Source: Bacteroidaceae bacterium
Lineage (GTDB): Bacteria; Bacteroidota; Bacteroidia; Bacteroidales; Bacteroidaceae
Length of the DNA stretch: 64,000 bases
Assembly (NCBI GenBank): GCA_017461605.1
Contig: JAFTXN010000002.1
Coordinates: 372,001 to 436,000, forward strand
Direction of reading: 5' to 3'
The position numbers and the translations under genes are program-made. Below, one piece after another: positions 1 to 64,000 of this stretch. Under the pieces are notes generated by a model, which saw only the letters and a list, made by a program, of their open reading frames with translations, did not search any database and was not told where the DNA came from. How positions within the stretch are numbered: the first letter of the stretch is position 1; each line of letters begins with the position of its first letter.

Positions 1-402
1 GCAGCGCAAATCAAGAGTATGAAGAAGGTGGCCGGAACCTTGAAGATCGACCAGGCACAATATCGTGAATTGGAGTCGTTCGCCAAGTTCTCAAGCGACA
101 TGGATGCCGTTACGGCCATGACCATCGACCGTGGACGCAAGAACAATCAGCTGCTCATTCAGGCGCAATATAGCCCCATGCCCGTGGCCGAACAGGTAGC
201 CATACTCTATTGTGGCACACGCGGATTGCTCAAGGATGTGCCTCTTGACAAAGTGCGCGAATTCCAAGACAATTTCCTGCAAATCATACGTGCCAACCAT
301 GCAGACGATGTGCTCGGCGAATTGCAGAAAGGCAACCTCTCGGAAGAAGTCATCCGTATCATTGAGACCACAGCTGCCGATGTGGCGAGCCGCTACGCAT
401 AA
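1..402 (+). CDS. atpA: ATP synthase F1 subunit alpha, C-terminal part (5' end outside window)
   Basis: The reading frame is open from base 1 and ends with TAA at 400-402, so only the last 133 residues are present. They match the C-terminal helical domain of the F1 alpha subunit: the stretch ELESFAKFSSDMDA followed by a DRGRKNNQLLIQ segment and the motif PMPVAEQVAILY are typical of this family. Alpha alternates with beta in the catalytic hexamer of F1 on the cytoplasmic face of the membrane and carries the non-catalytic nucleotide sites. The gene for the gamma subunit follows 60 bp downstream, the usual order at the end of the Bacteroidetes atp operon. The ATG at 19 is internal and not a start. 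Confidence 0.96.
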   Translation, partial: AAQIKSMKKVAGTLKIDQAQYRELESFAKFSSDMDAVTAMTIDRGRKNNQLLIQAQYSPMPVAEQVAILYCGTRGLLKDVPLDKVREFQDNFLQIIRANHADDVLGELQKGNLSEEVIRIIETTAADVASRYA

Positions 403-462
403 GGCGCAGCCGGTATCACCCATCCGATTGGCAACAATGAATAAAAAACAAGAGACACCCCA

Positions 463-1332
463 ATGGCATCACTTAAGGAAGTAAAAAACCGCATATCCTC
501 CGTCAAAAACACTCGTAAGATAACGAGTGCCATGAAGATGGTGGCTTCCTCCAAATTGCACCATGCTCGACAGTCCATTGAGCGAATGCGTCCCTACGAA
601 ACACGTCTCAAGGGCATTATGGCTGCTTTCGTCGGTCATCTCGACGAAGACATACATTCGCCTTATGCTGAGACACGTGAGGTAAAGCGAGTGGCCATCG
701 TAGTCATCTCGTCAAACTCCGGACTCTGTGGAGGCTTCAATGGCAATGTCATCAAGCAATTGCGTGCCGCCATCGAGCACCATCGCAAGGCCGGTACAGA
801 GATTGTGCGTGTCGTGCCCATCGGCCGTAAAGCAACCGAAGCCACAGCCAAGCTCGGGTTTTCTACCCAAGCCGAAGCTTCTGCTTTGCTCGATCATCCG
901 CGCTACGATGGTTGTGTGGAAGTGGCCGAAGACCTGATGCAGATGTACGAGGCCGGTGAGGTGGACAAGGTGGAACTCATCTACCACCACTACAAAAGCG
1001 CCTCCACGCAGGAGTTGTTGCACGAGGACTTTCTTCCCGTCAATCTCTCTGCCGAACACCGCAACGAGTCGGCGCAAGCACTCAACTATATTGTTGAGCC
1101 TTCAGCTGCCGAATTGCTTACTCGTCTTGTACCCAAGGCTTTGCATTTACAGCTCTTCACTGCACTGCTCGACAGCTTGGCCAGCGAACACGCTGCACGC
1201 GTCATAGCTATGCAGGTAGCCACCGACAATGCCGACGAACTCTTGGCTGACCTCACTTTAATGTACAACAAGACACGTCAGCAAGCCATTACAGCCGAAC
1301 TGCTCGACATCGTGGGCGGATCGCTGCAATAG
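463..1332 (+). CDS. atpG: ATP synthase F1 subunit gamma
   Basis: This 289-residue protein has the normal length and both signature ends of the gamma subunit. The N-terminal coiled-coil helix contains KEVKNRISSVKNTRKITSAM, and the C-terminal helix contains the conserved MYNKTRQQAITAELLDIVGG. Gamma is the central rotor shaft that couples proton flow through F0 to the catalytic cycle of the alpha/beta hexamer. The start at 463 gives the canonical MASLKEVKNRI beginning. It lies 60 bp after atpA and is followed by a terminator-like hairpin, so it is probably the last gene of the operon; the beta and epsilon genes are not downstream, in keeping with the Bacteroidetes arrangement in which atpD and atpC lie elsewhere. 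Confidence 0.97.
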   Translation: MASLKEVKNRISSVKNTRKITSAMKMVASSKLHHARQSIERMRPYETRLKGIMAAFVGHLDEDIHSPYAETREVKRVAIVVISSNSGLCGGFNGNVIKQLRAAIEHHRKAGTEIVRVVPIGRKATEATAKLGFSTQAEASALLDHPRYDGCVEVAEDLMQMYEAGEVDKVELIYHHYKSASTQELLHEDFLPVNLSAEHRNESAQALNYIVEPSAAELLTRLVPKALHLQLFTALLDSLASEHAARVIAMQVATDNADELLADLTLMYNKTRQQAITAELLDIVGGSLQ

Positions 1333-1363
1333 GGAGTAAGAAAGACACTAATTATAATTTTAC

Positions 1364-1406
1364 AAAGAGAGGTGAGGAAGTTATGCTCCTTGCCTCTTTT
1401 TGTTTC
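1364..1406 (+). terminator. Probable terminator of the atp operon
   Basis: An imperfect hairpin pairs AAAGAG near 1364 with CTCTTT near 1394, with further pairing inside (GAGGAAG against CTCCTTG), and runs into a T tract. It lies 32 bp after the atpG stop. The pairing is not perfect, so this is a moderate call. Confidence 0.55.
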
Positions 1407-1474
1407 CGGAGGTTTTAACACAGCCTCTCTCCGAGTCATTCAATTTACACACACAAGCTTTATACGAACGAAAT

Positions 1475-2092
1475 ATGACGCAATCAGAATTTATGCACCT
1501 GCAGCATCAGCATGAGGAAGTCCTTGAGAAAATTCGGCTCTTTGCGCACCAATTGCACGAGGACGTAAACCAAACTTATGATAAGGTATATCCCTATGGT
1601 TATCATCTTGATAAGGTGGCTGATGCCGTGCGAAAGTATGGTCATGACGTGTGTGCCGAAGATGCCGACATGCTTCCGCTTTTCTTTGGTGCCTACTTTC
1701 ACGACAGCATTGAGGACGCTCGGTTATCATACAACGATGTGACAAAAATTGCCCGAACGTTTATGGATGAGCAGCAAGCCTATAAGGCAGCCGAAATCGT
1801 TTATGCCTTGACCAACGACAAAGGGCGCACCCGTGCTGAGCGTGCCGGTGAAAAATACTATCAAGGAATTCGTGAAACACCCTACGCTCCGTTCTGCAAA
1901 TTGGCCGACCGCTTGGCAAACATCACCCATTCTTTCCAAGCGCTTAACGACGACAACCGGCACATGAAGGCGGTGTATCACGACGAACTCCCTCATTTCC
2001 TGGATTCCTTACGTGTTTCCACTGCAGACATCCGTTTCCTCCTTCCGCAGGCGATGATTGAGGAAATCCATAGTTTGGTTGGCGAAGAGTAG
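1475..2092 (+). CDS. Small HD-domain hydrolase, RelA/SpoT hydrolase-like
   Basis: The 205-residue protein is a single HD domain. Visible ligand motifs are a histidine in GYHLDKVADAV, the pair HD followed by ED in YFHDSIEDARL, and KLADRLANITHS near residue 150. The HDxxED plus KLADRLxN combination is characteristic of the (p)ppGpp hydrolase half of RelA/SpoT enzymes and of stand-alone small alarmone hydrolases, so alarmone or nucleotide hydrolysis is a reasonable inference. No synthetase, TGS or ACT domain is present. I chose the ATG at 1475; the frame is open back to a TTG at 1400, but that stretch overlaps the preceding terminator and is not family-like. No clear ribosome binding site is visible. 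A general metal-dependent phosphohydrolase is the alternative. Confidence 0.75.
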   Translation: MTQSEFMHLQHQHEEVLEKIRLFAHQLHEDVNQTYDKVYPYGYHLDKVADAVRKYGHDVCAEDADMLPLFFGAYFHDSIEDARLSYNDVTKIARTFMDEQQAYKAAEIVYALTNDKGRTRAERAGEKYYQGIRETPYAPFCKLADRLANITHSFQALNDDNRHMKAVYHDELPHFLDSLRVSTADIRFLLPQAMIEEIHSLVGEE

Positions 2093-2183
2093 TGAAACAA
2101 ATACAATTGGTGCAATCAGCTGGCCGAGCCATATAGTGCCTAATAAATTTGGCCGGAGTCGTAATACTAATACAAATTTTACT

Positions 2184-2191
2184 TACTTTTG
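2184..2191 (+). promoter_or_regulatory. Bacteroidetes -7 box (TACTTTTG) for the DUF3472 gene
   Basis: TACTTTTG fits the Bacteroidetes -7 consensus TAnnTTTG and lies 53 bp before the ATG at 2245. No good TTG element lies 19-21 nt upstream, so only the -7 part is supported. Confidence 0.5.
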
Positions 2192-2244
2192 TATTTGCAG
2201 TATTGACAATAAATAAGAAGTTCATATTTAATACAAAATCATCT

Positions 2245-3516
2245 ATGAAAACGAAAGGATTTTTGCAGATGGCATCTTTGGCCGTAGCCTTCTTTTTAGG
2301 TTTGCCGGCAGGTGCTCAGAGCGAGAGTGTGGTTACCTTGTCGGGTAATGCGTATATCACCTCAGGGCATGCATCGATTGATGAAGGACGTTGCGCCGTG
2401 CGAGGTTGGGATGACAAGGAAAGCGTAATCAGTTTCTACTTCAAAACCAAACAGAGTGGAAAAATGAACATTGCTTTGCAGGCAAAGGGAAATTCCCGTA
2501 TCGAAGTCTCTTTGTTGGGCAAGAAGAAAAAGGTTACACTCAATAGTGATGCTCTGTCGCGTGTTGAGGTAGGAACATTCAAGGTGAAGAAGCCCGGATA
2601 CATCAAGGTAGATGTTCGTGGCTTGAAAATTAATAGAGGTTCAGACTTCGGCTCAATCGCCTCCGTTGTTGTGGGTGGGGATGTGTGTCCTGTTGTTTGT
2701 GTGGCTCCCGACTTCAGCACGCATTTCGGTCGCCGTGGTCCTTCTGTGCATTTGGGCTATAGTCTGCCGAAGGAGAATGTGGAATGGTTCTACAACGAAG
2801 TGGTGGTTCCCGAGGAAGGCGACATTCCCAGCAGCTACTATATGGCCTGCGGATTCGGAGAGGGCTATTTCGGCATGCAAAACAACAGCCCGCACAAGCG
2901 GAGAGTGCTCTTCTCGGTGTGGAGTCCCTATGTGACTGACAATCCGGCTGAAATTCCCGACTCGCTGCGTGTGAAGTTGGTAAAGAAGGGTGAGAATACG
3001 AAGATTGGTGAGTTCGGCAACGAGGGTTCCGGTGGCCAGAGCTATATTTTTTACGACTGGAAGGCCGGTGAACGTTGTCGCTTCCTGATGGGTGTGAAGC
3101 CTGATGGCAAAGGCAATACCGTATACACTGCTTACTTCTTTGACAACCACAAGGGTAAGTGGTCGCTGGTGGCCTCCTTCCGTCGTCCGAAAATCACGAC
3201 TTGGTACACCAATGCACATTCTTTCTTGGAGAACTTCAACCCCGTGATGGGGTACATCAACCGAAAGGCATACTATGGCAACCAGTGGGCACGTACCGCC
3301 GATGGTCGATGGATTCCGGTGACGAAGGCACGTTTCACTTGTGATGCTACGGGTAGTCAGGAAATGCGTCTCGACTATACCGGTGGTGTGGAGGGCGAAA
3401 ATTTCTTCCTCTCTATGGGTGGCTTCTTCGATGATTTCATGACAGCCGGAAAGTTCTTTGACCGTACAGGCAATACGACAGCAGCCCCTGATATCGATTT
3501 CTCAACACTCGAATAA
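2245..3516 (+). CDS. Secreted DUF5077/DUF3472 domain protein
   Basis: The 423-residue protein begins with a signal peptide (MKTKGFLQMASLAVAFFLGL, cleavage probably after PAGA). Residues about 30-150 resemble the DUF5077 module, a beta-rich segment often found before DUF3472. The rest matches DUF3472: an EWFYNEVVVPEE segment, YYMACGFGEGYFGMQ, FSVWSPY, a conserved GSGGQSY and a final FFLSMGGFFDD. Such proteins are common in gut and oral Bacteroidetes, and carbohydrate-related binding has been suggested for the family, but the function is unproven. The ATG at 2245 is preferred over an upstream TTG at 2149 because it starts the signal peptide. A strong terminator follows. It appears to be a monocistronic gene. 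Confidence 0.85.
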   Translation: MKTKGFLQMASLAVAFFLGLPAGAQSESVVTLSGNAYITSGHASIDEGRCAVRGWDDKESVISFYFKTKQSGKMNIALQAKGNSRIEVSLLGKKKKVTLNSDALSRVEVGTFKVKKPGYIKVDVRGLKINRGSDFGSIASVVVGGDVCPVVCVAPDFSTHFGRRGPSVHLGYSLPKENVEWFYNEVVVPEEGDIPSSYYMACGFGEGYFGMQNNSPHKRRVLFSVWSPYVTDNPAEIPDSLRVKLVKKGENTKIGEFGNEGSGGQSYIFYDWKAGERCRFLMGVKPDGKGNTVYTAYFFDNHKGKWSLVASFRRPKITTWYTNAHSFLENFNPVMGYINRKAYYGNQWARTADGRWIPVTKARFTCDATGSQEMRLDYTGGVEGENFFLSMGGFFDDFMTAGKFFDRTGNTTAAPDIDFSTLE

Positions 3517-3543
3517 CAATCGAAAGATTTGGAACAACATCAA

Positions 3544-3588
3544 CAGCCCGCCATCTGACCACTTCGGTCGGATGGCGGGCTGCTTTTC
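3544..3588 (+). terminator. Rho-independent terminator after the DUF3472 gene
   Basis: A 17-bp stem (3544-3560 with 3566-3582, one G-U type mismatch) with loop ACTTC is followed by CTTTTC. It lies 27 bp after the stop codon at 3516. Confidence 0.85.
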
Positions 3589-3894
3589 GTCTGCTCTACT
3601 AATTTTTGTTTCCTGTTTTTGTTGTCCTGCTGCCATTTTGATGCATAAGCGTATTTGTGTCAACGCTTTGGCTTATGGCAACAAGCATGGCAGAAAGTTT
3701 TTTTGCTGCCATGCTTGCCGTGGAACGTGGCTTTCGGGAATAGTCTTGAGCGGCTTTGAATAGTCTACTTGAGGTGGACGATGGGCTATCAGATGCAGAC
3801 AGGGCTATTCAAGGCTTCTCAATAAGTGCAACATGTCCTCAAAGGACATTCGCAGCTTTTGCTTTTTTATGCCGAGGCTGCTCGAAGCGTCTTC
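3589..3894. other. Gene-free stretch with a 12-bp perfect hairpin
   Basis: I see no credible gene here. The region lies between two converging transcripts. It contains a perfect inverted repeat, CAAGCATGGCAG at 3682-3693 and its complement at 3706-3717, with a T-rich loop but no T tract after either arm, and a small TGTCCT-CAA-AGGACA palindrome at 3834-3848. The sequence CTTCTCAATA(A/C)GTGCA occurs twice, near 3816 and near 3891, the second copy running into the TM2 gene stop. Confidence 0.5.
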
Positions 3895-4233
3895 TCAATA
3901 CGTGCACTTGATGAACTGCTCGTAGTTCTTTCGTTTGGCTGCATCGTAAACGAAGAATAGGTCGATGAACCACCAAATGCCGCAGCCACCGCCCGTGAGT
4001 AGTTTTCCGATACCTTGGCCGATGTCGCCCAAATAGAAGCGGTCCACACCAAGGGAGCCGGTGAAGATGGAGAGCAGCAGGGCCACGAGAGGGTCTTTCA
4101 GTGAGAGGTAAGCCAAGGCATCGCATTGGTCGTCGTCCATGGCTTCGATACGGGCACGGATGGCCGGCAAGCAGTGTGTCGGAAACTTATCGGCATTGAG
4201 GGTGATAAATTGGTTGACGGCTTGTGGGTTCAT
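3895..4233 (-). CDS. TM2 domain membrane protein
   Basis: This 112-residue protein carries a TM2 domain in its C-terminal half: a first membrane segment ending in [20 protein letters not shown], then the Gly-rich turn [12 protein letters not shown] and a second segment [15 protein letters not shown]. The GxDRFYLG and (W)xxDL motifs are diagnostic of TM2. The N-terminal about 50 residues form a short soluble helical region. TM2 proteins are small inner-membrane proteins of unknown biochemical role. The gene is the last of the minus-strand run that begins with serS, 54 bp after the zinc ribbon gene. Confidence 0.9.
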
Positions 4234-4287
4234 AGTCTTTTCCGGTTTATGGCTTTATGTGTGTAAGTATCAGTTCCCGATATTTTG

Positions 4288-5328
4288 CTATTGATTCAGT
4301 CTGCCGCAGTGAGGGCATCTCCCTTTGTGCTTCATGGGGCCTGCACAGTGTCCGCACAGATAGCGTGCCGCACCTTGTCGCCGGTGTGTGCGAATGGCAA
4401 ACCACCAGTAAGCAATGAGCAGGGGATAACCTATGTAGATGTGCACGGTGAGTGTGAAAACGAGGTAGAGCACGGCGCACACACCTGCCAGTCCTGCCAG
4501 ATAGGCCAAGCCACTGCCCACGTCGGGCTGATGGCGTACATCGTCCACCACGGCAAGTCCCACAATGATAATGAGCCACACCGAGGCCACAAACAGGGCC
4601 AGGATGAGCGGAAGCTCAAAGGGGTTGAGTGTAGGATGATAGTAGAACTCAACCCACGTTTCGGGCACAAAGTGCTGCACACTGCCGTAGAGTGTGGCTG
4701 CCCCCGACACGATGAGGCAGAGCAGGGTGGGATAGAAGCTGCGAATGTCGTTGAAATGCACCAGTGGGAAGCTGCGGTGGCGAGCCGTCTGGATGAGCAG
4801 GAACAGGATGAGCAGTCCGATGCATCCCAACACAAAGAGGGTGGTGCTTTGACTGAAGTGGTGGATAAAGAGACTGATGGGGTCGTCGGGCACTGCCGCT
4901 TTCAGTAGATGCTTCTCGCGCACCCATCCTTGTGTGAACTGGTCGCGTGCCACTTTTACCCAAATGCTGTCGGTGCTGTCGGTCGGCACTTTGGCAATAT
5001 CGGCTACCACTAAGTGGTCGTCGTGCTTCACGGGTACAGAGTCGCGTGCGGCGCTCCAGCTGTCATCGCCCGGACGTTGGGAAAGCAGCATTACCGAGTC
5101 GGCCACCACGCAGAAGTTGAAGTTGCGCCAATAGTGGTGGGTGCTGCGGAATTGCACCGAGTCCAAGGTCTCGATATTCTGTACATTCCATCCGTCGTTG
5201 CGGTCGGGGGTGGGATAATAGCAGGCCGCGAACAACCACAAGGATATGAACCATAGCCATCCGTGGAAGTGCCCGGTGTGCAGTTTCCGACCTTTCGCGT
5301 TTCTTCGGTTGAGGTTCAAGGTTTTCAT
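4288..5328 (-). CDS. Membrane protein with C-terminal zinc ribbon
   Basis: The 346-residue protein has a hydrophobic N-terminal segment ending in LWLFAAC, which could be a lipobox or simply a membrane anchor. Residues about 40-155 form an extracytoplasmic region rich in beta-type sequence that resembles an SH3-like module. Several membrane helices follow between about 160 and 310. The C-terminus is a double-CxxC zinc ribbon, CGHCAGPMKHKGRCPHCG. Its ATG overlaps the stop codon of the U32 gene (ATGA at 5325-5328), so the two are translationally coupled. I do not recognise a specific function. Similar multi-pass zinc-ribbon proteins of unknown role occur in Prevotella-type genomes. Confidence 0.75.
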   Translation of the reverse strand: MKTLNLNRRNAKGRKLHTGHFHGWLWFISLWLFAACYYPTPDRNDGWNVQNIETLDSVQFRSTHHYWRNFNFCVVADSVMLLSQRPGDDSWSAARDSVPVKHDDHLVVADIAKVPTDSTDSIWVKVARDQFTQGWVREKHLLKAAVPDDPISLFIHHFSQSTTLFVLGCIGLLILFLLIQTARHRSFPLVHFNDIRSFYPTLLCLIVSGAATLYGSVQHFVPETWVEFYYHPTLNPFELPLILALFVASVWLIIIVGLAVVDDVRHQPDVGSGLAYLAGLAGVCAVLYLVFTLTVHIYIGYPLLIAYWWFAIRTHRRQGAARYLCGHCAGPMKHKGRCPHCGRLNQ

Positions 5329-7202
5329 GTTGTGGTTTTAGGAGTGTAACTATGCACCTCCATGATGCAATGTTTGCAGTCGAAGCGGAGGGGGAAGCTT
5401 CGCCCGTCGGGCAGGCGCAGCGACAGCGGTTCGCGCCAGGGCAATGGTTGGCGTTGTTGCTTGCTGCAGTGTCCCAGTGCGAAACGCAGACAGTGCCGGC
5501 AGCGCATCAGCACACTGCCTGCAGCAGGTGTTTGCAACTCAAAGGCCGGTGCGATGTCGGAGGCTCCGTGTGCCGTATAGAAATCTTTTGCCCGTACATT
5601 GGCCACATTGTCCATATACGTGAGCTTTGTTCTTGGGAAAAGGGCCTCCCTCTGCTCGTAGCCTCGCATCTCACGTCGGTAGTTGATGCGGTGCACGGCC
5701 AGCAGACGGTCGGCACATTGCCGACGCCATTCGGCCAATACCGATGCCGGAATGAAATGCTCTTTGTTGCCGTCGGGCAATGAACGCAGGCATATCTCGA
5801 CGCTGTCGGCATCAACGGCAAAGGGAGTGTCGCCCATTCGTGTCAGCTGTCGACAGATGTTGTCGCGCTGCGCTGTGCGTGCCGGTTGTTTCTCGTGGTC
5901 AAAGCCCAGGGTGACGTGTAGACCGCTCTCGTCGCGCAGGGTGAGCGCATAGCCCCATGGTGTGTCGCTCAGCAGGAAGGAGGCTCGCAGTCGGCGAGTG
6001 GCCGAAGGGCGTGCCAATATCTTTTCAAAGTGGTGGTCGGTGTTGCGGTAGAGGCGCAGTCCACGTGTCAGGCGAGGCATTTCCGAGGGGTAGAGTCTGT
6101 GACCTTCAGCGCGGTTGATGCGAAAACCTTGCAGCTTGCCGTCGGCATCAATATAGCACAAGCCATCTCCACCGGCAAAGGTGCTATGGCTCTCAGTGAT
6201 GTCGAAATCGTGTCGTCCCACACGCGCTACGCGTCCCACGTATTCACCGATGGCCTTGGGCGTATCGAAGCAATGGATGTCGTTGGTGCGTCCATGCAGA
6301 AAGTAGTCCGTAAATCCTCGGTTGAAACTCTTTTCGGGGGCAGGGCAGAACGACAGTTGTGTCTCTCCGTGCGATGCTCTCACATACTGCTCGGGGCGTC
6401 GCGCCAACACTTCGTCGATGCGTTGGCGGTAGTAGGCCGTTACATTTTTCACATACGAGACATCCTTGAGCCTTCCCTCAATCTTGAAAGAGCAGATGCC
6501 GGCGTCCATCATCTCCTCCAGCGAGTGCGAGCGGTTCATGTCGCGTAGTGAAAGCAGATGCTTGTCGTGTGCAAGCACTTTGCCGTCGGCATCCACCAGG
6601 TCGAACGCCAGTCGGCAGAACTGGGCGCATTCGCCACGGTTGGCAGAGCGACCGAAGCAGAACTGTGAGGCATAGCAGTGGCCGCTGTAGCTCACGCAGA
6701 GCGCTCCGTGCACAAAGGCTTCCAAGGGTACGGTGGTTGAGCGGCGGATACACTTTATCTCGTCGAGACTCAGTTCGCGCGCCAGCACCAGCTGGGTGAA
6801 GCCGGCTTGTTCCAGAAAACGGGCTTTCTCGGAGGTGCTCAGTTCGGTCTGTGTGGATGCGTGCAGTGCGATGGGCGGTAGATGTAGTCGCAAGATGCCC
6901 ATGTCCTGCACGATGAGGGCATCCACTCCGACGGCATACAGGTCGTGGATGATGCGTTCTGCCTCCGGCAACTCGGCATCGGTGAGCAGGGTGTTGAGGG
7001 TTACATACACCTTGGCACCATAGATGTGTGCGAAGTGGCACAGCTCGGCAATGTCGTCGATGCTGTTGCCGGCGGCAGCGCGTGCACCGAATGCCGGGCC
7101 GCCTATGTAGACAGCATCGGCTCCGTGCCGTATGGCCTCCATACCGCACTCCGGATTGCGGGCCGGTGATAGCAGTTCGATGCGTGTTCTGTTGTCTTTC
7201 AT
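5325..7202 (-). CDS. U32 family peptidase / RNA hydroxylation protein (RlhA/TrhP-like)
   Basis: The 625-residue protein has the U32 TIM-barrel domain in its N-terminal half, beginning IELLSPARNPECGMEAIRHG, with the signature cysteines in GALCVSYSGHCYASQ and GRSANRGECAQFCR. The C-terminal half resembles DUF3656 and ends with further cysteine pairs (CRHCLRFALGHC and CKHCIMEVH) that could hold an iron-sulfur cluster. In E. coli the same architecture is found in RlhA (23S rRNA C2501 hydroxylation) and the shorter TrhP (tRNA wobble uridine hydroxylation), so RNA modification is more likely than proteolysis; this is family-based inference. The ATG at 7202 is preferred over 7247, which would overlap the upstream TPR gene. 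Confidence 0.85.
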   Translation of the reverse strand: MKDNRTRIELLSPARNPECGMEAIRHGADAVYIGGPAFGARAAAGNSIDDIAELCHFAHIYGAKVYVTLNTLLTDAELPEAERIIHDLYAVGVDALIVQDMGILRLHLPPIALHASTQTELSTSEKARFLEQAGFTQLVLARELSLDEIKCIRRSTTVPLEAFVHGALCVSYSGHCYASQFCFGRSANRGECAQFCRLAFDLVDADGKVLAHDKHLLSLRDMNRSHSLEEMMDAGICSFKIEGRLKDVSYVKNVTAYYRQRIDEVLARRPEQYVRASHGETQLSFCPAPEKSFNRGFTDYFLHGRTNDIHCFDTPKAIGEYVGRVARVGRHDFDITESHSTFAGGDGLCYIDADGKLQGFRINRAEGHRLYPSEMPRLTRGLRLYRNTDHHFEKILARPSATRRLRASFLLSDTPWGYALTLRDESGLHVTLGFDHEKQPARTAQRDNICRQLTRMGDTPFAVDADSVEICLRSLPDGNKEHFIPASVLAEWRRQCADRLLAVHRINYRREMRGYEQREALFPRTKLTYMDNVANVRAKDFYTAHGASDIAPAFELQTPAAGSVLMRCRHCLRFALGHCSKQQRQPLPWREPLSLRLPDGRSFPLRFDCKHCIMEVHSYTPKTTT

Positions 7203-7230
7203 GCGTAGTGTGCTACGATTCTTGTCAAAA

Positions 7231-9252
7231 CTATTTTTGTTTGCCACGTGCCTGTTTCAGCAGATTGTAGGCACGATGTAAACCGGCTTCACCGGCCTTG
7301 CTGAGGTCGGGGATGGCTTTGGCATTCTCGCCTTGCAGCAGGTAGATGATGGCGCGGTTGTAATAAGCCTCTGCCAGTCGTGGGTCCAGTCGGATGGCTT
7401 GGGTGAAGTCGGTCAAAGCAGCCTCTCTGTTGTTGCGTTGCAGGTAGGCGCATCCTCGGTTGTAGTGGACAAAAGCATTGTCGGGCTGTAAGCGAACGGC
7501 AATTTCAGCTTCACGTAGGGCGTTGGCCGCAAGTGCGGCAGTGGAGAGGCCATCAGCGGCTTCTTCGCGCTGTGTGGCGCATTGACGTAGCAACATGGCA
7601 GTGCACTGCAGGCGTGCCGGCAGATTGGTGCTGTCGGCTTGCACTGCGGCTTGGGCATCGTGTAGGGCTGCCTCGTAATTGTAAGTCGAAGCATGCAGTG
7701 CAGAGCGTTGCAACCACAGGGTCGAGGTGGCTCCTTTTGCTATTTGTTTGCTGAGTCGGTCAATCGGTGTGTCAAAATCGTGTTGCGATGTCTCTGCTGA
7801 CCCACCTTGTCCGGCGGAGAGCACGAAGCGTTCTTTCGTGCTGCGATCGGTGTTGAGCTTTTCCACTTCCGGCAGAAACGCTGTGCTATGGCCGTGATCA
7901 TCCTGCGATGTCTCCACTGTCAGGGCAAAAGCCGGAATGGGGTGTCGCTCCACCTTGCGATTTTGCACCTTGCCGAGCAATTCGCGAACGTAGGTGCCGG
8001 CAGTGTCGGTATCCTCGGTGATGAGCTGCTCGTATTGGTCAAGACTGTGGTCGCTGCGCAGGCGTACCTTCTTTATGTTGCGCTTTCGTCTGCCTCCTTC
8101 GAACATCAGGTCGAGTTCGGCTCGATAGACGCGCGTCTCGTCGTTGATGGCACCCCGTGTGTCCCCATATTTGCGGCGGCAGCGAGCGCGGGCGGCATAT
8201 CCGTAGATGAAGTTGGGATAGTCCTTGATGATGCGTGTGTAGTCATCGGCAGCACCTCGATAGTTGCCGGTCTGTTCGCGTAGCAGGGCGCGGTTGTAGA
8301 GGGCCAGCGTGTTGTCGGGTTCAACGCTGAGAACGAAATCAAAATCTTCGATGGCACGATTGTCGTCGCCCACTCGCGCTCTCAGCAGTCCGCGGTTGTA
8401 GTGCGCCACAAAGTGTTGGGGCACCATCTCGATCACTTTGTCATAGTCGGCCAAGGCACCGCTGAAACGATTAATGCCGTTGCGAGCGATGGCGCGTGCC
8501 AGATAATTGTCAAAATTGTCGGGCTGAAGTCGGATGGCGCGTGTCAGAAAAGAGTCGGCCTGTGTGTAGTTCTCCTTTTGCACGGCGTAGCGTCCCTTGA
8601 AGGACCAGGCGGAGGCTTCGTTGGGGTTGAGCGCCAACAGTGTGTCCACCATCTGCATGCCGGCCAGCGTATCTTTTTTTTCGAGACGCACCTGCGCCTT
8701 CACTATGTAGGCCCTATAGTGGCGCGGCGATTGTTTCAGAATTTCGGTCAGGTCGTTGTCGGCTTCGTCATACTGCTTCAGCTCCATTCGACAGAGGGCA
8801 CGGTTGTAGCGTGCCCCTTGGTCCGAGGGTTCGTCGCGCAGCACGCGGCTGTAGTCGTCGATGGCACCTTGGATGTTGGAGTTGTGGATGCGGCACAAGC
8901 CTCGCAGACTGTAGATCTCCGTGATGTAGGGATGCAGCTCGATGGCTCGTGTGCAGTCGGCTTCTGCTCCGGGATAGTCCTCCAATGTGAACTTGGCGTA
9001 AGCGCGATAGAAATAGGGTTTATATTGGTATGGCTTCGCTTCGATGGCTTGGTTGAAATAGCGTATGGCTGCCAGATAGTCGTCGAAGTAGAGCGCATTG
9101 CGCCCCATGAGGATGATGTTCTCGGTGTTCACCTGTGCCGTGGTGGGCAGTGTCATCAGGAGGAGAAGCGCAAGGATGCAAAACTCCCACACTGCCTTGG
9201 GGCGAGGCAACGATGCGTATGGCCTGCTTGGGGTTGTGTGGGAGTGTTTCAT
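7231..9252 (-). CDS. Secreted tetratricopeptide repeat protein
   Basis: The 673-residue protein begins with a signal peptide (hydrophobic ILALLLLMTLPTTAQ around residues 27-41). It is then built mostly of TPR units, for example YFNQAIEAKPYQYKPYFYRA and DYSRVLRDEPSDQGARYNRA, in a block at about 45-390. A less regular linker of about 110 residues follows (basic GGRRKRNIKKVRLR region), then a second TPR block to the C-terminus, with repeats such as NAFVHYNRGCAYLQRNN. TPR proteins of this kind act as protein-protein scaffolds in the periplasm or at the outer membrane of Bacteroidetes. No enzymatic motif is visible. It sits between def (77 bp upstream) and the U32 gene (28 bp downstream). The start at 9252 is the first methionine that gives a normal signal peptide. 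Confidence 0.85.
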   Translation of the reverse strand: MKHSHTTPSRPYASLPRPKAVWEFCILALLLLMTLPTTAQVNTENIILMGRNALYFDDYLAAIRYFNQAIEAKPYQYKPYFYRAYAKFTLEDYPGAEADCTRAIELHPYITEIYSLRGLCRIHNSNIQGAIDDYSRVLRDEPSDQGARYNRALCRMELKQYDEADNDLTEILKQSPRHYRAYIVKAQVRLEKKDTLAGMQMVDTLLALNPNEASAWSFKGRYAVQKENYTQADSFLTRAIRLQPDNFDNYLARAIARNGINRFSGALADYDKVIEMVPQHFVAHYNRGLLRARVGDDNRAIEDFDFVLSVEPDNTLALYNRALLREQTGNYRGAADDYTRIIKDYPNFIYGYAARARCRRKYGDTRGAINDETRVYRAELDLMFEGGRRKRNIKKVRLRSDHSLDQYEQLITEDTDTAGTYVRELLGKVQNRKVERHPIPAFALTVETSQDDHGHSTAFLPEVEKLNTDRSTKERFVLSAGQGGSAETSQHDFDTPIDRLSKQIAKGATSTLWLQRSALHASTYNYEAALHDAQAAVQADSTNLPARLQCTAMLLRQCATQREEAADGLSTAALAANALREAEIAVRLQPDNAFVHYNRGCAYLQRNNREAALTDFTQAIRLDPRLAEAYYNRAIIYLLQGENAKAIPDLSKAGEAGLHRAYNLLKQARGKQK

Positions 9253-9329
9253 GTGTGCAAAGTGATTTTTGCCGCTACTTCTGCAGAACATCAGCAGGGA
9301 GATCGGGCGATAAGAGGGGGCTGAAGCTG

Positions 9330-9884
9330 TTATTTAGCGGGCTTCACCTTGTATCCGCATTGCACTTTTCCTTTGCTCATGGCGGCCAATTTGCTGCGCA
9401 CCATCTGTCGGCGGAGCGGAGAAATGCGATCGGTGAACACGTGACCATCGAGGTGATCGAACTCGTGTTGCATCACGCGAGCCAGGAAGCCTTCCACCCA
9501 CTCGTCGTGTTCCACAAAGTTCTCGTCCATATACTTCACGTGAATGCGCTTAGCGCGGCGAACGGGTTCGTGGATGCCGGGCAAGCTGAGGCATCCTTCG
9601 TCCATCACCTCGGTCTCGTCGCCGGTCTCCAGGATGTGCGGATTGATGTAGGCGCGGTTGAAGTCCTTGTATTCGGGCAGGTCTTCAGACAGAGGGTCAA
9701 GGGTAATGACGGCCACGCGGATGGCTTTGCCGATTTGCGGTGCGGCCAAGCCCACTCCTTCGGCGCGGTTCATGGTTTCAAACATGTCGGCCAGGAGTTC
9801 TTGCAGTCCGGGATAGTCGGGGGTGATGTCCTCGGCTTCCTTGCGGAGCACGGGTTGGCCGTATGTGTAGATGGGAAGAATCAT
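9330..9884 (-). CDS. def: Peptide deformylase
   Basis: This 184-residue protein contains all three deformylase motifs in order: GVGLAAPQIG, EGCLSLPG and QHEFDHLDG. The cysteine of motif 2 and the two histidines of motif 3 bind the catalytic metal and the glutamate is the general acid/base. The enzyme removes the formyl group from the N-terminal methionine of nascent proteins. The length fits type 1 deformylases, with a basic tail. It follows ruvX by 49 bp in the serS run. Confidence 0.97.
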   Translation of the reverse strand: MILPIYTYGQPVLRKEAEDITPDYPGLQELLADMFETMNRAEGVGLAAPQIGKAIRVAVITLDPLSEDLPEYKDFNRAYINPHILETGDETEVMDEGCLSLPGIHEPVRRAKRIHVKYMDENFVEHDEWVEGFLARVMQHEFDHLDGHVFTDRISPLRRQMVRSKLAAMSKGKVQCGYKVKPAK

Positions 9885-9933
9885 GGTTGTATTGTTTTGT
9901 TGTTTTCTGTTAGTGCTTGTGCGAATGGTGGGT

Positions 9934-10356
9934 TCACAACATCATGCGTTTACTCTCCATGTACGACTGCAGGATAATGGTGGCGGAGATTTCGTCCACC
10001 AGGGCCTTGTCCTGTCGGCGCTTTCGTCCGATACCGCTGTCGATCATGGTCTTGTGTGCCAGTACGGAGGTGTAGCGTTCGTCGTGATAGGCGATGGGGA
10101 TGTGCGGCAGTGCTTTTTCGAGACGCGCAGCAAATTGTCGCACGCGCTGCTGGTTTTCCGAGGCTTGCCCGTTGGTCTGTGTGGGCAGCCCAAGAATGAA
10201 TTGTTCCACCTGTTCGTGTTGGCAGTAGTCGCACAGGAAGTTCAGCAACTCGTGGGTCGGCACGGTGGTCAGGCCGTTGGCAATGATTTGCAGGGGGTCG
10301 CTGACGGCCAGTCCGGTGCGCTTGCGTCCGTAGTCGATGGCTAAGAGGCGTGCCAT
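9934..10356 (-). CDS. ruvX: Holliday junction resolvase-like protein RuvX (YqgF)
   Basis: The 140-residue protein has the RNase H-like YqgF fold. Visible motifs are LLAIDYGRKRTGLAVSDP at the N-terminus with the first catalytic aspartate, ILGLPTQTNGQ in the middle, a DERYTSVLA segment, and a C-terminal DEISATIILQSYM that supplies the last acidic ligand. In E. coli YqgF takes part in 16S rRNA 5' processing; a resolvase role in recombination has also been proposed. Its start lies 3 bp from the serS stop, so the two are probably translationally linked. Confidence 0.93.
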   Translation of the reverse strand: MARLLAIDYGRKRTGLAVSDPLQIIANGLTTVPTHELLNFLCDYCQHEQVEQFILGLPTQTNGQASENQQRVRQFAARLEKALPHIPIAYHDERYTSVLAHKTMIDSGIGRKRRQDKALVDEISATIILQSYMESKRMML

Positions 10357-10359
10357 GCG

Positions 10360-11637
10360 TCAACGGATGATGTCGCAGCCCATGTAGGGTTGCAGAGCCT
10401 TGGGGATGCGGATGCCGTCGGGTGTCTGGTTGTTTTCGAGCAGGGCTGCCAATATGCGGGGCAGGGCGAGGGCCGAGCCGTTGAGCGTGTGGCAGAGGTT
10501 GATCTTCTTGTCTTCATCGCGGCGATAACGGCACTGGAGTCGGTTGGCCTGATAGCTGTCGAAATTAGACACGGACGAAACTTCCAACCAGCGCTTTTGT
10601 GCTTCGCTATACACTTCGAAGTCGTAGCAAAGGGCGGCAGTGAAACTCATGTCGCCACCACACAGGCGCAGGATGCGATAGGGGAGTTCGAGCTTCACGA
10701 GCAGACTCTCGACGTGTGCCAGCATCTCTTGGTGTGACTCGTCGGAGTGTTCGGGGGTGTCGATGCGCACAATCTCGATCTTGGAGAATTCGTGCAAGCG
10801 GTTGAGTCCGCGCACGTCCTTGCCGTAGCTGCCGGCTTCGCGACGGAAGCACTGTGTGTAGGCGCAGTTCTTGATGGGCAGTTCCTTCTCGTTGAGAATT
10901 ACGTCGCGGTAGATGTTCGTCACGGGAACTTCGGCCGTGGGGATGAGATAGAGGTCGTCGGCTGTGCAGTGATACATCTGGCCCTCCTTGTCGGGCAGCT
11001 GACCTGTGCCATAGCCGGAGGCAGCGTTCACCACGGTAGGTGGCATGATTTCCGTATAACCGGCAGCACGGGCTTCGTCCAGGAAGAAGTTGATGAGGGC
11101 GCGTTGGAGGCGTGCTCCCTGACCGATATAGACGGGGAAGCCGGCGCCCGAAATTTTCACGCCGAGATCGAAATCGATGAGGTTGTACTTCTTGGCCAAC
11201 TCCCAGTGGGGCAGCGCGTCAGCAGGCAGTTCGGTGTTTTCTCCGCCGGTCTTCACCACCACATTGTCCTCGGCCGAAACGCCTTCGGGCACAATGTCGT
11301 AGGGCACATTGGGGATGGTGTAGAGCATCTGCTTGCGGTCTTCTTCGGCCTGCTTCATGGCTTCCTCCAAACTCTTGGTTTGCTCCTTGATGGCAGCCAC
11401 TTGTGTTTTGGCCTGCTCGGCCTCGTCGCGTCGGCCTTCTTTCATCAGTCCGCCGATGCTTTTTGAGAGATTTTTCACTTGGGCCAGCAGGTTGTCCAGT
11501 TCGGCCTGTGTGCTTTTGCGCTTATTGTCGATGGCGAGCACCTGCTCCACAGCTTCGCGTGCTCCCTTGAAATTCTTTTTCTCAAGGCCGGCAATGACGG
11601 CTTCTTTGTTTTCGGTGAGTTGTTTGATGGTCAGCAT
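10360..11637 (-). CDS. serS: Seryl-tRNA synthetase
   Basis: The 425-residue protein has the expected length. Residues about 1-110 form the N-terminal coiled-coil arm that clamps the long variable arm of tRNA-Ser (NKRKSTQAELDNLLAQVKNL). The class II catalytic core follows: motif 2 around YTQCFRREAGSYGKDVRGL, then HEFSKIEIV, and motif 3 in NGSALALPRILAALLENNQ. It charges tRNA-Ser in the cytoplasm. It is the first gene of a seven-gene minus-strand run (serS-ruvX-def-TPR-U32-zinc ribbon-TM2). Confidence 0.98.
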   Translation of the reverse strand: MLTIKQLTENKEAVIAGLEKKNFKGAREAVEQVLAIDNKRKSTQAELDNLLAQVKNLSKSIGGLMKEGRRDEAEQAKTQVAAIKEQTKSLEEAMKQAEEDRKQMLYTIPNVPYDIVPEGVSAEDNVVVKTGGENTELPADALPHWELAKKYNLIDFDLGVKISGAGFPVYIGQGARLQRALINFFLDEARAAGYTEIMPPTVVNAASGYGTGQLPDKEGQMYHCTADDLYLIPTAEVPVTNIYRDVILNEKELPIKNCAYTQCFRREAGSYGKDVRGLNRLHEFSKIEIVRIDTPEHSDESHQEMLAHVESLLVKLELPYRILRLCGGDMSFTAALCYDFEVYSEAQKRWLEVSSVSNFDSYQANRLQCRYRRDEDKKINLCHTLNGSALALPRILAALLENNQTPDGIRIPKALQPYMGCDIIR

Positions 11638-11666
11638 AATTCTTGTATGTGCTTGTTTGTTTCGTG

Positions 11667-11674
11667 CAAAAGTA
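11667..11674 (-). promoter_or_regulatory. -7 box (TACTTTTG) for serS
   Basis: On the minus strand TACTTTTG matches TAnnTTTG and lies 30 bp before the serS ATG. No convincing TTG element is present at the expected distance upstream. Confidence 0.5.
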
Positions 11675-11750
11675 CATATTTATTTCCGAATCGCGCGTGT
11701 ACATTATATATAGTTGCAGTGAAAAGTGCTTGTGGCTTTGCAGAATTACC

Positions 11751-11813
11751 GGCAAGGCCTGCCACTTTTTTGGCAGGCCTTGCCAAAAAAGTGGCAGGCC
11801 TTGCCAGTTTTTG
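11751..11813. repeat. Array of three 21-bp units (GGCAGGCCTTGCC core)
   Basis: Three units of exactly 21 bp start at 11751, 11772 and 11793. Each has a 13-bp core (GGCAAGGCCTGCC in the first, its reverse complement GGCAGGCCTTGCC in the other two) followed by an A or T tract. Because the first core is inverted, 11751-11771 and 11785-11805 form a perfect 21-bp inverted repeat. The array sits between the divergent promoters of serS and the HD hydrolase, so it is not placed as a terminator. The same 13-bp core recurs at 55113-55125. Confidence 0.9.
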
Positions 11814-11928
11814 CAGAATGCGGTGGCGGTGATGCAGGTGGCTTCTGTCGTTTCGGTCGTTCTTTGGCTACAAAACTGAAGTATTTCGGGCAAAAGCCGG
11901 TGTGCCGTGCCAAAATGTAAGGGTCGAT

Positions 11929-11960
11929 TTGGGAATATCCGGATACTTGCCTTAATTTTG
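11929..11960 (+). promoter_or_regulatory. Promoter of the HD phosphohydrolase gene
   Basis: TTG at 11929-11931 and TAATTTTG at 11953-11960 are separated by 21 nt, close to the Bacteroidetes consensus. The -7 box ends 25 bp before the ATG at 11986. Confidence 0.6.
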
Positions 11961-11985
11961 CCGCTCCAAATCATGATTTCTGCTC

Positions 11986-13218
11986 ATGCAACACAATCAA
12001 CACATCGTCAATGACCCAGTTTACGGCTTCATAAGCATACCGCGCGGATTGCTGCTCGAAATCATCGCGCACCCCTATTTCCAACGTTTGGACCGCGTGC
12101 GGCAGCTCGGCATGTCGTCGGTGGTATATCCCGGTGCACAGCACACGCGCAAGCAGCACTCGCTCGGAGCTTACCACCTCATGACACAGGCTTTGCAGAC
12201 GCTGGCGGGCAAGGGGGAGTTCATCTTCGATTCCGAAGCAGAGGCAGCACAGGCTGCCATCCTCATGCACGACTTGGGGCATGCACCTTTCTCGCACGTC
12301 CTGGAGGAAACGCTGACGCGCGGCATTGGGCACGAGGAGATTTCGCTGCTCATGATGGAAAGCATCAATCAGGACCTGCGTGGCGAACTGGCACTGGCCA
12401 TCAGCATCTTCCGCGATCAGCATCCCAAGAAGTTCCTGCACGAACTCATCTGCAGCCAGCTCGACATGGACCGCTTGGACTATCTGTGTCGCGACAGCTT
12501 CTACACCGGCGTGCGTGAAGGTAACATCGGGGCTGCACGCATCATCAAGATGCTCAATGTGGCCGACGGACATTTGGTGGTCGATGCCAAGGGTATTTAT
12601 TCGGTGGAGAACTATCTGATGGCGCGACGTCTGATGTACTGGCAGGTGTATCTGCACAAGACGGCTGTGGCGGCCGAATGTATGCTCCGCCACGCGCTGC
12701 TTCGCGCCAAGGAGTTGGCCATGGGCGGAGCCGACTTGTTTTGCTCGCCGGCCCTGCGCTATTTTCTGTATAACGACGTAACATCCAGTCATTTCTACAC
12801 AGAAATTGAAGAAAGCCTCAAGCACTATTCCGCCCTCGACGATAGCGACATCATCAGTGCGCTCAAGGTGTGGAGCGAGTGCGATGATAAGGTGCTGTCG
12901 CGCCTTTGTGCCGACTTTATCGGCCGCCGTCTGTTCCGCGCCGAAGTGTTCGAGGGCGAAGTGCCCGAGGAGGTGGTGGCGGAACGCCGCCGAAAGGTGG
13001 CCGAAGCTTTGGGCATACGGCCGGATGAAGCTCGCAATTTCGTGGAAGTGAAGCGTGTGGCCAAGGAGATGTATTCGGCTACGACAGAGGGCATTCGCCT
13101 GCTCTATCCCGACGGAGGTGTGCACGATGTGGCTGCAGCTTCACACATTGTCAGTGCCGACACACCGGTGGCCACCGATTGCAAGCACTATCTGTTGTCC
13201 TTGCGTTTGGACGAATGA
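11986..13218 (+). CDS. HD superfamily phosphohydrolase (dNTPase-like)
   Basis: The 410-residue protein has the HD-domain layout of the bacterial YwfO/dGTPase-like group: HPYFQRLDRVRQLGM near the N-terminus, the histidine in RKQHSLGAYHLM, the metal-binding HD in LMHDLGHAPFSHVLE and a later aspartate in DMDRLDYLCRDS. These are close relatives of dNTP triphosphohydrolases and SAMHD1, so nucleotide hydrolysis is likely but the substrate cannot be read from sequence. It is monocistronic, with its own promoter and a bidirectional terminator shared with the Omp28-like gene. Confidence 0.9.
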   Translation: MQHNQHIVNDPVYGFISIPRGLLLEIIAHPYFQRLDRVRQLGMSSVVYPGAQHTRKQHSLGAYHLMTQALQTLAGKGEFIFDSEAEAAQAAILMHDLGHAPFSHVLEETLTRGIGHEEISLLMMESINQDLRGELALAISIFRDQHPKKFLHELICSQLDMDRLDYLCRDSFYTGVREGNIGAARIIKMLNVADGHLVVDAKGIYSVENYLMARRLMYWQVYLHKTAVAAECMLRHALLRAKELAMGGADLFCSPALRYFLYNDVTSSHFYTEIEESLKHYSALDDSDIISALKVWSECDDKVLSRLCADFIGRRLFRAEVFEGEVPEEVVAERRRKVAEALGIRPDEARNFVEVKRVAKEMYSATTEGIRLLYPDGGVHDVAAASHIVSADTPVATDCKHYLLSLRLDE

Positions 13219-13250
13219 GCTGAGGGTATTTTTCTCCTCTCGATTTAGCA

Positions 13251-13295
13251 TAAAACAAAACGTGCTTGCACCGCGGTGCAAGCACGTTTCGTTTG
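13251..13295. terminator. Bidirectional terminator between convergent genes
   Basis: A perfect 26-bp palindrome (13261-13286, arms CGTGCTTGCACCG) is flanked by AAAACAAAA on the left and TTTCGTTT on the right. It can terminate both the HD gene and the converging T9SS cargo gene. Confidence 0.9.
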
Positions 13296-13318
13296 TGGTA
13301 TTTGTTGGAGAAAATGGC

Positions 13319-15370
13319 TTAGAGCACCACCTTCTTCACTACAACGTCATTGCCGTTTTCGACGCGCACGATGTAAGAACCCTTGGCCACGTTGAGAGTA
13401 GCGGCACCGTTCACAGCGGTCTTGGCAACCAGTTTGCCGTCGGTGGCATACACAGCGGCTGTGCCTTGAGCAGCCTTCACGCTGATGGCATTGCCTTCTA
13501 CTGAAATTTCAGCAGCGAGTGTGCCATTGTTCATGCTTTCGATGCCGGTGGTAGCTTCGTTCAGCTTTTCCTTAACGGCATTGATGATTTCGCCGGAGTA
13601 GTTGTCGATGAGCAATGCCACAACCGAGCAATTGTCCTGGTTGAGGATGTTTTCGGGCATGGGCACTGTGATCTTGTGGCAATAAGTCTCACCATTGAGG
13701 ATGTGGGTGGGCAGACTGCCCTCGATGCCCCAGCAGTTGTAGATGCCGCGAGCCACGTCGTTGAGTGTAGTGCGGTAGGGCGAACCTTTGGTTGCAAGAT
13801 CCTGAAGCTCAGCCGGCTCTCCACTCATGTCTTGTTGGTAATAATAGTTGGTCTGTCCGGCTCCGACAGCATCTTCCAGAATAACGTAAGCCACGCTGTA
13901 GCTACCGTTGTTGTCGTCCACGCTGAAGGTGGCGTGTGCTGCCAATTCCACAGAAGCACCATCGGCGCTCACTGTGCTGCTGACGCCAAGTTTACCTTCG
14001 GCGGGGAGACCGTTGATGGACTTCACGATATCGGGAGCACCAAAGCCGCCGTTGCCATAACCGTAGAAGGGGTCTGCGTCAAAGGCGCGGCTGAACAATG
14101 CATAGGGAGCAGAACCGATGGAATTGGCCAGGGTGGCATAGCCTTCGGTCGCAAAATTATCCTGCCAGTGTACGGCGATACCGATGAAGTCGTCAGGATA
14201 TTGTTCCTTGAGTAACTCCATGGCTACGTGGCCACGCGGACACCAGCCACACCATGTACCGGTGATTTGTTCCATCACAGCTTTGCGAGGATAGGGGTTT
14301 GCGATGCTGATGATGAATCCGTAAGCTGTGTTAGCGGCATTCTGAGTGTAAGCGTCAGCATGGCTGCCGTTCAGCAAGTTGGGTTGCAGGGCGATAGGAT
14401 AACGGCCGGCAGTGGCAGGAGCCGTTTCGGGGAATTCGAATTCGTAGTAGTCGAGGAAAAGCAGGGTGTCGGGTTGTCCGTTGGCATCAACGATATCTAC
14501 ATCCACGGTCTTCTCTTCGCCATTGAGCATGTACTTGAGTTGAACCTGCGTGAGCGGCATGGCACCCATGTTGGTGAAACCTGCGGGGAGGCTCATCTCG
14601 GTTTCGGGAGCTACGCGAGCAACTGTTGCATAGTCCATATTGATGTCAAAATCGGACAAACCGTTTTCGCCCTCGGTTTCGAACCAGAAGTAAAGCGTTC
14701 CATTGCTACTGAAGTCGTACCAGCTGTTTCCGAAGTCCACCAGGAACGAACCGTTGCTGCGACTGTTCTCATGGAAGAATGTGTAGTGCTTCTTTGAGAT
14801 GGCAAGCTTCTCCACGGTCATACCGAAGAAGAAACCGTTGGGGTTGATGGCGTATTCGCAGGGAACGGTGACGGGCTCTCCGTAAGAACCGGAGGTGACG
14901 TCCAATTCGGAGGTGAGTTCCCAGACATTCTTGTCGGAATACAAGTCCTCTTTAATCCAGAACGTAACTTGCATAGCGCCCTCGGGGTAATAGGTGTAGA
15001 TGTTCTTGAGCGTGTTGCCGGCGAAACGAGCAGCCACTTCCGGATTTACGTATTGGGCGTAGCTGATTTCGTTGGGTACGCTGATTTGGCTCTGAGTGAG
15101 GACCATTGCGAAGTCGAGGACGTAGGTAGGTGTCAAATAGTCTACGAACGTAAACTCAAGGGGATTCAAAGCTAACTCTTCCAATGCTACGCGAGCAGAC
15201 TTGGTTGCGTTGTCTTTGAAAAGGGTGGGAGACAACTTGGCAGTGGGCATGCTCTTTGTTCCTTCGATGAGGCGAGGAGCTTGCTGGCTGCGCTGTGCCT
15301 GAGCCAATTGAGCATTGGCTGTGCACACAAAGGCCACGAGGGCCATGCAGAGAAGTAAAAATTTCTTCAT
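13319..15370 (-). CDS. Omp28-like T9SS cargo protein with thioredoxin-type CxxC
   Basis: The 683-residue protein starts with a signal peptide (MKKFLLLCMALVAFVCTANA). The N-terminal about 350 residues are beta-rich and unassigned. From about 365 there is an Omp28/thioredoxin-like domain with EQITGTWCGWCPRGHVAME; the CGWC at 374-377 resembles a redox-active site. The last about 75 residues are a type IX secretion type A sorting domain (AVYATDGKLVAK, then GSYIVRVENGNDVVVKKVVL). The protein is thus predicted to cross the outer membrane by the T9SS and to be released or anchored at the surface. The ATG at 15370 is chosen because the signal peptide begins there. It has its own promoter. Confidence 0.88.
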   Translation of the reverse strand: MKKFLLLCMALVAFVCTANAQLAQAQRSQQAPRLIEGTKSMPTAKLSPTLFKDNATKSARVALEELALNPLEFTFVDYLTPTYVLDFAMVLTQSQISVPNEISYAQYVNPEVAARFAGNTLKNIYTYYPEGAMQVTFWIKEDLYSDKNVWELTSELDVTSGSYGEPVTVPCEYAINPNGFFFGMTVEKLAISKKHYTFFHENSRSNGSFLVDFGNSWYDFSSNGTLYFWFETEGENGLSDFDINMDYATVARVAPETEMSLPAGFTNMGAMPLTQVQLKYMLNGEEKTVDVDIVDANGQPDTLLFLDYYEFEFPETAPATAGRYPIALQPNLLNGSHADAYTQNAANTAYGFIISIANPYPRKAVMEQITGTWCGWCPRGHVAMELLKEQYPDDFIGIAVHWQDNFATEGYATLANSIGSAPYALFSRAFDADPFYGYGNGGFGAPDIVKSINGLPAEGKLGVSSTVSADGASVELAAHATFSVDDNNGSYSVAYVILEDAVGAGQTNYYYQQDMSGEPAELQDLATKGSPYRTTLNDVARGIYNCWGIEGSLPTHILNGETYCHKITVPMPENILNQDNCSVVALLIDNYSGEIINAVKEKLNEATTGIESMNNGTLAAEISVEGNAISVKAAQGTAAVYATDGKLVAKTAVNGAATLNVAKGSYIVRVENGNDVVVKKVVL

Positions 15371-15422
15371 GCGGTTTTGATGTTTAGTTTGTAAATAGAG
15401 ATATTTCTGAATAAATATCCGG

Positions 15423-15453
15423 CAAAAATATAGTCTTCGCTCGTAATATGCAA
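15423..15453 (-). promoter_or_regulatory. Promoter of the Omp28-like gene
   Basis: On the minus strand TTG (15451-15453) and TATTTTTG (15423-15430) are separated by 20 nt, a full Bacteroidetes promoter. The -7 box lies 52 bp before the ATG. Confidence 0.75.
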
Positions 15454-15600
15454 GCAAAATGTAAAAAATACGTCCTTGATGGCAACGTTTGCATATGGTT
15501 TGGAGCGTTTTCTGCTTACTTTGTGAATTTTTGTGCAGAAATGGCGTGGAAAACTGCGAGCACGGGGAGAAAGACAGGGTGTGTTTTCATGATTTTGCGC

Positions 15601-15684
15601 TCGCCTTGCAGAAGAAAAATGCAAGCACTGCAGAAAAATCTACAAGCACGGCGGAAAATTTTGCAAGCACTGCAGATTTTTGTT
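15601..15684. repeat. Array of four 21-bp units (GCAAGCACTGCAG core)
   Basis: Units start at 15601, 15622, 15643 and 15664. The last three share CAAGCAC(T/G)GC(A/G)G followed by an A- or T-rich tail. The first is a diverged CCTTGCAG version. Period and layout match the arrays at 11751, 33264 and 60009. The array lies in the gene-free region upstream of the Omp28-like gene. Confidence 0.85.
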
Positions 15685-15814
15685 CGGTGTATGGGTAGAT
15701 TTTTGACAAAGTGTCAGCAGAAGGAACGGTGTATGTACGCATGGAGAGGAGGGGAATATGCGTTGCTACACTTGTTGTGAAACTTTGCAGATGCGAGGCC
15801 GGGGATTATAAAAC

Positions 15815-15880
15815 AAAAAAAATTGATTGTCTCACGACAACCAATCTTCACTAACCTTAAATCTAATACCATGAAAAACG
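15815..15880 (-). ncRNA. Probable small RNA with own promoter and terminator
   Basis: A full promoter on the minus strand (15884-15914) would start a transcript near 15880. About 35 nt later the transcript forms a 10-bp hairpin with one mismatch (15836-15845 with 15822-15831, loop GTGA) directly followed by eight U residues. The predicted RNA is only about 65 nt and holds no meaningful reading frame on its strand. The block around AAGGTTAGTGAAGATTGG is, from memory, repeatedly seen in Bacteroidales intergenic regions, and it may be a member of one of the structured RNA families described for that order; I cannot confirm which. Confidence 0.55.
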
Positions 15881-15883
15881 ATG

Positions 15884-15914
15884 CAAAAGTATGGCTTTCG
15901 AAGCAAGCGAGCAA
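15884..15914 (-). promoter_or_regulatory. Promoter of the small RNA
   Basis: TTG (15912-15914) and TACTTTTG (15884-15891) on the minus strand are separated by exactly 20 nt. Confidence 0.7.
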
Positions 15915-16186
15915 GCAAAAGGTGAAGAAATTTCTTCGGGAAGCGTGTTTTTGTTCGTTTTTTCTGCTTTTGTAAGGCAATTTGCTATGTGGAGATGTCA
16001 CAATTGTGGTGGGGTGATGGCGTAAAGCATCCATGTGGAGCGAGTTTACCTTCGGAGCAAATACATAAACGGCGCAAGTGTTGCTTCGTGCTGTGTCTGA
16101 ATACTTCATCTGAAGGCACAAACTCATGTAGGTGCCATCATTTTACCTATAATTATTATACGTGCGCGAGGAATGCTTTCTTGTTT
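15915..16186. other. Gene-free sequence upstream of tamB
   Basis: I see no credible gene, repeat or structured RNA here; with the repeat array and small RNA it makes up the 0.9 kb gap between the Omp28-like gene and tamB. Confidence 0.5.
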
Positions 16187-16218
16187 TTGCCTTATGTAAA
16201 AATAAATGGTTATTTTTG
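16187..16218 (+). promoter_or_regulatory. Promoter of tamB
   Basis: TTG at 16187-16189 and TATTTTTG at 16211-16218 are separated by 21 nt; the -7 box lies 61 bp before the GTG at 16280. Confidence 0.6.
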
Positions 16219-16279
16219 CTTCGTAAAAGCACGACTTGCGTGCGGTCGATTTCTGACGCTTCGGCTGAATGTGAGATAA

Positions 16280-19200
16280 GTGCTTTGGTTAACAGAAACG
16301 AACTTCGGCTTTATCAGACGCCTTAAGTACATAATGCGCGTGGTGGTGGGACTCCTGTTGGGGCTCTACCTGCTTTTGTTGTTTGGTCTCAATGCTCCTC
16401 CGGTGCAACGATGGATGGGGCAGATGGTGGCTTCGGCGTTGCAGAAACAATTGCAGACTGCGGTCAGTGTGGGGCGAATGGAAGTGGGGCTTCTCAATCG
16501 TGTAACGTTGCGGGATGTGGAAATTGACGACCGTAACGGAAAATCCTTGCTTGATGCCCGTTTGTTGTCGGTCAAAATTGAAATTTTGCCTTTGCTTCAC
16601 AGTGAAGTGTCGCTACGCATGGTGTCGCTGCTGGATGGAAAAATAAATCTCTACAAGGATGCTCCGAAGAGCGATCCCAACTTCCAATTTATCCTTGATG
16701 CTTTCAAGACGAAGGATGACAGCAAGCCATCTTCGCTCAACCTGCGCATCAACTCTGTGGTGCTACGTCGCTGTGATGTGGCCTACGACGAGCATTTCCG
16801 TCCAGCTACGCCCGGAGCGCTCAATTTGGCTCACTTGCATGTGCAGGGGTTGGATGCCAATGTGAGTTTGAAGCGGCTCACACCGGACAGCATCAATCTG
16901 CGTGTGCGGAGCTTCAAGATGGCCGAGCAGAGCGGTTTGGCCATAGACAAAATGGCTTTTCGATTGGCCGGAAACCGCAAGGAGATGGCTGTGAGCGGAT
17001 TTGAGCTCTCGATGCCGCACGGCACCCTCTTGGCACAGGAAAATCTGCAAGCCGCTTACGACATGGATGCTCCAGGCGGCTTGTGGCAAACTCTGCGCCT
17101 CTCCGGCAGTTTGAAGCAAGCCCATGTGGCAACTGATGATGTGGCTTTTGTCTTTCCCAAACTTCGTTCGCTCAATCGAATCGTGAATGTGTCGACTTCG
17201 TTCACCATTCGTCCGCAGCACATCGCGCTGAACGAAATTCGTTTGAGTGATTCAGGCAACGACCTTTCTATGGTCGGAAACGTGCTGATGCAGCGTGAGG
17301 CCGGCAAGGTGGTGACTATGAAAGCTCAAGTAGCAGATTTGCACTTGGAGAACGACTTGCTGCAATCGGTTGTCTCAATGTTCACTCCACGTACCCCGGC
17401 TATCTTAGCTCGGGTTGGAGATGTGGATTTCAAGGGTGACATCAGTTATTACAAACAAAGTGAGAGTGAAGTCGAAGGTTTGCTTTCCACTGCAGCCGGT
17501 ACGCTGGATGTGCGTGTCGGATGGTTGGGCGAGAAGTTGGAAGCCCGGGTGAAATCCTCAGACCTCAATCCGTCTGTTCTTGTTGAGGCCAAAGGCGTTC
17601 CGCACTTGTTGGACTTCAGCATCGAGGGCAAAGGAAATGTGGCGCGACATAATCCGACGTTGCAGTTCAGCAGTCGTATCAATCAGATAGCTTTGCCGGA
17701 ATATACATATAAGGAGATAGACCTTTCCGGAGAGTGGCGCAATCGAAAATTCACAGCTCGGGTGCAATCGGCCGACCCGAATGCAAAGGTGCAAGCCGAG
17801 GTGGGGGGACATTTCGATGGTAAAACCTTCTCGGCGCTTGCGCTGTCGGCAGATGTGGAGAGCTTCCGTCCGCACGTGTTGGGCTTGACGAAGAAGTATG
17901 CCGGTGTGCAGTTTGCTTCACGACTTGAAGCACAGATGGCTGCCATCGACCTGCGCAAGCCTAATCTGTCGGTGCATGTTTCAGATTTCGCGATGCTCTC
18001 TCCCAAGAAGCCGTACTATCTCGACAATCTCGATTTGGAAATTCGTCCCGTGTCGGCCTGCTCGCACATGACGATGAGGAGCGACTTTGCAAACATTGAG
18101 GCCGAAGGACCACTCTCGTTGGAAAATGTTAAGGCTTGTGCTCACCAACTCTTGTCGGAGAGTATGCCTTCGTTGGCCGATGTGCTGAAGGCCGGAAAGC
18201 CCTCCGGCGATTTGCGCGTTTCGGCTCGCATTTTCAACACCGACTTCCTGCCCGCCCTGCTCGATGTTCCGCTTACGTTGCACGGAACAGCCACAGTGGA
18301 GTGTGCGCTCCGCACCGACAGTACGCGCTCCACGCTGTCGGTCTATGCTCCTGCCATTACTTATGGCACCACGCGAGTGGACGACATCAGTCTCTATATG
18401 CGTGGAGAGGATGGCAGAATTGCCATGTTGGCACAGGCTGAAACCGAAATCAAGGGTGCCGACATGGAGTTGGTGCTCGACGCTACAGCACAGCAGGACG
18501 AATTGCTCGCCTCGCTCGATTGGGACGACAGCGGTCGGCATCGTTATCGAGGAGCGCTCAGCGCCATGACCAAGATTGCATGGCAAGAAACGGAAAAGCA
18601 TATCCAAACCACCTTGATACCCACCACGATATCCATCAACGACACTGTGTGGAATGTGGCTTCGGGGCAATTTGCGTGGAATGGGGATGCCATGAGCATC
18701 GACCGCTTCAGTCTGAACCACGAAACCTCTGCCCTTACCATCGACGGCCGTTTGGCAAAAGAGACCGGCGACTCCATCATTGCCGACCTGAAGAACATCG
18801 ATGTTTCATACATCCTTGACCTTGTCAACTTCCGTGCCGTGGAATTCAGTGGCCATGCCACGGGACGCGCCACCCTCTCTTCATCGTTGAAAAATCCGAA
18901 GGTAGACGCGCATCTGCGTGTGCCCGATTTCCACTTCAATGGTGCCTATTTGGGGGATGCCGACATACGCGGCGGCTGGAACAACCGAGAAAAGCAGATA
19001 GAGTTTGACGCCAAGATGACAGAGGCTGATATGGGTTGGACCACGGTCAATGGTTATGTGTCGCCACCTCGTAAGTGTCTGGACTTGCACATTGGCAGCC
19101 TCAATACCAATCTGGCATTTCTCCGTCGGTACGTCACAGGCATCTTCGGCGACCTGGAGGGACGCGTTTCGGGTCACACACGTCTGCACGGACCTTTCAA

Positions 19201-20719
19201 GGAACTCGATTTCGAAGGTGAAGAGCAAGGACGCGTCAGTGCAAAGGTGCTTGCCACCGGCGTGACTTACTATCTGAGCGGCGGAAGTATAGACTTGTCG
19301 GCAGGGCGTTTTGCCTTCAACAATATGGATGTGGAGGACGGGCTTGGCGGTCGCGGCCGCATCACGGGATACCTGGGTCACAAGCACCTGAAGGAAATGA
19401 CCTACCAGTTTCATCTGGATGCCGACAATATGCTTGTTTACGACAAGCCCAAATCTGTGGATATGCCTTTCTATGCCACCGTTTATGGGACGGGAGGCGT
19501 AGACCTGAAGGGTGAACCCGGACACTTCAATGCCGATATCAACTTGCGCCCGGATAAAAACACCACTTTCGTCTATACCATTGATACCCCCGAGGCTTTG
19601 GGTGATGTTCAGTTCCTGAGCTTTGGCAATCGTGCAGTCGGAGCAGACAGTACGGGTGATGAGAGTGACGAAGCACTTGCCGCAGCTACCTCAGGCACGG
19701 ATATACGTCTGAACTTCTTGCTTGATATGAATGAAAATGCTGCGATGAAAATCATCATGGATGAGAAAGCCGGCGACAACATCTCCGTGACCGGCAACGG
19801 CATCATGAGAGCTTCCTTCCACAATAAGGGCGACTTCCAGATGTATGGCACTTACACTGTGAAGGAGGGTAAATATCGCCTGAGCATTCAGGACTTCATT
19901 CGAAAGGATCTTGAGATGGCCGAAAACAGTCGACTCACCTTTGCCGGCAATCCGCAACGAGGTACGCTCGACCTCAAAGCCGTCTACGTGGTCAATTCTG
20001 CCTCGCTCAGCGATCTGAACATCGGCAGCAGCCTCAGCGAAAGCTCCACCCGCGTCAACTGTATTCTCAATATCAAGGGCGAAGTGCAAAATCCAGAAGT
20101 GAGCTTCGACCTCGAACTGCCCTCCGTCAGCGCCGACGAAATGCAGATGGTGCGAAGCCTCATCAGCACGGAGGAAGACATGAACATGCAAATTCTCTAC
20201 CTGCTTGGTGTAGGCCGGTTCTACACTTACGATTACGGTAGCACCGAGACAGCTGCGCGGCAGTCGCAGTCGTCGGTCGCCATGAAGTCTTTCCTTTCGA
20301 GCACACTCAGTTCGCAACTCAACGAAATCATAGGCAACGCCATAGGTAGCTCCAATTGGACTTTCGGAACCAACCTCAGTACCGGTAGCATGGGGTGGAG
20401 CGATATGGAGGTGGAAGGCATTCTCTCCGGACGCATGCTCAACAATCGCTTGTTGTTCAACGGAAACTTCGGATACCGTGATCGACCTGTATACAACAAT
20501 TCCAATTTTGTTGGCGACTTTGACATCCAATACCTGCTCACACCCGGTGGCGGCGTAAGCCTCAAGGCATACAGCGAGACCAATGACCGATACTTCACCA
20601 AGTCGTCGCTCACCACACAGGGCGTTGGTGTGATGCTCAAGCGCGACTTCTACAACCTCCGCGACCTGTTTACACCCAATAAGCGCAAGAAGAAAGCAAA
20701 ACCCCAAGCACAACCATGA
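16280..20719 (+). CDS. tamB: Translocation and assembly module protein TamB
   Basis: The 1479-residue protein has one N-terminal membrane anchor (VVVGLLLGLYLLLLFGL) and then a very long beta-rich AsmA-like region. The C-terminal DUF490/TamB domain follows, including LNFLLDMNENAAMKIIMDEK, MYGTYTVKEGKYRLSIQDFI and ILYLLGVGRFYTYDYG. TamB spans the periplasm and is implicated in lipid transport to, and protein assembly in, the outer membrane. The length fits Bacteroidetes TamB. The start is uncertain: GTG at 16280 keeps the basic RRLKYIMR before the anchor, while ATG at 16334 would leave only a short basic N-terminus. It appears to be monocistronic. Confidence 0.92.
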   Translation: MLWLTETNFGFIRRLKYIMRVVVGLLLGLYLLLLFGLNAPPVQRWMGQMVASALQKQLQTAVSVGRMEVGLLNRVTLRDVEIDDRNGKSLLDARLLSVKIEILPLLHSEVSLRMVSLLDGKINLYKDAPKSDPNFQFILDAFKTKDDSKPSSLNLRINSVVLRRCDVAYDEHFRPATPGALNLAHLHVQGLDANVSLKRLTPDSINLRVRSFKMAEQSGLAIDKMAFRLAGNRKEMAVSGFELSMPHGTLLAQENLQAAYDMDAPGGLWQTLRLSGSLKQAHVATDDVAFVFPKLRSLNRIVNVSTSFTIRPQHIALNEIRLSDSGNDLSMVGNVLMQREAGKVVTMKAQVADLHLENDLLQSVVSMFTPRTPAILARVGDVDFKGDISYYKQSESEVEGLLSTAAGTLDVRVGWLGEKLEARVKSSDLNPSVLVEAKGVPHLLDFSIEGKGNVARHNPTLQFSSRINQIALPEYTYKEIDLSGEWRNRKFTARVQSADPNAKVQAEVGGHFDGKTFSALALSADVESFRPHVLGLTKKYAGVQFASRLEAQMAAIDLRKPNLSVHVSDFAMLSPKKPYYLDNLDLEIRPVSACSHMTMRSDFANIEAEGPLSLENVKACAHQLLSESMPSLADVLKAGKPSGDLRVSARIFNTDFLPALLDVPLTLHGTATVECALRTDSTRSTLSVYAPAITYGTTRVDDISLYMRGEDGRIAMLAQAETEIKGADMELVLDATAQQDELLASLDWDDSGRHRYRGALSAMTKIAWQETEKHIQTTLIPTTISINDTVWNVASGQFAWNGDAMSIDRFSLNHETSALTIDGRLAKETGDSIIADLKNIDVSYILDLVNFRAVEFSGHATGRATLSSSLKNPKVDAHLRVPDFHFNGAYLGDADIRGGWNNREKQIEFDAKMTEADMGWTTVNGYVSPPRKCLDLHIGSLNTNLAFLRRYVTGIFGDLEGRVSGHTRLHGPFKELDFEGEEQGRVSAKVLATGVTYYLSGGSIDLSAGRFAFNNMDVEDGLGGRGRITGYLGHKHLKEMTYQFHLDADNMLVYDKPKSVDMPFYATVYGTGGVDLKGEPGHFNADINLRPDKNTTFVYTIDTPEALGDVQFLSFGNRAVGADSTGDESDEALAAATSGTDIRLNFLLDMNENAAMKIIMDEKAGDNISVTGNGIMRASFHNKGDFQMYGTYTVKEGKYRLSIQDFIRKDLEMAENSRLTFAGNPQRGTLDLKAVYVVNSASLSDLNIGSSLSESSTRVNCILNIKGEVQNPEVSFDLELPSVSADEMQMVRSLISTEEDMNMQILYLLGVGRFYTYDYGSTETAARQSQSSVAMKSFLSSTLSSQLNEIIGNAIGSSNWTFGTNLSTGSMGWSDMEVEGILSGRMLNNRLLFNGNFGYRDRPVYNNSNFVGDFDIQYLLTPGGGVSLKAYSETNDRYFTKSSLTTQGVGVMLKRDFYNLRDLFTPNKRKKKAKPQAQP

Positions 20720-20927
20720 TGTTGGCATCGGTTGCCAAGAAGGGGCTGTCGGGGAAGTCTCTGTGTGATAGTATTTTCAGCTTTTTGCATACAGCGCACG
20801 GAGTGTTCCGTATGGCTTCGGTGTATTTTTGTAATCTTGACTTAACTTTTTGTGTGCGAAAAACAACAAAAAGTGATGTTTTTGGCGCAAAATGAGCACA
20901 TTATGTAAATTTTTCCGCCCATTGACT

Positions 20928-20935
20928 TATCTTTG
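20928..20935 (+). promoter_or_regulatory. -7 box (TATCTTTG) for the winged-helix gene
   Basis: TATCTTTG is a perfect TAnnTTTG match 65 bp before the ATG at 21001. No TTG is present at the standard distance. Confidence 0.6.
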
Positions 20936-21000
20936 CACCCGATTTCAGAGCTGTGAAAATAGCTTAGCAAACACTTTAACTATAAATAATATACAATCTT

Positions 21001-21204
21001 ATGTTACAAGCAAAGGCTGGCGAATTCGCCGGAAAAATTTGGACCGCGCTGAGCGAAAATGGTGAAATGGTTGGTAAGGACCTGAAGAAGGCTGCCAAGC
21101 TGAAGAGCGACAAGGAACTCTATCTTGGCCTCGGTTGGTTGCTCCGCGAAGACAAGGTAGAAACTGCCGAAGTTGAAAAAGACATCAAGGTGGCCCTGAA
21201 GTAA
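21001..21204 (+). CDS. Small winged-helix protein (DUF2582 type)
   Basis: The 67-residue protein matches the DUF2582 winged helix-turn-helix family: KIWTALSENGEMVGKDLKKA forms the first helices and ELYLGLGWLLREDKVET the recognition helix and wing. These proteins are abundant and conserved in Bacteroidales; they look like DNA-binding or nucleoid-associated proteins, but I know of no defined target. The gene has its own -7 box and a strong terminator, so it is monocistronic and probably well expressed. Confidence 0.9.
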   Translation: MLQAKAGEFAGKIWTALSENGEMVGKDLKKAAKLKSDKELYLGLGWLLREDKVETAEVEKDIKVALK

Positions 21205-21236
21205 TTTTGGGATAGCACTTTTAAACAATCTATAAG

Positions 21237-21272
21237 GAGGGCGCATAGTTGTATTAGCTATGCGCCCTCTTT
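21237..21272 (+). terminator. Terminator after the winged-helix gene
   Basis: A 12-bp perfect stem (GAGGGCGCATAG at 21237-21248 with 21258-21269) is followed by TTT. Confidence 0.85.
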
Positions 21273-21302
21273 GTGGAAGTAGGCAAAAAGATTCGTACAG
21301 AA

Positions 21303-21340
21303 CAAAAATAACGGCGGAACTCCGTGTGGAGTCCGCCGTT
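21303..21340 (-). terminator. Terminator after rubrerythrin
   Basis: AACGGCGGA at 21310-21318 pairs with 21332-21340, with further pairing around one bulge; on the minus strand the stem is followed by ATTTTTG. It lies 47 bp after the rubrerythrin stop. Confidence 0.8.
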
Positions 21341-21387
21341 GTGCTTTTGTGAAATCGGGAATACCTCTCTCGATTTCGTCGTGTGTT

Positions 21388-21927
21388 TTAATAATTTTCA
21401 GCGTGCAGTTGGAAGTAGCTCTGTCCGTGGTCACAAACAGGGCAAATCACAGGCGCAGCCTTGCCGATAACGATGTGGCCGCAGTTGGAGCACTGCCAAA
21501 CACAGTCGCCGTCGCGTGAGAAGACCACCTTGTCGTCGATGTTCTTCAGGAGCTTGCGATAGCGTTCTTCGTGATGCTTCTCGATGGCTGCCACCATCTC
21601 AAATTTTGCTGCAATCTCGTCGAAGCCTTCTTCGTGAGCCTCTTGGGCCATTCGGGCATACATGTCGGTCCATTCGTAATACTCACCGGCAGCTGCATCA
21701 GCTAGGTTGACAGTGGTAGGCTGGATGCCGCCATGCAGGTACTTGAACCATATTTTTGCATGCTCCTTCTCGTTGTTGGCTGTCTCTTCGAAGATAGCAG
21801 CCATCTGTACGTAGCCGTCTTTCTTTGCCTTGGAGGCATAGTAGGAGTACTTGTTGCGAGCCATTGATTCACCGGCAAAAGCTTCTTGCAGGTTCTTCTC
21901 AGTCTTTGTTCCTTTGAGTTCTTTCAT
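21388..21927 (-). CDS. rbr: Rubrerythrin
   Basis: The 179-residue protein has the N-terminal ferritin-like diiron domain with ligands in [26 protein letters not shown] and [13 protein letters not shown]. The C-terminal rubredoxin-like domain has two CxxC pairs, CSNCGH and CPVCDH. Rubrerythrin reduces hydrogen peroxide in the cytoplasm of anaerobes and is a standard oxidative stress protein in Bacteroidales. It is monocistronic, with a -7 box 32 bp upstream and a terminator downstream. Confidence 0.97.
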
Positions 21928-21958
21928 GATTTAGTGTTTTAAGTGATGAAATACCGCC

Positions 21959-21966
21959 CAAAGGTA
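21959..21966 (-). promoter_or_regulatory. -7 box (TACCTTTG) for rubrerythrin
   Basis: On the minus strand TACCTTTG lies 32 bp before the ATG; no TTG is found at the usual spacing. Confidence 0.6.
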
Positions 21967-22172
21967 TGTAATCTTTTTGAAAAGAAACTGGACAAGGAAT
22001 TTTTTTTCAAAAAAAGGACTTTGGGTGCAAAAAAGGGGGAGTAACGTTTGTGTGGTCGCGTGTTTCTTTCTATTTTTACACACGATAAACCCTCGGGAGG
22101 CGCTCTGTGTTGTGGCTACAGCAGCAAGAAACGATCAAGACGCGTCTGCCCACGCTAAAAAAGGATAAGAAA

Positions 22173-23117
22173 ATGGCGGAAAGTTTAGTTACCATTGCCA
22201 CTCTGACGCGCGAGAAAATTGACTACTTGCTGGAGATGGCACAAGAGTTTGAAAAACATCCCAACCGCAAACTACTTGATGGTAGGGTGGTGGCAACGCT
22301 CTTCTTCGAGCCCTCCACACGTACGCGCTTGTCGTTCGAAACGGCAGCCAGTCGACTCGGAGCACGTGTCATCGGGTTCACCGACCCCAAGGTGACCAGT
22401 TCCACCAAGGGCGAAACGCTGAAAGATACCATCATGATGGTGGGTAATTATGCCGACATCATTGTGATGCGTCATTATCTGGAGGGAGCGGCTCGTTATG
22501 CCGCCGAGGTGTCGCCTGTGCCGGTGGTCAATGCCGGAGATGGGGCTAACCAACATCCCACGCAGACAATGCTCGACCTATATTCCATCAAGAAAACGCA
22601 GGGCACGTTGGAGAACCTTAATATATATATGGTAGGTGATTTGAAGTACGGCCGGACGGTACACTCGTTGCTTCAAGCCATGCGTCACTACAATCCGACG
22701 TTCCACTTCATCGCTCCGCGCGAATTGGCAATGCCCGAGGAATATAAGCTCTACTGCGATGCGCGTGGCATAAAGTATGTGGAGCATGAGGACTTCAATG
22801 AGGACGTAATCAGCGGTGCCGACATCCTTTATATGACTCGCGTGCAGCGAGAGCGTTTCACCGACTTGATGGAATATGAACGGGTGAAGGACGTCTACAT
22901 TTTGCGAGAGAGCATGCTTGGCAAGGCCAAGGAAAATATGCGCATCCTGCATCCGCTGCCGCGCGTCAATGAGATAGCATACGATGTCGATGCCTCGCCG
23001 CACGCCTACTACTTCGAACAAGCGCGCAACGGACTCTATGCACGCGAAGCCATCCTCTGCAATGCGCTGGGCATTACGCTCGAAGAGGTGCGTGCCGACC
23101 AAACAATCATTCTCTAA
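22173..23117 (+). CDS. pyrB: Aspartate carbamoyltransferase catalytic subunit
   Basis: The 314-residue protein has the carbamoyl-phosphate site [16 protein letters not shown], the [13 protein letters not shown] segment and the C-terminal HPLPRVNEI, all typical of PyrB. It joins carbamoyl phosphate and aspartate in de novo pyrimidine synthesis. The ATG at 22173 is preceded by AAGGATAAGAAA, a reasonable ribosome binding site, and gives the usual N-terminus; the frame is open upstream to 22107 without conserved sequence. The regulatory subunit gene follows 17 bp downstream. Confidence 0.97.
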
Positions 23118-23134
23118 ACTCCAAAGAACTCCCC

Positions 23135-23593
23135 ATGAAGCGTGAAGAACTAATGGTGGCCGCCATCAAAAACGGCACTGTGATCGACCATATTCCCTGC
23201 GGCAAACTCTTTGAGGTGGTAAGCCTCTTGAGACTTGCGGAAGTGCAGACGGGATCTATCATGATAGGTTGCAATCTAGCCAGTAGCAAGATGGGCAGCA
23301 AGAGTATCATTAAGATAGCTGACAAATTCTTTTCGGATGCCGAGCTGAACCAGTTGTCGGTGGTGGCGCCCAATGTGACGCTCTGCATCATCCGCGACTA
23401 CGAAGTGGTAGAGAAGCGTCGTGTTTCGTTGCCTCAAGCATTGAAAGGCATCGTGCGTTGCGGCAATCCGAAATGCATCACCAACAATGAGCCGATGGAC
23501 ACGCACTTCCATGTGGTTGATGTCGATAAGGGTGTCATTAGCTGTCATTATTGCAATAAGGAGCAATCGCTCGACAGCGTGAAGTTGGTGTAA
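23135..23593 (+). CDS. pyrI: Aspartate carbamoyltransferase regulatory subunit
   Basis: The 152-residue protein has the N-terminal allosteric domain (nucleotide effector binding, with [12 protein letters not shown]) and the C-terminal zinc domain with four cysteines: [12 protein letters not shown] and later SCHYCNKEQ. In the enteric enzyme this subunit holds CTP or ATP and controls the catalytic trimers. Its presence suggests an allosterically controlled dodecameric enzyme here. Confidence 0.97.
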
Positions 23594-23611
23594 TTTTCTG
23601 ATATTCTCTGA

Positions 23612-24190
23612 ATGACACAAAAGCCTATGAAAATAAGCTGGAAGCCCGGCACCATGATTTATCCACTGCCGGCATTACTCATCTCTTGTGGCAGCACCCC
23701 CGAGGAACATAATCTGTTTACCGCCTCTTGGGCCGGTACTATCTGCTCCGACCCTGCGATGTGCTACGTCTCAATTCGCCCCGAGCGTCACTCTTATGAG
23801 ATTATTCGTCGCAACATGGAGTTTGTAATCAACCTCACTACGGAGGAATTAGCTCGCGCTACAGATTGGTGCGGCGTGCGCTCAGGACGCGATTACAACA
23901 AGTTTGAAGAGATGAAGCTTACGCCCGGTCCTTCCGAGAAAGTAAGTGCGCCCATCGTGATGGAGGCACCGCTCAGTATCGAGTGCCGTGTGAAAGAGAT
24001 AGTGCCTTTGGGCACACATGACATGTTCATCGCCGAAGTGGTGAATGTACAGGCCGACAGCAAATATCTCAACGAGGAAACCGGTAAATGGAACTTGGAC
24101 GAGAGCCTGCCGTTGGTCTATGTGCATGGCGGCTACTACAAGTTAGGCGAAAAGATCGGGCATTTTGGCTGGAGCGTCAAGAAGAAGTGA
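23612..24190 (+). CDS. Flavin reductase family protein
   Basis: The 192-residue protein is a split-barrel flavin reductase-like protein: the N-terminal YPLPALLISCGSTPEEHNLF and TASWAGTICSDPAMCYVSIR form the flavin-binding strands, and FVINLTTEELARATDWCGVR follows. Such proteins bind FMN and are often annotated as NADH:FMN reductases, but many have no proven substrate. It lies in the pyrB-pyrI-glyA run with gaps of 18 and 45 bp and is probably co-transcribed. Confidence 0.88.
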   Translation: MTQKPMKISWKPGTMIYPLPALLISCGSTPEEHNLFTASWAGTICSDPAMCYVSIRPERHSYEIIRRNMEFVINLTTEELARATDWCGVRSGRDYNKFEEMKLTPGPSEKVSAPIVMEAPLSIECRVKEIVPLGTHDMFIAEVVNVQADSKYLNEETGKWNLDESLPLVYVHGGYYKLGEKIGHFGWSVKKK

Positions 24191-24235
24191 GAAAACATTG
24201 GTGAAAAATTAGAAACTCTATAATACAATACAACA

Positions 24236-25516
24236 ATGGAACAAGACAAACAGATTTTCCAACTTATCGAAGCCGAACACCAGCGCCAAATGCGTGGTAT
24301 CGAACTGATCGCTTCTGAAAACTTTGTGAGCGATAACGTGATGCGTGCCATGGGTTCCTGGCTTACCAATAAATATGCTGAGGGCTATCCCGGCAAGCGC
24401 TACTACGGTGGTTGCGGTGTGGTGGACCAAGTGGAGAATGTCGCCATAGAGCGCATCTGTCGCCTCTTTGGTGCCGAATATGCCAACGTGCAGCCTCACA
24501 GCGGCGCGCAAGCCAATGCAGCCGTGTTCCTGGCAGTGCTGAAGCCCGGCGATACGTTCATGGGATTGAACCTTGACCATGGAGGACACCTCTCGCATGG
24601 CTCGAAAGTGAACACATCGGGTATCCTTTACAATCCCGTGGGTTACAACCTCGACCAAGCCACCGGCCGTGTGGATTATGACGAAATGGAACGCTTGGCT
24701 TTGGAGCACAAGCCCAAACTCCTCATCGGTGGAGGCTCGGCTTATAGTCGCGAATGGGACTACGCTCGGATGCGGGCCATTGCTGACAAGGTGGGAGCCA
24801 TCTTCATGGTAGACATGGCGCATCCCGCCGGACTCATCGCAGCCGGCGAGCTTGATAACCCTGTGAAATATGCGCACATCGTAACCTCTACCACGCACAA
24901 GACATTGCGCGGCCCGCGTGGAGGTATCATCTTGATGGGAAAGGATTTTGAAAACCCGTGGGGACTCACCACGCCCAAGGGGGTAGTGAAGATGATGAGC
25001 CAATTGCTCAATTCTGCTGTCTTCCCCGGAACACAGGGTGGCCCGTTGGAGCATGTCATCGCAGCCAAGGCAGTTGCTTTCGGCGAAGCGCTGCAACCCG
25101 AGTTCAAGGAATATGCCAAGCAGGTGAAGAAGAATGCTGCCGTTTTGGCAGCTGAACTCACCAAGCGCGGTTTCACCATTGTCAGCGGTGGTACGGACAA
25201 TCACAGCATGCTTGTGGATCTTCGCAGCAAGTATCCCGATCTCACCGGAAAGGTTGCCGAAAATGCACTCGTTGCAGCGGATATCACGGTCAACAAGAAT
25301 ATGGTGCCGTTCGATAGTCGTTCGGCATTCCAAACTTCGGGTATTCGTTTGGGAACACCGGCCATTACCACACGTGGTGCCAAAGAAGATCTCATGGTGG
25401 AAATCGCCGAGATGATTGAGACTGTGCTCAATTCTCCGGAAGATGAGGCTGTTATCGCAAAGATGCGAGAACGTGTCAACCGAACCATGGAGAAATATCC
25501 GCTCTTCGCTTATTGA
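24236..25516 (+). CDS. glyA: Serine hydroxymethyltransferase
   Basis: The 426-residue protein carries the family hallmarks: the N-terminal [34 protein letters not shown], and the PLP-lysine motif [13 protein letters not shown]. It interconverts serine and glycine with tetrahydrofolate and supplies one-carbon units for purines and thymidylate. The insertion typical of some Bacteroidetes enzymes ([18 protein letters not shown]) is present. It ends the operon and is followed by a strong terminator. Confidence 0.98.
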
Positions 25517-25544
25517 TAAGCAGCCTTTAGTATTGATTTTTCTT

Positions 25545-25583
25545 GCAGGCAACTCATTAATTGGTGGGTTGCCTGCCTTTTTT
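25545..25583 (+). terminator. Terminator of the pyrB-glyA operon
   Basis: GCAGGCAAC at 25545-25553 pairs with 25568-25576 and is followed by CTTTTTTT. Confidence 0.9.
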
Positions 25584-25639
25584 TGTGCAGTGTGAGAATG
25601 CTTACCTGCAATCCTTCTGCATTCTCCGAAGGTGTGTAC

Positions 25640-25683
25640 AAAAAAATCTCAAGCCTTGTATCATTTGTTTTCAAGGCTTGAGA
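25640..25683 (-). terminator. Terminator after the MscS gene
   Basis: TCTCAAGCCTTG at 25647-25658 pairs perfectly with 25672-25683; on the minus strand the stem is followed by a run of T residues. It lies 56 bp after the MscS stop. Confidence 0.88.
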
Positions 25684-25739
25684 CAGGTTGTTGAAACAGT
25701 GTTGAGTATCTGTTGCGCTTCTTTGAGAAACCGAGGGGC

Positions 25740-28283
25740 TTATTCCGATTTTGTTACCCCTTCGGGCAGACTGCGCAGATTGATGTCGCACTGCGGGAAA
25801 GGTATCTCGATGTTGTTGGCATTGAGTACGTTGTAAATTATTTCGCGTGCTCGGTTTTTGAAACCGGCCTTTTCGTTTACCAGCACCCATGCCACAACTT
25901 TCAGGTCCACGCTGCTGTCACCGAAATCATCGATGGCTACGCTGATGTCGTGGTTGGGACTGACGATGTCGATGCCCATCGAATTTTTTTCACGCAGCGG
26001 AGCCAAAGCTTCGATGATGAGGTTGCGTGTCGTGTCCACGTCCGTGCCATAAGCCACCCCGATGTTGATTTTCACCAGTTCGTAGCTATGGTTGCGTGTG
26101 AGGTTCTTGAAACTCTTGTTGAAGAGGGCTGTGTTGAGAAAGGCGATGACACTTCCGTCGAGGGTAGTGATTTGTGTGCTCTGGTAAGTGATGCTTTCCA
26201 CCTTGCCTTGTATGCCATCGCACTCGATGAAGTCGCCCACACGCACACGCCCTGTCATGAGAGAGATGCCGTAGAAGAAGTTCTCCAGCAAGTCCTTCAT
26301 GGCAAAACCCATACCGGTGGCAAGTCCGGCAGTAACAATGGAGATACCGCTGGCGGGAACTTGTAGCAGCACGAGGCAGTAGACGAAGTATGCTCCCCAG
26401 GTCAGAATGGCTATGATATTGTCGGCCAAGGTGAAGTTGATGTTCTCGCCCGGATAGCTGCGGCGTATGCGATAGCGGTGATAAAGGGAACGTGCTATGT
26501 AATTGATGTAGCGGAACACAAAGAAACAGGCCACAACCATACATAGTTTGTTGATAGACAGGCTGACGATGCCTTCTTTCTCTATAAAGTTGGTATAGAA
26601 AGCCTCTCGGCAAATGGCCGTCAGGTCAAACATATCAGCAGCCATCCAGATGCTCATCAGAACAGACGCTACCCCCATGATAGGTACAATGGCACGTCCC
26701 ACGAGGTCGAATGCCCATGTGGTGCTGATGTAATCTCCTCGTTTCAAGGCTGTGGACAGTTCGGTGGGAGAAATGTCGGCCGTTTCAGGATTTTCGCGTC
26801 TGATTTTCTTTATCACGCGGTGCGTTTCGTATTTTTCAAGCAGGAAGTAGAGACATGTGATGGTCTGTATCGCTGCCAACTGGTACATCCACCAAACCAT
26901 GATCTCAACGGCCAACAACACGTAGCCGGTCCACGAAACGATGCAAGCCATCACCATGGCAACTACCGACACGATGGAATAAATCATGTCGCTCTCGGGC
27001 AATCCTTTTCGGTTTTGAGTGAATGTGTGCACTTGCCACCAAGTGAAGAGAAGCAGCAGGGGAGGATATATCAGATTGACAAGGGTGTTCGGCACAAGCA
27101 GGATGCGAAATACCACTACGAAGAAGGCCACACATAGGAAGGGGAGATAGAGCATCACACCGCGCTTCAGCTGCTGACCGGTCAGACGGATGAGCAGCGA
27201 CACCAAAAGGGCTTCGGCGAGCCAAGCCATGTTGATGAGCAGCGAAGCTGCCATGCGGATGAAGTTGCGATCGATGAGACCGCGCACGAACATCAGAACT
27301 ATGGCAAAGAGCAGCACGCCCACCGCCGTGATAAGCACGCTACGCTTCTCGTGGAAGCGAATGGTGCGGAAGCGTTTTGGGACAAGGTATCGCAGGATGA
27401 TGTTGCTCAGCAATATGGCAATGAGCACGTAGAACAGTACGAACACGGTGGTGCCGAGCACAATGGGACCACGCCATTCAGAGGCGCTACTCTCGTCATC
27501 GCCCAACGGAATATACTTATCACTGATATCGCGGTGCGCCGTCTGAAAGAGGGTGGGCAGATTGGCAAGTGTAGTGAAATAGTTGTCGCTACCATTGACA
27601 AAGATGCTTTGCTGCAGTGCGCTGTAACGCTCCAAAGCGTAGTTGTTGAGTGACTCCATTTTTTGTGAAACGAGATCGTAGTATCGGCTGTCGGCCAGTA
27701 GCGTATTCATCAATCGAACCAAGTTGTTGCGGATAGCTTTGGCAAATACGAGACACTGCTCGCGATCCTGCTGCTCAGCCTCGGAGAGTACATAGGGATT
27801 TACTAACAAACTGTCGGGCTCTTCGCCGGTGAGTTCAAGCAGGAGTGAGTCGGTGGGCACCGATTTCTTTTCTCCCACTGCCGGTGGTAGCGTTTGTAGC
27901 GATGTGATCAGGCTGTCGTATCGTGCCACCTCTCCATGCAGACGGGTGCGGATGCGTTCGTAGGGCATATTGGTGGTATGCAACTCTGCATAAAGGTCTG
28001 TGGCCTGCTGACATGCATATGCCACGTCCAAGGTAAAATCAGTTTTCTGTGAGTAGAGCATCAGTCCCACCTGCTCGCTGCGTTGCATATAGTTGACAAG
28101 CTGCATGTGTTGTTGTTGGCTGATGCGCTCATAGCGAGCCATGAATTGTTTTTGCGAGAGATAAGATTTCTCGAGTTCTGCACGCAGCACTCCCAAGGTG
28201 CGTGCCAAATCCTTTTCTTTCAACACAGCACCGGCTGTGAGGGCTGTGAAAAGACACAGGATGAGTGTGATTAATTTCTTCAT
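25740..28283 (-). CDS. Large MscS-family mechanosensitive channel
   Basis: The 847-residue protein begins with a signal peptide (MKKLITLILCLFTALTAGA). A periplasmic helical region to about residue 260 follows, then a series of membrane helices to about 640, with GLATGMGFAMKDLLENFFYG as the pore-lining helix. The cytoplasmic MscS beta domain follows: GRVRVGDFIECDGIQGKVES and TLDGSVIAFLNTALFN. Large MscS proteins with a periplasmic part are typical of Gram-negative bacteria and release solutes on hypo-osmotic shock. The promoter region lies in a repeated element (28334-28415). Confidence 0.93.
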   Translation of the reverse strand: MKKLITLILCLFTALTAGAVLKEKDLARTLGVLRAELEKSYLSQKQFMARYERISQQQHMQLVNYMQRSEQVGLMLYSQKTDFTLDVAYACQQATDLYAELHTTNMPYERIRTRLHGEVARYDSLITSLQTLPPAVGEKKSVPTDSLLLELTGEEPDSLLVNPYVLSEAEQQDREQCLVFAKAIRNNLVRLMNTLLADSRYYDLVSQKMESLNNYALERYSALQQSIFVNGSDNYFTTLANLPTLFQTAHRDISDKYIPLGDDESSASEWRGPIVLGTTVFVLFYVLIAILLSNIILRYLVPKRFRTIRFHEKRSVLITAVGVLLFAIVLMFVRGLIDRNFIRMAASLLINMAWLAEALLVSLLIRLTGQQLKRGVMLYLPFLCVAFFVVVFRILLVPNTLVNLIYPPLLLLFTWWQVHTFTQNRKGLPESDMIYSIVSVVAMVMACIVSWTGYVLLAVEIMVWWMYQLAAIQTITCLYFLLEKYETHRVIKKIRRENPETADISPTELSTALKRGDYISTTWAFDLVGRAIVPIMGVASVLMSIWMAADMFDLTAICREAFYTNFIEKEGIVSLSINKLCMVVACFFVFRYINYIARSLYHRYRIRRSYPGENINFTLADNIIAILTWGAYFVYCLVLLQVPASGISIVTAGLATGMGFAMKDLLENFFYGISLMTGRVRVGDFIECDGIQGKVESITYQSTQITTLDGSVIAFLNTALFNKSFKNLTRNHSYELVKINIGVAYGTDVDTTRNLIIEALAPLREKNSMGIDIVSPNHDISVAIDDFGDSSVDLKVVAWVLVNEKAGFKNRAREIIYNVLNANNIEIPFPQCDINLRSLPEGVTKSE

Positions 28284-28333
28284 GTTTGATATTTTGTTGC
28301 AGAGGCATTTCCAAGTAGTTGGAAATGCGGAGG

Positions 28334-28415
28334 CAAAAATAGTGAAAGGTGAGCGTAAAGTTTGAAAGTGAGTTTGCGAATTTTCAAAAACTTTCCCGAA
28401 CCGCGTCCTATCTTA
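28334..28415. repeat. 80-bp promoter-associated inverted-repeat element, copy 1
   Basis: The element starts with the -7 box of the MscS gene (TATTTTTG on the minus strand, 28334-28341), reads CAAAAATAGTGAAAGGTGAG on the plus strand, contains an inner imperfect stem (AAAGTTTGAAA with TTTTCAAAAACTTT) and ends with CCTATCTTA. Related copies lie at 31716, 34351 and 53069, each in front of a minus-strand gene. Confidence 0.75.
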
Positions 28416-28473
28416 TTAAAAAATACAAATAAGTTGCGCATTTTCCGAAGTGCATGCCTGCGGTGTGGTCGCA

Positions 28474-28944
28474 TCAGATGGCGCATACCACCATCACAAT
28501 GAGCGCCAAGGCGTAGAGCACTTTCAGACCCGTGGTCTGCAGGAAGGCCAATAGTGAGAGCGAGGCCACTTTCAGAGCTTTGCGCAGGGGTGATTTGGCC
28601 ATCAACTCGCCGATGAGAGCACCCGCGAATGGACCGAGCAAGATGCCCCACGGACCGAAGAACAGTCCCACAACAAGACCCACCATGGCTCCGCGTTCGG
28701 CCAATTTGGAGCCTCCGCCTTTTTTCGTAAGCCATATGGGAGCCATATAGTCGGCCACAAGCAACACCACCATCACTATTCCAGTGATCCATAGTGCTGT
28801 GGCTGATACTTCAGCCGGGTCGCGCCACCACATCAGCCACAATGCGGCATAACTCAGCGGTGGTCCGGGAAGCACCGGAAGCACTGCGCCTAAGAGGCCT
28901 ACAACTGCACAGACAATGGCCAATGCCAATAAGAGATATTCCAT
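28474..28944 (-). CDS. DUF456 membrane protein
   Basis: The 156-residue protein is almost entirely hydrophobic with about four membrane segments and matches DUF456: LGAVLPVLPGPPLSYAALWL near the N-terminus and GLFFGPWGILLGPFAGALIG in the middle, a glycine-rich motif also found in small pore-forming proteins. The function is not known. It lies 111 bp downstream of the tRNA-Leu gene on the same strand, with the tRNA terminator between them. Confidence 0.88.
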   Translation of the reverse strand: MEYLLLALAIVCAVVGLLGAVLPVLPGPPLSYAALWLMWWRDPAEVSATALWITGIVMVVLLVADYMAPIWLTKKGGGSKLAERGAMVGLVVGLFFGPWGILLGPFAGALIGELMAKSPLRKALKVASLSLLAFLQTTGLKVLYALALIVMVVCAI

Positions 28945-29003
28945 ACAAAGTGTAAATGTGTTTTATGAAGTTGTGGGTTCTTGAATGAAGGCTTCATACT
29001 TCT

Positions 29004-29046
29004 CCAAAAGGAAATCGCAAACGGGCAATGGAGGCCTGTTTGCGAT
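29004..29046 (-). terminator. Terminator after tRNA-Leu
   Basis: ATCGCAAAC at 29014-29022 pairs with 29038-29046; on the minus strand the hairpin is followed by TTCCTTTTGG, about 10 nt after the tRNA 3' end. Confidence 0.75.
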
Positions 29047-29055
29047 GTTCCCTCG

Positions 29056-29140
29056 TGCTCGAAGCGGGACTCGAACCCGCACAGCCGATACTGGCCAAGG
29101 GATTTTAAGTCCCTCGTGTCTACCATTCCACCATTCGAGC
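29056..29140 (-). tRNA. tRNA-Leu (anticodon UAA)
   Basis: The 85-nt gene folds as a class II tRNA: a 7-bp acceptor stem (GCTCGAA with TTCGAGC), a D arm, an anticodon loop CTTAAAA with anticodon TAA at 29105-29107, a long variable arm, and a T arm with GGTTCGAGTCC. The discriminator base is A and the CCA end is not encoded. It reads UUA codons. Confidence 0.96.
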
Positions 29141-29158
29141 AGCGGTAGTTTTGTGGCG

Positions 29159-29189
29159 CAAAGATATGGATATTTGGTGGGGCAGCCAA
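29159..29189 (-). promoter_or_regulatory. Promoter of tRNA-Leu
   Basis: TTG (29187-29189) and TATCTTTG (29159-29166) on the minus strand are 20 nt apart; the -7 box lies 18 bp before the tRNA 5' end. Confidence 0.75.
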
Positions 29190-29245
29190 ATTTTGCAGGC
29201 CTTTTGTGCTTTTTGTCATCCTTTGTCAATTGTCGGTGAGCACTT

Positions 29246-29800
29246 TTAGTTTTGTACCACCAACACATTCTGCCCCGGTGAATAGCTGATGCGATAACGG
29301 AAAAGGCGAGCTGCCGGATCAATGTTTGAAGCGATACCTCCGTTGTTGAGGTTGTAATCGCGTAGACAGCGTGTACACGACACTTGTGTATGTCCCGTGA
29401 AGGTCAGGCTGCGTGTGATGTAGTCGGGGAGGTAGCATGCCGGACACGCAAGGTCATAAGCCACGAGTTCAAAGTTGCCATTCAGATTGGGGATGGCCGG
29501 TGTGCCGATGATAAATCCCGCAACCGCTTCCGGTTCCCCTCCATAGCTCTCCAGGGCAGTGCGGGCTATAGTCGAACTCTTGCCGTCGGCATCACTGAAT
29601 ACATAGTGCGTGGGTGTGAATGTTACACGGCAAAACATGCCCGGGTTGTTGGCAGCCGTATGTAGCTGTGGGGCTGCCGTTACCGGACTGACACGTAAGA
29701 AAGCTCGCCACCGGGCATAGATGCCGTCGATGTCGGATGAGCACGAAACCATATATAATAATATGAGGAGTGCTACGGAAGTGTGGAGAGTTTTCTTCAT
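29246..29800 (-). CDS. Lipoprotein with a Rieske-like, all-cysteine metal site
   Basis: The 184-residue protein starts with a lipoprotein signal peptide (MKKTLHTSVALLILLYMVSC, lipobox cysteine at 20). The C-terminal half contains FELVAYDLACPACYLPDY and SCTRCLRDYNLNNGG, then a final YRISYSPGQNVLVVQN strand pair. Spacing and surrounding sequence recall the Rieske fold, but both ligand pairs are CxxC instead of Cys-X-His and Cys-X2-His, so a rubredoxin- or zinc-like site is more likely. The role is unknown. It lies 16 bp after argH and is probably co-transcribed with it. The ATG at 29800 is chosen because the longer frame back to 29875 runs into argH. Confidence 0.7.
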   Translation of the reverse strand: MKKTLHTSVALLILLYMVSCSSDIDGIYARWRAFLRVSPVTAAPQLHTAANNPGMFCRVTFTPTHYVFSDADGKSSTIARTALESYGGEPEAVAGFIIGTPAIPNLNGNFELVAYDLACPACYLPDYITRSLTFTGHTQVSCTRCLRDYNLNNGGIASNIDPAARLFRYRISYSPGQNVLVVQN

Positions 29801-29816
29801 TTTACAATAAGCAGGA

Positions 29817-31151
29817 TTAGCAACCCAGCAGGGCTTTTTCAGCTTCGGCCACGCGTTCGAAACCAAAGCGCTCAAAGATGTCGTTCATCAACTTGCGCAC
29901 CTCGTCATTGCAGAGGTTTCCGATGCTTCCCTCGTGTGTGTGGGCAATGTGCTTGTCGGGACGGAAGCGTCCGGCCTCGATGTCCAGACCCACCTGCTTG
30001 TAGGCATCGCGGAAGGGAACACCGTTGGCAGCCAGGCGGTTCACTTCCTCCACAGAGAACATGGCGTCATAGCGTGCGTCGTCCAGGATGTGCTCGTTCA
30101 CACTCATACGGCGGATGATGTAAGTCGCCATTTCGAGACACGAGAGCAGCCTGTCGAAAGCCGGCAGGAAGGCCTCCTTGATTTCCTGCAGGTCGCGGAA
30201 ATATCCGCAGGGCAGGTTGTTCATGATGAGCACAATCTGTTGCGGCAGCGCCTGCAAGGCGTTGCACCGGGCACGTATTAGTTCGAAGACGTCAGGGTTC
30301 TTCTTGTGTGGCATGATGCTGGAGCCGGTGGTGCACTCGTCGGGCAGTTTCACAAACCCGAAGTTTTGTGAGTTGAACATGCAGGCATCAAAGGCTAATT
30401 TGGCCACGGTCCCTGCGATACTTGCCAGAGCGAAAGCCACGTTGCGTTCTGTCTTTCCGCGCCCCATTTGTGCATACACCACATTGTAGTTCATCGAGTC
30501 GAAACCCAACAGACGAGTGGTAAGACTGCGATTCAGCGGAAACGAAGAGCCATAACCGGCTGCCGAACCCAATGGGTTGCGGTTGGTAATGCGATAGGCA
30601 GCCTCGAGCATTTGCATGTCGTCGGTCAGACTCTCGGCGTAGGCGCCAAACCACAGGCCGAAACTGCTCGGCATGGCCACTTGCAGATGCGTATATCCGG
30701 GCATCAGCACGTGGGCGTACTTTTCGCTCTGTTCCTGCAGGGCATTGAAGAGCTCACGCACTGCTTCGGCCACCTGACGCAGCTTGTCGCGTGTGTAGAG
30801 CTTGAGGTCCACCAGCACCTGGTCATTGCGTGAGCGTCCGCTGTGTATCTTTTTGCCCACATCGCCGAGTCGGCGGGTCAGCATCAGCTCCACTTGAGAG
30901 TGTACATCCTCGATACCGTCTTCGATAACGAACTCACCGCGTTGGGCTTGCGCGTAGATGTCTTTCAGCTCGGCCAACAGCAAGTCCAGCTCGCTCTTTT
31001 CGAGCAGACCGATGCTTTCGAGCATCGTGATGTGTGCCATCGAACCCATGACGTCGTAGGGCGCCAGATAGAGGTCCAACTCTCGATCGTTGCCCACGGT
31101 GAAGCGGTCGATTTCTTCAGTTACTTGTACATTCTTTTCCCAAAGTTTCAT
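29817..31151 (-). CDS. argH: Argininosuccinate lyase
   Basis: The 444-residue protein contains the fumarase/aspartase superfamily signature GSSIMPHKKNPD with the mobile catalytic loop, the HSGRSRNDQVLVDLKLY segment and the MPGYTHLQVAMP motif. It splits argininosuccinate to arginine and fumarate in the last step of arginine synthesis. The start at 31151 gives MKLWEKNVQVTEEIDRFTVG, the normal beginning in Bacteroidetes; the open frame upstream is not conserved sequence. Confidence 0.97.
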   Translation of the reverse strand: MKLWEKNVQVTEEIDRFTVGNDRELDLYLAPYDVMGSMAHITMLESIGLLEKSELDLLLAELKDIYAQAQRGEFVIEDGIEDVHSQVELMLTRRLGDVGKKIHSGRSRNDQVLVDLKLYTRDKLRQVAEAVRELFNALQEQSEKYAHVLMPGYTHLQVAMPSSFGLWFGAYAESLTDDMQMLEAAYRITNRNPLGSAAGYGSSFPLNRSLTTRLLGFDSMNYNVVYAQMGRGKTERNVAFALASIAGTVAKLAFDACMFNSQNFGFVKLPDECTTGSSIMPHKKNPDVFELIRARCNALQALPQQIVLIMNNLPCGYFRDLQEIKEAFLPAFDRLLSCLEMATYIIRRMSVNEHILDDARYDAMFSVEEVNRLAANGVPFRDAYKQVGLDIEAGRFRPDKHIAHTHEGSIGNLCNDEVRKLMNDIFERFGFERVAEAEKALLGC

Positions 31152-31213
31152 ATCTGTAGGCGGGGATAAATGTTTCGGATGAGGATACTTGAAAATGGAG
31201 GTGCTTCGTAGAC

Positions 31214-31681
31214 TTATCGCACCATGGCGAGCATAGAGGCTATTTGGTCTGCAGCCTGTTGCAAAGGCTTGGCTACCATTGCTTTCATGAACATGTTGAC
31301 TTCTGCGCCTACCGTAACGCGCATTTTGCAGCCCTCGGTGTGTGGCAGGAGTTGAATCCAAAGGTTCAGCAGGATGGGGGCACCTTCGCTCTCGAACTTG
31401 ATGCATTTCGGTTCGTCGCGTTCGATGATGCGCAGGCATACTTGTCCGAGCGGAGAATTGATGCTGACGCTGTCACGGTCGAACTCCATGCTCTCCAATT
31501 GCTTCTTGGCTTCCTCCAGTTTGTCGGCCGGCACTTGGCTTCCCATGGCTTCGATGGTGGCGGGGTCATTCAGTTTTTCTCGCAGCGATTCCAGATTTCG
31601 CATGTCGGAGAAACGTTCGTAGGCCTGCTCCACGGAGATGGCCATATACTTCACTTCGCTTTCGTATTTGCTTACACTCAT
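31214..31681 (-). CDS. SRPBCC-fold protein (polyketide cyclase-like)
   Basis: The 155-residue protein begins MSVSKYESEVKYMAISVEQA and has the START/SRPBCC layout: an N-terminal strand, a pair of helices around AYERFSDMRNLESLRE, several strands (IKFESEGAPILLNLWIQLL) and a long C-terminal helix. SRPBCC proteins bind hydrophobic ligands in a deep pocket. The specific ligand is unknown; this family is common as a single gene in Bacteroidales. The start at 31681 lies 35 bp downstream of a TATCTTTG box in repeat copy 2. Confidence 0.8.
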   Translation of the reverse strand: MSVSKYESEVKYMAISVEQAYERFSDMRNLESLREKLNDPATIEAMGSQVPADKLEEAKKQLESMEFDRDSVSINSPLGQVCLRIIERDEPKCIKFESEGAPILLNLWIQLLPHTEGCKMRVTVGAEVNMFMKAMVAKPLQQAADQIASMLAMVR

Positions 31682-31715
31682 GTGATACTTTGTTTTATAA
31701 TTTTCTTTTAGGCGA

Positions 31716-31886
31716 CAAAGATAGTGCAAGGCGAGAGCAGAGCAAAGCAAAAACGCAGTTTTTAGCTTTGTCTGCCGAGCCGCCGCCTATCTTGCGCGCA
31801 GCGAAAGTATGCAAGGCGAGAGCAGAGCAAAGCAAAAACGCAGTTTTTAGCTTTGTCTGCCGAGTAGTTGCTGCCTATCTTGCGCA
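31716..31886. repeat. 80-bp promoter-associated element, copy 2, followed by a near-exact second unit
   Basis: The first unit (31716-31797) begins with the -7 box TATCTTTG (minus strand, 31716-31723) and ends CCTATCTTG. A second unit repeats 55 bp exactly (31725-31779 equals 31810-31864, offset 85 bp) and again ends in GCCTATCTTGCGC. Each unit has an inner stem (AGCAAAGCAAAAAC with GTTTTTAGCTTTGTCT). The rest of the 432-bp gap between the SRPBCC and purC genes holds only the purC terminator. Confidence 0.85.
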
Positions 31887-32012
31887 TTGACGAGAATGTG
31901 TGAGGAGAGAGAAAAACTTGAATATGGGCTTGCGTAACTTCGAACACATTGCCGAGGTGGCATCCTTCTGTGTATACATATATTTATATATAGTGCAGAG
32001 AGGTTCGCCGCG

Positions 32013-32062
32013 AGTAAAAAAACACCCACGGCACTGATCGAGTGACAGGTTGTGCCGTGGGG
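32013..32062 (-). terminator. Terminator after purC
   Basis: CCCACGGCAC at 32025-32034 pairs with 32052-32061; on the minus strand the stem is followed by a T-rich stretch ending in TTTTTTTACTC. Confidence 0.85.
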
Positions 32063-32113
32063 GATAGTGTTCTGCAGATCGGTGTCCGCTCCATGTGGGA
32101 GCGTCAGCCTGCA

Positions 32114-33055
32114 TTATTTGGCAAGGTAAGCCGATACGTTGCGTTCGATGCGAGCAGCGAGGTCTTCATCGGCCTCCTTGTTGAATGTTTCGCCGGTGAT
32201 GTGTTCGTAGAGTTCGATGTAGCGTGCAGAGATGCCTTCCACAATTTCGTCGGTCATCTCGGGCACTTGCTGTCCTTCCTGCCCTTGGAAACCATTGCTC
32301 ATCAGCCACTCGCGCACAAACTCCTTGCTGAGTTGTTTTTGTGGTTCACCTGCTTCGAAGCGCTCGGCATAGCCTTCAGAATAGAAGTAGCGGCTGGAGT
32401 CGGGGGTGTGGATTTCGTCCATGAGATAGATCTCGCCGTTGTGCTTTCCAAACTCGTATTTTGTGTCAACGAGAATCAGACCGCGCTCTGCAGCCATCTG
32501 TGTGCCGCGCTCGAAGAGGGCCAGTGTGTATTTCTCCAACAGGGCATATTCTTCGGGAGTGGCCAGTCCTTGCGCCAAAATCTCTTCTTTTGAAATGTCG
32601 GCGTCGTGTTCGCCAATTTCGGCCTTGGTGGTAGGAGTAATGATGGGGGTGGGGAACTTCTCGTTCTCGCGCATGCCATCGGGCAGACGCACGCCACAAA
32701 TTTCGCGCACACCGCTCTTGTAAGCACGCCATGCCGAGCCACAAAGATAACCACGTACAATCATTTCCACAGCGAAGCCTTCACACTTCACACCGACGGT
32801 AACCATGGGGTCGGGAGTGGCGAGTTTCCAGTTGGGGCAGATGTCTTGTGTGGCGTCCAAGAACTTGGCTGCAATCTGATTGAGCATTTGTCCTTTGAAA
32901 GGAATGCCTTTGGGCAACACCACGTCGAAAGCAGAAATTCGGTCGGTGGCTACCATCACAAGTTTGTCCTCTACGAAATAAACGTCACGCACTTTGCCGT
33001 GATACACTCCGGTCTGTCCGGGGAAGTTGAAATTGGTTGCGGTCAATGCACTCAT
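32114..33055 (-). CDS. purC: Phosphoribosylaminoimidazole-succinocarboxamide synthase
   Basis: The 313-residue protein matches the longer type of SAICAR synthetase: [20 protein letters not shown] and [18 protein letters not shown] at the ATP-binding N-terminus, [12 protein letters not shown], and the signature [20 protein letters not shown] with [12 protein letters not shown]. It condenses CAIR with aspartate in purine synthesis. The nearest -7-like box is 120 bp upstream (TAACTTTG on the minus strand, 33174-33181). Confidence 0.97.
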
Positions 33056-33173
33056 CGCTTTGCTAAGTTTTTGCTATGTGTATATGAAATTGTTTGTTCT
33101 TTTTCGAAGTGAGCACAGAAGTGCTCCGCTCGATGGCAGGGTGCGTAAGGAGACTTGCTCTGCCAAGATGTGG

Positions 33174-33181
33174 CAAAGTTA
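33174..33181 (-). promoter_or_regulatory. Possible -7 box (TAACTTTG) for purC
   Basis: The sequence fits TAnnTTTG and would give a leader of about 115 nt; no TTG lies at the usual distance upstream. Confidence 0.35.
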
Positions 33182-33258
33182 ACACTTTCCCACGAACTGA
33201 CGCAGGCTGTCTTATTTCTTTAACATAGGAGGGGTAAAAAAGCGAAGTGCTTTTGGTG

Positions 33259-33326
33259 AAAATCTGCAAGGCGTTTTCGATTTTCTGGAAGCACTGCAGA
33301 AAATCGAAAACGCCTTGCAGATTTTT
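33259..33326. repeat. 28-bp perfect inverted repeat built from three 21-bp units
   Basis: The arms 33259-33286 and 33298-33325 are exactly complementary over 28 bp, with an 11-nt loop GGAAGCACTGC. The same stretch can be read as three 21-bp units from 33264, with cores CTGCAAGGC, CTGGAAGCACTGCAG and GCCTTGCAG. It lies 18 bp after the phoH stop and may act as its terminator (T-rich after the stem on the minus strand), but the arm length is far beyond a normal terminator. Confidence 0.9.
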
Positions 33327-33344
33327 TCGCAAAGGGGTGATGGT

Positions 33345-34328
33345 TTATGGGGTAGGGCGGTGTGTGGCTTCTGATGTAAGCTCCGCCTTTCGGCGTGCAC
33401 TCTCACGCTCATAGGCTTCCACCACTTTGGTGACGAGTTTGTGGCGCACAATGTCCTTTTTGTCCATCTCAATGAAAGCGATGCCTTGCACATCGCGCAA
33501 TATGCGCATCGATTCCACCAAGCCGCTCTTGGCTGTCGGCGGCAGGTCTATCTGTGTTCGGTCGCCGGTCACAATCATCTTGGTGTTCCAGCCCATGCGC
33601 GTCAGGAACATCTTGATTTGTGCAGAAGTGGTGTTCTGTGCTTCGTCCAGGATGACGACGGCATCGTTGAGTGTTCGGCCGCGCATGAAGGCCAATGGAG
33701 CAATCTGTATCACGTTGGTCGCCATGTATTCCTGCAGTTTGGCCGGTGGAATCATCTCTTCCAGCGCATCGTAGAGAGGCTGCAGATACGGGTCGATCTT
33801 GTCCTTCATGTCACCCGGCAGAAAGCCGAGTTTCTCACCGGCTTCCACCGCCGGACGCGACAAGATGATTTTTTTGATCTCCTTGTTTTTGAGTGCCCGC
33901 ACGGCCAGTGCAATGGCCGTGTAGGTTTTGCCCGAGCCTGCCGGACCAACGGCAAACAGCATGTCGCATTGGGAGTATGCCTCCACCAGTCGGCGCTGGT
34001 TCTCAGAGCGTGGCGCGATGGGCTTCCCCGTTGTGCTATAGACGATGACATCGCTCTGTGCATCCTTTGATGCCGAGCGGTGTTTCACGATGTCGAGCAA
34101 ATCCTCCTCCGTCAGGCGGTTGAATTTGGAACAATGCTTCTCAAGCAAACCAAATGTTTCTTCAAACTCTGCCATATCCTCTTCGCTGCCCATCACCTTG
34201 ATGACATTGTCGCGCCCCACGATGCGGAGTTTCGGACATAGGGCACGCAGCATGCGCAAATTGGCGTTGTTGGTGCCAAAAAAGGTCTGCGGGTCGGCTT
34301 CTTCGAGAATAAAATGTTTTTCTATCAT
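33345..34328 (-). CDS. PhoH family ATPase
   Basis: The 327-residue protein has an N-terminal KH-like region (NANLRMLRALCPKLRIVGRD), then the PhoH ATPase domain with Walker A GPAGSGKTYTAIAL, Walker B VVILDEAQN, and TRMGWNTKMIVTGDRTQIDL. PhoH/YbeZ proteins are cytoplasmic ATPases linked to RNA metabolism and often work with YbeY; ybeY is not adjacent here. The promoter is in repeat copy 3. Confidence 0.93.
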   Translation of the reverse strand: MIEKHFILEEADPQTFFGTNNANLRMLRALCPKLRIVGRDNVIKVMGSEEDMAEFEETFGLLEKHCSKFNRLTEEDLLDIVKHRSASKDAQSDVIVYSTTGKPIAPRSENQRRLVEAYSQCDMLFAVGPAGSGKTYTAIALAVRALKNKEIKKIILSRPAVEAGEKLGFLPGDMKDKIDPYLQPLYDALEEMIPPAKLQEYMATNVIQIAPLAFMRGRTLNDAVVILDEAQNTTSAQIKMFLTRMGWNTKMIVTGDRTQIDLPPTAKSGLVESMRILRDVQGIAFIEMDKKDIVRHKLVTKVVEAYERESARRKAELTSEATHRPTP

Positions 34329-34350
34329 GCGCTACTTTCTTATGAGCTTG

Positions 34351-34430
34351 CAAAGGTAGTGAAAGGCGAGAGAATAGCTTGAAAATGAGCCTGAGAATTT
34401 TCAGGAGCTTTTCCGAATGCCTCCTAACTT
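34351..34430. repeat. 80-bp promoter-associated element, copy 3
   Basis: It begins with TACCTTTG on the minus strand (34351-34358), reads CAAAGGTAGTGAAAGGCGAG on the plus strand, has an inner stem AGCTTGAAAA with TTTTCAGGAGCT and ends in CCTAACTTG. The -7 box is 22 bp before the phoH start. Confidence 0.7.
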
Positions 34431-34498
34431 GTATAGAGTGAGAGTATGCAAGGCATGCGGAATACAACACGAGGAACATTAAAAAAGTAAGGCACAAG

Positions 34499-34530
34499 GT
34501 TTCGGTATCCGAAACTTACGTGTATATTTG
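34499..34530 (+). promoter_or_regulatory. frr promoter with overlapping palindrome
   Basis: TATATTTG at 34523-34530 fits TAnnTTTG. A perfect palindrome GTTTCGG-TAT-CCGAAAC (34499-34515) covers the position of the -33 element, so a bound protein there could block the promoter. The leader to the frr ATG is about 80 nt. Confidence 0.5.
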
Positions 34531-34615
34531 CAAACATGAATAAAAGGCTTCGTTAGCAGCCTGCGTTCAATCAACGAACAGATTATACATTAACTTAAAA
34601 CGGAATAACATCCTT

Positions 34616-35176
34616 ATGATCGACGTAAAAGAATGCCTCGCTGCGTGTGAGGAAAAAATGGAACTCAGTGTGATGCACCTCGACGAAACTCTGTCGCACA
34701 TCCGTGCCGGCAAGGCCAATGTACACATCCTCGACGACATTCGCGTAAACTCTTACGGTTCTATGGTGCCCCTCAACAATGTGGCAGCCATCACGACCCC
34801 TGATGCGCGTACCATTGCCATCAAGCCGTGGGACAAGTCCATGTTCCGCCCCATCGAGAAAGCCATCATCGACTCGGAGGTGGGTATCATGCCTGAGAAC
34901 AATGGTGAAGTGATTCGCCTCGGCATTCCGCCCCTCACTGAGGAGCGTCGTCGCGCGCTGACCAAGCAGTGCAGCAAGGAAGCCGAAGAAAGCAAGGTTG
35001 CCATTCGCAATGCTCGCCGTGACGGTATCGACCGCCTGAAGAAGGCCATCAAGGACGGACTCTCCGAGGATGTCGAGAAGGATGCTGAGGCCGATCTTCA
35101 GAAGATTCACGACAAGATGGTGAAGCGCATCGACGAACTGCTCGCAGCGAAGAGCAAGGAAATTATGACCGTATAA
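34616..35176 (+). CDS. frr: Ribosome recycling factor
   Basis: The 186-residue protein has the standard RRF sequence: HIRAGKANVHILDDIRVNSY, a central VPLNNVAAITTPDARTIAI, and a C-terminal helix with SEEAEESKVAIRNARRDG-type sequence (KEAEESKVAIRNARRDGIDR). With EF-G it splits the 70S ribosome after termination. It forms a run with rsgA (18 bp) and nfeD (47 bp). Confidence 0.98.
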   Translation: MIDVKECLAACEEKMELSVMHLDETLSHIRAGKANVHILDDIRVNSYGSMVPLNNVAAITTPDARTIAIKPWDKSMFRPIEKAIIDSEVGIMPENNGEVIRLGIPPLTEERRRALTKQCSKEAEESKVAIRNARRDGIDRLKKAIKDGLSEDVEKDAEADLQKIHDKMVKRIDELLAAKSKEIMTV

Positions 35177-35194
35177 GGAGAATCTGCAAGCACA

Positions 35195-36127
35195 ATGCAC
35201 GGACGCGTCATCAGAAATACCGGTAGCTGGTATGAGGTGCGCACCGACGACGGGCGTACGGTTCGTTGTAAGGTGAAAGGCAACTTCCGTTTGCGCGGCA
35301 TACGTAGCACCAACCCCGTTGCTGTGGGCGATGGAGTCACGTTGCGCGAAGGCGAGACGGGCGATGCCTTTATCACCGAGATTGACGAGCGACGCAACTA
35401 CATCATTCGCAAAGCCTCCAATCTGTCGAAGCAGAGCCACATCCTGGCGGCCAATCTCGACTTGGCCGTGTTGATGGTCACGGTGGCGAAGCCGGAAACG
35501 AGTACCACATTTATCGACCGCTTCTTGGCCTCTGCCGAAGCCTACCGCGTTCCTGTGATTTTGGCTTTCAACAAAACCGACATCCTCACACCCGAGGAGC
35601 AGGAGCAGGCTCGCTATCTGCGGTGGCTCTACGGCGATATCGGATACGAAACCTTTGCTCTCTCCGCCCTCCATGGCGAGGGAGTGGAGGCACTTCGTGA
35701 GGCTCTCCGTGGAAAAACCACCCTGCTGGCCGGACATTCCGGGGTGGGGAAGTCGACCCTGCTCAACACGCTCATTCCTACGGCACAGGTGCGCACGGCT
35801 GCTATTTCCGAAGCCCACGGCACAGGGATGCATACCACCACTTTCAGCGAACTCTTTGAGTTGCCCGATGGTGGTTCGTTGATAGACATTCCGGGTATTA
35901 AGGGGTTTGGCACGTTCGATATGGAACGCGAAGAAGTGGCGCACTACTTTCGTGAGATATTTGCGACATCGGAGGCTTGCCGTTTCAACAATTGCACCCA
36001 TACGCACGAACCCGGATGTGCTGTGCTCGAAGCTATTGAGCAACATCGCATAGCCCCGTCGCGTTATGCCTCCTACCTGTCGATGCTCGACGATAAGGAG
36101 GAGGGGAAATATCGTGCGGCATTCTGA
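35195..36127 (+). CDS. rsgA: Small ribosomal subunit biogenesis GTPase RsgA
   Basis: The 310-residue protein has the N-terminal OB fold ([20 protein letters not shown]), a circularly permuted GTPase domain with G4 FNKTD before G1 [12 protein letters not shown] and G3 DIPGIKGFG, and a C-terminal zinc motif [14 protein letters not shown]. It acts in 30S maturation. Its position after frr gives a small translation-related operon. Confidence 0.97.
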
Positions 36128-36174
36128 CGATTTACCATTATATCCGTATTTTTCATTAAAAAACTTTTATCACC

Positions 36175-36642
36175 ATGTCTGCAACTCTTATCATTGTTCT
36201 CTTAGTGGCAGCTGCACTGATACTCTTTGCTGTCGAAGCCTTTGTAACTCCCGGTTTCGGCGTGTCGGGTATAGTGGCTACGGCTTGTGTTGTCGGGGCC
36301 GAAATCATGCTTTATCGTGAATATGGCGGCCTTGCTGCACTCATTGGTGCTGCGGTGGTCATCATCTGTGCGGTACTCTTCTTTTGGTGGTTGAGCCGTT
36401 CGAAGTCGTTGGAGAGCGTATCTCTCAATGCAACAGTCGAGGGAACATTTGCCACTACCGACCAACTGTCGGTGAAGGTGGGCGACGAAGGCCGCGCCTT
36501 GACGCGTCTGGCCCTGATTGGTAATGCCGAAATCGAAGGTAAGATGGTGGAAGTGAAGAGTGCCGGTGACTTCATCGACGAAGGCACCCCCATTGTGGTA
36601 ACATCAGTGAACGAAGCGTTGATTTTGGTAAAGAAGAAATAA
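36175..36642 (+). CDS. NfeD-like membrane protein
   Basis: The 155-residue protein has three hydrophobic segments (residues about 4-25, 29-50 and 55-72) and a soluble C-terminal NfeD OB-type domain (GDEGRALTRLALIGNAEIEG, then GDFIDEGTPIVVTSV). NfeD proteins partner with membrane serine proteases or flotillin-like proteins, but neither is encoded next to it here. It is the last gene of the frr run. Confidence 0.9.
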   Translation: MSATLIIVLLVAAALILFAVEAFVTPGFGVSGIVATACVVGAEIMLYREYGGLAALIGAAVVIICAVLFFWWLSRSKSLESVSLNATVEGTFATTDQLSVKVGDEGRALTRLALIGNAEIEGKMVEVKSAGDFIDEGTPIVVTSVNEALILVKKK

Positions 36643-36686
36643 GTAAACTTCAACCATCTTTTCACAAGAAGGTAATGATATGCATT

Positions 36687-36726
36687 ATGGCAGAAGTGGC
36701 AGTAACGAGCCGCTTCTGCCATATTT
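36687..36726 (+). terminator. Terminator after nfeD
   Basis: ATGGCAGAAG at 36687-36696 pairs with 36713-36722, with extra inner pairs, followed by ATTTG. Confidence 0.7.
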
Positions 36727-36831
36727 GTTGCCATATTGCAAAGATTTGAAAATCATTTTCTTGAGATGAAAAAATGGCAGTAGGGCAAGAAAAACGGGAT
36801 CTGAAAAATTTATGTAGAGAGGAACGTTTAT

Positions 36832-36870
36832 GCAAAAGAAGTTCCGGCTGACGGGGGCATCAACCGGAAC
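36832..36870 (-). terminator. Terminator after porX
   Basis: GTTCCGG(C)TGA at 36841-36851 pairs with 36860-36870; on the minus strand it is followed by TTCTTTTGC. It lies 74 bp after the porX stop. Confidence 0.65.
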
Positions 36871-36944
36871 TTCGGAATAGGAGCGGATAGTTCTCAAATG
36901 GCTGTTTGTGCAAAACGAAAAAGCTTTTGAAAATCTTCAGAAGA

Positions 36945-38492
36945 TTACCGCTTTTTGGGGCGCAGCGTGATGAGGGGCACCACCATCTCTTCCAACGAAA
37001 CACCACCGTGCTGGAACGTATCCTTATAGTATTGCACGTAGTGGTTGTAGTTGTTGGGATAAGCAAAGAAGCGTGCGCCTGTGGCAAAGATGTAAGCGGT
37101 TGACAGATTGGGAGCCGGCAGCATGAAGCGCTTGGGCTCGCGACATTCGAAAACTTCTTTGGTGTTATAGCCGAGATTCTTCCCGAGTTTGTAGCGCAGA
37201 TTGGTGTTCACATTACGATCGCCCACCACCTTGGTCGGTGTGTCCACACGGATACTGCCATGGTCGGTCGTGATAATGATGTCGTGGTCGAGCGAAGCCA
37301 GTGCGCGAAACAAATTCTTGATGGCAGAATGGCGGAACCACGACTGGGTGATGCTGCGATAGGCGGCCTCGTTGGCAGCCAGCTCACGCACCATACGACT
37401 TTCGGTGCGGGCATGCGATAGCATATCGATGAAGTTGATTACAAGCACATTCAGCGACGATTGTTCAAGCGTTGATATCTGCGAAAGCAAGCGCTCTGCC
37501 GCCATGCTGTCGTTCACTTTGTGGTAGGTGAAACTCTCTTTTCGGCGATAGCGCTCCAAGTGTCTGCGGATGAGCATTTCTTCATTGAGATTCTTACCCT
37601 CATCCTCGTCTTCGTCCACCCACAGTTCCGGATACATCTCACGGATTTTCGATGGCATCAGTCCGGCGAAGATAGCATTACGTGCGTATTGCGTGGCTGT
37701 GGGTAGGATGGAGAAGTACAGATCTTCATCATAATCGAAGTCGTCAGCCAGCTCGGCACTGATGGCACGCCATTGGTCATATCGGAAGTTGTCGAGCACC
37801 AACAAGAACACCTTGCGGCCGGCTGACAGACGGGGAAACACCTGTCGCTTGAACACATCAGGACTCATCATAGGCCTATTGTCTGCAGTCAGCCAATGTT
37901 CATAATTCTTGCGAACGAATTTAGCAAAAGCGGCATTAGCCTCTTCCTTTTGCATCTGCAACATCTCACTCATGGCCCCTTCGGTCTCGCTCAGTTCGAG
38001 TTCCCACCGCACGAGCCGCTTGTAGAGTTCCACCCATTCTTCGGCATTCAGGTTTTCAGAAATCTGCATGCCGATGCGTGAGAAGTCCTGTCGATACCCC
38101 GTCTGTGTTACCTCCGCCCGTATCTCGCGTTCGTGAATGTTCTTCTTCAGTACCAGCAGAATCTGGCTGGGGCGTACCGGTTTGATGAGGTAGTCTGCAA
38201 TTTTCGACCCGATGGCTTGGTCCATGATGTCTTCTTCCTCGTTCTTCGTTACCATCACGACCGGCACATGGGGCTGTATCTCCTTGATGCCCGAAAGGGT
38301 TTCCAGTCCGCTAAGTCCCGGCATATTTTCGTCGAGCAATATCAGGTCAAAACGCTGTGTGCGACACAAGTCCAAGGCATCGTTGCCATTGGATGCCGTC
38401 GTAACAGCATAATCTTTTTTCTCAAGAAAGAGAATATGCGCTTTGAGCAGGTCGATTTCGTCATCCACCCAGAGAAGTCTTCCGTTGGTCAT
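36945..38492 (-). CDS. porX: PorX: response regulator with PglZ-type phosphodiesterase domain
   Basis: The 515-residue protein has a CheY-like receiver domain (residues 1-125; acidic pocket VDDE, phospho-acceptor D54 in LILLDENMPG, conserved K104 in YLIKPVRP). A helical linker follows, then an alkaline phosphatase-fold PglZ domain with FLLVLDNFRYDQWRA and TDHGSIRVDTPTKVVGDRN. This architecture is that of PorX, which with the histidine kinase PorY controls the type IX secretion system in Porphyromonas and relatives. The ATG at 38492 gives MTNGRLLWVDDE; the frame upstream is not conserved. Its presence fits the T9SS cargo genes in the window. Confidence 0.93.
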   Translation of the reverse strand: MTNGRLLWVDDEIDLLKAHILFLEKKDYAVTTASNGNDALDLCRTQRFDLILLDENMPGLSGLETLSGIKEIQPHVPVVMVTKNEEEDIMDQAIGSKIADYLIKPVRPSQILLVLKKNIHEREIRAEVTQTGYRQDFSRIGMQISENLNAEEWVELYKRLVRWELELSETEGAMSEMLQMQKEEANAAFAKFVRKNYEHWLTADNRPMMSPDVFKRQVFPRLSAGRKVFLLVLDNFRYDQWRAISAELADDFDYDEDLYFSILPTATQYARNAIFAGLMPSKIREMYPELWVDEDEDEGKNLNEEMLIRRHLERYRRKESFTYHKVNDSMAAERLLSQISTLEQSSLNVLVINFIDMLSHARTESRMVRELAANEAAYRSITQSWFRHSAIKNLFRALASLDHDIIITTDHGSIRVDTPTKVVGDRNVNTNLRYKLGKNLGYNTKEVFECREPKRFMLPAPNLSTAYIFATGARFFAYPNNYNHYVQYYKDTFQHGGVSLEEMVVPLITLRPKKR

Positions 38493-38515
38493 GGTTTTCC
38501 TATTGCTTTGCGGAA

Positions 38516-38523
38516 CAAAAATA
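38516..38523 (-). promoter_or_regulatory. -7 box (TATTTTTG) for porX
   Basis: TATTTTTG on the minus strand lies 24 bp before the ATG at 38492. Confidence 0.55.
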
Positions 38524-39100
38524 AATGTTTTCCCACTGTTATACCAATCTTGAGACATGAAAAGTGTATTTCTCCCGAAATTTCAAACTCGGCATGGCGA
38601 CTTCATTAAATGCATTCTGTAGTACTATATAATGCACAAAGCCATTTCCGGGGACAATTTCGCGGTTAACGATTCTCAGGTCAGATGTAAACGAAAAGCA
38701 GTTAAGAAATTCTACATATGAGTGTAGAAACTGTAGGCAGAGGTGGACAAAGTTTTTTGGGAAAGTAATGCCAAACTTGTGCAGAATAGAATCAAACCAT
38801 CAAAGAACAACAATATGTACCAAACATCTTCTCTTCTACATCGTTTTGTTATGGAGGGAAATAGGTCTCATAAAACGCTCAGAGTGAACGTCATAGTTGG
38901 TGTACTTGAGTTCTAAGTGATGGCATGTACTAAACTATTCCATTTGAATTATGCGTACCTAAGAGCATGCTGAAAAGAACCTGATTTAACAGTCAGGGCG
39001 CGCGAAATAATAAGAATAGGTGGCTTCATTCAGAGCAACATGCAATGAAAACAAGAAGAGTTCTGAATGTGGATGAGTAAACCTATAGTCTCAAATTCAC
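38524..39100. other. Gene-free left margin of the accessory island
   Basis: About 580 bp with no convincing gene. A 33-codon frame (38815-38916, plus strand) begins ATGTACCAAACA but has no ribosome binding site or recognisable product. A small palindrome TTCTACA-TATGAG-TGTAGAA lies near 38718. No integrase, tRNA or clear attachment site is seen. Confidence 0.45.
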
Positions 39101-39144
39101 AACGAAGAATACCCATTGTTAATCAATGGATTGTTCTTCGTTGA
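39101..39144 (-). terminator. Possible hairpin at the end of the PIF1 helicase gene
   Basis: CAACGAAGAA at 39101-39110 can pair with TTCTTCGTTG near 39134-39143, enclosing a smaller CCATTG-TTAAT-CAATGG stem; the helicase stop codon is inside. No long T tract follows. Confidence 0.35.
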
Positions 39145-41176
39145 GTTCTTGTTTCTTGATTCGTAGAATCAGATAACTGATGGATTTCGGTGCTTTAGAA
39201 CGGCATTCCTTCAACAGAACATCAAAGTTTTCTTCTGATAGGTCTGAGTTGAAGGCTTCTATCAGCTCACTTTCTTTTGGAGAATCAAGCATGACATTAT
39301 GACGCTTCATCAACAAACGTAACGCATGTATGCCTTTATCGTACTTTGGTCGTGCCTCCACCAGCTTACGCATGAGGTCGAGGCCGGGATCTCCAATGTG
39401 CATCTCATTGAGCATGGCAATCATGAAAAGGACCTTTGCGTCAGGTGTTGCCATCTCGAACACATTCGCCAACTGACAGTTCGTTTCGTCAGCTTCTGTG
39501 TAGCGTTCAAGCTTTGCCAATGCACGTGACTTGATGTACAGAGCCTCTGCACATTGATGTCCTTCCAACACCTCACCAATGAGAGCCAAAGCCTCCTCAT
39601 ACTTCTGAGCGTAGAGACTCAGCAAGGCTGCAATGAACTTCGGAGCCCAATGGCTTGAACGGTGAAGACTTTCTGGCACATCCTCTATGGCTCCATAAAG
39701 GTGTTCGTCACACACCAATATGTCCAGAAATCGCTTTGCTTGCTGCATCGCCTCCTTGAAGTCGCCATCCTCAGCCTTCTTTGCTACAAGCATTAGGTAC
39801 TGTTTGGCTGCCTCGTCATAGTCGTTCTGCTGAATCGCACCATAAACAGCCTTTCCACTCTCGATCTCGTTTCCGATTTGCTGCTCGTTGTTGTACTCGC
39901 TTGCATAAGTGAGCACTTCTCGGCTGGTATGGGCATACTGAGGGATGACGTTCTTTGAAAGGTATAGACCTTCCAACGTACGCACACGGCTGAGTGCCAC
40001 ATAGAGTTGCCCCGCAGCAAACATGCCTCGGCTCAGGTCGAGCGAGAGTTTGTCGAAGGTCATGCCCTGGCTTTTGTGTACAGTTATCGCCCATGCCAAC
40101 TTCAGAGGGTACTGCGTGAAGGTGCCTGTCAGTTCCTTCTTCATCTTGCGCTCCTCCTTGTTGTAGTCGTAGCTGTACGATTCCCATGAGCAGCAAGGCA
40201 CAACGTAGGTCTCACCATTGTTGAGTGTGACGCTTATTTCGTCCTTGGTGAGCTTGGTCACCTTTCCGAGCGTACCATTTGCCCAACGCTTTTGCAGGTC
40301 GTTGCGAGTGAACATCACCTGAGCACCGACTTTCAGACGAAGCTTCAACTCCACGGGGAAACGCTTCTCCTCAAAGTTGCCGTCCACTGTACCTTCGTAC
40401 ACGAACTCCTCTGCTTCAATCTCTTCCAGTCGCTGAATGTTGATCTCGTCGGCAGTCTTGTTGATGGATGCCAGTGTGATGACCGCACCATCCGCTTCGC
40501 CTGGAGTTTGTACACGACCATTTAGGTGCATGATATCCTCTGGGGTCACCTTGTTCATGCGCACGTTCTCTAGGATGTGAAGGAAGTGCTCATCATCCTG
40601 ACGGTACACCTTCTGAAACTCAATCTTCACGAGTCGCATGCGCTTGATGACATCCGACTTGTAGAAGAAGAAATCGTCCGTGTGGTACAAGTCCTTCAGC
40701 AGGTCTTTCTCCGGTCCTTGTTTCACCACAGGAGGCAACTGGAACATATCGCCAACAAAGATCATCTGCTTGCCTCCGAATGGCATGTTATTCCTGAGAG
40801 CCTTGCGCATGGTGTAGTCGATGGCATCCATCACATCACATCTTACCATCGACACCTCATCGATGATGATGGTGTCTGCATGGAGAAGGGTGAGGATTCT
40901 TGCCTCGTTCATCTTTCCACAGGTTCCAGGAGTGCAAACCTCCATCGGAAGACCGAAGAAAGAGTGGATTGTGTCACCATCGGCAAGGATGGCAGCCACA
41001 CCTGTTGGTGCAAGGGTGATGAACTGCTTCCCTACCAACTTCTGCACGTTGTGGAGGAAGGTTGTCTTACCGGTACCAGCACGTCCTGTGAGGAAGAAGC
41101 TGGAGTTTGTGTTGGCAACAAGCTCGTATGCAAGCTGCTGCTCGTGGTTCTGTGGGTCTATCTGTGTGTTCTGCAT
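39119..41176 (-). CDS. PIF1-family DNA helicase with long C-terminal extension
   Basis: The 685-residue protein has a superfamily 1B helicase core in residues 1-430: Walker A FFLTGRAGTGKTTFLHNV, a PTGVAAILADGDTIHSFFGL motif, Walker B ADTIIIDEVSMV, QMIFVGDMFQLPPVV, and AWAITVHKSQGMTFDKLSLD followed by LYVALSRVRTLEGLYL. The remaining about 250 residues look helical and TPR-like (CAEALYIKSRALAKLERYTE) and may mediate partner binding. PIF1 helicases unwind DNA-RNA hybrids and stalled forks; stand-alone versions are common in Bacteroidales accessory regions. It follows the paralogue at 41180 by 3 bp and is the last gene of the run. Confidence 0.9.
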   Translation of the reverse strand: MQNTQIDPQNHEQQLAYELVANTNSSFFLTGRAGTGKTTFLHNVQKLVGKQFITLAPTGVAAILADGDTIHSFFGLPMEVCTPGTCGKMNEARILTLLHADTIIIDEVSMVRCDVMDAIDYTMRKALRNNMPFGGKQMIFVGDMFQLPPVVKQGPEKDLLKDLYHTDDFFFYKSDVIKRMRLVKIEFQKVYRQDDEHFLHILENVRMNKVTPEDIMHLNGRVQTPGEADGAVITLASINKTADEINIQRLEEIEAEEFVYEGTVDGNFEEKRFPVELKLRLKVGAQVMFTRNDLQKRWANGTLGKVTKLTKDEISVTLNNGETYVVPCCSWESYSYDYNKEERKMKKELTGTFTQYPLKLAWAITVHKSQGMTFDKLSLDLSRGMFAAGQLYVALSRVRTLEGLYLSKNVIPQYAHTSREVLTYASEYNNEQQIGNEIESGKAVYGAIQQNDYDEAAKQYLMLVAKKAEDGDFKEAMQQAKRFLDILVCDEHLYGAIEDVPESLHRSSHWAPKFIAALLSLYAQKYEEALALIGEVLEGHQCAEALYIKSRALAKLERYTEADETNCQLANVFEMATPDAKVLFMIAMLNEMHIGDPGLDLMRKLVEARPKYDKGIHALRLLMKRHNVMLDSPKESELIEAFNSDLSEENFDVLLKECRSKAPKSISYLILRIKKQELNEEQSID

Positions 41177-41179
41177 GTC

Positions 41180-41686
41180 CTACTTCTGTTCGATTTGTGG
41201 GAGGATTTGGGTGAGACGTGCGTTGAAGTCGCTATCAAGGAAGCTCTTGTAGCAACCTTCAACGATACCTTTGGCTTGTGCTTCAAGTTGTTCCTGTGGC
41301 ATAGATGACCGCTGTGCCTTCAGAACCCCCTCGAAGTAGTTGCGTACCATGGTTTCCGTCTCATGACGGATGAACTCTTCGTTGCGGAATGTCTTGTCGT
41401 AGTCGCGCTTCTGTACGAGCTCCAGCCTTTTACCGTTGAAGGCATAGACTTCGATGCCGTCGATGTAGGTCCAGGTGTGGTAGAGCCCCACCTTTTCCAC
41501 TATGACGATGCGGTCGCAGAATCGTACGCCTTTGTAGTATCGGTGTCCGTTGCCACTTTCGTATTCTTCACAGAGGAACATCTTCTGACCTTCGTCCCAC
41601 ACAGGAACGTGAACTCTTGGATTGCCAAACGTTGGAAGAATCTTGTCGAACAAGTCTTTGTTGATTGCTTTTGTAAGTGATGCCAT
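41180..41686 (-). CDS. Unknown protein, paralogue of the upstream neighbour
   Basis: The 168-residue cytoplasmic protein is not recognised. Its middle, GHRYYKGVRFCDRIVIVEKV and YIDGIEVYAFNGKRLELV, aligns with YYKAIRLSDRLAVYYHIG and FLNGITLFAWNGQKANII in the protein from 41743-42186, so the two are diverged paralogues. The pattern is that of a small beta-rich domain followed by a C-terminal helical part (residues about 105-168). It has no signal peptide or membrane segment. The start is ATG at 41686 and the stop lies 3 bp before the PIF1 helicase start, so the products are probably made together and may act with the helicase. Confidence 0.7.
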   Translation of the reverse strand: MASLTKAINKDLFDKILPTFGNPRVHVPVWDEGQKMFLCEEYESGNGHRYYKGVRFCDRIVIVEKVGLYHTWTYIDGIEVYAFNGKRLELVQKRDYDKTFRNEEFIRHETETMVRNYFEGVLKAQRSSMPQEQLEAQAKGIVEGCYKSFLDSDFNARLTQILPQIEQK

Positions 41687-41742
41687 ATTTTGTCTGTTTT
41701 TGGGTTTGTAGCTTTGGCTAATTGTTCTCGTGCATTTTCGGA

Positions 41743-42186
41743 TTATCGAAGCAACCTCTGCTGGGTTTCCTCGATCATGTTTCTGGAGAAGGCGAGCAGC
41801 TGGCTGTCAGCTATGACGCTTCCCATTGCCTTTGCCTGTCCTGCGAGGAAGTCCTTCAGCATGATGATGCTCTCTTCCTTGGCTGTGCGCTCGTTGAAGC
41901 ATCTCCAGTTGCAGCCGCCCCAGAACTTCTGTGCGATGATGTTCGCCTTCTGACCGTTCCATGCGAAGAGCGTGATGCCGTTCAGGAAGGTGTGAGCGTA
42001 GCCTTCACCTATGTGGTAGTACACGGCAAGTCGGTCAGAGAGGCGTATCGCCTTGTAGTAGGTATTGCCAGCTGCGCTGGTGTAACCAAGGGTGAGATAC
42101 ACGTTCTTCTCCGGATTGTAGGTGAGAGAACTGCCCGAGAGGGCTGGGAGTGCCTTTGAGGCAACGAGTGCGAGTGTTGTGCTCAT
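41743..42186 (-). CDS. Unknown protein, first gene of the helicase run
   Basis: The 147-residue protein has the same central beta-type region as its downstream paralogue (YYKAIRLSDRLAVYYHIGEG and FAWNGQKANII), preceded by SSLTYNPEKNVYLTLGYTS and followed by a helical tail (EESIIMLKDFLAGQAKAMGS). No catalytic motif is seen. It is preceded by a TAACTTTG box at 42287-42294 and by the inverted repeat at 42335-42359. It is probably co-transcribed with the next two genes (gaps 56 and 3 bp). The function is unknown. Confidence 0.7.
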   Translation of the reverse strand: MSTTLALVASKALPALSGSSLTYNPEKNVYLTLGYTSAAGNTYYKAIRLSDRLAVYYHIGEGYAHTFLNGITLFAWNGQKANIIAQKFWGGCNWRCFNERTAKEESIIMLKDFLAGQAKAMGSVIADSQLLAFSRNMIEETQQRLLR

Positions 42187-42286
42187 AGTCGTTTGATTTT
42201 GTTTTTCTGTTCAGCGGAATAGGCCGCCACCTCTTTGTGATAAATAATAATGTATATACAAGACCAACTCTCTCGGAATTGTGATG

Positions 42287-42359
42287 CAAAGTTACAGACC
42301 TTTTATCGTCCTTCTTGAGCATTTCCCAAGTGTATTGGTTCCTCTATATTTGGAACCAA
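42287..42359 (-). promoter_or_regulatory. Promoter and operator module 1
   Basis: The -7 box TAACTTTG (minus strand, 42287-42294) lies 100 bp before the ATG at 42186. An 8-bp perfect inverted repeat, TTGGTTCC-N9-GGAACCAA, spans 42335-42359, with exactly 40 nt between the -7 box and the repeat. The -33 position has no clear TTG, which suits an activator-dependent promoter. Confidence 0.65.
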
Positions 42360-42376
42360 CATACAAGAAGTTTACA

Positions 42377-42493
42377 TTATTTTCTTCTAGCGAAGTAGGC
42401 TGTGATTGCAGTACCAATTGCAGAGCAAATTGCAGCAGCCAATATCCAACGGTCTTTTTCAGTCATAGTCTTTTCAGTTCTCATCGTTTTCAT
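42377..42493 (-). CDS. 38-residue single-span membrane peptide
   Basis: The frame from ATG at 42493 to TAA at 42377 encodes MKTMRTEKTMTEKDR followed by a hydrophobic WILAAAICSAIGTAITAYF segment and the basic end ARRK. The layout is a charged N-terminus, one membrane span of about 18 residues and a positively charged tail. A second possible start is the methionine at codon 10. It lies 74 bp downstream of the -7 box of operator module 2, so it is the first reading frame of that transcript. No homologue is known to me; similar short peptides occur in toxin-antitoxin and defence loci. Confidence 0.55.
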   Translation of the reverse strand: MKTMRTEKTMTEKDRWILAAAICSAIGTAITAYFARRK

Positions 42494-42566
42494 TTGTTCC
42501 TTGTTTTCGTATCCCGCCAACGACTTGCAGCGCCAGACTTCGTGGTAGTTTCGATGTCTGACGCTG

Positions 42567-42638
42567 CAAAGGTATGCACTTTTCTATGTGCGATAAAGGT
42601 TTGTAATTAATACATTGGTTCCTTCCTATTTGGAACCA
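42567..42638 (-). promoter_or_regulatory. Promoter and operator module 2
   Basis: TTTA (42594-42597), 19 nt and TACCTTTG (42567-42574) form a promoter on the minus strand. The inverted repeat TTGGTTCC-N9-GGAACCA spans 42615-42638 (one end mismatch), again exactly 40 nt from the -7 box as in module 1. The spacers also share CTAT(AT)TTT-type sequence next to the right arm (TATTTGGAACCA in both). The site lies 6 bp after the WYL gene stop. Confidence 0.7.
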
Positions 42639-42643
42639 TTCCG

Positions 42644-43729
42644 CTATTTTTTCTTAGGGTATATATCGGATAGTTTGTGTACTCGGTGGGCCATTTTATC
42701 ACGAACACAATCGGGTGAAACGACCTCCAATCCTGCCCCCATCTGTAGTATGCGACCATAAAACTCGTTGTTCGGTTCCACATCAACAGAGAACTCTGCA
42801 TACTCGCCATCTTCATATTGTGCGAATGGTTTAATAACGGCGTAACTCTGATGAAGAGGTTTCGTGTCCATTAACTTATAAATATATAATGAACTCGCGC
42901 GTATAACGATATGCTCTTTCTTGGCATCCTTTACGTGACTTACGCCAACTATATCTTTAAATAACTCATCATAAAAGTGCTTCGGTGATGGCACATATTC
43001 AACTTTTGAACGCTCGCGAGGTTTTGATTGTATTCTGTCAAGAGCAATGTTATAACCGTATTCTGGTTCTTTCCCTTCCGCATGGCCGAACAAGTGCCAT
43101 CTGCCATTATATTCCTTCAGGTAGTGAGGATGGAACATCAACGTGACCTCTTCCTCATCAAAAGGCTTATAGTCAATCTCCAGCACCGTTTTGTTCGTGA
43201 TGGCTTCATACAATGATGGCAAGTACTCTATGTTAGTCAGAATGCGATCAAGACTTGCACTTATCACCTGTTCTCCCTTCTGTCGTTTATCCCTCATATC
43301 CAACAGGTCCTGACAATCCTTGAAGAAGTACTCCAACCATGATTTTGGGAAAAATCCAGCAGAATCCTGACAGAACTTCCAATATTGGCGAAGATTATTG
43401 ATTGCTTTAGCGTTACGCATGTCTGCGAGAGGATCATTGTCCTGTCCTATATAACGAAACTTCTTGTTCTTATTATTGCCCTCCTCTTCAATGCAATCAT
43501 TACCAACCTTCTCGAGAATAGCTTTCTTTACTATACCAACAGTTTTCTTTAATTCGCCATAACCTTCACAATTGGATAAGTTAGCTGGTAGCTCTTCAAT
43601 AGAACATCCCAGCCTCTCTGCCATAATATCAGCATTAGTAACCCATCGGCGGCTCATCAGCAACCGATAGGTTATTATAGCAAATTCTGCTTTATAGCTC
43701 TCGCCATCAAAGAGATTCTTGCGTTGCAT
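42644..43729 (-). CDS. WYL-domain transcriptional regulator
   Basis: The 361-residue protein has an N-terminal winged-helix-like part (SYKAEFAIITYRLLMSRRWV, with a basic recognition segment) and a WYL-type domain at about 170-260 (KTVLEIDYKPFDEEEVTLMF, HPHYLKEYNGRWHLFGHAEG, NIALDRIQSKP), then a WCX-like C-terminal extension. WYL regulators bind nucleic acid or nucleotide ligands and commonly control anti-phage loci, as repressors or activators. The ATG overlaps the stop of the preceding 45-codon frame (TAATG). Two matching inverted repeats directly downstream are the obvious candidate targets. Confidence 0.88.
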   Translation of the reverse strand: MQRKNLFDGESYKAEFAIITYRLLMSRRWVTNADIMAERLGCSIEELPANLSNCEGYGELKKTVGIVKKAILEKVGNDCIEEEGNNKNKKFRYIGQDNDPLADMRNAKAINNLRQYWKFCQDSAGFFPKSWLEYFFKDCQDLLDMRDKRQKGEQVISASLDRILTNIEYLPSLYEAITNKTVLEIDYKPFDEEEVTLMFHPHYLKEYNGRWHLFGHAEGKEPEYGYNIALDRIQSKPRERSKVEYVPSPKHFYDELFKDIVGVSHVKDAKKEHIVIRASSLYIYKLMDTKPLHQSYAVIKPFAQYEDGEYAEFSVDVEPNNEFYGRILQMGAGLEVVSPDCVRDKMAHRVHKLSDIYPKKK

Positions 43730-43866
43730 TAATCTGAGATTCTTACATTTATCGCTTTCTTATATCTAGGGTTGTTAAGTTCCTCTTCTAGTTCAAATAC
43801 GACATCTGCACCATCGTACAAATCTTCCAACTTGTTTTTTATTACATAGTGGAATCCGTTTTCCAT
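43729..43866 (-). CDS. 45-residue cold-shock/OB-like fragment, probably the detached C-terminus of the large NTPase
   Basis: The frame starts at ATG 43866, overlapping the stop of the large NTPase gene (TAATG), and ends in TAA at 43729-43731, overlapping the WYL start (TAATG again). The product (ENGFHYVIKNKLEDLYDGAD, then VVFELEEELNN and YKKAINVRI) reads like the second half of a cold-shock or OB domain and lacks the first strands. One extra A in the A7 tract at 43883-43889 would join the large protein to it without a break (KGVYKKKKNEILMENGFHYV). It may therefore be a separate coupled gene, or part of a frameshifted or recoded larger protein. Confidence 0.6.
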   Translation of the reverse strand: MENGFHYVIKNKLEDLYDGADVVFELEEELNNPRYKKAINVRISD

Positions 43867-46800
43867 TAGAATCTCGTTTTTCTTTTTTTATATACACCTT
43901 TTAATAAAGTGTTGCCTATGCCATCTATATTAGAGCTCTGAATAATTGGATTGCTCGTCTTTTTGTTTGCAGATAGCAACGACAACCTGTTTGTATCTCG
44001 TTCCGATAATTCTATTTTATCTCCAAGTTTATATTTATCAGTGGTTTTAGAGCCAGAGGTTTCATCGTCGTTATCTACTGTTGCACCTTTACCAGTGAGA
44101 TTCATCTGTTTCTTTTCTGAACTATGTATATCTGCGTTGAATTCTTCTTTATAACGATCACGCTCGTCATACAACCCAATGCCTTCGTATCTGAAACCCA
44201 ATTGCCAATAATCTGTATCTCCTATGTTTTGGCGTGTTTTCTTACCTGCACCAAATGACGCCTCTAATCCACAAGGGAGAACTATTGCAACACCACTTCT
44301 TTGTTTTATGTCAGAAATCTGACATTCTACTTTTCTTCGTGAATCACTATTGTCACGAGCGGATATCAGAATTCTTGCATCCTCATTATTTCCAAGATAA
44401 TAATATGCAGTAATTGTTCCACGCTTGTTATACTTGTGAGCAGAATTTATTGCTTTTTCGCGATATTCAAAATACTGACGTTTATCATTGTCGTCAAGCC
44501 CATCTTCTTTGATGGCTGCTACTATGTATTTTGCAGCATAGTAGGACTCTAACATGTAATATGCATTCATCAAAGTAAATGACAAATCCACTCGATCTTG
44601 ACGTTCGCATTTCTCAACACAAAGCTTCCAATGTAGAATTGCTTCTTCAATGGAATAATCAACATCACTATAGAGTCGAAGTTCGTGTAGTTGTTTAAAT
44701 GCCGGAATGCAGTCGTCTTGAATTGCATGTAGCAATACTTTCTCCATGCAATTATAATCTTCTCCTCTAATTAAAGAAAGGGTGTCGGAAAGTTTATTGT
44801 CTTTCGACATATTCTGTTGTACATAGTATATGGTTGACCAATAATATAGTTGAGAAAATCTTACACGATCGGCTTTCGTTTTGGAATGACTCAATGCTTT
44901 TTGGAAATATATTTTACATTGTTCTTTGTCTGCTCCAATGAGTTTAACATGGAAGTTACATAAACGACGATACATCTCTTCATTGCCTTGGTTGTTATCA
45001 GAAGATTTTATCAATTCCGACAACTGCAATATAGTCTTATTGAATCTGTTAACATATTCTGTCCAGGGTTCCTTGTCACAAAAAAGATACTTGGGGTCAT
45101 CAAGGCATATTGCTAAAGCTTCAATACCTTGTTGAATAGTTTGCCCTTCAGTCATGTATCCATATGGGTTCAATGGCGAGTAAAGTTCGCTGGAAGAAAA
45201 AGCTTTAATTGCTTCATCCATCCAACGCTTTACACTAGTTGCCGATTGTTTAGAATCTTCAACATTCTTATCGGCATTTCGCCTGAATACACGTATCATT
45301 CGATTATAAAGAGTGCCCTGCATATGGTAAACCTTATCACTCTTTTCATTGCATCTAGTTGCTTTGTCAATAAGTTCTTGAGCTTTTATAAATGCTGTAT
45401 CATTTTCATTTACATTTTTTTGATTTGAAGTGTATTCGTATAGATACCTTGAATAGTGTGCAAGAAAATAAGGGTTGTCAGGATAGATCTTTATGAGATC
45501 ATTCATTAATTCATTAATCATTCCATAATCCCTAATATCTTGAATAATAAGTGGAAAAGATTTCAGGTAATCTGTAGAGTCATCGAATCTACGGAAATCC
45601 TCCTCTGTTTTTTCCGTAAACAATCTCTGTAATATTTGTTCGTCTTCCGTATTGATTTCGCAAGTAAAAGAAGAACATGTATTAATCAATTTCTTTGAAA
45701 GCTGATAAAGATTAGAAGGAGTTATCCATTTCTGGTCATCTGTGTTGAAATGCGAAGCAAGGATACACTCCCCAAGAACTCTATATCTTGGTCGCCATGA
45801 GTTAGTTGGATGTCCGTTTTCATCTACTTCCACTAAAAGTCGCTTTACCGCTTTTTGCACTTCTGAAGGCCACTTGGATAAAGAGTCCTTGCCGCTCAAT
45901 GTTGTCTTTAGAAGAGAAAGAGACACACTTTTTCCTGTGTACTTGTATACAAAGGATATTAACAAACAGGTGTCTTTCCATTCTTCTGGAAGTCGTTCAA
46001 TCATCTTGTACGCAAAATGTATCATTGCGTACGAATCCTCATTTTTAGAATCTCTTGCCAGTAAAGGATAATCGATTGCAGTGACTTGGTTGAGGTTGTT
46101 CAGATACTCTATCTGGCTGTTAGTTAGAAATCCTTGTTGATAGAACAATTGGTTAAATTCAACTCTTTCTTCTATTCGTAATTTATTCGAAAGAATTGAT
46201 TGTGAAGGAATATTTGTTGTTGGAGTAATTCTGATAAAATAGACTCTATGCTTTTCCTGCTTTTTTAATTCATCACATAAATTTTCATAAGACTCTTCAG
46301 ACAAAACATGACACTCAAATATGACAAGTAATGCACCGTCATAGATAGAAGTAAGTTTTGTCAAAGAATCTAGTAAAAGAGCGGGCTCATGTCTTTTAAT
46401 AAAGATAGGCAAACATTGAAAATTTGAGCTACTTTTACTGTAAACATCAATATCATAAGCTATTTGCCTTAAGAATGTTGTAGCGCCACTTCCAGGATAG
46501 TAATTGAACTGATCTTTGTAGATAGAACGATTACTATTGATTTTTTGTTTCAAACTCTCTAAATAAATACTATAGCCATGTCTCTTGATTGCTTTACCTT
46601 CTTGTATTTCCTTCCATGTGATTTCTGCACCATCATAAAAATCCCAATCATTTTTCCCTCTTATTGAAGTTACATCAACAAATTCTATTCCAGATTCGTA
46701 GAATTTACACATTTCTGAATCTTGAACCTCTGTATGCCTGTTGTTAGAATATAATGTAAATCTCTTTTCTGTACTATTAGCTAAAGGTGAAATTTCGGAA

Positions 46801-48086
46801 GCGCATGACAATAAATCTATGGTCTTAATATCTAGGACATGAATTGTTACACCATAATCTTTTTCTTCTTGTGCTAATTTCCAGACTTCTTGTTGGTCAC
46901 TGTTTTCTGTTAGTATGTAGAAGTGAAATTTTGTTTCAAAATTATCTATGTATGCACTATCATTGTAGAGCATTTCGATTAGTTTTGAGATTTTTTCGAA
47001 ATCGGGATAAACCAAAATGAACGCAAAGTCACTTGCATTGTACTCTTCCGTCTTTTTTATACAATTTGTAATTTTTGAGTTTCTTCTTCGCAACTCGCTA
47101 TTAGTCCTATTTACAATAATTGTTGAGTAATTATTGTTATTACCCTCTGCAAAAAGCCAACTATGTCTATATTTCCCATCTGCAATGTATAAATCGTTGT
47201 CAGAACTCTGCAACATTACTTCTGGAAAAAATGCTTTTTCCTCATTTGAGAAAGTTGCATACATGCCATCTGCCGTGTTTTTGTTATAATCAACAATTAA
47301 AGACCATGGTATGTTAAAGAATTGTCTAAAGTCTTTAGCTGCAAATGAGTGATAATTATCAGGAAGAACCAAAACCCCCTTTAACACATTTTCTTTAATA
47401 TCTGAAAAGATTTCAGTCATTCTATTTTTCTCTTTTGTAGGAAATGTATCTAATTCTGCTATTGATTCCAAAGTTCTTGTTTCTGGCAACCCTAAATCGT
47501 TATTGTCCGAAAAACTTTCATACAGTTTCTCTGTTTCTAGTGAAATAAAAGGATATCCATGGAGCCTGTCAAATAATTGTACAATTTGACGATAGGCACT
47601 TAGAGTTGTATTTTCAAGATCCAAGGCGTTTAAATTACCATGCGGAGTATAAGAAGTGTCACTATAATATACAGAAAGGTTGTCATAAGTTTTTGTAATA
47701 CTTTCAATATCTTTTTGTATACTCTGATGAGTTGCTTGCTGAGTTTGAATAATCGGATATAATGTGTGATACAATATGGGTATTGTCTTCTTAATTTTCG
47801 CAGTACCAGATATTGGTAAATGTGTGGTTTTTGTATAAATCCATTTATATTTACCATTCAGGTCCTTTCCCCATTCTTTTCTGCCCTCTAACACCTCCAA
47901 TGCGTCATTTGGCACCATATCGAACAACAATATAGGGGAGATGTTTTCTATTGCACCACGCAAGTCTCCACCAAGAGCATCTTTATAGTTCTTGGATATA
48001 ATGTTTTGGCGTACTTTAGACATGTATTCTCTGAATTTTGCATATCTTTCAGTACATTCCTCTTGTATTGATCTTGTTCTTGCCAT
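43866..48086 (-). CDS. Giant STAND-type NTPase with TPR-like region, SAMD9-like
   Basis: The 1406-residue protein has no signal peptide or membrane segments. Residues 1-480 form an unassigned alpha/beta region that may include a Sir2-like part (DFAFILVYPDFEKISKLIE). A conserved lead-in NDWDFYDGAEITWKEI precedes a P-loop YYPGSGATTFLRQIAYD at about 529-545, and a Walker B-like ALLVIFECHV lies at about 585-594. A long helical TPR-like stretch fills about 830-1260 (for example CVEKCERQDRVDLSFTLMNA). The order NTPase-TPR-OB, the GSGATT P-loop and the FYxG lead-in recall SAMD9-like proteins, predicted STAND NTPases with bacterial members proposed to act in immunity; this is from memory and unverified. 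The stop falls inside an apparent C-terminal OB-type domain. Confidence 0.65.
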   Translation of the reverse strand: MARTRSIQEECTERYAKFREYMSKVRQNIISKNYKDALGGDLRGAIENISPILLFDMVPNDALEVLEGRKEWGKDLNGKYKWIYTKTTHLPISGTAKIKKTIPILYHTLYPIIQTQQATHQSIQKDIESITKTYDNLSVYYSDTSYTPHGNLNALDLENTTLSAYRQIVQLFDRLHGYPFISLETEKLYESFSDNNDLGLPETRTLESIAELDTFPTKEKNRMTEIFSDIKENVLKGVLVLPDNYHSFAAKDFRQFFNIPWSLIVDYNKNTADGMYATFSNEEKAFFPEVMLQSSDNDLYIADGKYRHSWLFAEGNNNNYSTIIVNRTNSELRRRNSKITNCIKKTEEYNASDFAFILVYPDFEKISKLIEMLYNDSAYIDNFETKFHFYILTENSDQQEVWKLAQEEKDYGVTIHVLDIKTIDLLSCASEISPLANSTEKRFTLYSNNRHTEVQDSEMCKFYESGIEFVDVTSIRGKNDWDFYDGAEITWKEIQEGKAIKRHGYSIYLESLKQKINSNRSIYKDQFNYYPGSGATTFLRQIAYDIDVYSKSSSNFQCLPIFIKRHEPALLLDSLTKLTSIYDGALLVIFECHVLSEESYENLCDELKKQEKHRVYFIRITPTTNIPSQSILSNKLRIEERVEFNQLFYQQGFLTNSQIEYLNNLNQVTAIDYPLLARDSKNEDSYAMIHFAYKMIERLPEEWKDTCLLISFVYKYTGKSVSLSLLKTTLSGKDSLSKWPSEVQKAVKRLLVEVDENGHPTNSWRPRYRVLGECILASHFNTDDQKWITPSNLYQLSKKLINTCSSFTCEINTEDEQILQRLFTEKTEEDFRRFDDSTDYLKSFPLIIQDIRDYGMINELMNDLIKIYPDNPYFLAHYSRYLYEYTSNQKNVNENDTAFIKAQELIDKATRCNEKSDKVYHMQGTLYNRMIRVFRRNADKNVEDSKQSATSVKRWMDEAIKAFSSSELYSPLNPYGYMTEGQTIQQGIEALAICLDDPKYLFCDKEPWTEYVNRFNKTILQLSELIKSSDNNQGNEEMYRRLCNFHVKLIGADKEQCKIYFQKALSHSKTKADRVRFSQLYYWSTIYYVQQNMSKDNKLSDTLSLIRGEDYNCMEKVLLHAIQDDCIPAFKQLHELRLYSDVDYSIEEAILHWKLCVEKCERQDRVDLSFTLMNAYYMLESYYAAKYIVAAIKEDGLDDNDKRQYFEYREKAINSAHKYNKRGTITAYYYLGNNEDARILISARDNSDSRRKVECQISDIKQRSGVAIVLPCGLEASFGAGKKTRQNIGDTDYWQLGFRYEGIGLYDERDRYKEEFNADIHSSEKKQMNLTGKGATVDNDDETSGSKTTDKYKLGDKIELSERDTNRLSLLSANKKTSNPIIQSSNIDGIGNTLLKGVYKKRKTRF

Positions 48087-48092
48087 ATTGAT

Positions 48093-48298
48093 TTACCAAT
48101 TATTTCTATCTACCAATAGTACTCTAATATTAATCTTTAGCAGCTCCAAATCTTTGCCAACGTCTGCAAATCGGGTTGTGTGGTGTTTGTATAATACTTG
48201 GAAACCGTTGCGAATATCTTGCCTAATTGACCGGCTAGCCAAACGCCTGTTTTTGCCAGCATCAGCCAATGTTCCTTAATTCGATTCAGATTTTCCAT
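48093..48298 (-). pseudogene. XRE-family HTH regulator with a 1-nt frameshift
   Basis: From ATG 48298 the sequence encodes an XRE helix-turn-helix: KTGVWLAGQLGKIFATVSKY and NTTQPDLQTLAK are typical of the short Bacteroidales type. After LAK the frame gives IWSC and a stop at 48137. Reading on in the -1 frame gives DLELLKINIRVLLVDRNNW and a stop at 48093-48095, which restores the usual helices 4 and 5 and ends 6 bp before the large NTPase ATG. One missing A in a short A run (GCAAAG) explains this. The gene is either truncated in the cell or affected by a sequencing indel. Its position suggests that it regulated the NTPase operon. Confidence 0.75.
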
Positions 48299-48320
48299 AC
48301 ATATTTCTTAATGTTTGATG

Positions 48321-48328
48321 CAAAGATA
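48321..48328 (-). promoter_or_regulatory. -7 box (TATCTTTG) of the XRE-NTPase operon
   Basis: TATCTTTG on the minus strand lies 23 bp before the XRE ATG; no TTG is found at the usual spacing. Confidence 0.55.
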
Positions 48329-48491
48329 CAAAAATACATGGAAATACTACCGCGAACAAAATGTGCAGAGTCAACCAGCAATTGCAACATTACGAAATCA
48401 TTATTTCTTTATCTCAATGATGTGTAATTTAGTAGCCTATTTTAAAGTTTCAAGATAAAAGCGGCAATATATTAAAGTAATAATGGATTCT

Positions 48492-49494
48492 ATGACTAAA
48501 AATTAACATTAGGTTCCTCAATCATATTTGAAATGTTTTTCTCCGAACAATTATTCTATTGGAGTATTCCGTGTAGAAGATGGAAGATGCTTTGAACACT
48601 CGCCAATAAAAGGACAAGCTAAAAAAGAATGGTTTTATGATAGAGATAACGAAATCGAAAATTCTTTTTCTGAAATAGAGGGTCTATTTGCTCAAAACAG
48701 ACAATCTATTGCCAAGTATCCAAAAGCCAAACTTTCACAAGACCAATGGGAGATTCTATATCAGGATATGGTGGTACAGCTAATGAGGACTCCTCATATG
48801 GCTAATAAGGTCAATCCTATAATAAACGCTGAAGCCCATCGAATATGGGAGCACGATAGTAATTTGACAATGAGAGAGCTAGCTGATTCTTTTATTGCTA
48901 AAAAGCCAAATGTTATTATTGATGTAATGCATATTGTATGTAAGCACCCTTATATTCTCCTTAATCTTAAATGGCGACTTCTTATTAATAATACTAATCT
49001 TCCATTTATAATCTCAGACAATCCCGTGTGTCTGTACAATCAATTTGCAGAGAAACGTCATTGTAGCTTATGTGGGCTTGCATTATCAGGTTTGCAAGTT
49101 TTTTACCCATTGACACCTCATTTGGGAATGTTTTATTTTGATGGGGACATTTATAAATGTAGATCAGTAAAAAGACATTTTGTTGAGATTAGCTAGGAAG
49201 ATGTATTCCATTTAAACAAACTAACAGCTCTTTAATGCTACAGCTAATATATTTTACAATACGCAAATTACCGATTTAAAAACCATCCAAAACATTGTGG
49301 CAACTACTAAAAGTTATCGTACAAGCACATATATGGATACTGAAATACCAATAGCGCCAAACTCTAGTTATGTAATAATACAACATATCATGCCCTTGTG
49401 TAAACTACGCCTCTCTTTTATCAAGGAGTTGGATAAGGCCAAAATAGTATCCACCATAGGTTATCGGAAGAATGTTATATTTGATAATGATTGA
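48492..49494 (+). pseudogene. DUF4238 protein gene with three nonsense changes and a frameshift
   Basis: From ATG 48492 the sequence reads MTKN-stop-H-stop-VPQSYLKCFSPNN, matching the DUF4238 beginning (QHYVPQ-type) with TAA at 48504 where Gln and TAG at 48510 where Tyr are expected. The long open stretch 48528-49196 carries family-like FRVEDGRCFEHSPIKGQAKK and FIISDNPVCLYNQF. A TAG at 49194 then interrupts, followed in frame by EDVFHLNKLTAL. One extra T near 49230 shifts the frame; the new frame continues ATANIFYNTQITDLKT to the stop at 49492-49494. The gene is therefore decayed. DUF4238 proteins are of unknown function and are often found in accessory regions. Confidence 0.82.
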
Positions 49495-49540
49495 TATTAC
49501 ATCGTATACACCATTCTCCTAAGAGTTTTTGGTCGTATTA

Positions 49541-49634
49541 TCTGTCACTCTGTCACTTTTATGCCGTAAGCAAAAATAAATCAAGGGGTTGTGAGGTGAC
49601 AGATGTGGTGACAGATGGGTGGTACATCTGTCAC
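49541..49634. repeat. Five copies of TCTGTCAC in both orientations, with a hairpin
   Basis: TCTGTCAC occurs at 49541-49548 and 49549-49556, its complement GTGACAGA at 49596-49603 and 49608-49615, and TCTGTCAC again at 49627-49634. The last two form a 10-bp perfect stem (49608-49617 with 49625-49634) followed by CTATTTTTT on the plus strand, which could terminate plus-strand transcription. The cluster marks the right edge of the island, directly after the glycosyltransferase stop. Confidence 0.7.
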
Positions 49635-49635
49635 T

Positions 49636-50766
49636 CTATTTTTTATCAGTGGTGTAGGGCTTATGTTTTTTTGAGTTCCAAAAGTCAAGATATTCTTTGG
49701 CTACTTTGATATGGTCGTGGTGACGCTCTACGTATTGTCGGCTTTCGGCGGAAAGGCGTGCGAGATTTTCCGGATGCATCACGAGTTTTTCCAATTGCAT
49801 ATAAACATCGTCCTCGTTGGGAAGTACGTTGATGATGGGGCGCAGCTCGGATTCGCCCAAAATGTCATAGTTCTCGGGTTCGCCACCTCCCACGACTATC
49901 AGCCCTTGTGCCATGGCTTGAAGGGCATTCATGGCCGGGGTGTATGAATAGAGCTGATCCAAGATGACGTGGCTGGAGTCCATCATTTGGCAATAGGTGG
50001 CAAAGGGTACGGACTCGGCTTTCTCTATCAATACGCGGTCGGGGTAGTGTGCTTGCAGGCGTAGCAATGCTCGCAACATGATGTCGGTACCCTTGTATTC
50101 GTTGCGATGCTTCTGTATGCCGATAAAGAATCTCACCCGTCCGTCGTTGCAGCTTCGCACTTGTCCGGGAATGGAGCGCACATCAATGGGGAAGGGGATG
50201 AATTTTGTCTTCTCGGGATATACCGGACGGTAGCAGGCATCGTATTCGTAGAGACCGCTCACGATGCCGTCACAATCATTGGCGATGTGCAGGTTGAGTT
50301 TCCCCTTGGGGCCATTCAGCCAGTCGGCTATTTCGCGGTCGTTGTCTGCATTGTGGCGGATCTGATGGCCGATGTTGAAATCTGAATATCGAAAGGTCTG
50401 TCCGTCGAGTCCGCATTTCACCCAATAGTAGTCCATGCCAAATGCTCCCATGAACACTTTACCGTTGTGTCGTCGCAGGTAGTGATAGATGGGCCACAGT
50501 CGCTCAGCTTTCAGACGCAGAAAGACGGGATTGATGATTTGCACCACGTCAAATCCGCGCAGCCGAGGCAAGGCTCGCAACAGGCGGAGCAGGAATGCGG
50601 CGGTGTCTTTGGCACACGACGAAGTGCGGTGTAAGGAAATGTCGCGGGGATAGTTTTTCCAACCATCTCCGTCGGATGCCACCACCACTTCATGACCGTG
50701 GTGTCGCAAGCCCTCGGCCAGTGTCCAGTGCACGTTGCTGTATTCGCCCAATAGGAGTATTCTCAT
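49636..50766 (-). CDS. Glycosyltransferase (GT-B fold, family 4-like)
   Basis: The 376-residue protein has a GT-B layout: N-terminal MRILLLGEYSNVHWTLAEGL with GHEVVVASDG, a central VRFFIGIQKHRNEYKGTDIM, and a C-terminal PAMNALQAMAQGLIVVGGGE with a donor-site glutamate (PENYDILGESELRPI). It most likely transfers an activated sugar in surface polysaccharide or glycoprotein synthesis; the acceptor is unknown. The ATG at 50766 lies only 9 nt from a TACCTTTG box, so the leader would be very short. Confidence 0.82.
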   Translation of the reverse strand: MRILLLGEYSNVHWTLAEGLRHHGHEVVVASDGDGWKNYPRDISLHRTSSCAKDTAAFLLRLLRALPRLRGFDVVQIINPVFLRLKAERLWPIYHYLRRHNGKVFMGAFGMDYYWVKCGLDGQTFRYSDFNIGHQIRHNADNDREIADWLNGPKGKLNLHIANDCDGIVSGLYEYDACYRPVYPEKTKFIPFPIDVRSIPGQVRSCNDGRVRFFIGIQKHRNEYKGTDIMLRALLRLQAHYPDRVLIEKAESVPFATYCQMMDSSHVILDQLYSYTPAMNALQAMAQGLIVVGGGEPENYDILGESELRPIINVLPNEDDVYMQLEKLVMHPENLARLSAESRQYVERHHDHIKVAKEYLDFWNSKKHKPYTTDKK

Positions 50767-50775
50767 ATCAAGGAA

Positions 50776-50783
50776 CAAAGGTA
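50776..50783 (-). promoter_or_regulatory. -7 box (TACCTTTG) of the glycosyltransferase gene
   Basis: The box ends 9 nt before the ATG at 50766. The position of its -33 element is occupied by the terminator of the upstream S8 protease gene. Confidence 0.5.
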
Positions 50784-50784
50784 C

Positions 50785-50820
50785 GAAAAAACCGCCTTCC
50801 TGAGAAATGGAAAGGCGGTT
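50785..50820 (-). terminator. Terminator after the S8 protease gene
   Basis: GGAAAGGCGGTT at 50809-50820 pairs with AACCGCCTTCC at 50790-50800, followed on the minus strand by TTTTTTCG. Confidence 0.88.
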
Positions 50821-50859
50821 TGTTAGGATGTGTGTCAGATCCTGATAAATCGGTACTTA

Positions 50860-53022
50860 TCAGCGAACAATGACTTTGCGTGTCAGATTTCCGGCAGTGG
50901 TCTTGATGTTGATGAGGTAGATGCCGGGGGTATAGTTGTTGAGGTTGAGAACTTCCTCCTGACCGCGGCGGGGATTCTCGATGTTTTGATTGTAGACCTG
51001 TGTGCCGTTGGTGGTGTAGAGGGAGATGCTGGCGTGGCTCTCATCGTTGTTGAAGAGGATGCGCCAAGTGTCTATACCCTTTGAGAGTGTGACGGGGCTT
51101 TCGCTGTTGAGCATTGCATTGATGCCTGTGCCATTGGCGAGGTTCAGCACTTCCTTGATACCGGCATAGGCATCGATTTTTCCATATCCCCACACTTCGT
51201 TCCACTCGTCATCTCCGGTGTACTTGTCGCGAATGGACGTTTTCCTAAAGACCTCTTCGATTTGTTCGCGTGTCAGGTCGGGGTTGGCTTGCAACCAGCA
51301 AGCAATAATACCTGTTACTGCAGGTGTCGACATTGATGTTCCCATCATAATGCCATAATAGTACTTCGAACTTTTCAATCCTGCAGTGCGTGTTACGCAA
51401 TTCACAAGCATTGAGGAATTTGCGTCAAAGTTTTCGCTATAGCTCGAGAGAGCGCTCTTGATGCACGCTCCGGGACCGGTGATTGTGGGACGTGGATGCT
51501 CAGGGTCAAGCGATGGGCCGATGTTGCTAAAATCACATATTGCACCTTGAGTGCGGTAGTTGGTAATCCAGCGCATATTTCCGTTAAGGTCGTTCCAAGA
51601 TGTGCCGGCAGTGTATGCTCCAACGGTAATGGCACTCTTGGTGCATCCACCATTGGTGAGGCAGTATTGGTTGTCCCCTTTCAATATGGCCGATGTTCCT
51701 AAACCGGTGGCAGTGGCAAAACTGCCTTGGTCGGTGTTAATCCATGCGTGGAAGGTTTGTCCAGCCTCGCCTGTTATCTTCAAGCAGAATTGATGGTTAC
51801 TGCTCGTGTAGTTCTGAAGAATGTTGGCCATAACACCATATTGGTAGTGTTCCTTTTGGTTCTCGGAGTCGATTTCGTTGATGATGAAGTCTGTTACGCT
51901 ATTCCAGAACGTGGCATCTTGTGGGTCTAATTTGGCATTCATGTTGCCTACTCCTGCTCTGTTGAATGTGTAGGGCTCAACCTTGAGGTGCTTTTGTCCG
52001 TCTGCAGCTTGTCCCCAAATGTCTACTACAATTGTGTTGTCGCTTGAGGGATTGAAGAGCAAGTACTTCACTTCGCCATCCTGTGTAAAAGTGTGGCTGG
52101 TATGCAAGTTCTCATTTCCGTCATTGCCGCTTGATATCACGAAGAAACCGCCATCTTTGCATAATTCATCGAGTGTTTGATTGTAAAGAGCTGTTCCGTC
52201 ATGTGGTCCTACCAAACTGCCGAAACTCATGTTGGTTACCCAAGGCTTTCCTTGTTGCAGGGCAAAGTCGCGGATGTGTTTGGCTTCGTCGAGCACATTG
52301 GAGAGCGAAAGGCGTGAAGATATCATCACGAGGTCGGCATCATAGGCAAAGCCGTAGTATTCGTTTTCAGGAATTTTGCTACCTGCTGCAATATTCATTA
52401 CGTGTGAGCCGTGTCCGTTTGAGAGGCCGTCGCCACCATTGGGCACAGTTGTCGTGGGCTTACTGGTGCTGTTCTTGTGGTTCCAGAAACTCTTTACGCG
52501 ACTTGTGCCGTCCTCGTTGAGGAATGCGATGTGCTTGTACTCGAAACCTTGGTCGATGACACCGACAATCACGCCTTTACCGGTGAATGGTGTTTCGAGG
52601 CCTTCGCCTGTGTGCACTTGGTCTGCATTGGTCAGCATGCGCGACTCGGTGAGGTGGGGGCGTTGCTCGGTGGACTTGCGTATGCTTTGTACTTCTTCCA
52701 TTTCGGCCAGTGATGTAACATATTGCAAGGGCACTTCTGCCGTTACTGTTCGGCTTGTTACTGCATTGGCGTGAAATCCTGCATCCGCGATAGCCTGGGC
52801 CACGGTGGCGGCATCGGAACATTTCACCATAATCTCTACAAGGGCAGTCTGCGTTCCTGCTTGTGCTCCTGCGCCGGCTGCTTTTGTCTTGGCGCGTTGG
52901 AGCATAGAGCTTAGCATGCCGTCCCATTTGGGCTGCGGTGTTGAGGTGGATACTGTCTGTGCAGAAATTCCGAGGCTCATCATCAGAGCCAATGCACCGG
53001 TGAGTAGAGTCTTTTTGTTCAT
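50860..53022 (-). CDS. Secreted S8 serine protease with T9SS sorting tail
   Basis: The 720-residue protein has a signal peptide (MNKKTLLTGALALMMSLGIS), a propeptide-like region to about 140, and a subtilisin domain with D157 in VIVGVIDQGFEYKH, H204 in SNGHGSHVMNIAAG and the serine in MMGTSMSTPAVTGI. An insertion with a beta-sandwich pattern lies between His and Ser. The last about 75 residues are a type A T9SS sorting domain (ISLYTTNGTQVYNQ, then YTPGIYLINIKTTAGNLTRK). It is predicted to be a surface or secreted protease delivered by the T9SS under PorX control. It has its own terminator. Confidence 0.93.
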   Translation of the reverse strand: MNKKTLLTGALALMMSLGISAQTVSTSTPQPKWDGMLSSMLQRAKTKAAGAGAQAGTQTALVEIMVKCSDAATVAQAIADAGFHANAVTSRTVTAEVPLQYVTSLAEMEEVQSIRKSTEQRPHLTESRMLTNADQVHTGEGLETPFTGKGVIVGVIDQGFEYKHIAFLNEDGTSRVKSFWNHKNSTSKPTTTVPNGGDGLSNGHGSHVMNIAAGSKIPENEYYGFAYDADLVMISSRLSLSNVLDEAKHIRDFALQQGKPWVTNMSFGSLVGPHDGTALYNQTLDELCKDGGFFVISSGNDGNENLHTSHTFTQDGEVKYLLFNPSSDNTIVVDIWGQAADGQKHLKVEPYTFNRAGVGNMNAKLDPQDATFWNSVTDFIINEIDSENQKEHYQYGVMANILQNYTSSNHQFCLKITGEAGQTFHAWINTDQGSFATATGLGTSAILKGDNQYCLTNGGCTKSAITVGAYTAGTSWNDLNGNMRWITNYRTQGAICDFSNIGPSLDPEHPRPTITGPGACIKSALSSYSENFDANSSMLVNCVTRTAGLKSSKYYYGIMMGTSMSTPAVTGIIACWLQANPDLTREQIEEVFRKTSIRDKYTGDDEWNEVWGYGKIDAYAGIKEVLNLANGTGINAMLNSESPVTLSKGIDTWRILFNNDESHASISLYTTNGTQVYNQNIENPRRGQEEVLNLNNYTPGIYLINIKTTAGNLTRKVIVR

Positions 53023-53068
53023 TCTGATGTTTTTATTGATTTTGTGTTAGTCCTTATGGTTGGGGCAG

Positions 53069-53196
53069 CAAATATAGCGAAAGGTAAGCAAAACACAAGA
53101 ATATATGTCTGAAAGATAGTGAAAAGCGAGCAGAAAGTTTGGAAATGTGCTTGTGTAAATTCCAAAAACCTGCCCGAGTCGCATCTTGTCTTATCT
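53069..53196. repeat. 80-bp promoter-associated element, copy 4, with extra half copy
   Basis: It begins with the -7 box TATATTTG on the minus strand (53069-53076), 46 bp before the S8 protease start, and reads CAAATATAGCGAAAGGTAAG. A second, fuller copy follows from about 53113 (GATAGTGAAAAGCGAGC), with the inner stem AAAGTTTGGAA / TTCCAAAAACCT and the end CTTGTCTTATC. It matches copy 1 closely over about 80 bp. Confidence 0.75.
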
Positions 53197-53225
53197 GAAG
53201 ATTGCTTTTTGCTGCGTGAAAGTTT

Positions 53226-54515
53226 TTATTTGCTTGTCATGATATCGAGCACACGTTTGTCGGTCTCGTTCATCGAGTCGGCACCGATGCTGATCAGGTT
53301 GCGGATGCTCTTGTCGACATCCTCATCGATGATGCCTTCGACCGACGAAACACAATTGCCTTGCATGGCGAGCATGGCCGAGAGCACGGCTGTGCTCACG
53401 CCGCTTGTGAGTTTGAGAGCACAACTAGGCTTTGCTCCATCGCAAATCATACCGGTGAGGTTGGCAATCATGTTCTTCACGGCATAGGTGGCTTCTTCGT
53501 AACCGCCGCCCATCAGATAGGTGATGCCGCAGCTCGAACCGGTGGCTGCCACCACGCATCCGCACAGAGCCGAGAGGGTGCCGAGGTTCAGCTTGATGTA
53601 GATGGCCGTGAGATGGCTGAGCATCAGGGCGCGTGTCATCTCTTCGGCTGTGTTGTGATTTTCTTCGGCAAACACCACGACGGGATTGGTGGCGCAGATG
53701 CCCTGGTTTCCGCTTCCCGAGTTGCTCATCACCGGAATCATTGCACCGGCCATGCGAGCATCACAGGCACAACTGGTGCTCGACAATATGTGTGAGAAGA
53801 TGCTCTCGCCCATAATTCCGCGTCCCAGTGGACGGGTCAATGCTTTGCCCAACTGATGTCCGTAGTTGCCTTCCAGCGACCGACGGGCGGCATCTTGGTT
53901 CAGGCGGCGTGCTTCGTTGATGAATTCGATTTCCTCCAGTGGGGTTGTCGTGGCATATTCGTAAACGGTGCGAAGGTTCAGGCTGAGCCGGGGATGCTCG
54001 TCAGTACCGGCTTCTGCCGTGAGCGGCTTGTCAAGCAGCACTTGGTCGTTGTGAGCCACATATATATAATGTGTGTGCTCACGAGCTATGATTGTGGTGG
54101 CGGTGTTGCCATCGGTGTCGTGGCACACCACTTCCACATAGAGCTTTTCAGCGGTATCCTCTTTCAGGGATATATGAATACACTCTTTGTCTATATATTT
54201 CTTGCCTTGCTCCACTGCTTCGGGAGTACAGTCTTTCAGCACTTCCAGCCCGTACTCGGATTTTCCGATGAGTGCTCCCAGTGCAATGGCGATGGGCAGT
54301 CCCACCATGCCGGTGCCCGGTATGCCCACGCCCATGGCGTTTTTCAGGATGTTGGCACTGAGCCGGGCTTCGATTTTGGCGGGGCATGTGCCCAGCACTT
54401 CGGTGGCGCGACTCACGGCAAGTGCTACGCAGATGGGTTCGGTGCAACCCATGGCCGGCACCACCCAGTGGCGAACCAGGGCGGTGATTTTTTGTCTTTC
54501 TTCAAAGGGTATCAT
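53226..54515 (-). CDS. L-cysteine desulfidase family protein (CyuA/YhaM type)
   Basis: The 429-residue protein matches the UPF0597/CyuA family: VVPAMGCTEPICVALAVSRA at the N-terminus, and cysteine-rich stretches SSTSCACDARMAGAMIPVMS, GNQGICATNPVVV, LSALCGCVVAATGSSCGI and MICDGAKPSCALKL that can hold an iron-sulfur cluster. Family members split L-cysteine to pyruvate, ammonia and sulfide; some were annotated as serine dehydratase alpha subunits. An AraC-type regulator gene lies 26 bp upstream on the same strand. Confidence 0.9.
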   Translation of the reverse strand: MIPFEERQKITALVRHWVVPAMGCTEPICVALAVSRATEVLGTCPAKIEARLSANILKNAMGVGIPGTGMVGLPIAIALGALIGKSEYGLEVLKDCTPEAVEQGKKYIDKECIHISLKEDTAEKLYVEVVCHDTDGNTATTIIAREHTHYIYVAHNDQVLLDKPLTAEAGTDEHPRLSLNLRTVYEYATTTPLEEIEFINEARRLNQDAARRSLEGNYGHQLGKALTRPLGRGIMGESIFSHILSSTSCACDARMAGAMIPVMSNSGSGNQGICATNPVVVFAEENHNTAEEMTRALMLSHLTAIYIKLNLGTLSALCGCVVAATGSSCGITYLMGGGYEEATYAVKNMIANLTGMICDGAKPSCALKLTSGVSTAVLSAMLAMQGNCVSSVEGIIDEDVDKSIRNLISIGADSMNETDKRVLDIMTSK

Positions 54516-54541
54516 GGTGTCTTGATTTTGTTGCAGGGTTT

Positions 54542-54964
54542 TTACGACTTCGATGCCGATGTTTGTGCGTCACTCGTTGCTGCCCGATATTGCTTGGGGG
54601 TGCAATGGTAGGCACGTCCGAAAGCTGTGTAGAAGCTTTGACGGGAGTTGAAACCGGCCAACAGTCCTATTTCCTCAAGGGTGTATTTGCTATATCGCGG
54701 TTGGCGAATCATGCGTTGGGCATCGCGCAACCGATAGCTGTTGACCAGGGCGTTGAAGTTGTCGCCGAAATGTGTGGCTACGGCTTCGGATATGTCGCGT
54801 GGGTGGATGGACAGCTCTTGTGCTATCCGGCCGGCGGTGAAATTGGTGTCGCGATATCTTCGGCCGCTCTCCAACATTTTGCATATCTGTGCATACAGCG
54901 GCCGGGTGCGTGCTTGTCGCTTGCCGGAGGCCTGTCGGGCGGTATGTTCACTCTTCGGTGTCAT
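54542..54964 (-). CDS. AraC-type HTH regulator, DNA-binding domain only
   Basis: The 140-residue protein is essentially the two-helix-turn-helix AraC domain: FTAGRIAQELSIHPRDISEA for the first and YTLEEIGLLAGFNSRQSFYT for the second, followed by the usual FGRAYHCTPKQYRA. There is only a short N-terminal basic stretch and no ligand domain, so it may respond through protein partners or act constitutively. It precedes the cysteine desulfidase gene by 26 bp and is probably its regulator, but no target site was identified. A TACCTTTG box lies 23 bp upstream. Confidence 0.88.
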   Translation of the reverse strand: MTPKSEHTARQASGKRQARTRPLYAQICKMLESGRRYRDTNFTAGRIAQELSIHPRDISEAVATHFGDNFNALVNSYRLRDAQRMIRQPRYSKYTLEEIGLLAGFNSRQSFYTAFGRAYHCTPKQYRAATSDAQTSASKS

Positions 54965-54987
54965 GGTGTCGGTTTACGCTTTCGTGG

Positions 54988-54995
54988 CAAAGGTA
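54988..54995 (-). promoter_or_regulatory. -7 box (TACCTTTG) of the araC-type gene
   Basis: The box lies 23 bp before the ATG at 54964 on the minus strand; the -33 position is unclear. Confidence 0.55.
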
Positions 54996-55106
54996 CGAAA
55001 AGAAGATGGAAAACACTCTGCCGCAATGCGTTTTCGTGGTGGAAAATCTCTCCGGCTTTGTCAAAACTTTTTCGGTGCTCTGTCAGAAACATTCTTGCTT
55101 TCCCTC

Positions 55107-55131
55107 AAAAGTGGCAGGCCTTGCCACTTTT
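55107..55131. repeat. Single copy of the GGCAGGCCTTGCC repeat
   Basis: AAAAGTGGCA (55107-55116) and TGCCACTTTT (55122-55131) flank the core; the 13-bp core at 55113-55125 is identical to the one in the array at 11751-11813. It lies between the PKD protease terminator and the araC-type gene. Confidence 0.75.
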
Positions 55132-55162
55132 CGAGAGAGGGTTTGTCGGAAACGGGGGTGTG

Positions 55163-55203
55163 CTTACAAAAAACAACTCCCGCAAGGTTGGTTTGCGGGA
55201 GTT
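55163..55203 (-). terminator. Terminator after the papain-like protease gene
   Basis: AACTCCCGCAA at 55175-55185 pairs with 55193-55203; on the minus strand the stem is followed by GTTTTTTG. Confidence 0.88.
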
Positions 55204-55248
55204 GGGTGGGGGAGGCACCGGAGTGCTTCCCGTAGGGTGCGAAATGCG

Positions 55249-58200
55249 TTATCTGACGAGATATTTGCGTCCGTCGATGATGTAGACACCGGCCGGCAGT
55301 GCGATGTGTGCGTTGCCGTTGATCACTTCGCTATGTATCAGTGCACCGGCAATGCTGTAGACGTTTACGCACTGCGGAGCGACGGTCGTAACATTGAGAC
55401 CGTGGTTTGCACTCACGATGACCATTTGTCCATGCTCACCCTGTTGGAGTGCTTCGTCGATGCCGGTCCATGAGAAGTCGTCGTTGCTGAGTTTCTTCTC
55501 AAGGAAGAAGCGACGGATTTGCATGACGAGCGAACCGCGAGTGTTGAACTGCATGCCGAGGCTCACTTCGGTTTCTTCCGTAAGGGTGAATTCCACTTCC
55601 ATTTGGTCCATGGTGGCGTAGGCAAGGCTTTTCTTCTTGATGTCAAAGACGCTCGGCAGTCCTTTGCCCTTATTCACTACGATATACGATTCTTTGTCGA
55701 GTTCTCCATTGGCACTCTCGAATCCGAAGACGTAATGTCCGGCCGGCAAGGTTAGTGTCTGGTAGAGTTTGTGATTGTTTACGCCAGCGTCAAATCCGTA
55801 TTCTTTTGTTATGAGTGAGAGCAGACTGTTCTCCTTCGTGTCAACGTGTACACCGGTGATGATTGTACCATTGCTCCTTGTGCCTTCCACAACCCAAGCC
55901 GACTCCTCTGTGCCCTGCAGCAACTCCATGAAGCGGCCACTCTCCGAACTGTTGATGTCTGTCCCGCTATGTGCAAACGGGGCTTGGTAGTTGGTGAGGT
56001 GGGTGGCCGATACGTCGTTGCGTTCAGCTTCACTCAGGCAGAACACTCCCAGCGAACTGTTCCATGCATCGCCTTCAGGACCAAATCCGGAGCGTGTGCC
56101 GTGATTGGCATTGGATGTGGCATCCTTCACATCGCCGCTGTTCTGATTGAAGTTGTAGTAGAGCATCAGTTTGTGTGCACTTTCGGCTGTAGCAACATCC
56201 TCAATGGGAGAATTGGCATAGCTCTTCAGTACAGACTGGTCAAGTGCACTATTCCATATACGGAATTCATCGAAAATGGCATTGGCTGCACCATTGCTGC
56301 CACCAATTTGGAATGTGGCAGGCATTGCAGGATAGCTTCCCATAAAGCGTGTGTAGAATTTCTCAAGAAGCATGCAGTCGCGATACACAAAGACATCGCC
56401 AAAATTGAAGACGATGGCGTAGTGATGCCATTCGCCCGGGATGAAAAAGCCCGGGGCAGAGGTGTATATAGATGAGCCCATGCAGAATTGCAGCGTGCCG
56501 TCAGACAACGAGCGCACAAAGAAGTCCTTGTCTGAACCGCCGATGGACTGGGAGAAAGTTCGGTTCTCCTTTACGTTCATCCACCACTCAATGGTGAAAC
56601 CATGAGTCTCGGACAGTGCAAAGGGACAGTCGAATGTTAGTGTGCGGCTGCTTTCGCCGTTAAAGGTGAGACCGGTCTGAGCATCGGCATTGCACACCGT
56701 GAAAGCCTTGGCCTTTTCAGCAAAACTGCTGCCTACGGAATTGCCGGCTTCCAGTGATACATCATATTTTCCTGGGTTGTCAAACGTCAGCTCGCAGTTG
56801 GCAGTTTCGTAAACATAGTGATGAGCACTGTTCTTAACGGTCCAATGCCAGAAAGAGGGAGAGTATAGACTCTTGTCCTCCAACTTGACAATATCGCCTT
56901 TCACTACGACATCGGGCGAAACAGCGAATGCTGCTTCAGGGAATATGTCTGTGACAACAATATCTTTGGACACCGAACTGCTGCCTGTGCTGTTGGTTAC
57001 GGTCAGGGTAACAGTATGAACTCCCGGAGTGGTGTAAGAAGTTGTCGTATTGGTGGTGTTGGCCTTTTCCATCTGAGCACCCGGCATCTCCCACTGGTAG
57101 GTACATCCCGCTGTGTTGGTGCTGCTGTTGGAGAAACTGATCGGTTCATATGCCGGAACGGAGTCGGGGCAAGTGAAAGCGGCTACCGGGAGAGGCTGAG
57201 CTTCCACCATGATGTTCTTATGGCATTGCACCGTGTCGCCGACCCCATTGTAGGCTGTCAGGATGATAGTTTTCTCACCGGCTTCGTCGAATACGAAAGT
57301 CGGATTTTCCGTGGTGTAATTTTTTCCATCGACATTCCACTCCCACTTGATGGTGTTGAGCGAAGACTTATTTACGATGTTGATTTCTGTTCCGGCATAG
57401 CACACCTCATCTGCAGTGCTGAAGTCGGCTATGAGTTTCCGCTTGTCTTTGAGCAAGGAGGCATTGGAGAGCTGGCTCTGTGTGCCTTCGAAAACTCTGG
57501 CAACGTATCTGTTCGTGGCCTCAAACAATGTGCCATCGCCATTGTCGTCCATGCGAACTTCTGCCAGCAATCCCGGAGTGTTTTGTGGGTCAGCCACTTC
57601 TGCATACATCATGCTCTGAATTTCGCGCTGGCTGCGAGCCACACTCCATATGCGGAGTTCGTCCATTGTTCCGTTGATGCCGGCATTGGTACCAGCTGTT
57701 CCGATGGGCAGCGAACCAAATCCGCCGATGCCCTTGTTGGTCGTGAGGATTTCGCCGATGGGAGAACCGTTGATGTAGGCGGTCATTTTGCCGCCTTCCA
57801 CAACAATAGCAACATGAGCCCATGCATTGGCACGTAATGTGTTGGCCTTGCTTGTGATGCATTGTTGCGCGTTCCAACCTACGACAAACTGTCCGCTCTT
57901 TGTGGCATGTGCCATGAAACCATTTTCCCATCCCGGACCGATCTGCTGGTTGTCATAGTTGAGCAATGCAGGACAAATCCAGTATTCGATAGTGGCTGCT
58001 TCAAGTTTTTCCGGCAGGAGGTCCTTGATTTCAAATCCGGATTTGGTGAATTTGCGTATATAGTTGGATTCGGGAGACTTTCCGTAATAATTAATGGTGC
58101 TCAACTGTACGCGCTTCGATTCGGCTTCGGCATCTCCACATTGATAGACGGCAGCTATCTCGATGCGGCCGGAAAGTGCGGAAGCATCATACGACAGGGT

Positions 58201-59781
58201 TGCAGCATCAGTCTGTGCTACAGATGTGCCATTACAATAGATGTTATATCCTTTCAGCGTTTGTGTGCAGGGGGCGGGAGCTTCCCATTGGAGTGTGCTT
58301 CCATCCAGGGATAAGTTGCGAGGAGCATTCATCTCTTCTCCATACACAATCACTGAGATGATGGTTCTGCCACCTTTGTTCTGAATGTTTACTCCTTCTG
58401 TCGGGATGTTGAAGAGGGTCTCTATGCCTTTCTTGTAGAACTCATAGTCGATGATGGAGCAGTTGTAGATGGTACCTGTTCCGCTGGCACTTGTCTTAGT
58501 ATCGATGATGAAGAAATACTTCAAGGGTTTGCGTGTGTCAAAACCGGCAGAGAGGTCGGTCAGGTCGTATCCAAATTCCATCGGCTCGTAGTGCATACCG
58601 TCGGCCCAGCGTCCCAGCATGGGGGTCTGTGCATCAACACCGTCGCCATTGCCGTCGCCGGCATATTTGAAGTGTTCGAAGAGGGTTGTAACCTCGGGCT
58701 TTGTGGCTGATGTGTCTGATGAAATTCCTGCGGAAAGCTGCAGTTCGCTTCGCTTGCTGAAGTCCATCTTAATCTTGATGGTACGCAGCGGACGATAGTT
58801 CTTGCGGATGTAATAAATTTCCGGCATGTAGTAATCTGTAGTACCATCGCGCGTAACAGCGTTCTTGTAGGGGCAATATATGAATCCGTCGTTACACCAG
58901 GATGCACCCCATGAGTTGGCTATAATCCAAGCACCCACCTCGTCCTTGTCGGCTTCACCGGCCACACCGTTGCCGTCAAGGTCGAACTCGATGCGGTCAT
59001 CGTAGCCAACGATGGTGAGAGCGTGGTCCACCTGCCGGCCCCATTGCTTTACGAAATACTTTCCGGAAACACCGGCTGCATTATTGACCGTGGTGCGTGG
59101 GATGTTGTCCCATACACCACCACTGGCCACGCCGATACCGCATACTCCTCCGGCTGCAAAGTCACTGTCGCCGGAGTGGTTCCACAACCATTGTTTCACG
59201 GCCTCGCGTCCCTCTTCCGTAGCAACGGATATGGGGAAGTTGGCTGTACGTTCCAATCGATTGAACATGGCAGAATACCAGTTGTCGTAGCCTTGCATCC
59301 ATCCGAAGTCGGCATCCGAACAATCTTGGTAGCCCATCAGTCTTGAGTAAGTGGCTCCTCCGTATGTCGTCATGTTGGGTATGCCATTGGCGATGGCCAT
59401 GCCGTCTTTTCCGGAATTGGAGTTGGTGAGCAGCCATGTGAAGTGGGTGGGGTAGCGGTTCTCGTTCAGAAGTCCCGAAACATTGCGAAGTGCATTGATT
59501 TCGTATGCAAACATATAGGCAATACGTGAAGCACTTCCGCAGGAGCCTCCGTCCTGTGTGATGATGGGGGGGAAGTGGATGGTTTCCGCATTGTTTACCC
59601 TCTCAGGGCGTTGTCCGCTTCGCCAATTGTTGTTGAGCAATCTCTTGTCGGCTTTGATGACCCGACTGTAGTCCGGATATTTTTTATAATCCACCGACTC
59701 CTGTGCTGCCAGCGGCAAGCAGGTCGATGCCAAAAACATTCCGGATAGTGCGCATAGCACCAAGCGATTTTTGTTTTTCAT
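55249..59781 (-). CDS. Papain-like (C1A) protease with LamG and PKD-like repeats and T9SS-type tail
   Basis: The 1510-residue protein has a signal peptide (residues 1-26). The papain fold follows with Gln76, Cys81 in QDGGSCGSASRIAYMF, His253 in VDHALTIVGYDDR and Asn289 in IIANSWGASW. Between His and Asn sits an EF-hand-like loop DLDGNGVAGEADKDE (267-281) that could bind calcium. Further domains are a fibronectin-like part near 515-600, a LamG-type sandwich near 620-760 (EYWICPALLNYDNQ), PKD-like repeats at about 800-1050 (YTTPGVHTVTLTVTNSTG), a second LamG at about 1075-1245 (FTIEWWMNVKENR), and a C-terminal region ending in a T9SS-like sorting sequence (VNVYSIAGALIHSE, then LPAGVYIIDGRKYLVR). 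It is predicted to be a secreted or surface protease. The ATG at 59781 starts the signal peptide. Confidence 0.9.
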   Translation of the reverse strand: MKNKNRLVLCALSGMFLASTCLPLAAQESVDYKKYPDYSRVIKADKRLLNNNWRSGQRPERVNNAETIHFPPIITQDGGSCGSASRIAYMFAYEINALRNVSGLLNENRYPTHFTWLLTNSNSGKDGMAIANGIPNMTTYGGATYSRLMGYQDCSDADFGWMQGYDNWYSAMFNRLERTANFPISVATEEGREAVKQWLWNHSGDSDFAAGGVCGIGVASGGVWDNIPRTTVNNAAGVSGKYFVKQWGRQVDHALTIVGYDDRIEFDLDGNGVAGEADKDEVGAWIIANSWGASWCNDGFIYCPYKNAVTRDGTTDYYMPEIYYIRKNYRPLRTIKIKMDFSKRSELQLSAGISSDTSATKPEVTTLFEHFKYAGDGNGDGVDAQTPMLGRWADGMHYEPMEFGYDLTDLSAGFDTRKPLKYFFIIDTKTSASGTGTIYNCSIIDYEFYKKGIETLFNIPTEGVNIQNKGGRTIISVIVYGEEMNAPRNLSLDGSTLQWEAPAPCTQTLKGYNIYCNGTSVAQTDAATLSYDASALSGRIEIAAVYQCGDAEAESKRVQLSTINYYGKSPESNYIRKFTKSGFEIKDLLPEKLEAATIEYWICPALLNYDNQQIGPGWENGFMAHATKSGQFVVGWNAQQCITSKANTLRANAWAHVAIVVEGGKMTAYINGSPIGEILTTNKGIGGFGSLPIGTAGTNAGINGTMDELRIWSVARSQREIQSMMYAEVADPQNTPGLLAEVRMDDNGDGTLFEATNRYVARVFEGTQSQLSNASLLKDKRKLIADFSTADEVCYAGTEINIVNKSSLNTIKWEWNVDGKNYTTENPTFVFDEAGEKTIILTAYNGVGDTVQCHKNIMVEAQPLPVAAFTCPDSVPAYEPISFSNSSTNTAGCTYQWEMPGAQMEKANTTNTTTSYTTPGVHTVTLTVTNSTGSSSVSKDIVVTDIFPEAAFAVSPDVVVKGDIVKLEDKSLYSPSFWHWTVKNSAHHYVYETANCELTFDNPGKYDVSLEAGNSVGSSFAEKAKAFTVCNADAQTGLTFNGESSRTLTFDCPFALSETHGFTIEWWMNVKENRTFSQSIGGSDKDFFVRSLSDGTLQFCMGSSIYTSAPGFFIPGEWHHYAIVFNFGDVFVYRDCMLLEKFYTRFMGSYPAMPATFQIGGSNGAANAIFDEFRIWNSALDQSVLKSYANSPIEDVATAESAHKLMLYYNFNQNSGDVKDATSNANHGTRSGFGPEGDAWNSSLGVFCLSEAERNDVSATHLTNYQAPFAHSGTDINSSESGRFMELLQGTEESAWVVEGTRSNGTIITGVHVDTKENSLLSLITKEYGFDAGVNNHKLYQTLTLPAGHYVFGFESANGELDKESYIVVNKGKGLPSVFDIKKKSLAYATMDQMEVEFTLTEETEVSLGMQFNTRGSLVMQIRRFFLEKKLSNDDFSWTGIDEALQQGEHGQMVIVSANHGLNVTTVAPQCVNVYSIAGALIHSEVINGNAHIALPAGVYIIDGRKYLVR

Positions 59782-60281
59782 GTTATATGTATTTATAATG
59801 TGTTTTTCGGGCTGCTTCTCCAAGGGGTAAATCCCTGATTACCGAGAAAGCGGGCGAAAGGTAGAGAATTTTTATTATAAATGATTTGTGCATATTTCAA
59901 AAAAGCATCAATAGGAGCCGAATGTCATTGAAAATGCATTTTTTTGCACCCGAAACGCTCTTTTGGAGCATTCGGTGAATTTCGGAAAGGCATTTCCTGA
60001 AAATCTGCGAGCACTGCAAAAAAATCTACAAGCACTGCAGAATTTTCTGCGAGCACTGTAAATTTTTGCGCGTTGGAAGTGCGTTTTTCTTGCAAAGTGT
60101 AAGTTGTTTTCGGAGGCGGTGGGGATACCCTCAGACGTTTTGTTACACATTTCGCAAGCAGTCCGTATGGTTCTGCACAGTGATTTCTTGGTTGTGGCGT
60201 GTGAGGTGGGGGAATGGATGTGCATTCGACAACGTGCGTGGTGCATTCGTCAGAATGGAGGCACATTTGTAGGGCTTTTAC
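59782..60281. other. Gene-free region between the protease and rfbA
   Basis: No credible gene is visible. The protease start lies on the left; a TACCTTTC sequence on the minus strand near 59854 is a weak candidate for its -7 box. The 21-bp repeat array at 60009-60071 and the rfbA promoter at the right end are the only clear elements. Confidence 0.45.
60009..60071. repeat. Array of three 21-bp units (CRAGCACTGCAG core)
   Basis: Units start at 60009, 60030 and 60051, each with C(G/A)AGCACTG(C/T)A followed by an A- or T-rich tail. The sequence is close to that of the array at 15601-15684. Confidence 0.85.
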
Positions 60282-60312
60282 TTGCATTCAGTGAAAAAAA
60301 ACACTACCTTTG
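60282..60312 (+). promoter_or_regulatory. Promoter of rfbA
   Basis: TTG at 60282-60284, 20 nt and TACCTTTG at 60305-60312 form a full Bacteroidetes promoter. The leader to the rfbA ATG is about 140 nt. Confidence 0.7.
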
Positions 60313-60459
60313 CCCTTGTTGGAAGCCCTTGACCGATGATCGTGTGAGGCAATGAACTCCCATCTCGGCGCGCATGGAAACGCGTGTATGGCTTTCGTCC
60401 TCTCGGAAAAGCTTCATGACAGCCTTCCGAAGGAATTACTAACCTTAAACATCCTGTCT

Positions 60460-61344
60460 ATGAAAGGTATCGTTTTAGCCGGTGGAAGCGGAACGCGCCT
60501 CTATCCCATTACCAAAGGCATAAGCAAGCAGCTTATACCCATTTTCGACAAACCGATGGTGTATTATCCCATCTCCGTCCTTATGTTGGCGGGCATCCGC
60601 GACATTCTGATTATTTCCACGCCCCAAGACCTTCCGGGTTTTCAACGCCTTTTGGGCGATGGTTCCGACTATGGCGTAAACTTCAGCTACGCAGAGCAGC
60701 CTTCGCCCGATGGGTTGGCACAGGCCTTCATCATTGGTGAAGAATTCATTGGCGACGATTGCGCTTGTCTCGTGTTGGGCGACAATATCTTCCATGGTAG
60801 CGGTCTGCGCAGAATGTTCACCGAAGCCGTTCGTAAAGCCGAGGAAGAGGGCAAGGCCACGGTGTTTGGCTATCGCGTCAACGACCCCGAGCGATATGGT
60901 GTCGTGGAGTTCGACAAAGAGGGACGCTGCATGAGCATCGAAGAAAAGCCTGCGCAACCCAAGTCAAACTATGCCGTAGTCGGCCTGTACTTTTACCCAA
61001 ATCGCGTAGTGGACATAGCCAAGCACATCAAGCCTTCGGCGCGTGGCGAGTTGGAGATTACCACGGTCAATCAGCACTTCCTGGAAGATGGCGACTTGAC
61101 GGTACAAACGCTGGGTCGCGGTTTCGCGTGGCTGGACACGGGGACGCACGACAGCATGAGCGAGGCGAGCACCTTCATCGAAGTGATCGAGAAGCGAACC
61201 GGCTTGAAGGTGGGCTGCCTTGAGGGTATCGCATTCAAGCAGGGCTGGATCGATGCTGACAAACTGCGTGAACTCGCGCAGCCGATGATTAAGAATCAAT
61301 ATGGCCAGTATCTTGCAAAGATGGCAGACGAAGCAGTGAAATAG
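60460..61344 (+). CDS. rfbA: Glucose-1-phosphate thymidylyltransferase
   Basis: The 294-residue protein shows the nucleotidyltransferase motif [16 protein letters not shown] and [18 protein letters not shown], then [20 protein letters not shown] and VLGDNIFHG. It makes dTDP-glucose, the first step to dTDP-rhamnose. The ATG at 60460 is the canonical start. The other rfb genes are not next to it; instead a secreted orphan protein gene follows 3 bp downstream. Confidence 0.95.
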
Positions 61345-61347
61345 CCG

Positions 61348-63285
61348 ATGGCTTGCGCAAAATCTCATAACGTGAAGAGGTGGACAATCTGTGCGGTTGT
61401 CTGCCTCTTTGCGCTTTTTACGATGATGCGGCCGGCTTTTGCAGAAGACGGAGCAGAGGTTTACTTTCCAGTTTATGATGTTGAAAATCTGCGAGATGCA
61501 CTCCCTTGCTTGATAGGCGCTATAGGCGAAGATGACCGTGTGGCGCTGATGACATCCGGTGTGCGCAACAAGAAGCAGTTATGGGCAGTTGAGGGTGCGT
61601 GGAATGCGCAAGGAGCTATAGACGTCCCCTCTGCAAATTCTGTATGGCAACTGCAAATCCATGAAGACGGCACTTACAGCATCCTTACTTCTGAGGGAAA
61701 ATACCTGAATACGGCAGATGGTGCTGCTTTGTCGCTGGATACGAAAAGCAAAAGCCGTTGGAACATCGCCCCCTCGGACATGGGTTTTGTGATATCGGCT
61801 GTAGCGACGCCTGATCGCTCGCTGGGACTTTACGCATGGCAGAAAGAACTGTTTTTTGCCAACTATAAGCATTCAGCAAACGCTACTCCAACGCTTCAAA
61901 TCTTCGTCCCGAAGACGGCCCTTCCCGGTGCGGAAATCGTTTGGCCCGAGCCGGACAGTGAAGTGCTGCTGTCGGTGGGTGAACTGTCGGCGTCGGTTGC
62001 TTCGGAAGGCCTGTCTGTTGTTGCGGCTGCCGGCTGTCGGCTCTCGGATGGCTCGATGATTGTTCCGCAGGGAGCTTCGACTTTTGTGTGCCGGTATGTG
62101 GGCGACAGCGTGTTCGTGCTGCAAAACGACGAAGGCTATTTCAGTCATTCGCTTGCCTATGCCGAAACACCGGAATACTGGTCTGTCGATGCTGTAGGCC
62201 TGAAGGCTTGCGATGCAACGGGTGTGGAGATTTCAGAACCTTATCTTGTTTATAATAAGACGATTTCCGAGTTTTGTTTAATCCCTGCATCAGAGGTGTG
62301 GCGTGCTTCTTATGTCCCTGCAGTGCTGTCGGGATGTGCTCCCGAAGCGACGGAAGAACTCTCAGAAGAAGGGGTGAAAACGCTTCGTGGCGGATGGAGC
62401 ACCGAGGCCCTGTCGGCGGTCAGCTGGCAAGGTGTGTCTGCGCTTGACCTTCGGGCGTTGGCTTTGCCGATAGCGACACAGTCGTTTGCGCATCGCCCGG
62501 CGCAGTGCAACAGTCCCATATTGGTCAATGCAGAGGCTTCGATGCATCTTGTGAAGGATTGGCCGTTTGTGTTGCAGTGCGATGGCGAAGATGCACAATT
62601 GCTGTCGCCTTTCACGCTCTCGGACGGCGTGCCGTTGAAGTGGGGTGGCCGTTTCAAGGCTCCTCGGGGCACACTTTCCTATTCACGGCAGATGTATGCG
62701 GATGGCGGTTGGGAAACCCTCTGTGTGCCTTTTGCAACTATGGTGCCCGATGGCTTTGAAGTTCGGGTGCCGGGTGAAATCTCGGAGAATGAAATCACGT
62801 TTCTGAAAGTAGAGCGCTTGGAGGCCAATCAGGCTGCCATCGTTCGCTATGTGGGAGCTGTGGAGACCGGAAGTGCGCTGCTGCATCTCAACAACGATGC
62901 CGAGACGGTGCAGCCGGCATCCTCGGATTTCCTCCTGCGAGGTTTGTACGACACTCTCAGGGTGGAGGGAAATGAGTCCGGCATCTATCTGCTCAACACA
63001 TCGGGGCAGGCTTTCGTGCGAGCCGCTTCGGGCAGTTGGGTTGCCCCTTTCAGGGCTTGGTTGTGCCCGGGGCAGGATGCAGATGTCCAGACAGCCTACG
63101 CACTCCGCTTGCCTGAAGATGAAACATCGGGTTGCGCAATGCCGGTGTGCGATGCCAATCGTTGGCAAGGTGCTTGCTATGATTTGCAGGGGCGTTGTGT
63201 GTTGCTCCATACCGATGCGGTATCTTTTGCTGCGCTACCGGCAGGAGTCTACATTGTGAATGGAAAAATGATCATCAAACAATAA
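61348..63285 (+). CDS. Secreted protein of unknown function with T9SS-like C-terminus
   Basis: The 645-residue protein starts with a signal peptide (KRWTICAVVCLFALFTMM, cleavage near AFAEDG). Residues about 40-180 resemble a beta-trefoil or similar repeat with VWQLQIHEDGTYSILTSEGK and TLQIFVPKTA. The rest is beta-rich, with several short tryptophan-containing strands (YADGGWETLCVPFATM). The C-terminus YDLQGRCVLLHTDAV and LPAGVYIVNGKMIIKQ resembles the end of a type A T9SS sorting domain, shorter than usual. I do not recognise a function. The start lies 3 bp after rfbA, so it is probably co-transcribed with it. Confidence 0.72.
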   Translation: MACAKSHNVKRWTICAVVCLFALFTMMRPAFAEDGAEVYFPVYDVENLRDALPCLIGAIGEDDRVALMTSGVRNKKQLWAVEGAWNAQGAIDVPSANSVWQLQIHEDGTYSILTSEGKYLNTADGAALSLDTKSKSRWNIAPSDMGFVISAVATPDRSLGLYAWQKELFFANYKHSANATPTLQIFVPKTALPGAEIVWPEPDSEVLLSVGELSASVASEGLSVVAAAGCRLSDGSMIVPQGASTFVCRYVGDSVFVLQNDEGYFSHSLAYAETPEYWSVDAVGLKACDATGVEISEPYLVYNKTISEFCLIPASEVWRASYVPAVLSGCAPEATEELSEEGVKTLRGGWSTEALSAVSWQGVSALDLRALALPIATQSFAHRPAQCNSPILVNAEASMHLVKDWPFVLQCDGEDAQLLSPFTLSDGVPLKWGGRFKAPRGTLSYSRQMYADGGWETLCVPFATMVPDGFEVRVPGEISENEITFLKVERLEANQAAIVRYVGAVETGSALLHLNNDAETVQPASSDFLLRGLYDTLRVEGNESGIYLLNTSGQAFVRAASGSWVAPFRAWLCPGQDADVQTAYALRLPEDETSGCAMPVCDANRWQGACYDLQGRCVLLHTDAVSFAALPAGVYIVNGKMIIKQ

Positions 63286-63295
63286 AAAACGAAAC

Positions 63296-63709
63296 ATGTA
63301 TATAGCAGTTGATTTTGACGGAACGATAGTTTCCGATCGCTATCCCGAAATAGGTAAAGAGCTTCCGTTTGCCACCGCAACGCTTCGCCAATTGATGGAG
63401 GACGGACACAAACTCATCCTCTGGACCGTGCGCGAAGGCGAACTCCTGCAGGAGGCAGTTGATTGGTGCGAGAAGAAAGGCGTACGCTTCTATGCCGTCA
63501 ACAAGGACTACGACGAGGAAGCCACGCAAGGCAAGCACTATAGTCGCAAACTCAAGGCGGATATTTTCATCGACGACAGAGGCATCGCCGGACTGCCTGA
63601 TTGGGGAACCATCTACGAGCTTATCAAGCGGCGCATCAATTGGGAGGAATTCCTGATACGTCGTGGAGAAATAGCTGCTCCGGCCAAGAAAAAGTGGTGG
63701 CAGTTCTGA
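63296..63709 (+). CDS. Small HAD-like hydrolase (BT0820 type)
   Basis: The 137-residue protein starts with the HAD nucleophile motif YIAVDFDGTIVSD, has ILWTVREGELLQEAVDWCE as motif II and DIFIDDRGIAGLPDWG as the acidic motif IV. The length is typical of a cap-less HAD phosphatase. The substrate is unknown. It follows the secreted orphan gene by 10 bp and is probably the last gene of the rfbA run. Confidence 0.87.
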   Translation: MYIAVDFDGTIVSDRYPEIGKELPFATATLRQLMEDGHKLILWTVREGELLQEAVDWCEKKGVRFYAVNKDYDEEATQGKHYSRKLKADIFIDDRGIAGLPDWGTIYELIKRRINWEEFLIRRGEIAAPAKKKWWQF

Positions 63710-63761
63710 GCAATCGGCCATGCCGTGCCGCGCTCGAAAACGCCTTTTGAAAAGATATATC

Positions 63762-63791
63762 TTGAGTTAAATGAATAAATGAGTACCTTTG
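63762..63791 (+). promoter_or_regulatory. Promoter of nnrD, giving a leaderless or near-leaderless transcript
   Basis: TTG at 63762-63764, 19 nt and TACCTTTG at 63784-63791 match the consensus. The ATG at 63796 begins 5 nt after the -7 box, about where transcription should start. Confidence 0.75.
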
Positions 63792-63795
63792 TGAA

Positions 63796-64000
63796 ATGAA
63801 GATACTGAGTGCTCAACAAATGCAAACGCTTGACGCATTCACCGTGCGCCAAGAGAACATCACGTCCGCCCAACTGATGGAACGGGCGGCGCAGGCTCTG
63901 AAGACCGAGATTGTTGCGAGATGGAACAAGTCGGTGCGCATGATGATTTTTGCCGGCCCGGGAAATAATGGCGGCGATGCCTTGGCTTTGGCGCGTCTGT
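63796..64000 (+). CDS. nnrD: NAD(P)H-hydrate epimerase/dehydratase, N-terminal part (cut by window end)
   Basis: The visible 68 residues start MKILSAQQMQTLDAFTVRQE and contain ITSAQLMERAAQAL and the epimerase motif FAGPGNNGGDALALAR. This is the start of the YjeF N-terminal domain; in Bacteroidetes it is normally fused to the ADP-dependent dehydratase, which would lie beyond base 64000. The enzyme repairs hydrated NADH and NADPH. Confidence 0.92.
   Translation, partial: MKILSAQQMQTLDAFTVRQENITSAQLMERAAQALKTEIVARWNKSVRMMIFAGPGNNGGDALALARL

Follow-up and report, generated by a model that had tools for sequence, protein, structure and literature searches.

According to Mekhedov et al. (2017; PMC5445408), in the parts of that paper used here, the core of the SAMD9 family consists of an AlbA_2 domain, an SIR2-like domain, a P-loop NTPase, TPRs and a cold-shock-like OB fold. 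The family P-loop carries glycine for lysine in a GG[TS] motif, together with a conserved upstream histidine, and the N-terminal AlbA_2 domain, core to the family, has yet been lost in some members (PMC5445408). Bacterial SAMD9 proteins, many of which carry kinase domains, are predicted there to act in signalling, and SAMD9 is described as a poxvirus-activatable tRNA endoribonuclease (PMC13245274). PaAvs5 is reported to have a fold similar to that of SAMD9 (PMC12931631), and the available sections of Kaur et al. (PMC8195603) name neither nSTAND5 nor SAMD9. Our search, which covered part of the literature, turned up no bacterial SAMD9 homologue that had been tested experimentally. WYL regulators have been tied to defence (PMC9122601, PMC9122588, PMC9122589), with 48% of those of the BrxR family co-localised with known defence systems (PMC9122601), and RptR, whose conservation is described for Gammaproteobacteria, is a small protein repressing type I restriction-modification islands (PMC12255303).

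We analysed a window of 64,000 nucleotides (the whole stretch of DNA under study) from a Bacteroidaceae genome of 2.06 Mb (10 contigs, 81% complete). On balance, the segment 42644-48298 is probably a defence-type operon that was acquired; its main product would be a divergent SAMD9-type STAND protein, here called the giant; a defence role of the operon is likely, judging from context and homology.

Layout and composition of the locus

The features of the locus, in the order of their coordinates, are as follows.

39119-41176, minus strand: PIF1/Dda-type helicase; GC 0.496, GC3 0.602
41180-41686, minus strand: paralogue 2; GC 0.491, GC3 0.609
41743-42186, minus strand: paralogue 1; GC 0.547, GC3 0.716
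42286-42294 and 42566-42574: -7-like boxes in the gap between the WYL gene and paralogue 1
42336-42358 and 42616-42638, no strand assigned: palindromes with exact 7-bp arms, identical between the two, flanking the small ORF
42377-42520, minus strand: small hydrophobic ORF, 38-47 aa, with a single hydrophobic stretch; GC 0.403
42644-43729, minus strand: WYL-WCX transcriptional regulator, 361 aa; GC 0.413, GC3 0.425
43729-43866, minus strand: OB fragment, 45 aa; GC 0.333, GC3 0.348
43866-48086, minus strand: giant, SAMD9-type STAND protein, 1406 aa in a single unbroken frame; GC 0.344, GC3 0.289
48137-48298, minus strand: small XRE-type regulator, 53 aa, shortened by a frameshift; GC 0.432, GC3 0.500
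48320-48328, minus strand: putative -7 box assigned to the XRE-giant-OB-WYL unit, TATCTTTGC
48483-49196, plus strand: DUF4238 pseudogene, a neighbouring remnant outside the operon count; GC 0.345, GC3 0.269

On the minus strand, the interval 39119-48298 contains eight frames resembling genes or gene remnants; an initial annotation, made from the letters alone, had correctly placed its frames on one strand but had counted nine. The TAATG overlaps at 43866 and 43729 and the 3-bp gap between paralogue 2 and the helicase are present as it described, but its picture of genes packed throughout with overlaps or short gaps breaks down between the WYL gene (42644) and paralogue 1 (42186), where 457 bp contain only the small ORF, two palindromes and two -7-like boxes. 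The gene at 36945-38558 on one flank is presumably PorX-like, and that at 49636-50778 on the other presumably encodes a glycosyltransferase-like protein.

The 21 other genes of the window, used as a reference, had a GC content of 0.535 +/- 0.024 and a GC3 of 0.631 +/- 0.045. The GC3 of the XRE, giant, OB and WYL frames was of a foreign type (0.29-0.50), whereas that of the paralogues and the helicase was 0.60-0.72. The earlier statement that the whole stretch is AT-richer than its flanks thus applies, when GC is compared, to the giant, the OB fragment, the WYL and XRE genes and the small ORF, but not to the helicase or either paralogue. We conclude that 42644-48298 (XRE, giant, OB fragment and WYL) is foreign AT-rich DNA. 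The pattern TANNTTTGC, which we take to be a Bacteroidota -7-like box, was counted 23 times in the window, where 9.04 copies were expected, and none of 100 shuffles contained at least 23 copies; single copies precede the XRE gene, the small ORF and paralogue 1.

The sister species G019 aligns at both flanks, with 84.7% identity at PorX and 80.3% from 49590 onward, and no sequence similar to 38496-49589 was found between or beside the aligned flanks (29 kb examined). These flanks are rearranged, so G019 does not offer a clean empty site; the whole stretch 38496-49589 is nevertheless accessory. The lack of anything similar in the 29 kb of G019, together with the common strand and the short distances, would fit a single system comprising all frames, in which the helicase and the paralogues act as accessory effectors. 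However, in the congener G021 (contig C260), paralogue 1, paralogue 2 and the helicase (PIF1, E 2.9e-33; Dda-like phrog_325, E 8.6e-78) occur in identical order with different neighbours, at 50% identity for the helicase and 36% for paralogue 2. In this genome (86% complete) the giant was not found at E ≤ 0.1, nor a WYL match at E ≤ 1e-8, and among 41 genomes searched at E ≤ 1e-5 paralogue 2 had matches in G000 and G021 only. We therefore reject the single nine-gene system of the initial annotation, because the two groups differ in composition, have separate -7-like boxes, and the cassette recurs in G021 apart from the giant and the WYL gene; a unified system, even of the eight frames, is highly improbable. 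The paralogue 1-paralogue 2-helicase group (39119-42186) is a separate cassette with host-like composition, outside the operon of the giant.

The giant and its relatives

The strongest Pfam match of the giant was nSTAND_NTPase5 (PF25199), which stayed below the cut-off; E was 4.5e-6 with the complete protein as query and 1.4e-7 with the segment. G653, a genome of the same phylum, encodes a distant relative of 1212 aa (L167:5825-9460), which surfaced twice, with E 2.0e-7 to the Pfam model and E 0.0026 to the giant. This protein has an AlbA_2 domain (E 2.7e-15), a below-cut-off nSTAND_NTPase5 match (E 2.9e-6), a weak TPR match and a P-loop, HLPGSGGST, that lacks the lysine. In a PDB search it matched six distinct solved SAMD9 sequences via its NTPase (best E 3.3e-4); its SIR2-like and OB pieces lay in the SAMD9 order, but scored -0.2 and -1.8 bits when taken alone. 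BLASTP aligned 875 residues of the giant with the G653 protein at 19% identity (E 5e-8). The parts of the giant are as follows.

47367-48086, minus strand: N-terminal ~240 residues, an undescribed domain where the G653 relative carries AlbA_2
46677-47366, minus strand: SIR2-like position, residues 241-470, collinear with the G653 relative in the 875-aa alignment
46167-46655, minus strand: nSTAND NTPase, residues 478-640, with a P-loop, PGSGATT, lacking the Walker A lysine
44142-45539, minus strand: TPR-like region together with the first of the C-terminal OB-like segments (LGFRYEGIGLYD)

As whole proteins, the giant and its G653 relative scored 123 against a maximum of 59 over 100 shuffles, and the NTPase alone scored 94 (shuffle maximum 57). 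The other parts, compared singly with the G653 relative, gave 35 for the N-terminal 225 residues against AlbA_2 (shuffle maximum 44), 36 for the SIR2-like part (shuffle mean 30, maximum 51), 31 for residues 640-900 (maximum 48), 60 for the TPR part (maximum 68; TPR_17, E 0.11) and 30 for the OB segment (LGFRYEG; maximum 40); the same OB segment scored 23 against SAMD9 (maximum 39). The SIR2-like part, residues 640-900 and the TPR and OB segments all score inside the shuffled range against the G653 relative, and the last two are thus not significant alone. Against the SAMD9 stretch, the NTPase of the giant scored 60 (z 6.8; best among 500 shuffles, 52), about equal to the 58 (z 8.2) of L174, an nSTAND protein that bears the lysine. 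In a tree of 12 nSTAND domains, the giant and the G653 protein paired with support of 94/94, most other forks being weak, and the P-loop lysine was present in all ten other rows. By these scores, the SAMD9 claim is carried by the NTPase and the overall collinearity, and the other domains follow from their order only. We accordingly class the giant, from its sequence, as a divergent SAMD9-type STAND protein.

The order of the parts in the giant, namely a putative SIR2-like position, the lysine-less P-loop NTPase, a putative TPR-like region and putative C-terminal OB-like segments, would be that of the SAMD9 family, and the protein is collinear with the AlbA_2-bearing G653 relative, with homology mainly via the NTPase. 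In addition, a DFYxG...W motif precedes the P-loop, as in the solved SAMD9 stretch compared. Unlike the family, the giant has no detectable AlbA_2 domain: a Pfam search of residues 1-225 at E ≤ 10 did not find it (sole match, E 0.21), and a PDB search with the N-terminal domain gave no match at E ≤ 10. Furthermore, GAT, with alanine, replaces the GG[TS] motif, which the G653 relative has as GGS; the P-loop context NYYPGSG has tyrosine where the SAMD9 family has histidine, the pattern H..PG being absent; and the second OB domain is apparently split into another frame. We call the giant SAMD9-type, and not a family member, because of the GAT P-loop, the tyrosine for histidine and the lack of an AlbA_2 match at E ≤ 10. 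Avs5 (AVAST type 5; PMC12931631) resembles the giant in being a STAND protein with an SIR2 position and C-terminal repeats, but it is described as carrying the motifs GAGxS and TTNxD and an nSTAND3 domain, whereas the giant matches nSTAND_NTPase5 and a motif search found neither sirtuin motif in it. The earlier suggestion of a STAND-like giant accompanied by a WYL regulator was borne out; the giant is related to SAMD9, and both genes lie in acquired DNA; the remark of the initial annotation that no named system has this composition is likewise in keeping with a PADLOC-DB 2.0.0 scan of the giant, which returned no family at E ≤ 1.

No second copy of the giant was found in 61 relatives or in sets of 393 order, 58 genus, 395 class and 395 phylum genomes, where the own genome was included, the draws for order, class and phylum overlap, and at most two candidates per genome were scored in those three sets. 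Three weak matches were dismissed as noise: the stretch in G234 carries other genes, that in G006 is a repetitive protein of 2193 aa, and that in G449 is a 73-aa frame containing a stop. Scans of plasmids, phages, viral contigs and genome contigs gave no match to the giant or to its pieces, the contig scans being able to detect close relatives only. Viral contigs gave none to the G653 protein without AlbA_2 or to alignment A1, and phages none to the whole G653 protein, which in plasmids was matched via its AlbA_2 part only, the remainder having no significant plasmid match. In the PDB, no convincing match was obtained for the giant, for its pieces or for alignment A1.

The XRE gene and the defence context of its family

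The XRE frame had matches in 28 of 61 genomes, the own genome included, or 46 matches counting itself. We used 31 of the 45 non-self matches (E ≤ 4.7e-7), dropping 14 weaker ones, and found 43-58% identity to these homologues across residues ~1-50. Ten of the 11 homologues viewed reach about 65-76 residues and the other is fused to a methylase-like protein, whereas the frame in the window ends after residue 53 and its expected continuation sits in another frame. Judged by its homologues, the XRE gene in the window is shortened by a frameshift after residue 50. Several compensating frameshifts were also considered but are not firm; because the homologues align gap-free over residues 1-50, only the cut after residue 50 stands.

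The longest among the first four or fewer same-strand genes downstream of each XRE homologue was compared with PADLOC models at E ≤ 1e-10, one protein per locus; L158, where the contig ends before any downstream gene, was left out, giving 30 loci. A match was obtained at 25 of these (9/10, 9/10 and 7/10 by batch), the loci without one being L165, L153, L159, L162 and L140. The models matched include type I, II, IIG and III restriction-modification, BrxA, ThsB, Tmn, HEC-01A and PDC-S14; at L132, L143, L145 and L151 the match was to a broad model of the helicase or AlbA type. In a first control of 20 picks from ten loci gathered for other purposes, five matched (Fisher p 7e-5 against the XRE loci), namely three PorX proteins (PglZ models), one G021 helicase and one protein at L092. 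Six of these 20 picks appear to be antisense frames, and leaving them out gives a control of 5/14 (p 0.004). A second control drew ten coding-like genes from these loci, with PorX and the cassette excluded (five overlap the first set), and gave 0/10. In relatives, members of this small XRE family stand in front of genes for restriction-modification, BREX, Thoeris-type and other defence systems, and the family may be a marker for locating defence operons in the genus. Broad models of the helicase, methylase or AlbA type account for some of the PADLOC matches in the XRE test.

A WYL gene directly followed the XRE gene in four of the 31 loci (L132-L135); the giant lies between an XRE and a WYL gene, which therefore fit a recurrent regulatory pair. 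The WYL gene of the window encodes both a WYL (PF13280, E 7.9e-8) and a WCX domain (PF25583, E 3.7e-7). By domain content it is similar to BrxR/CapW, being a WYL and WCX protein adjoining a candidate defence gene, but unlike them, as far as they are described in the sources cited above, it is the last gene of its unit and overlaps the OB frame. The XRE family can be likened, by description, to RptR (PMC12255303), in that both are small regulators strongly tied to restriction-modification loci. An alternative is that the giant, being SAMD9-like, works in signalling outside defence, in line with the function that Mekhedov et al. (PMC5445408) predict for SAMD9 proteins of bacteria, many of which have kinase domains; however, the XRE family and the WYL regulator indicate defence and the giant is sporadic and lies in foreign DNA, so that we regard such a role as improbable.

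A possible mode of action and the state of this copy

If the operon is a defence operon, the XRE and WYL regulators would hold its expression low by repression, and the TPR array with the C-terminal OB-like segment or segments would sense a product of phage infection. The lysine-less NTPase may serve as a nucleotide-binding, oligomerising hub instead of hydrolysing ATP fast. In the slot of the AlbA_2 tRNA nuclease of SAMD9, the N-terminal ~240 residues may be a toxic effector, which would kill the infected cell or arrest it. The identity of the giant is a matter of its sequence, and its presumed activity is drawn by analogy from SAMD9 and, in the parts of the source used, Avs5 (PMC12931631). 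A more specific proposal, to which we give tentative weight as a possibility short of probable, is that the giant is an anti-phage STAND receptor of the SAMD9 lineage, with a new effector domain in the tRNA-nuclease slot and the lysine-less hub as its conserved part. A different N-terminal domain would suggest that the effector is exchangeable on a hub lacking the lysine usual in ATPases; if this proposal is true, bacterial SAMD9-type immunity would be an exchangeable-effector system, as in Avs. The operon is, in any case, a concrete candidate for testing an anti-phage role of the SAMD9 lineage in bacteria.

This copy may be decaying, as suggested by the broken XRE gene and the apparently split second OB domain. 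Specifically, the OB fragment looks like the C-terminal half of an OB domain of the cold-shock type (PF00313, positions 34-64 of 66; E 0.068, below the cut-off) and is read in the -1 frame with respect to the giant, the two frames meeting near a run of seven A residues at about 43883-43889. The second OB domain of the giant thus appears to be split by a frameshift, which could reflect a true lesion, programmed slippage or an error of the assembly. The whole operon might even be the remnant of a defence island, already dead or on the way there, in which the frame of the giant looks intact while the regulator and the OB domain have been lost: the XRE gene is frameshifted, the OB domain is apparently split near the A7 run, the adjacent DUF4238 gene has two early stops, and the genus search (58 genomes, the own one included) found no relative. 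Against this, the 1406 codons of the giant are free of stops in DNA of 34% GC, and the WYL gene, whose start overlaps the stop of the OB frame, is uninterrupted; we consider a remnant rather unlikely and retain an acquired defence-type operon as our reading. Neither the shortened XRE frame nor the early stops of the DUF4238 gene had been noticed in the initial annotation. The latter gene, which matches PF14022 with E 4.3e-22 and has two in-frame stops within its first ten codons, is dead.

Small XRE regulators at the head of defence loci

The small XRE family that includes the regulator upstream of the giant SAMD9-type STAND protein was found to stand first in many defence loci of this genus and its order, restriction-modification loci among them.

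L132-L135, L138, L140-L165 (loci outside the window): small XRE family, at head of locus

This family may serve as a marker for locating unknown defence operons. In XRE-headed L153, L159, L162 and L140, with one gene scanned per locus, no PADLOC model matched at E<=1e-10, and the scanned genes are candidates for undescribed defence genes.

Neighbours of the giant protein and its relative

48483-49196, +: DUF4238 pseudogene, two stops within the first ten codons
L167:5825-9460, -: 1212-aa SAMD9-type protein with AlbA_2, genome from the same phylum

The DUF4238 pseudogene, which lies back-to-back with the operon of the giant protein and matched PADLOC only at E 0.015 (DUF4238-Pers), is probably a dead neighbour from the same island. 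Close to the L167 protein were a DUF7689 gene and two genes for which Pfam gave nothing convincing.

Helicase cassette and palindromes

39119-42186 and L055:3227-6454: recurrent cassette, two paralogous proteins and helicase
42336-42358 and 42616-42638: palindromes, identical 7-bp arms TGGTTCC/GGAACCA

The cassette paralogues (~145-170 aa each) belong to no Pfam family, and the helicase is of PIF1/Dda type with a TPR-like C-terminal part. The palindromes, which have no further exact match in the window, lie on either side of an ORF of 38-47 aa with one hydrophobic stretch; across 176 loci, the palindrome was present only in five stretches, all from the same genome.

PorX-like regulators and PglZ models

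36945-38558; L081, L085, L086: PorX-like regulators, matching PADLOC PglZ models

These matches have best E values of 3e-20 to 2e-24 in three relatives, and PorX-like regulators could be mistaken for BREX genes.
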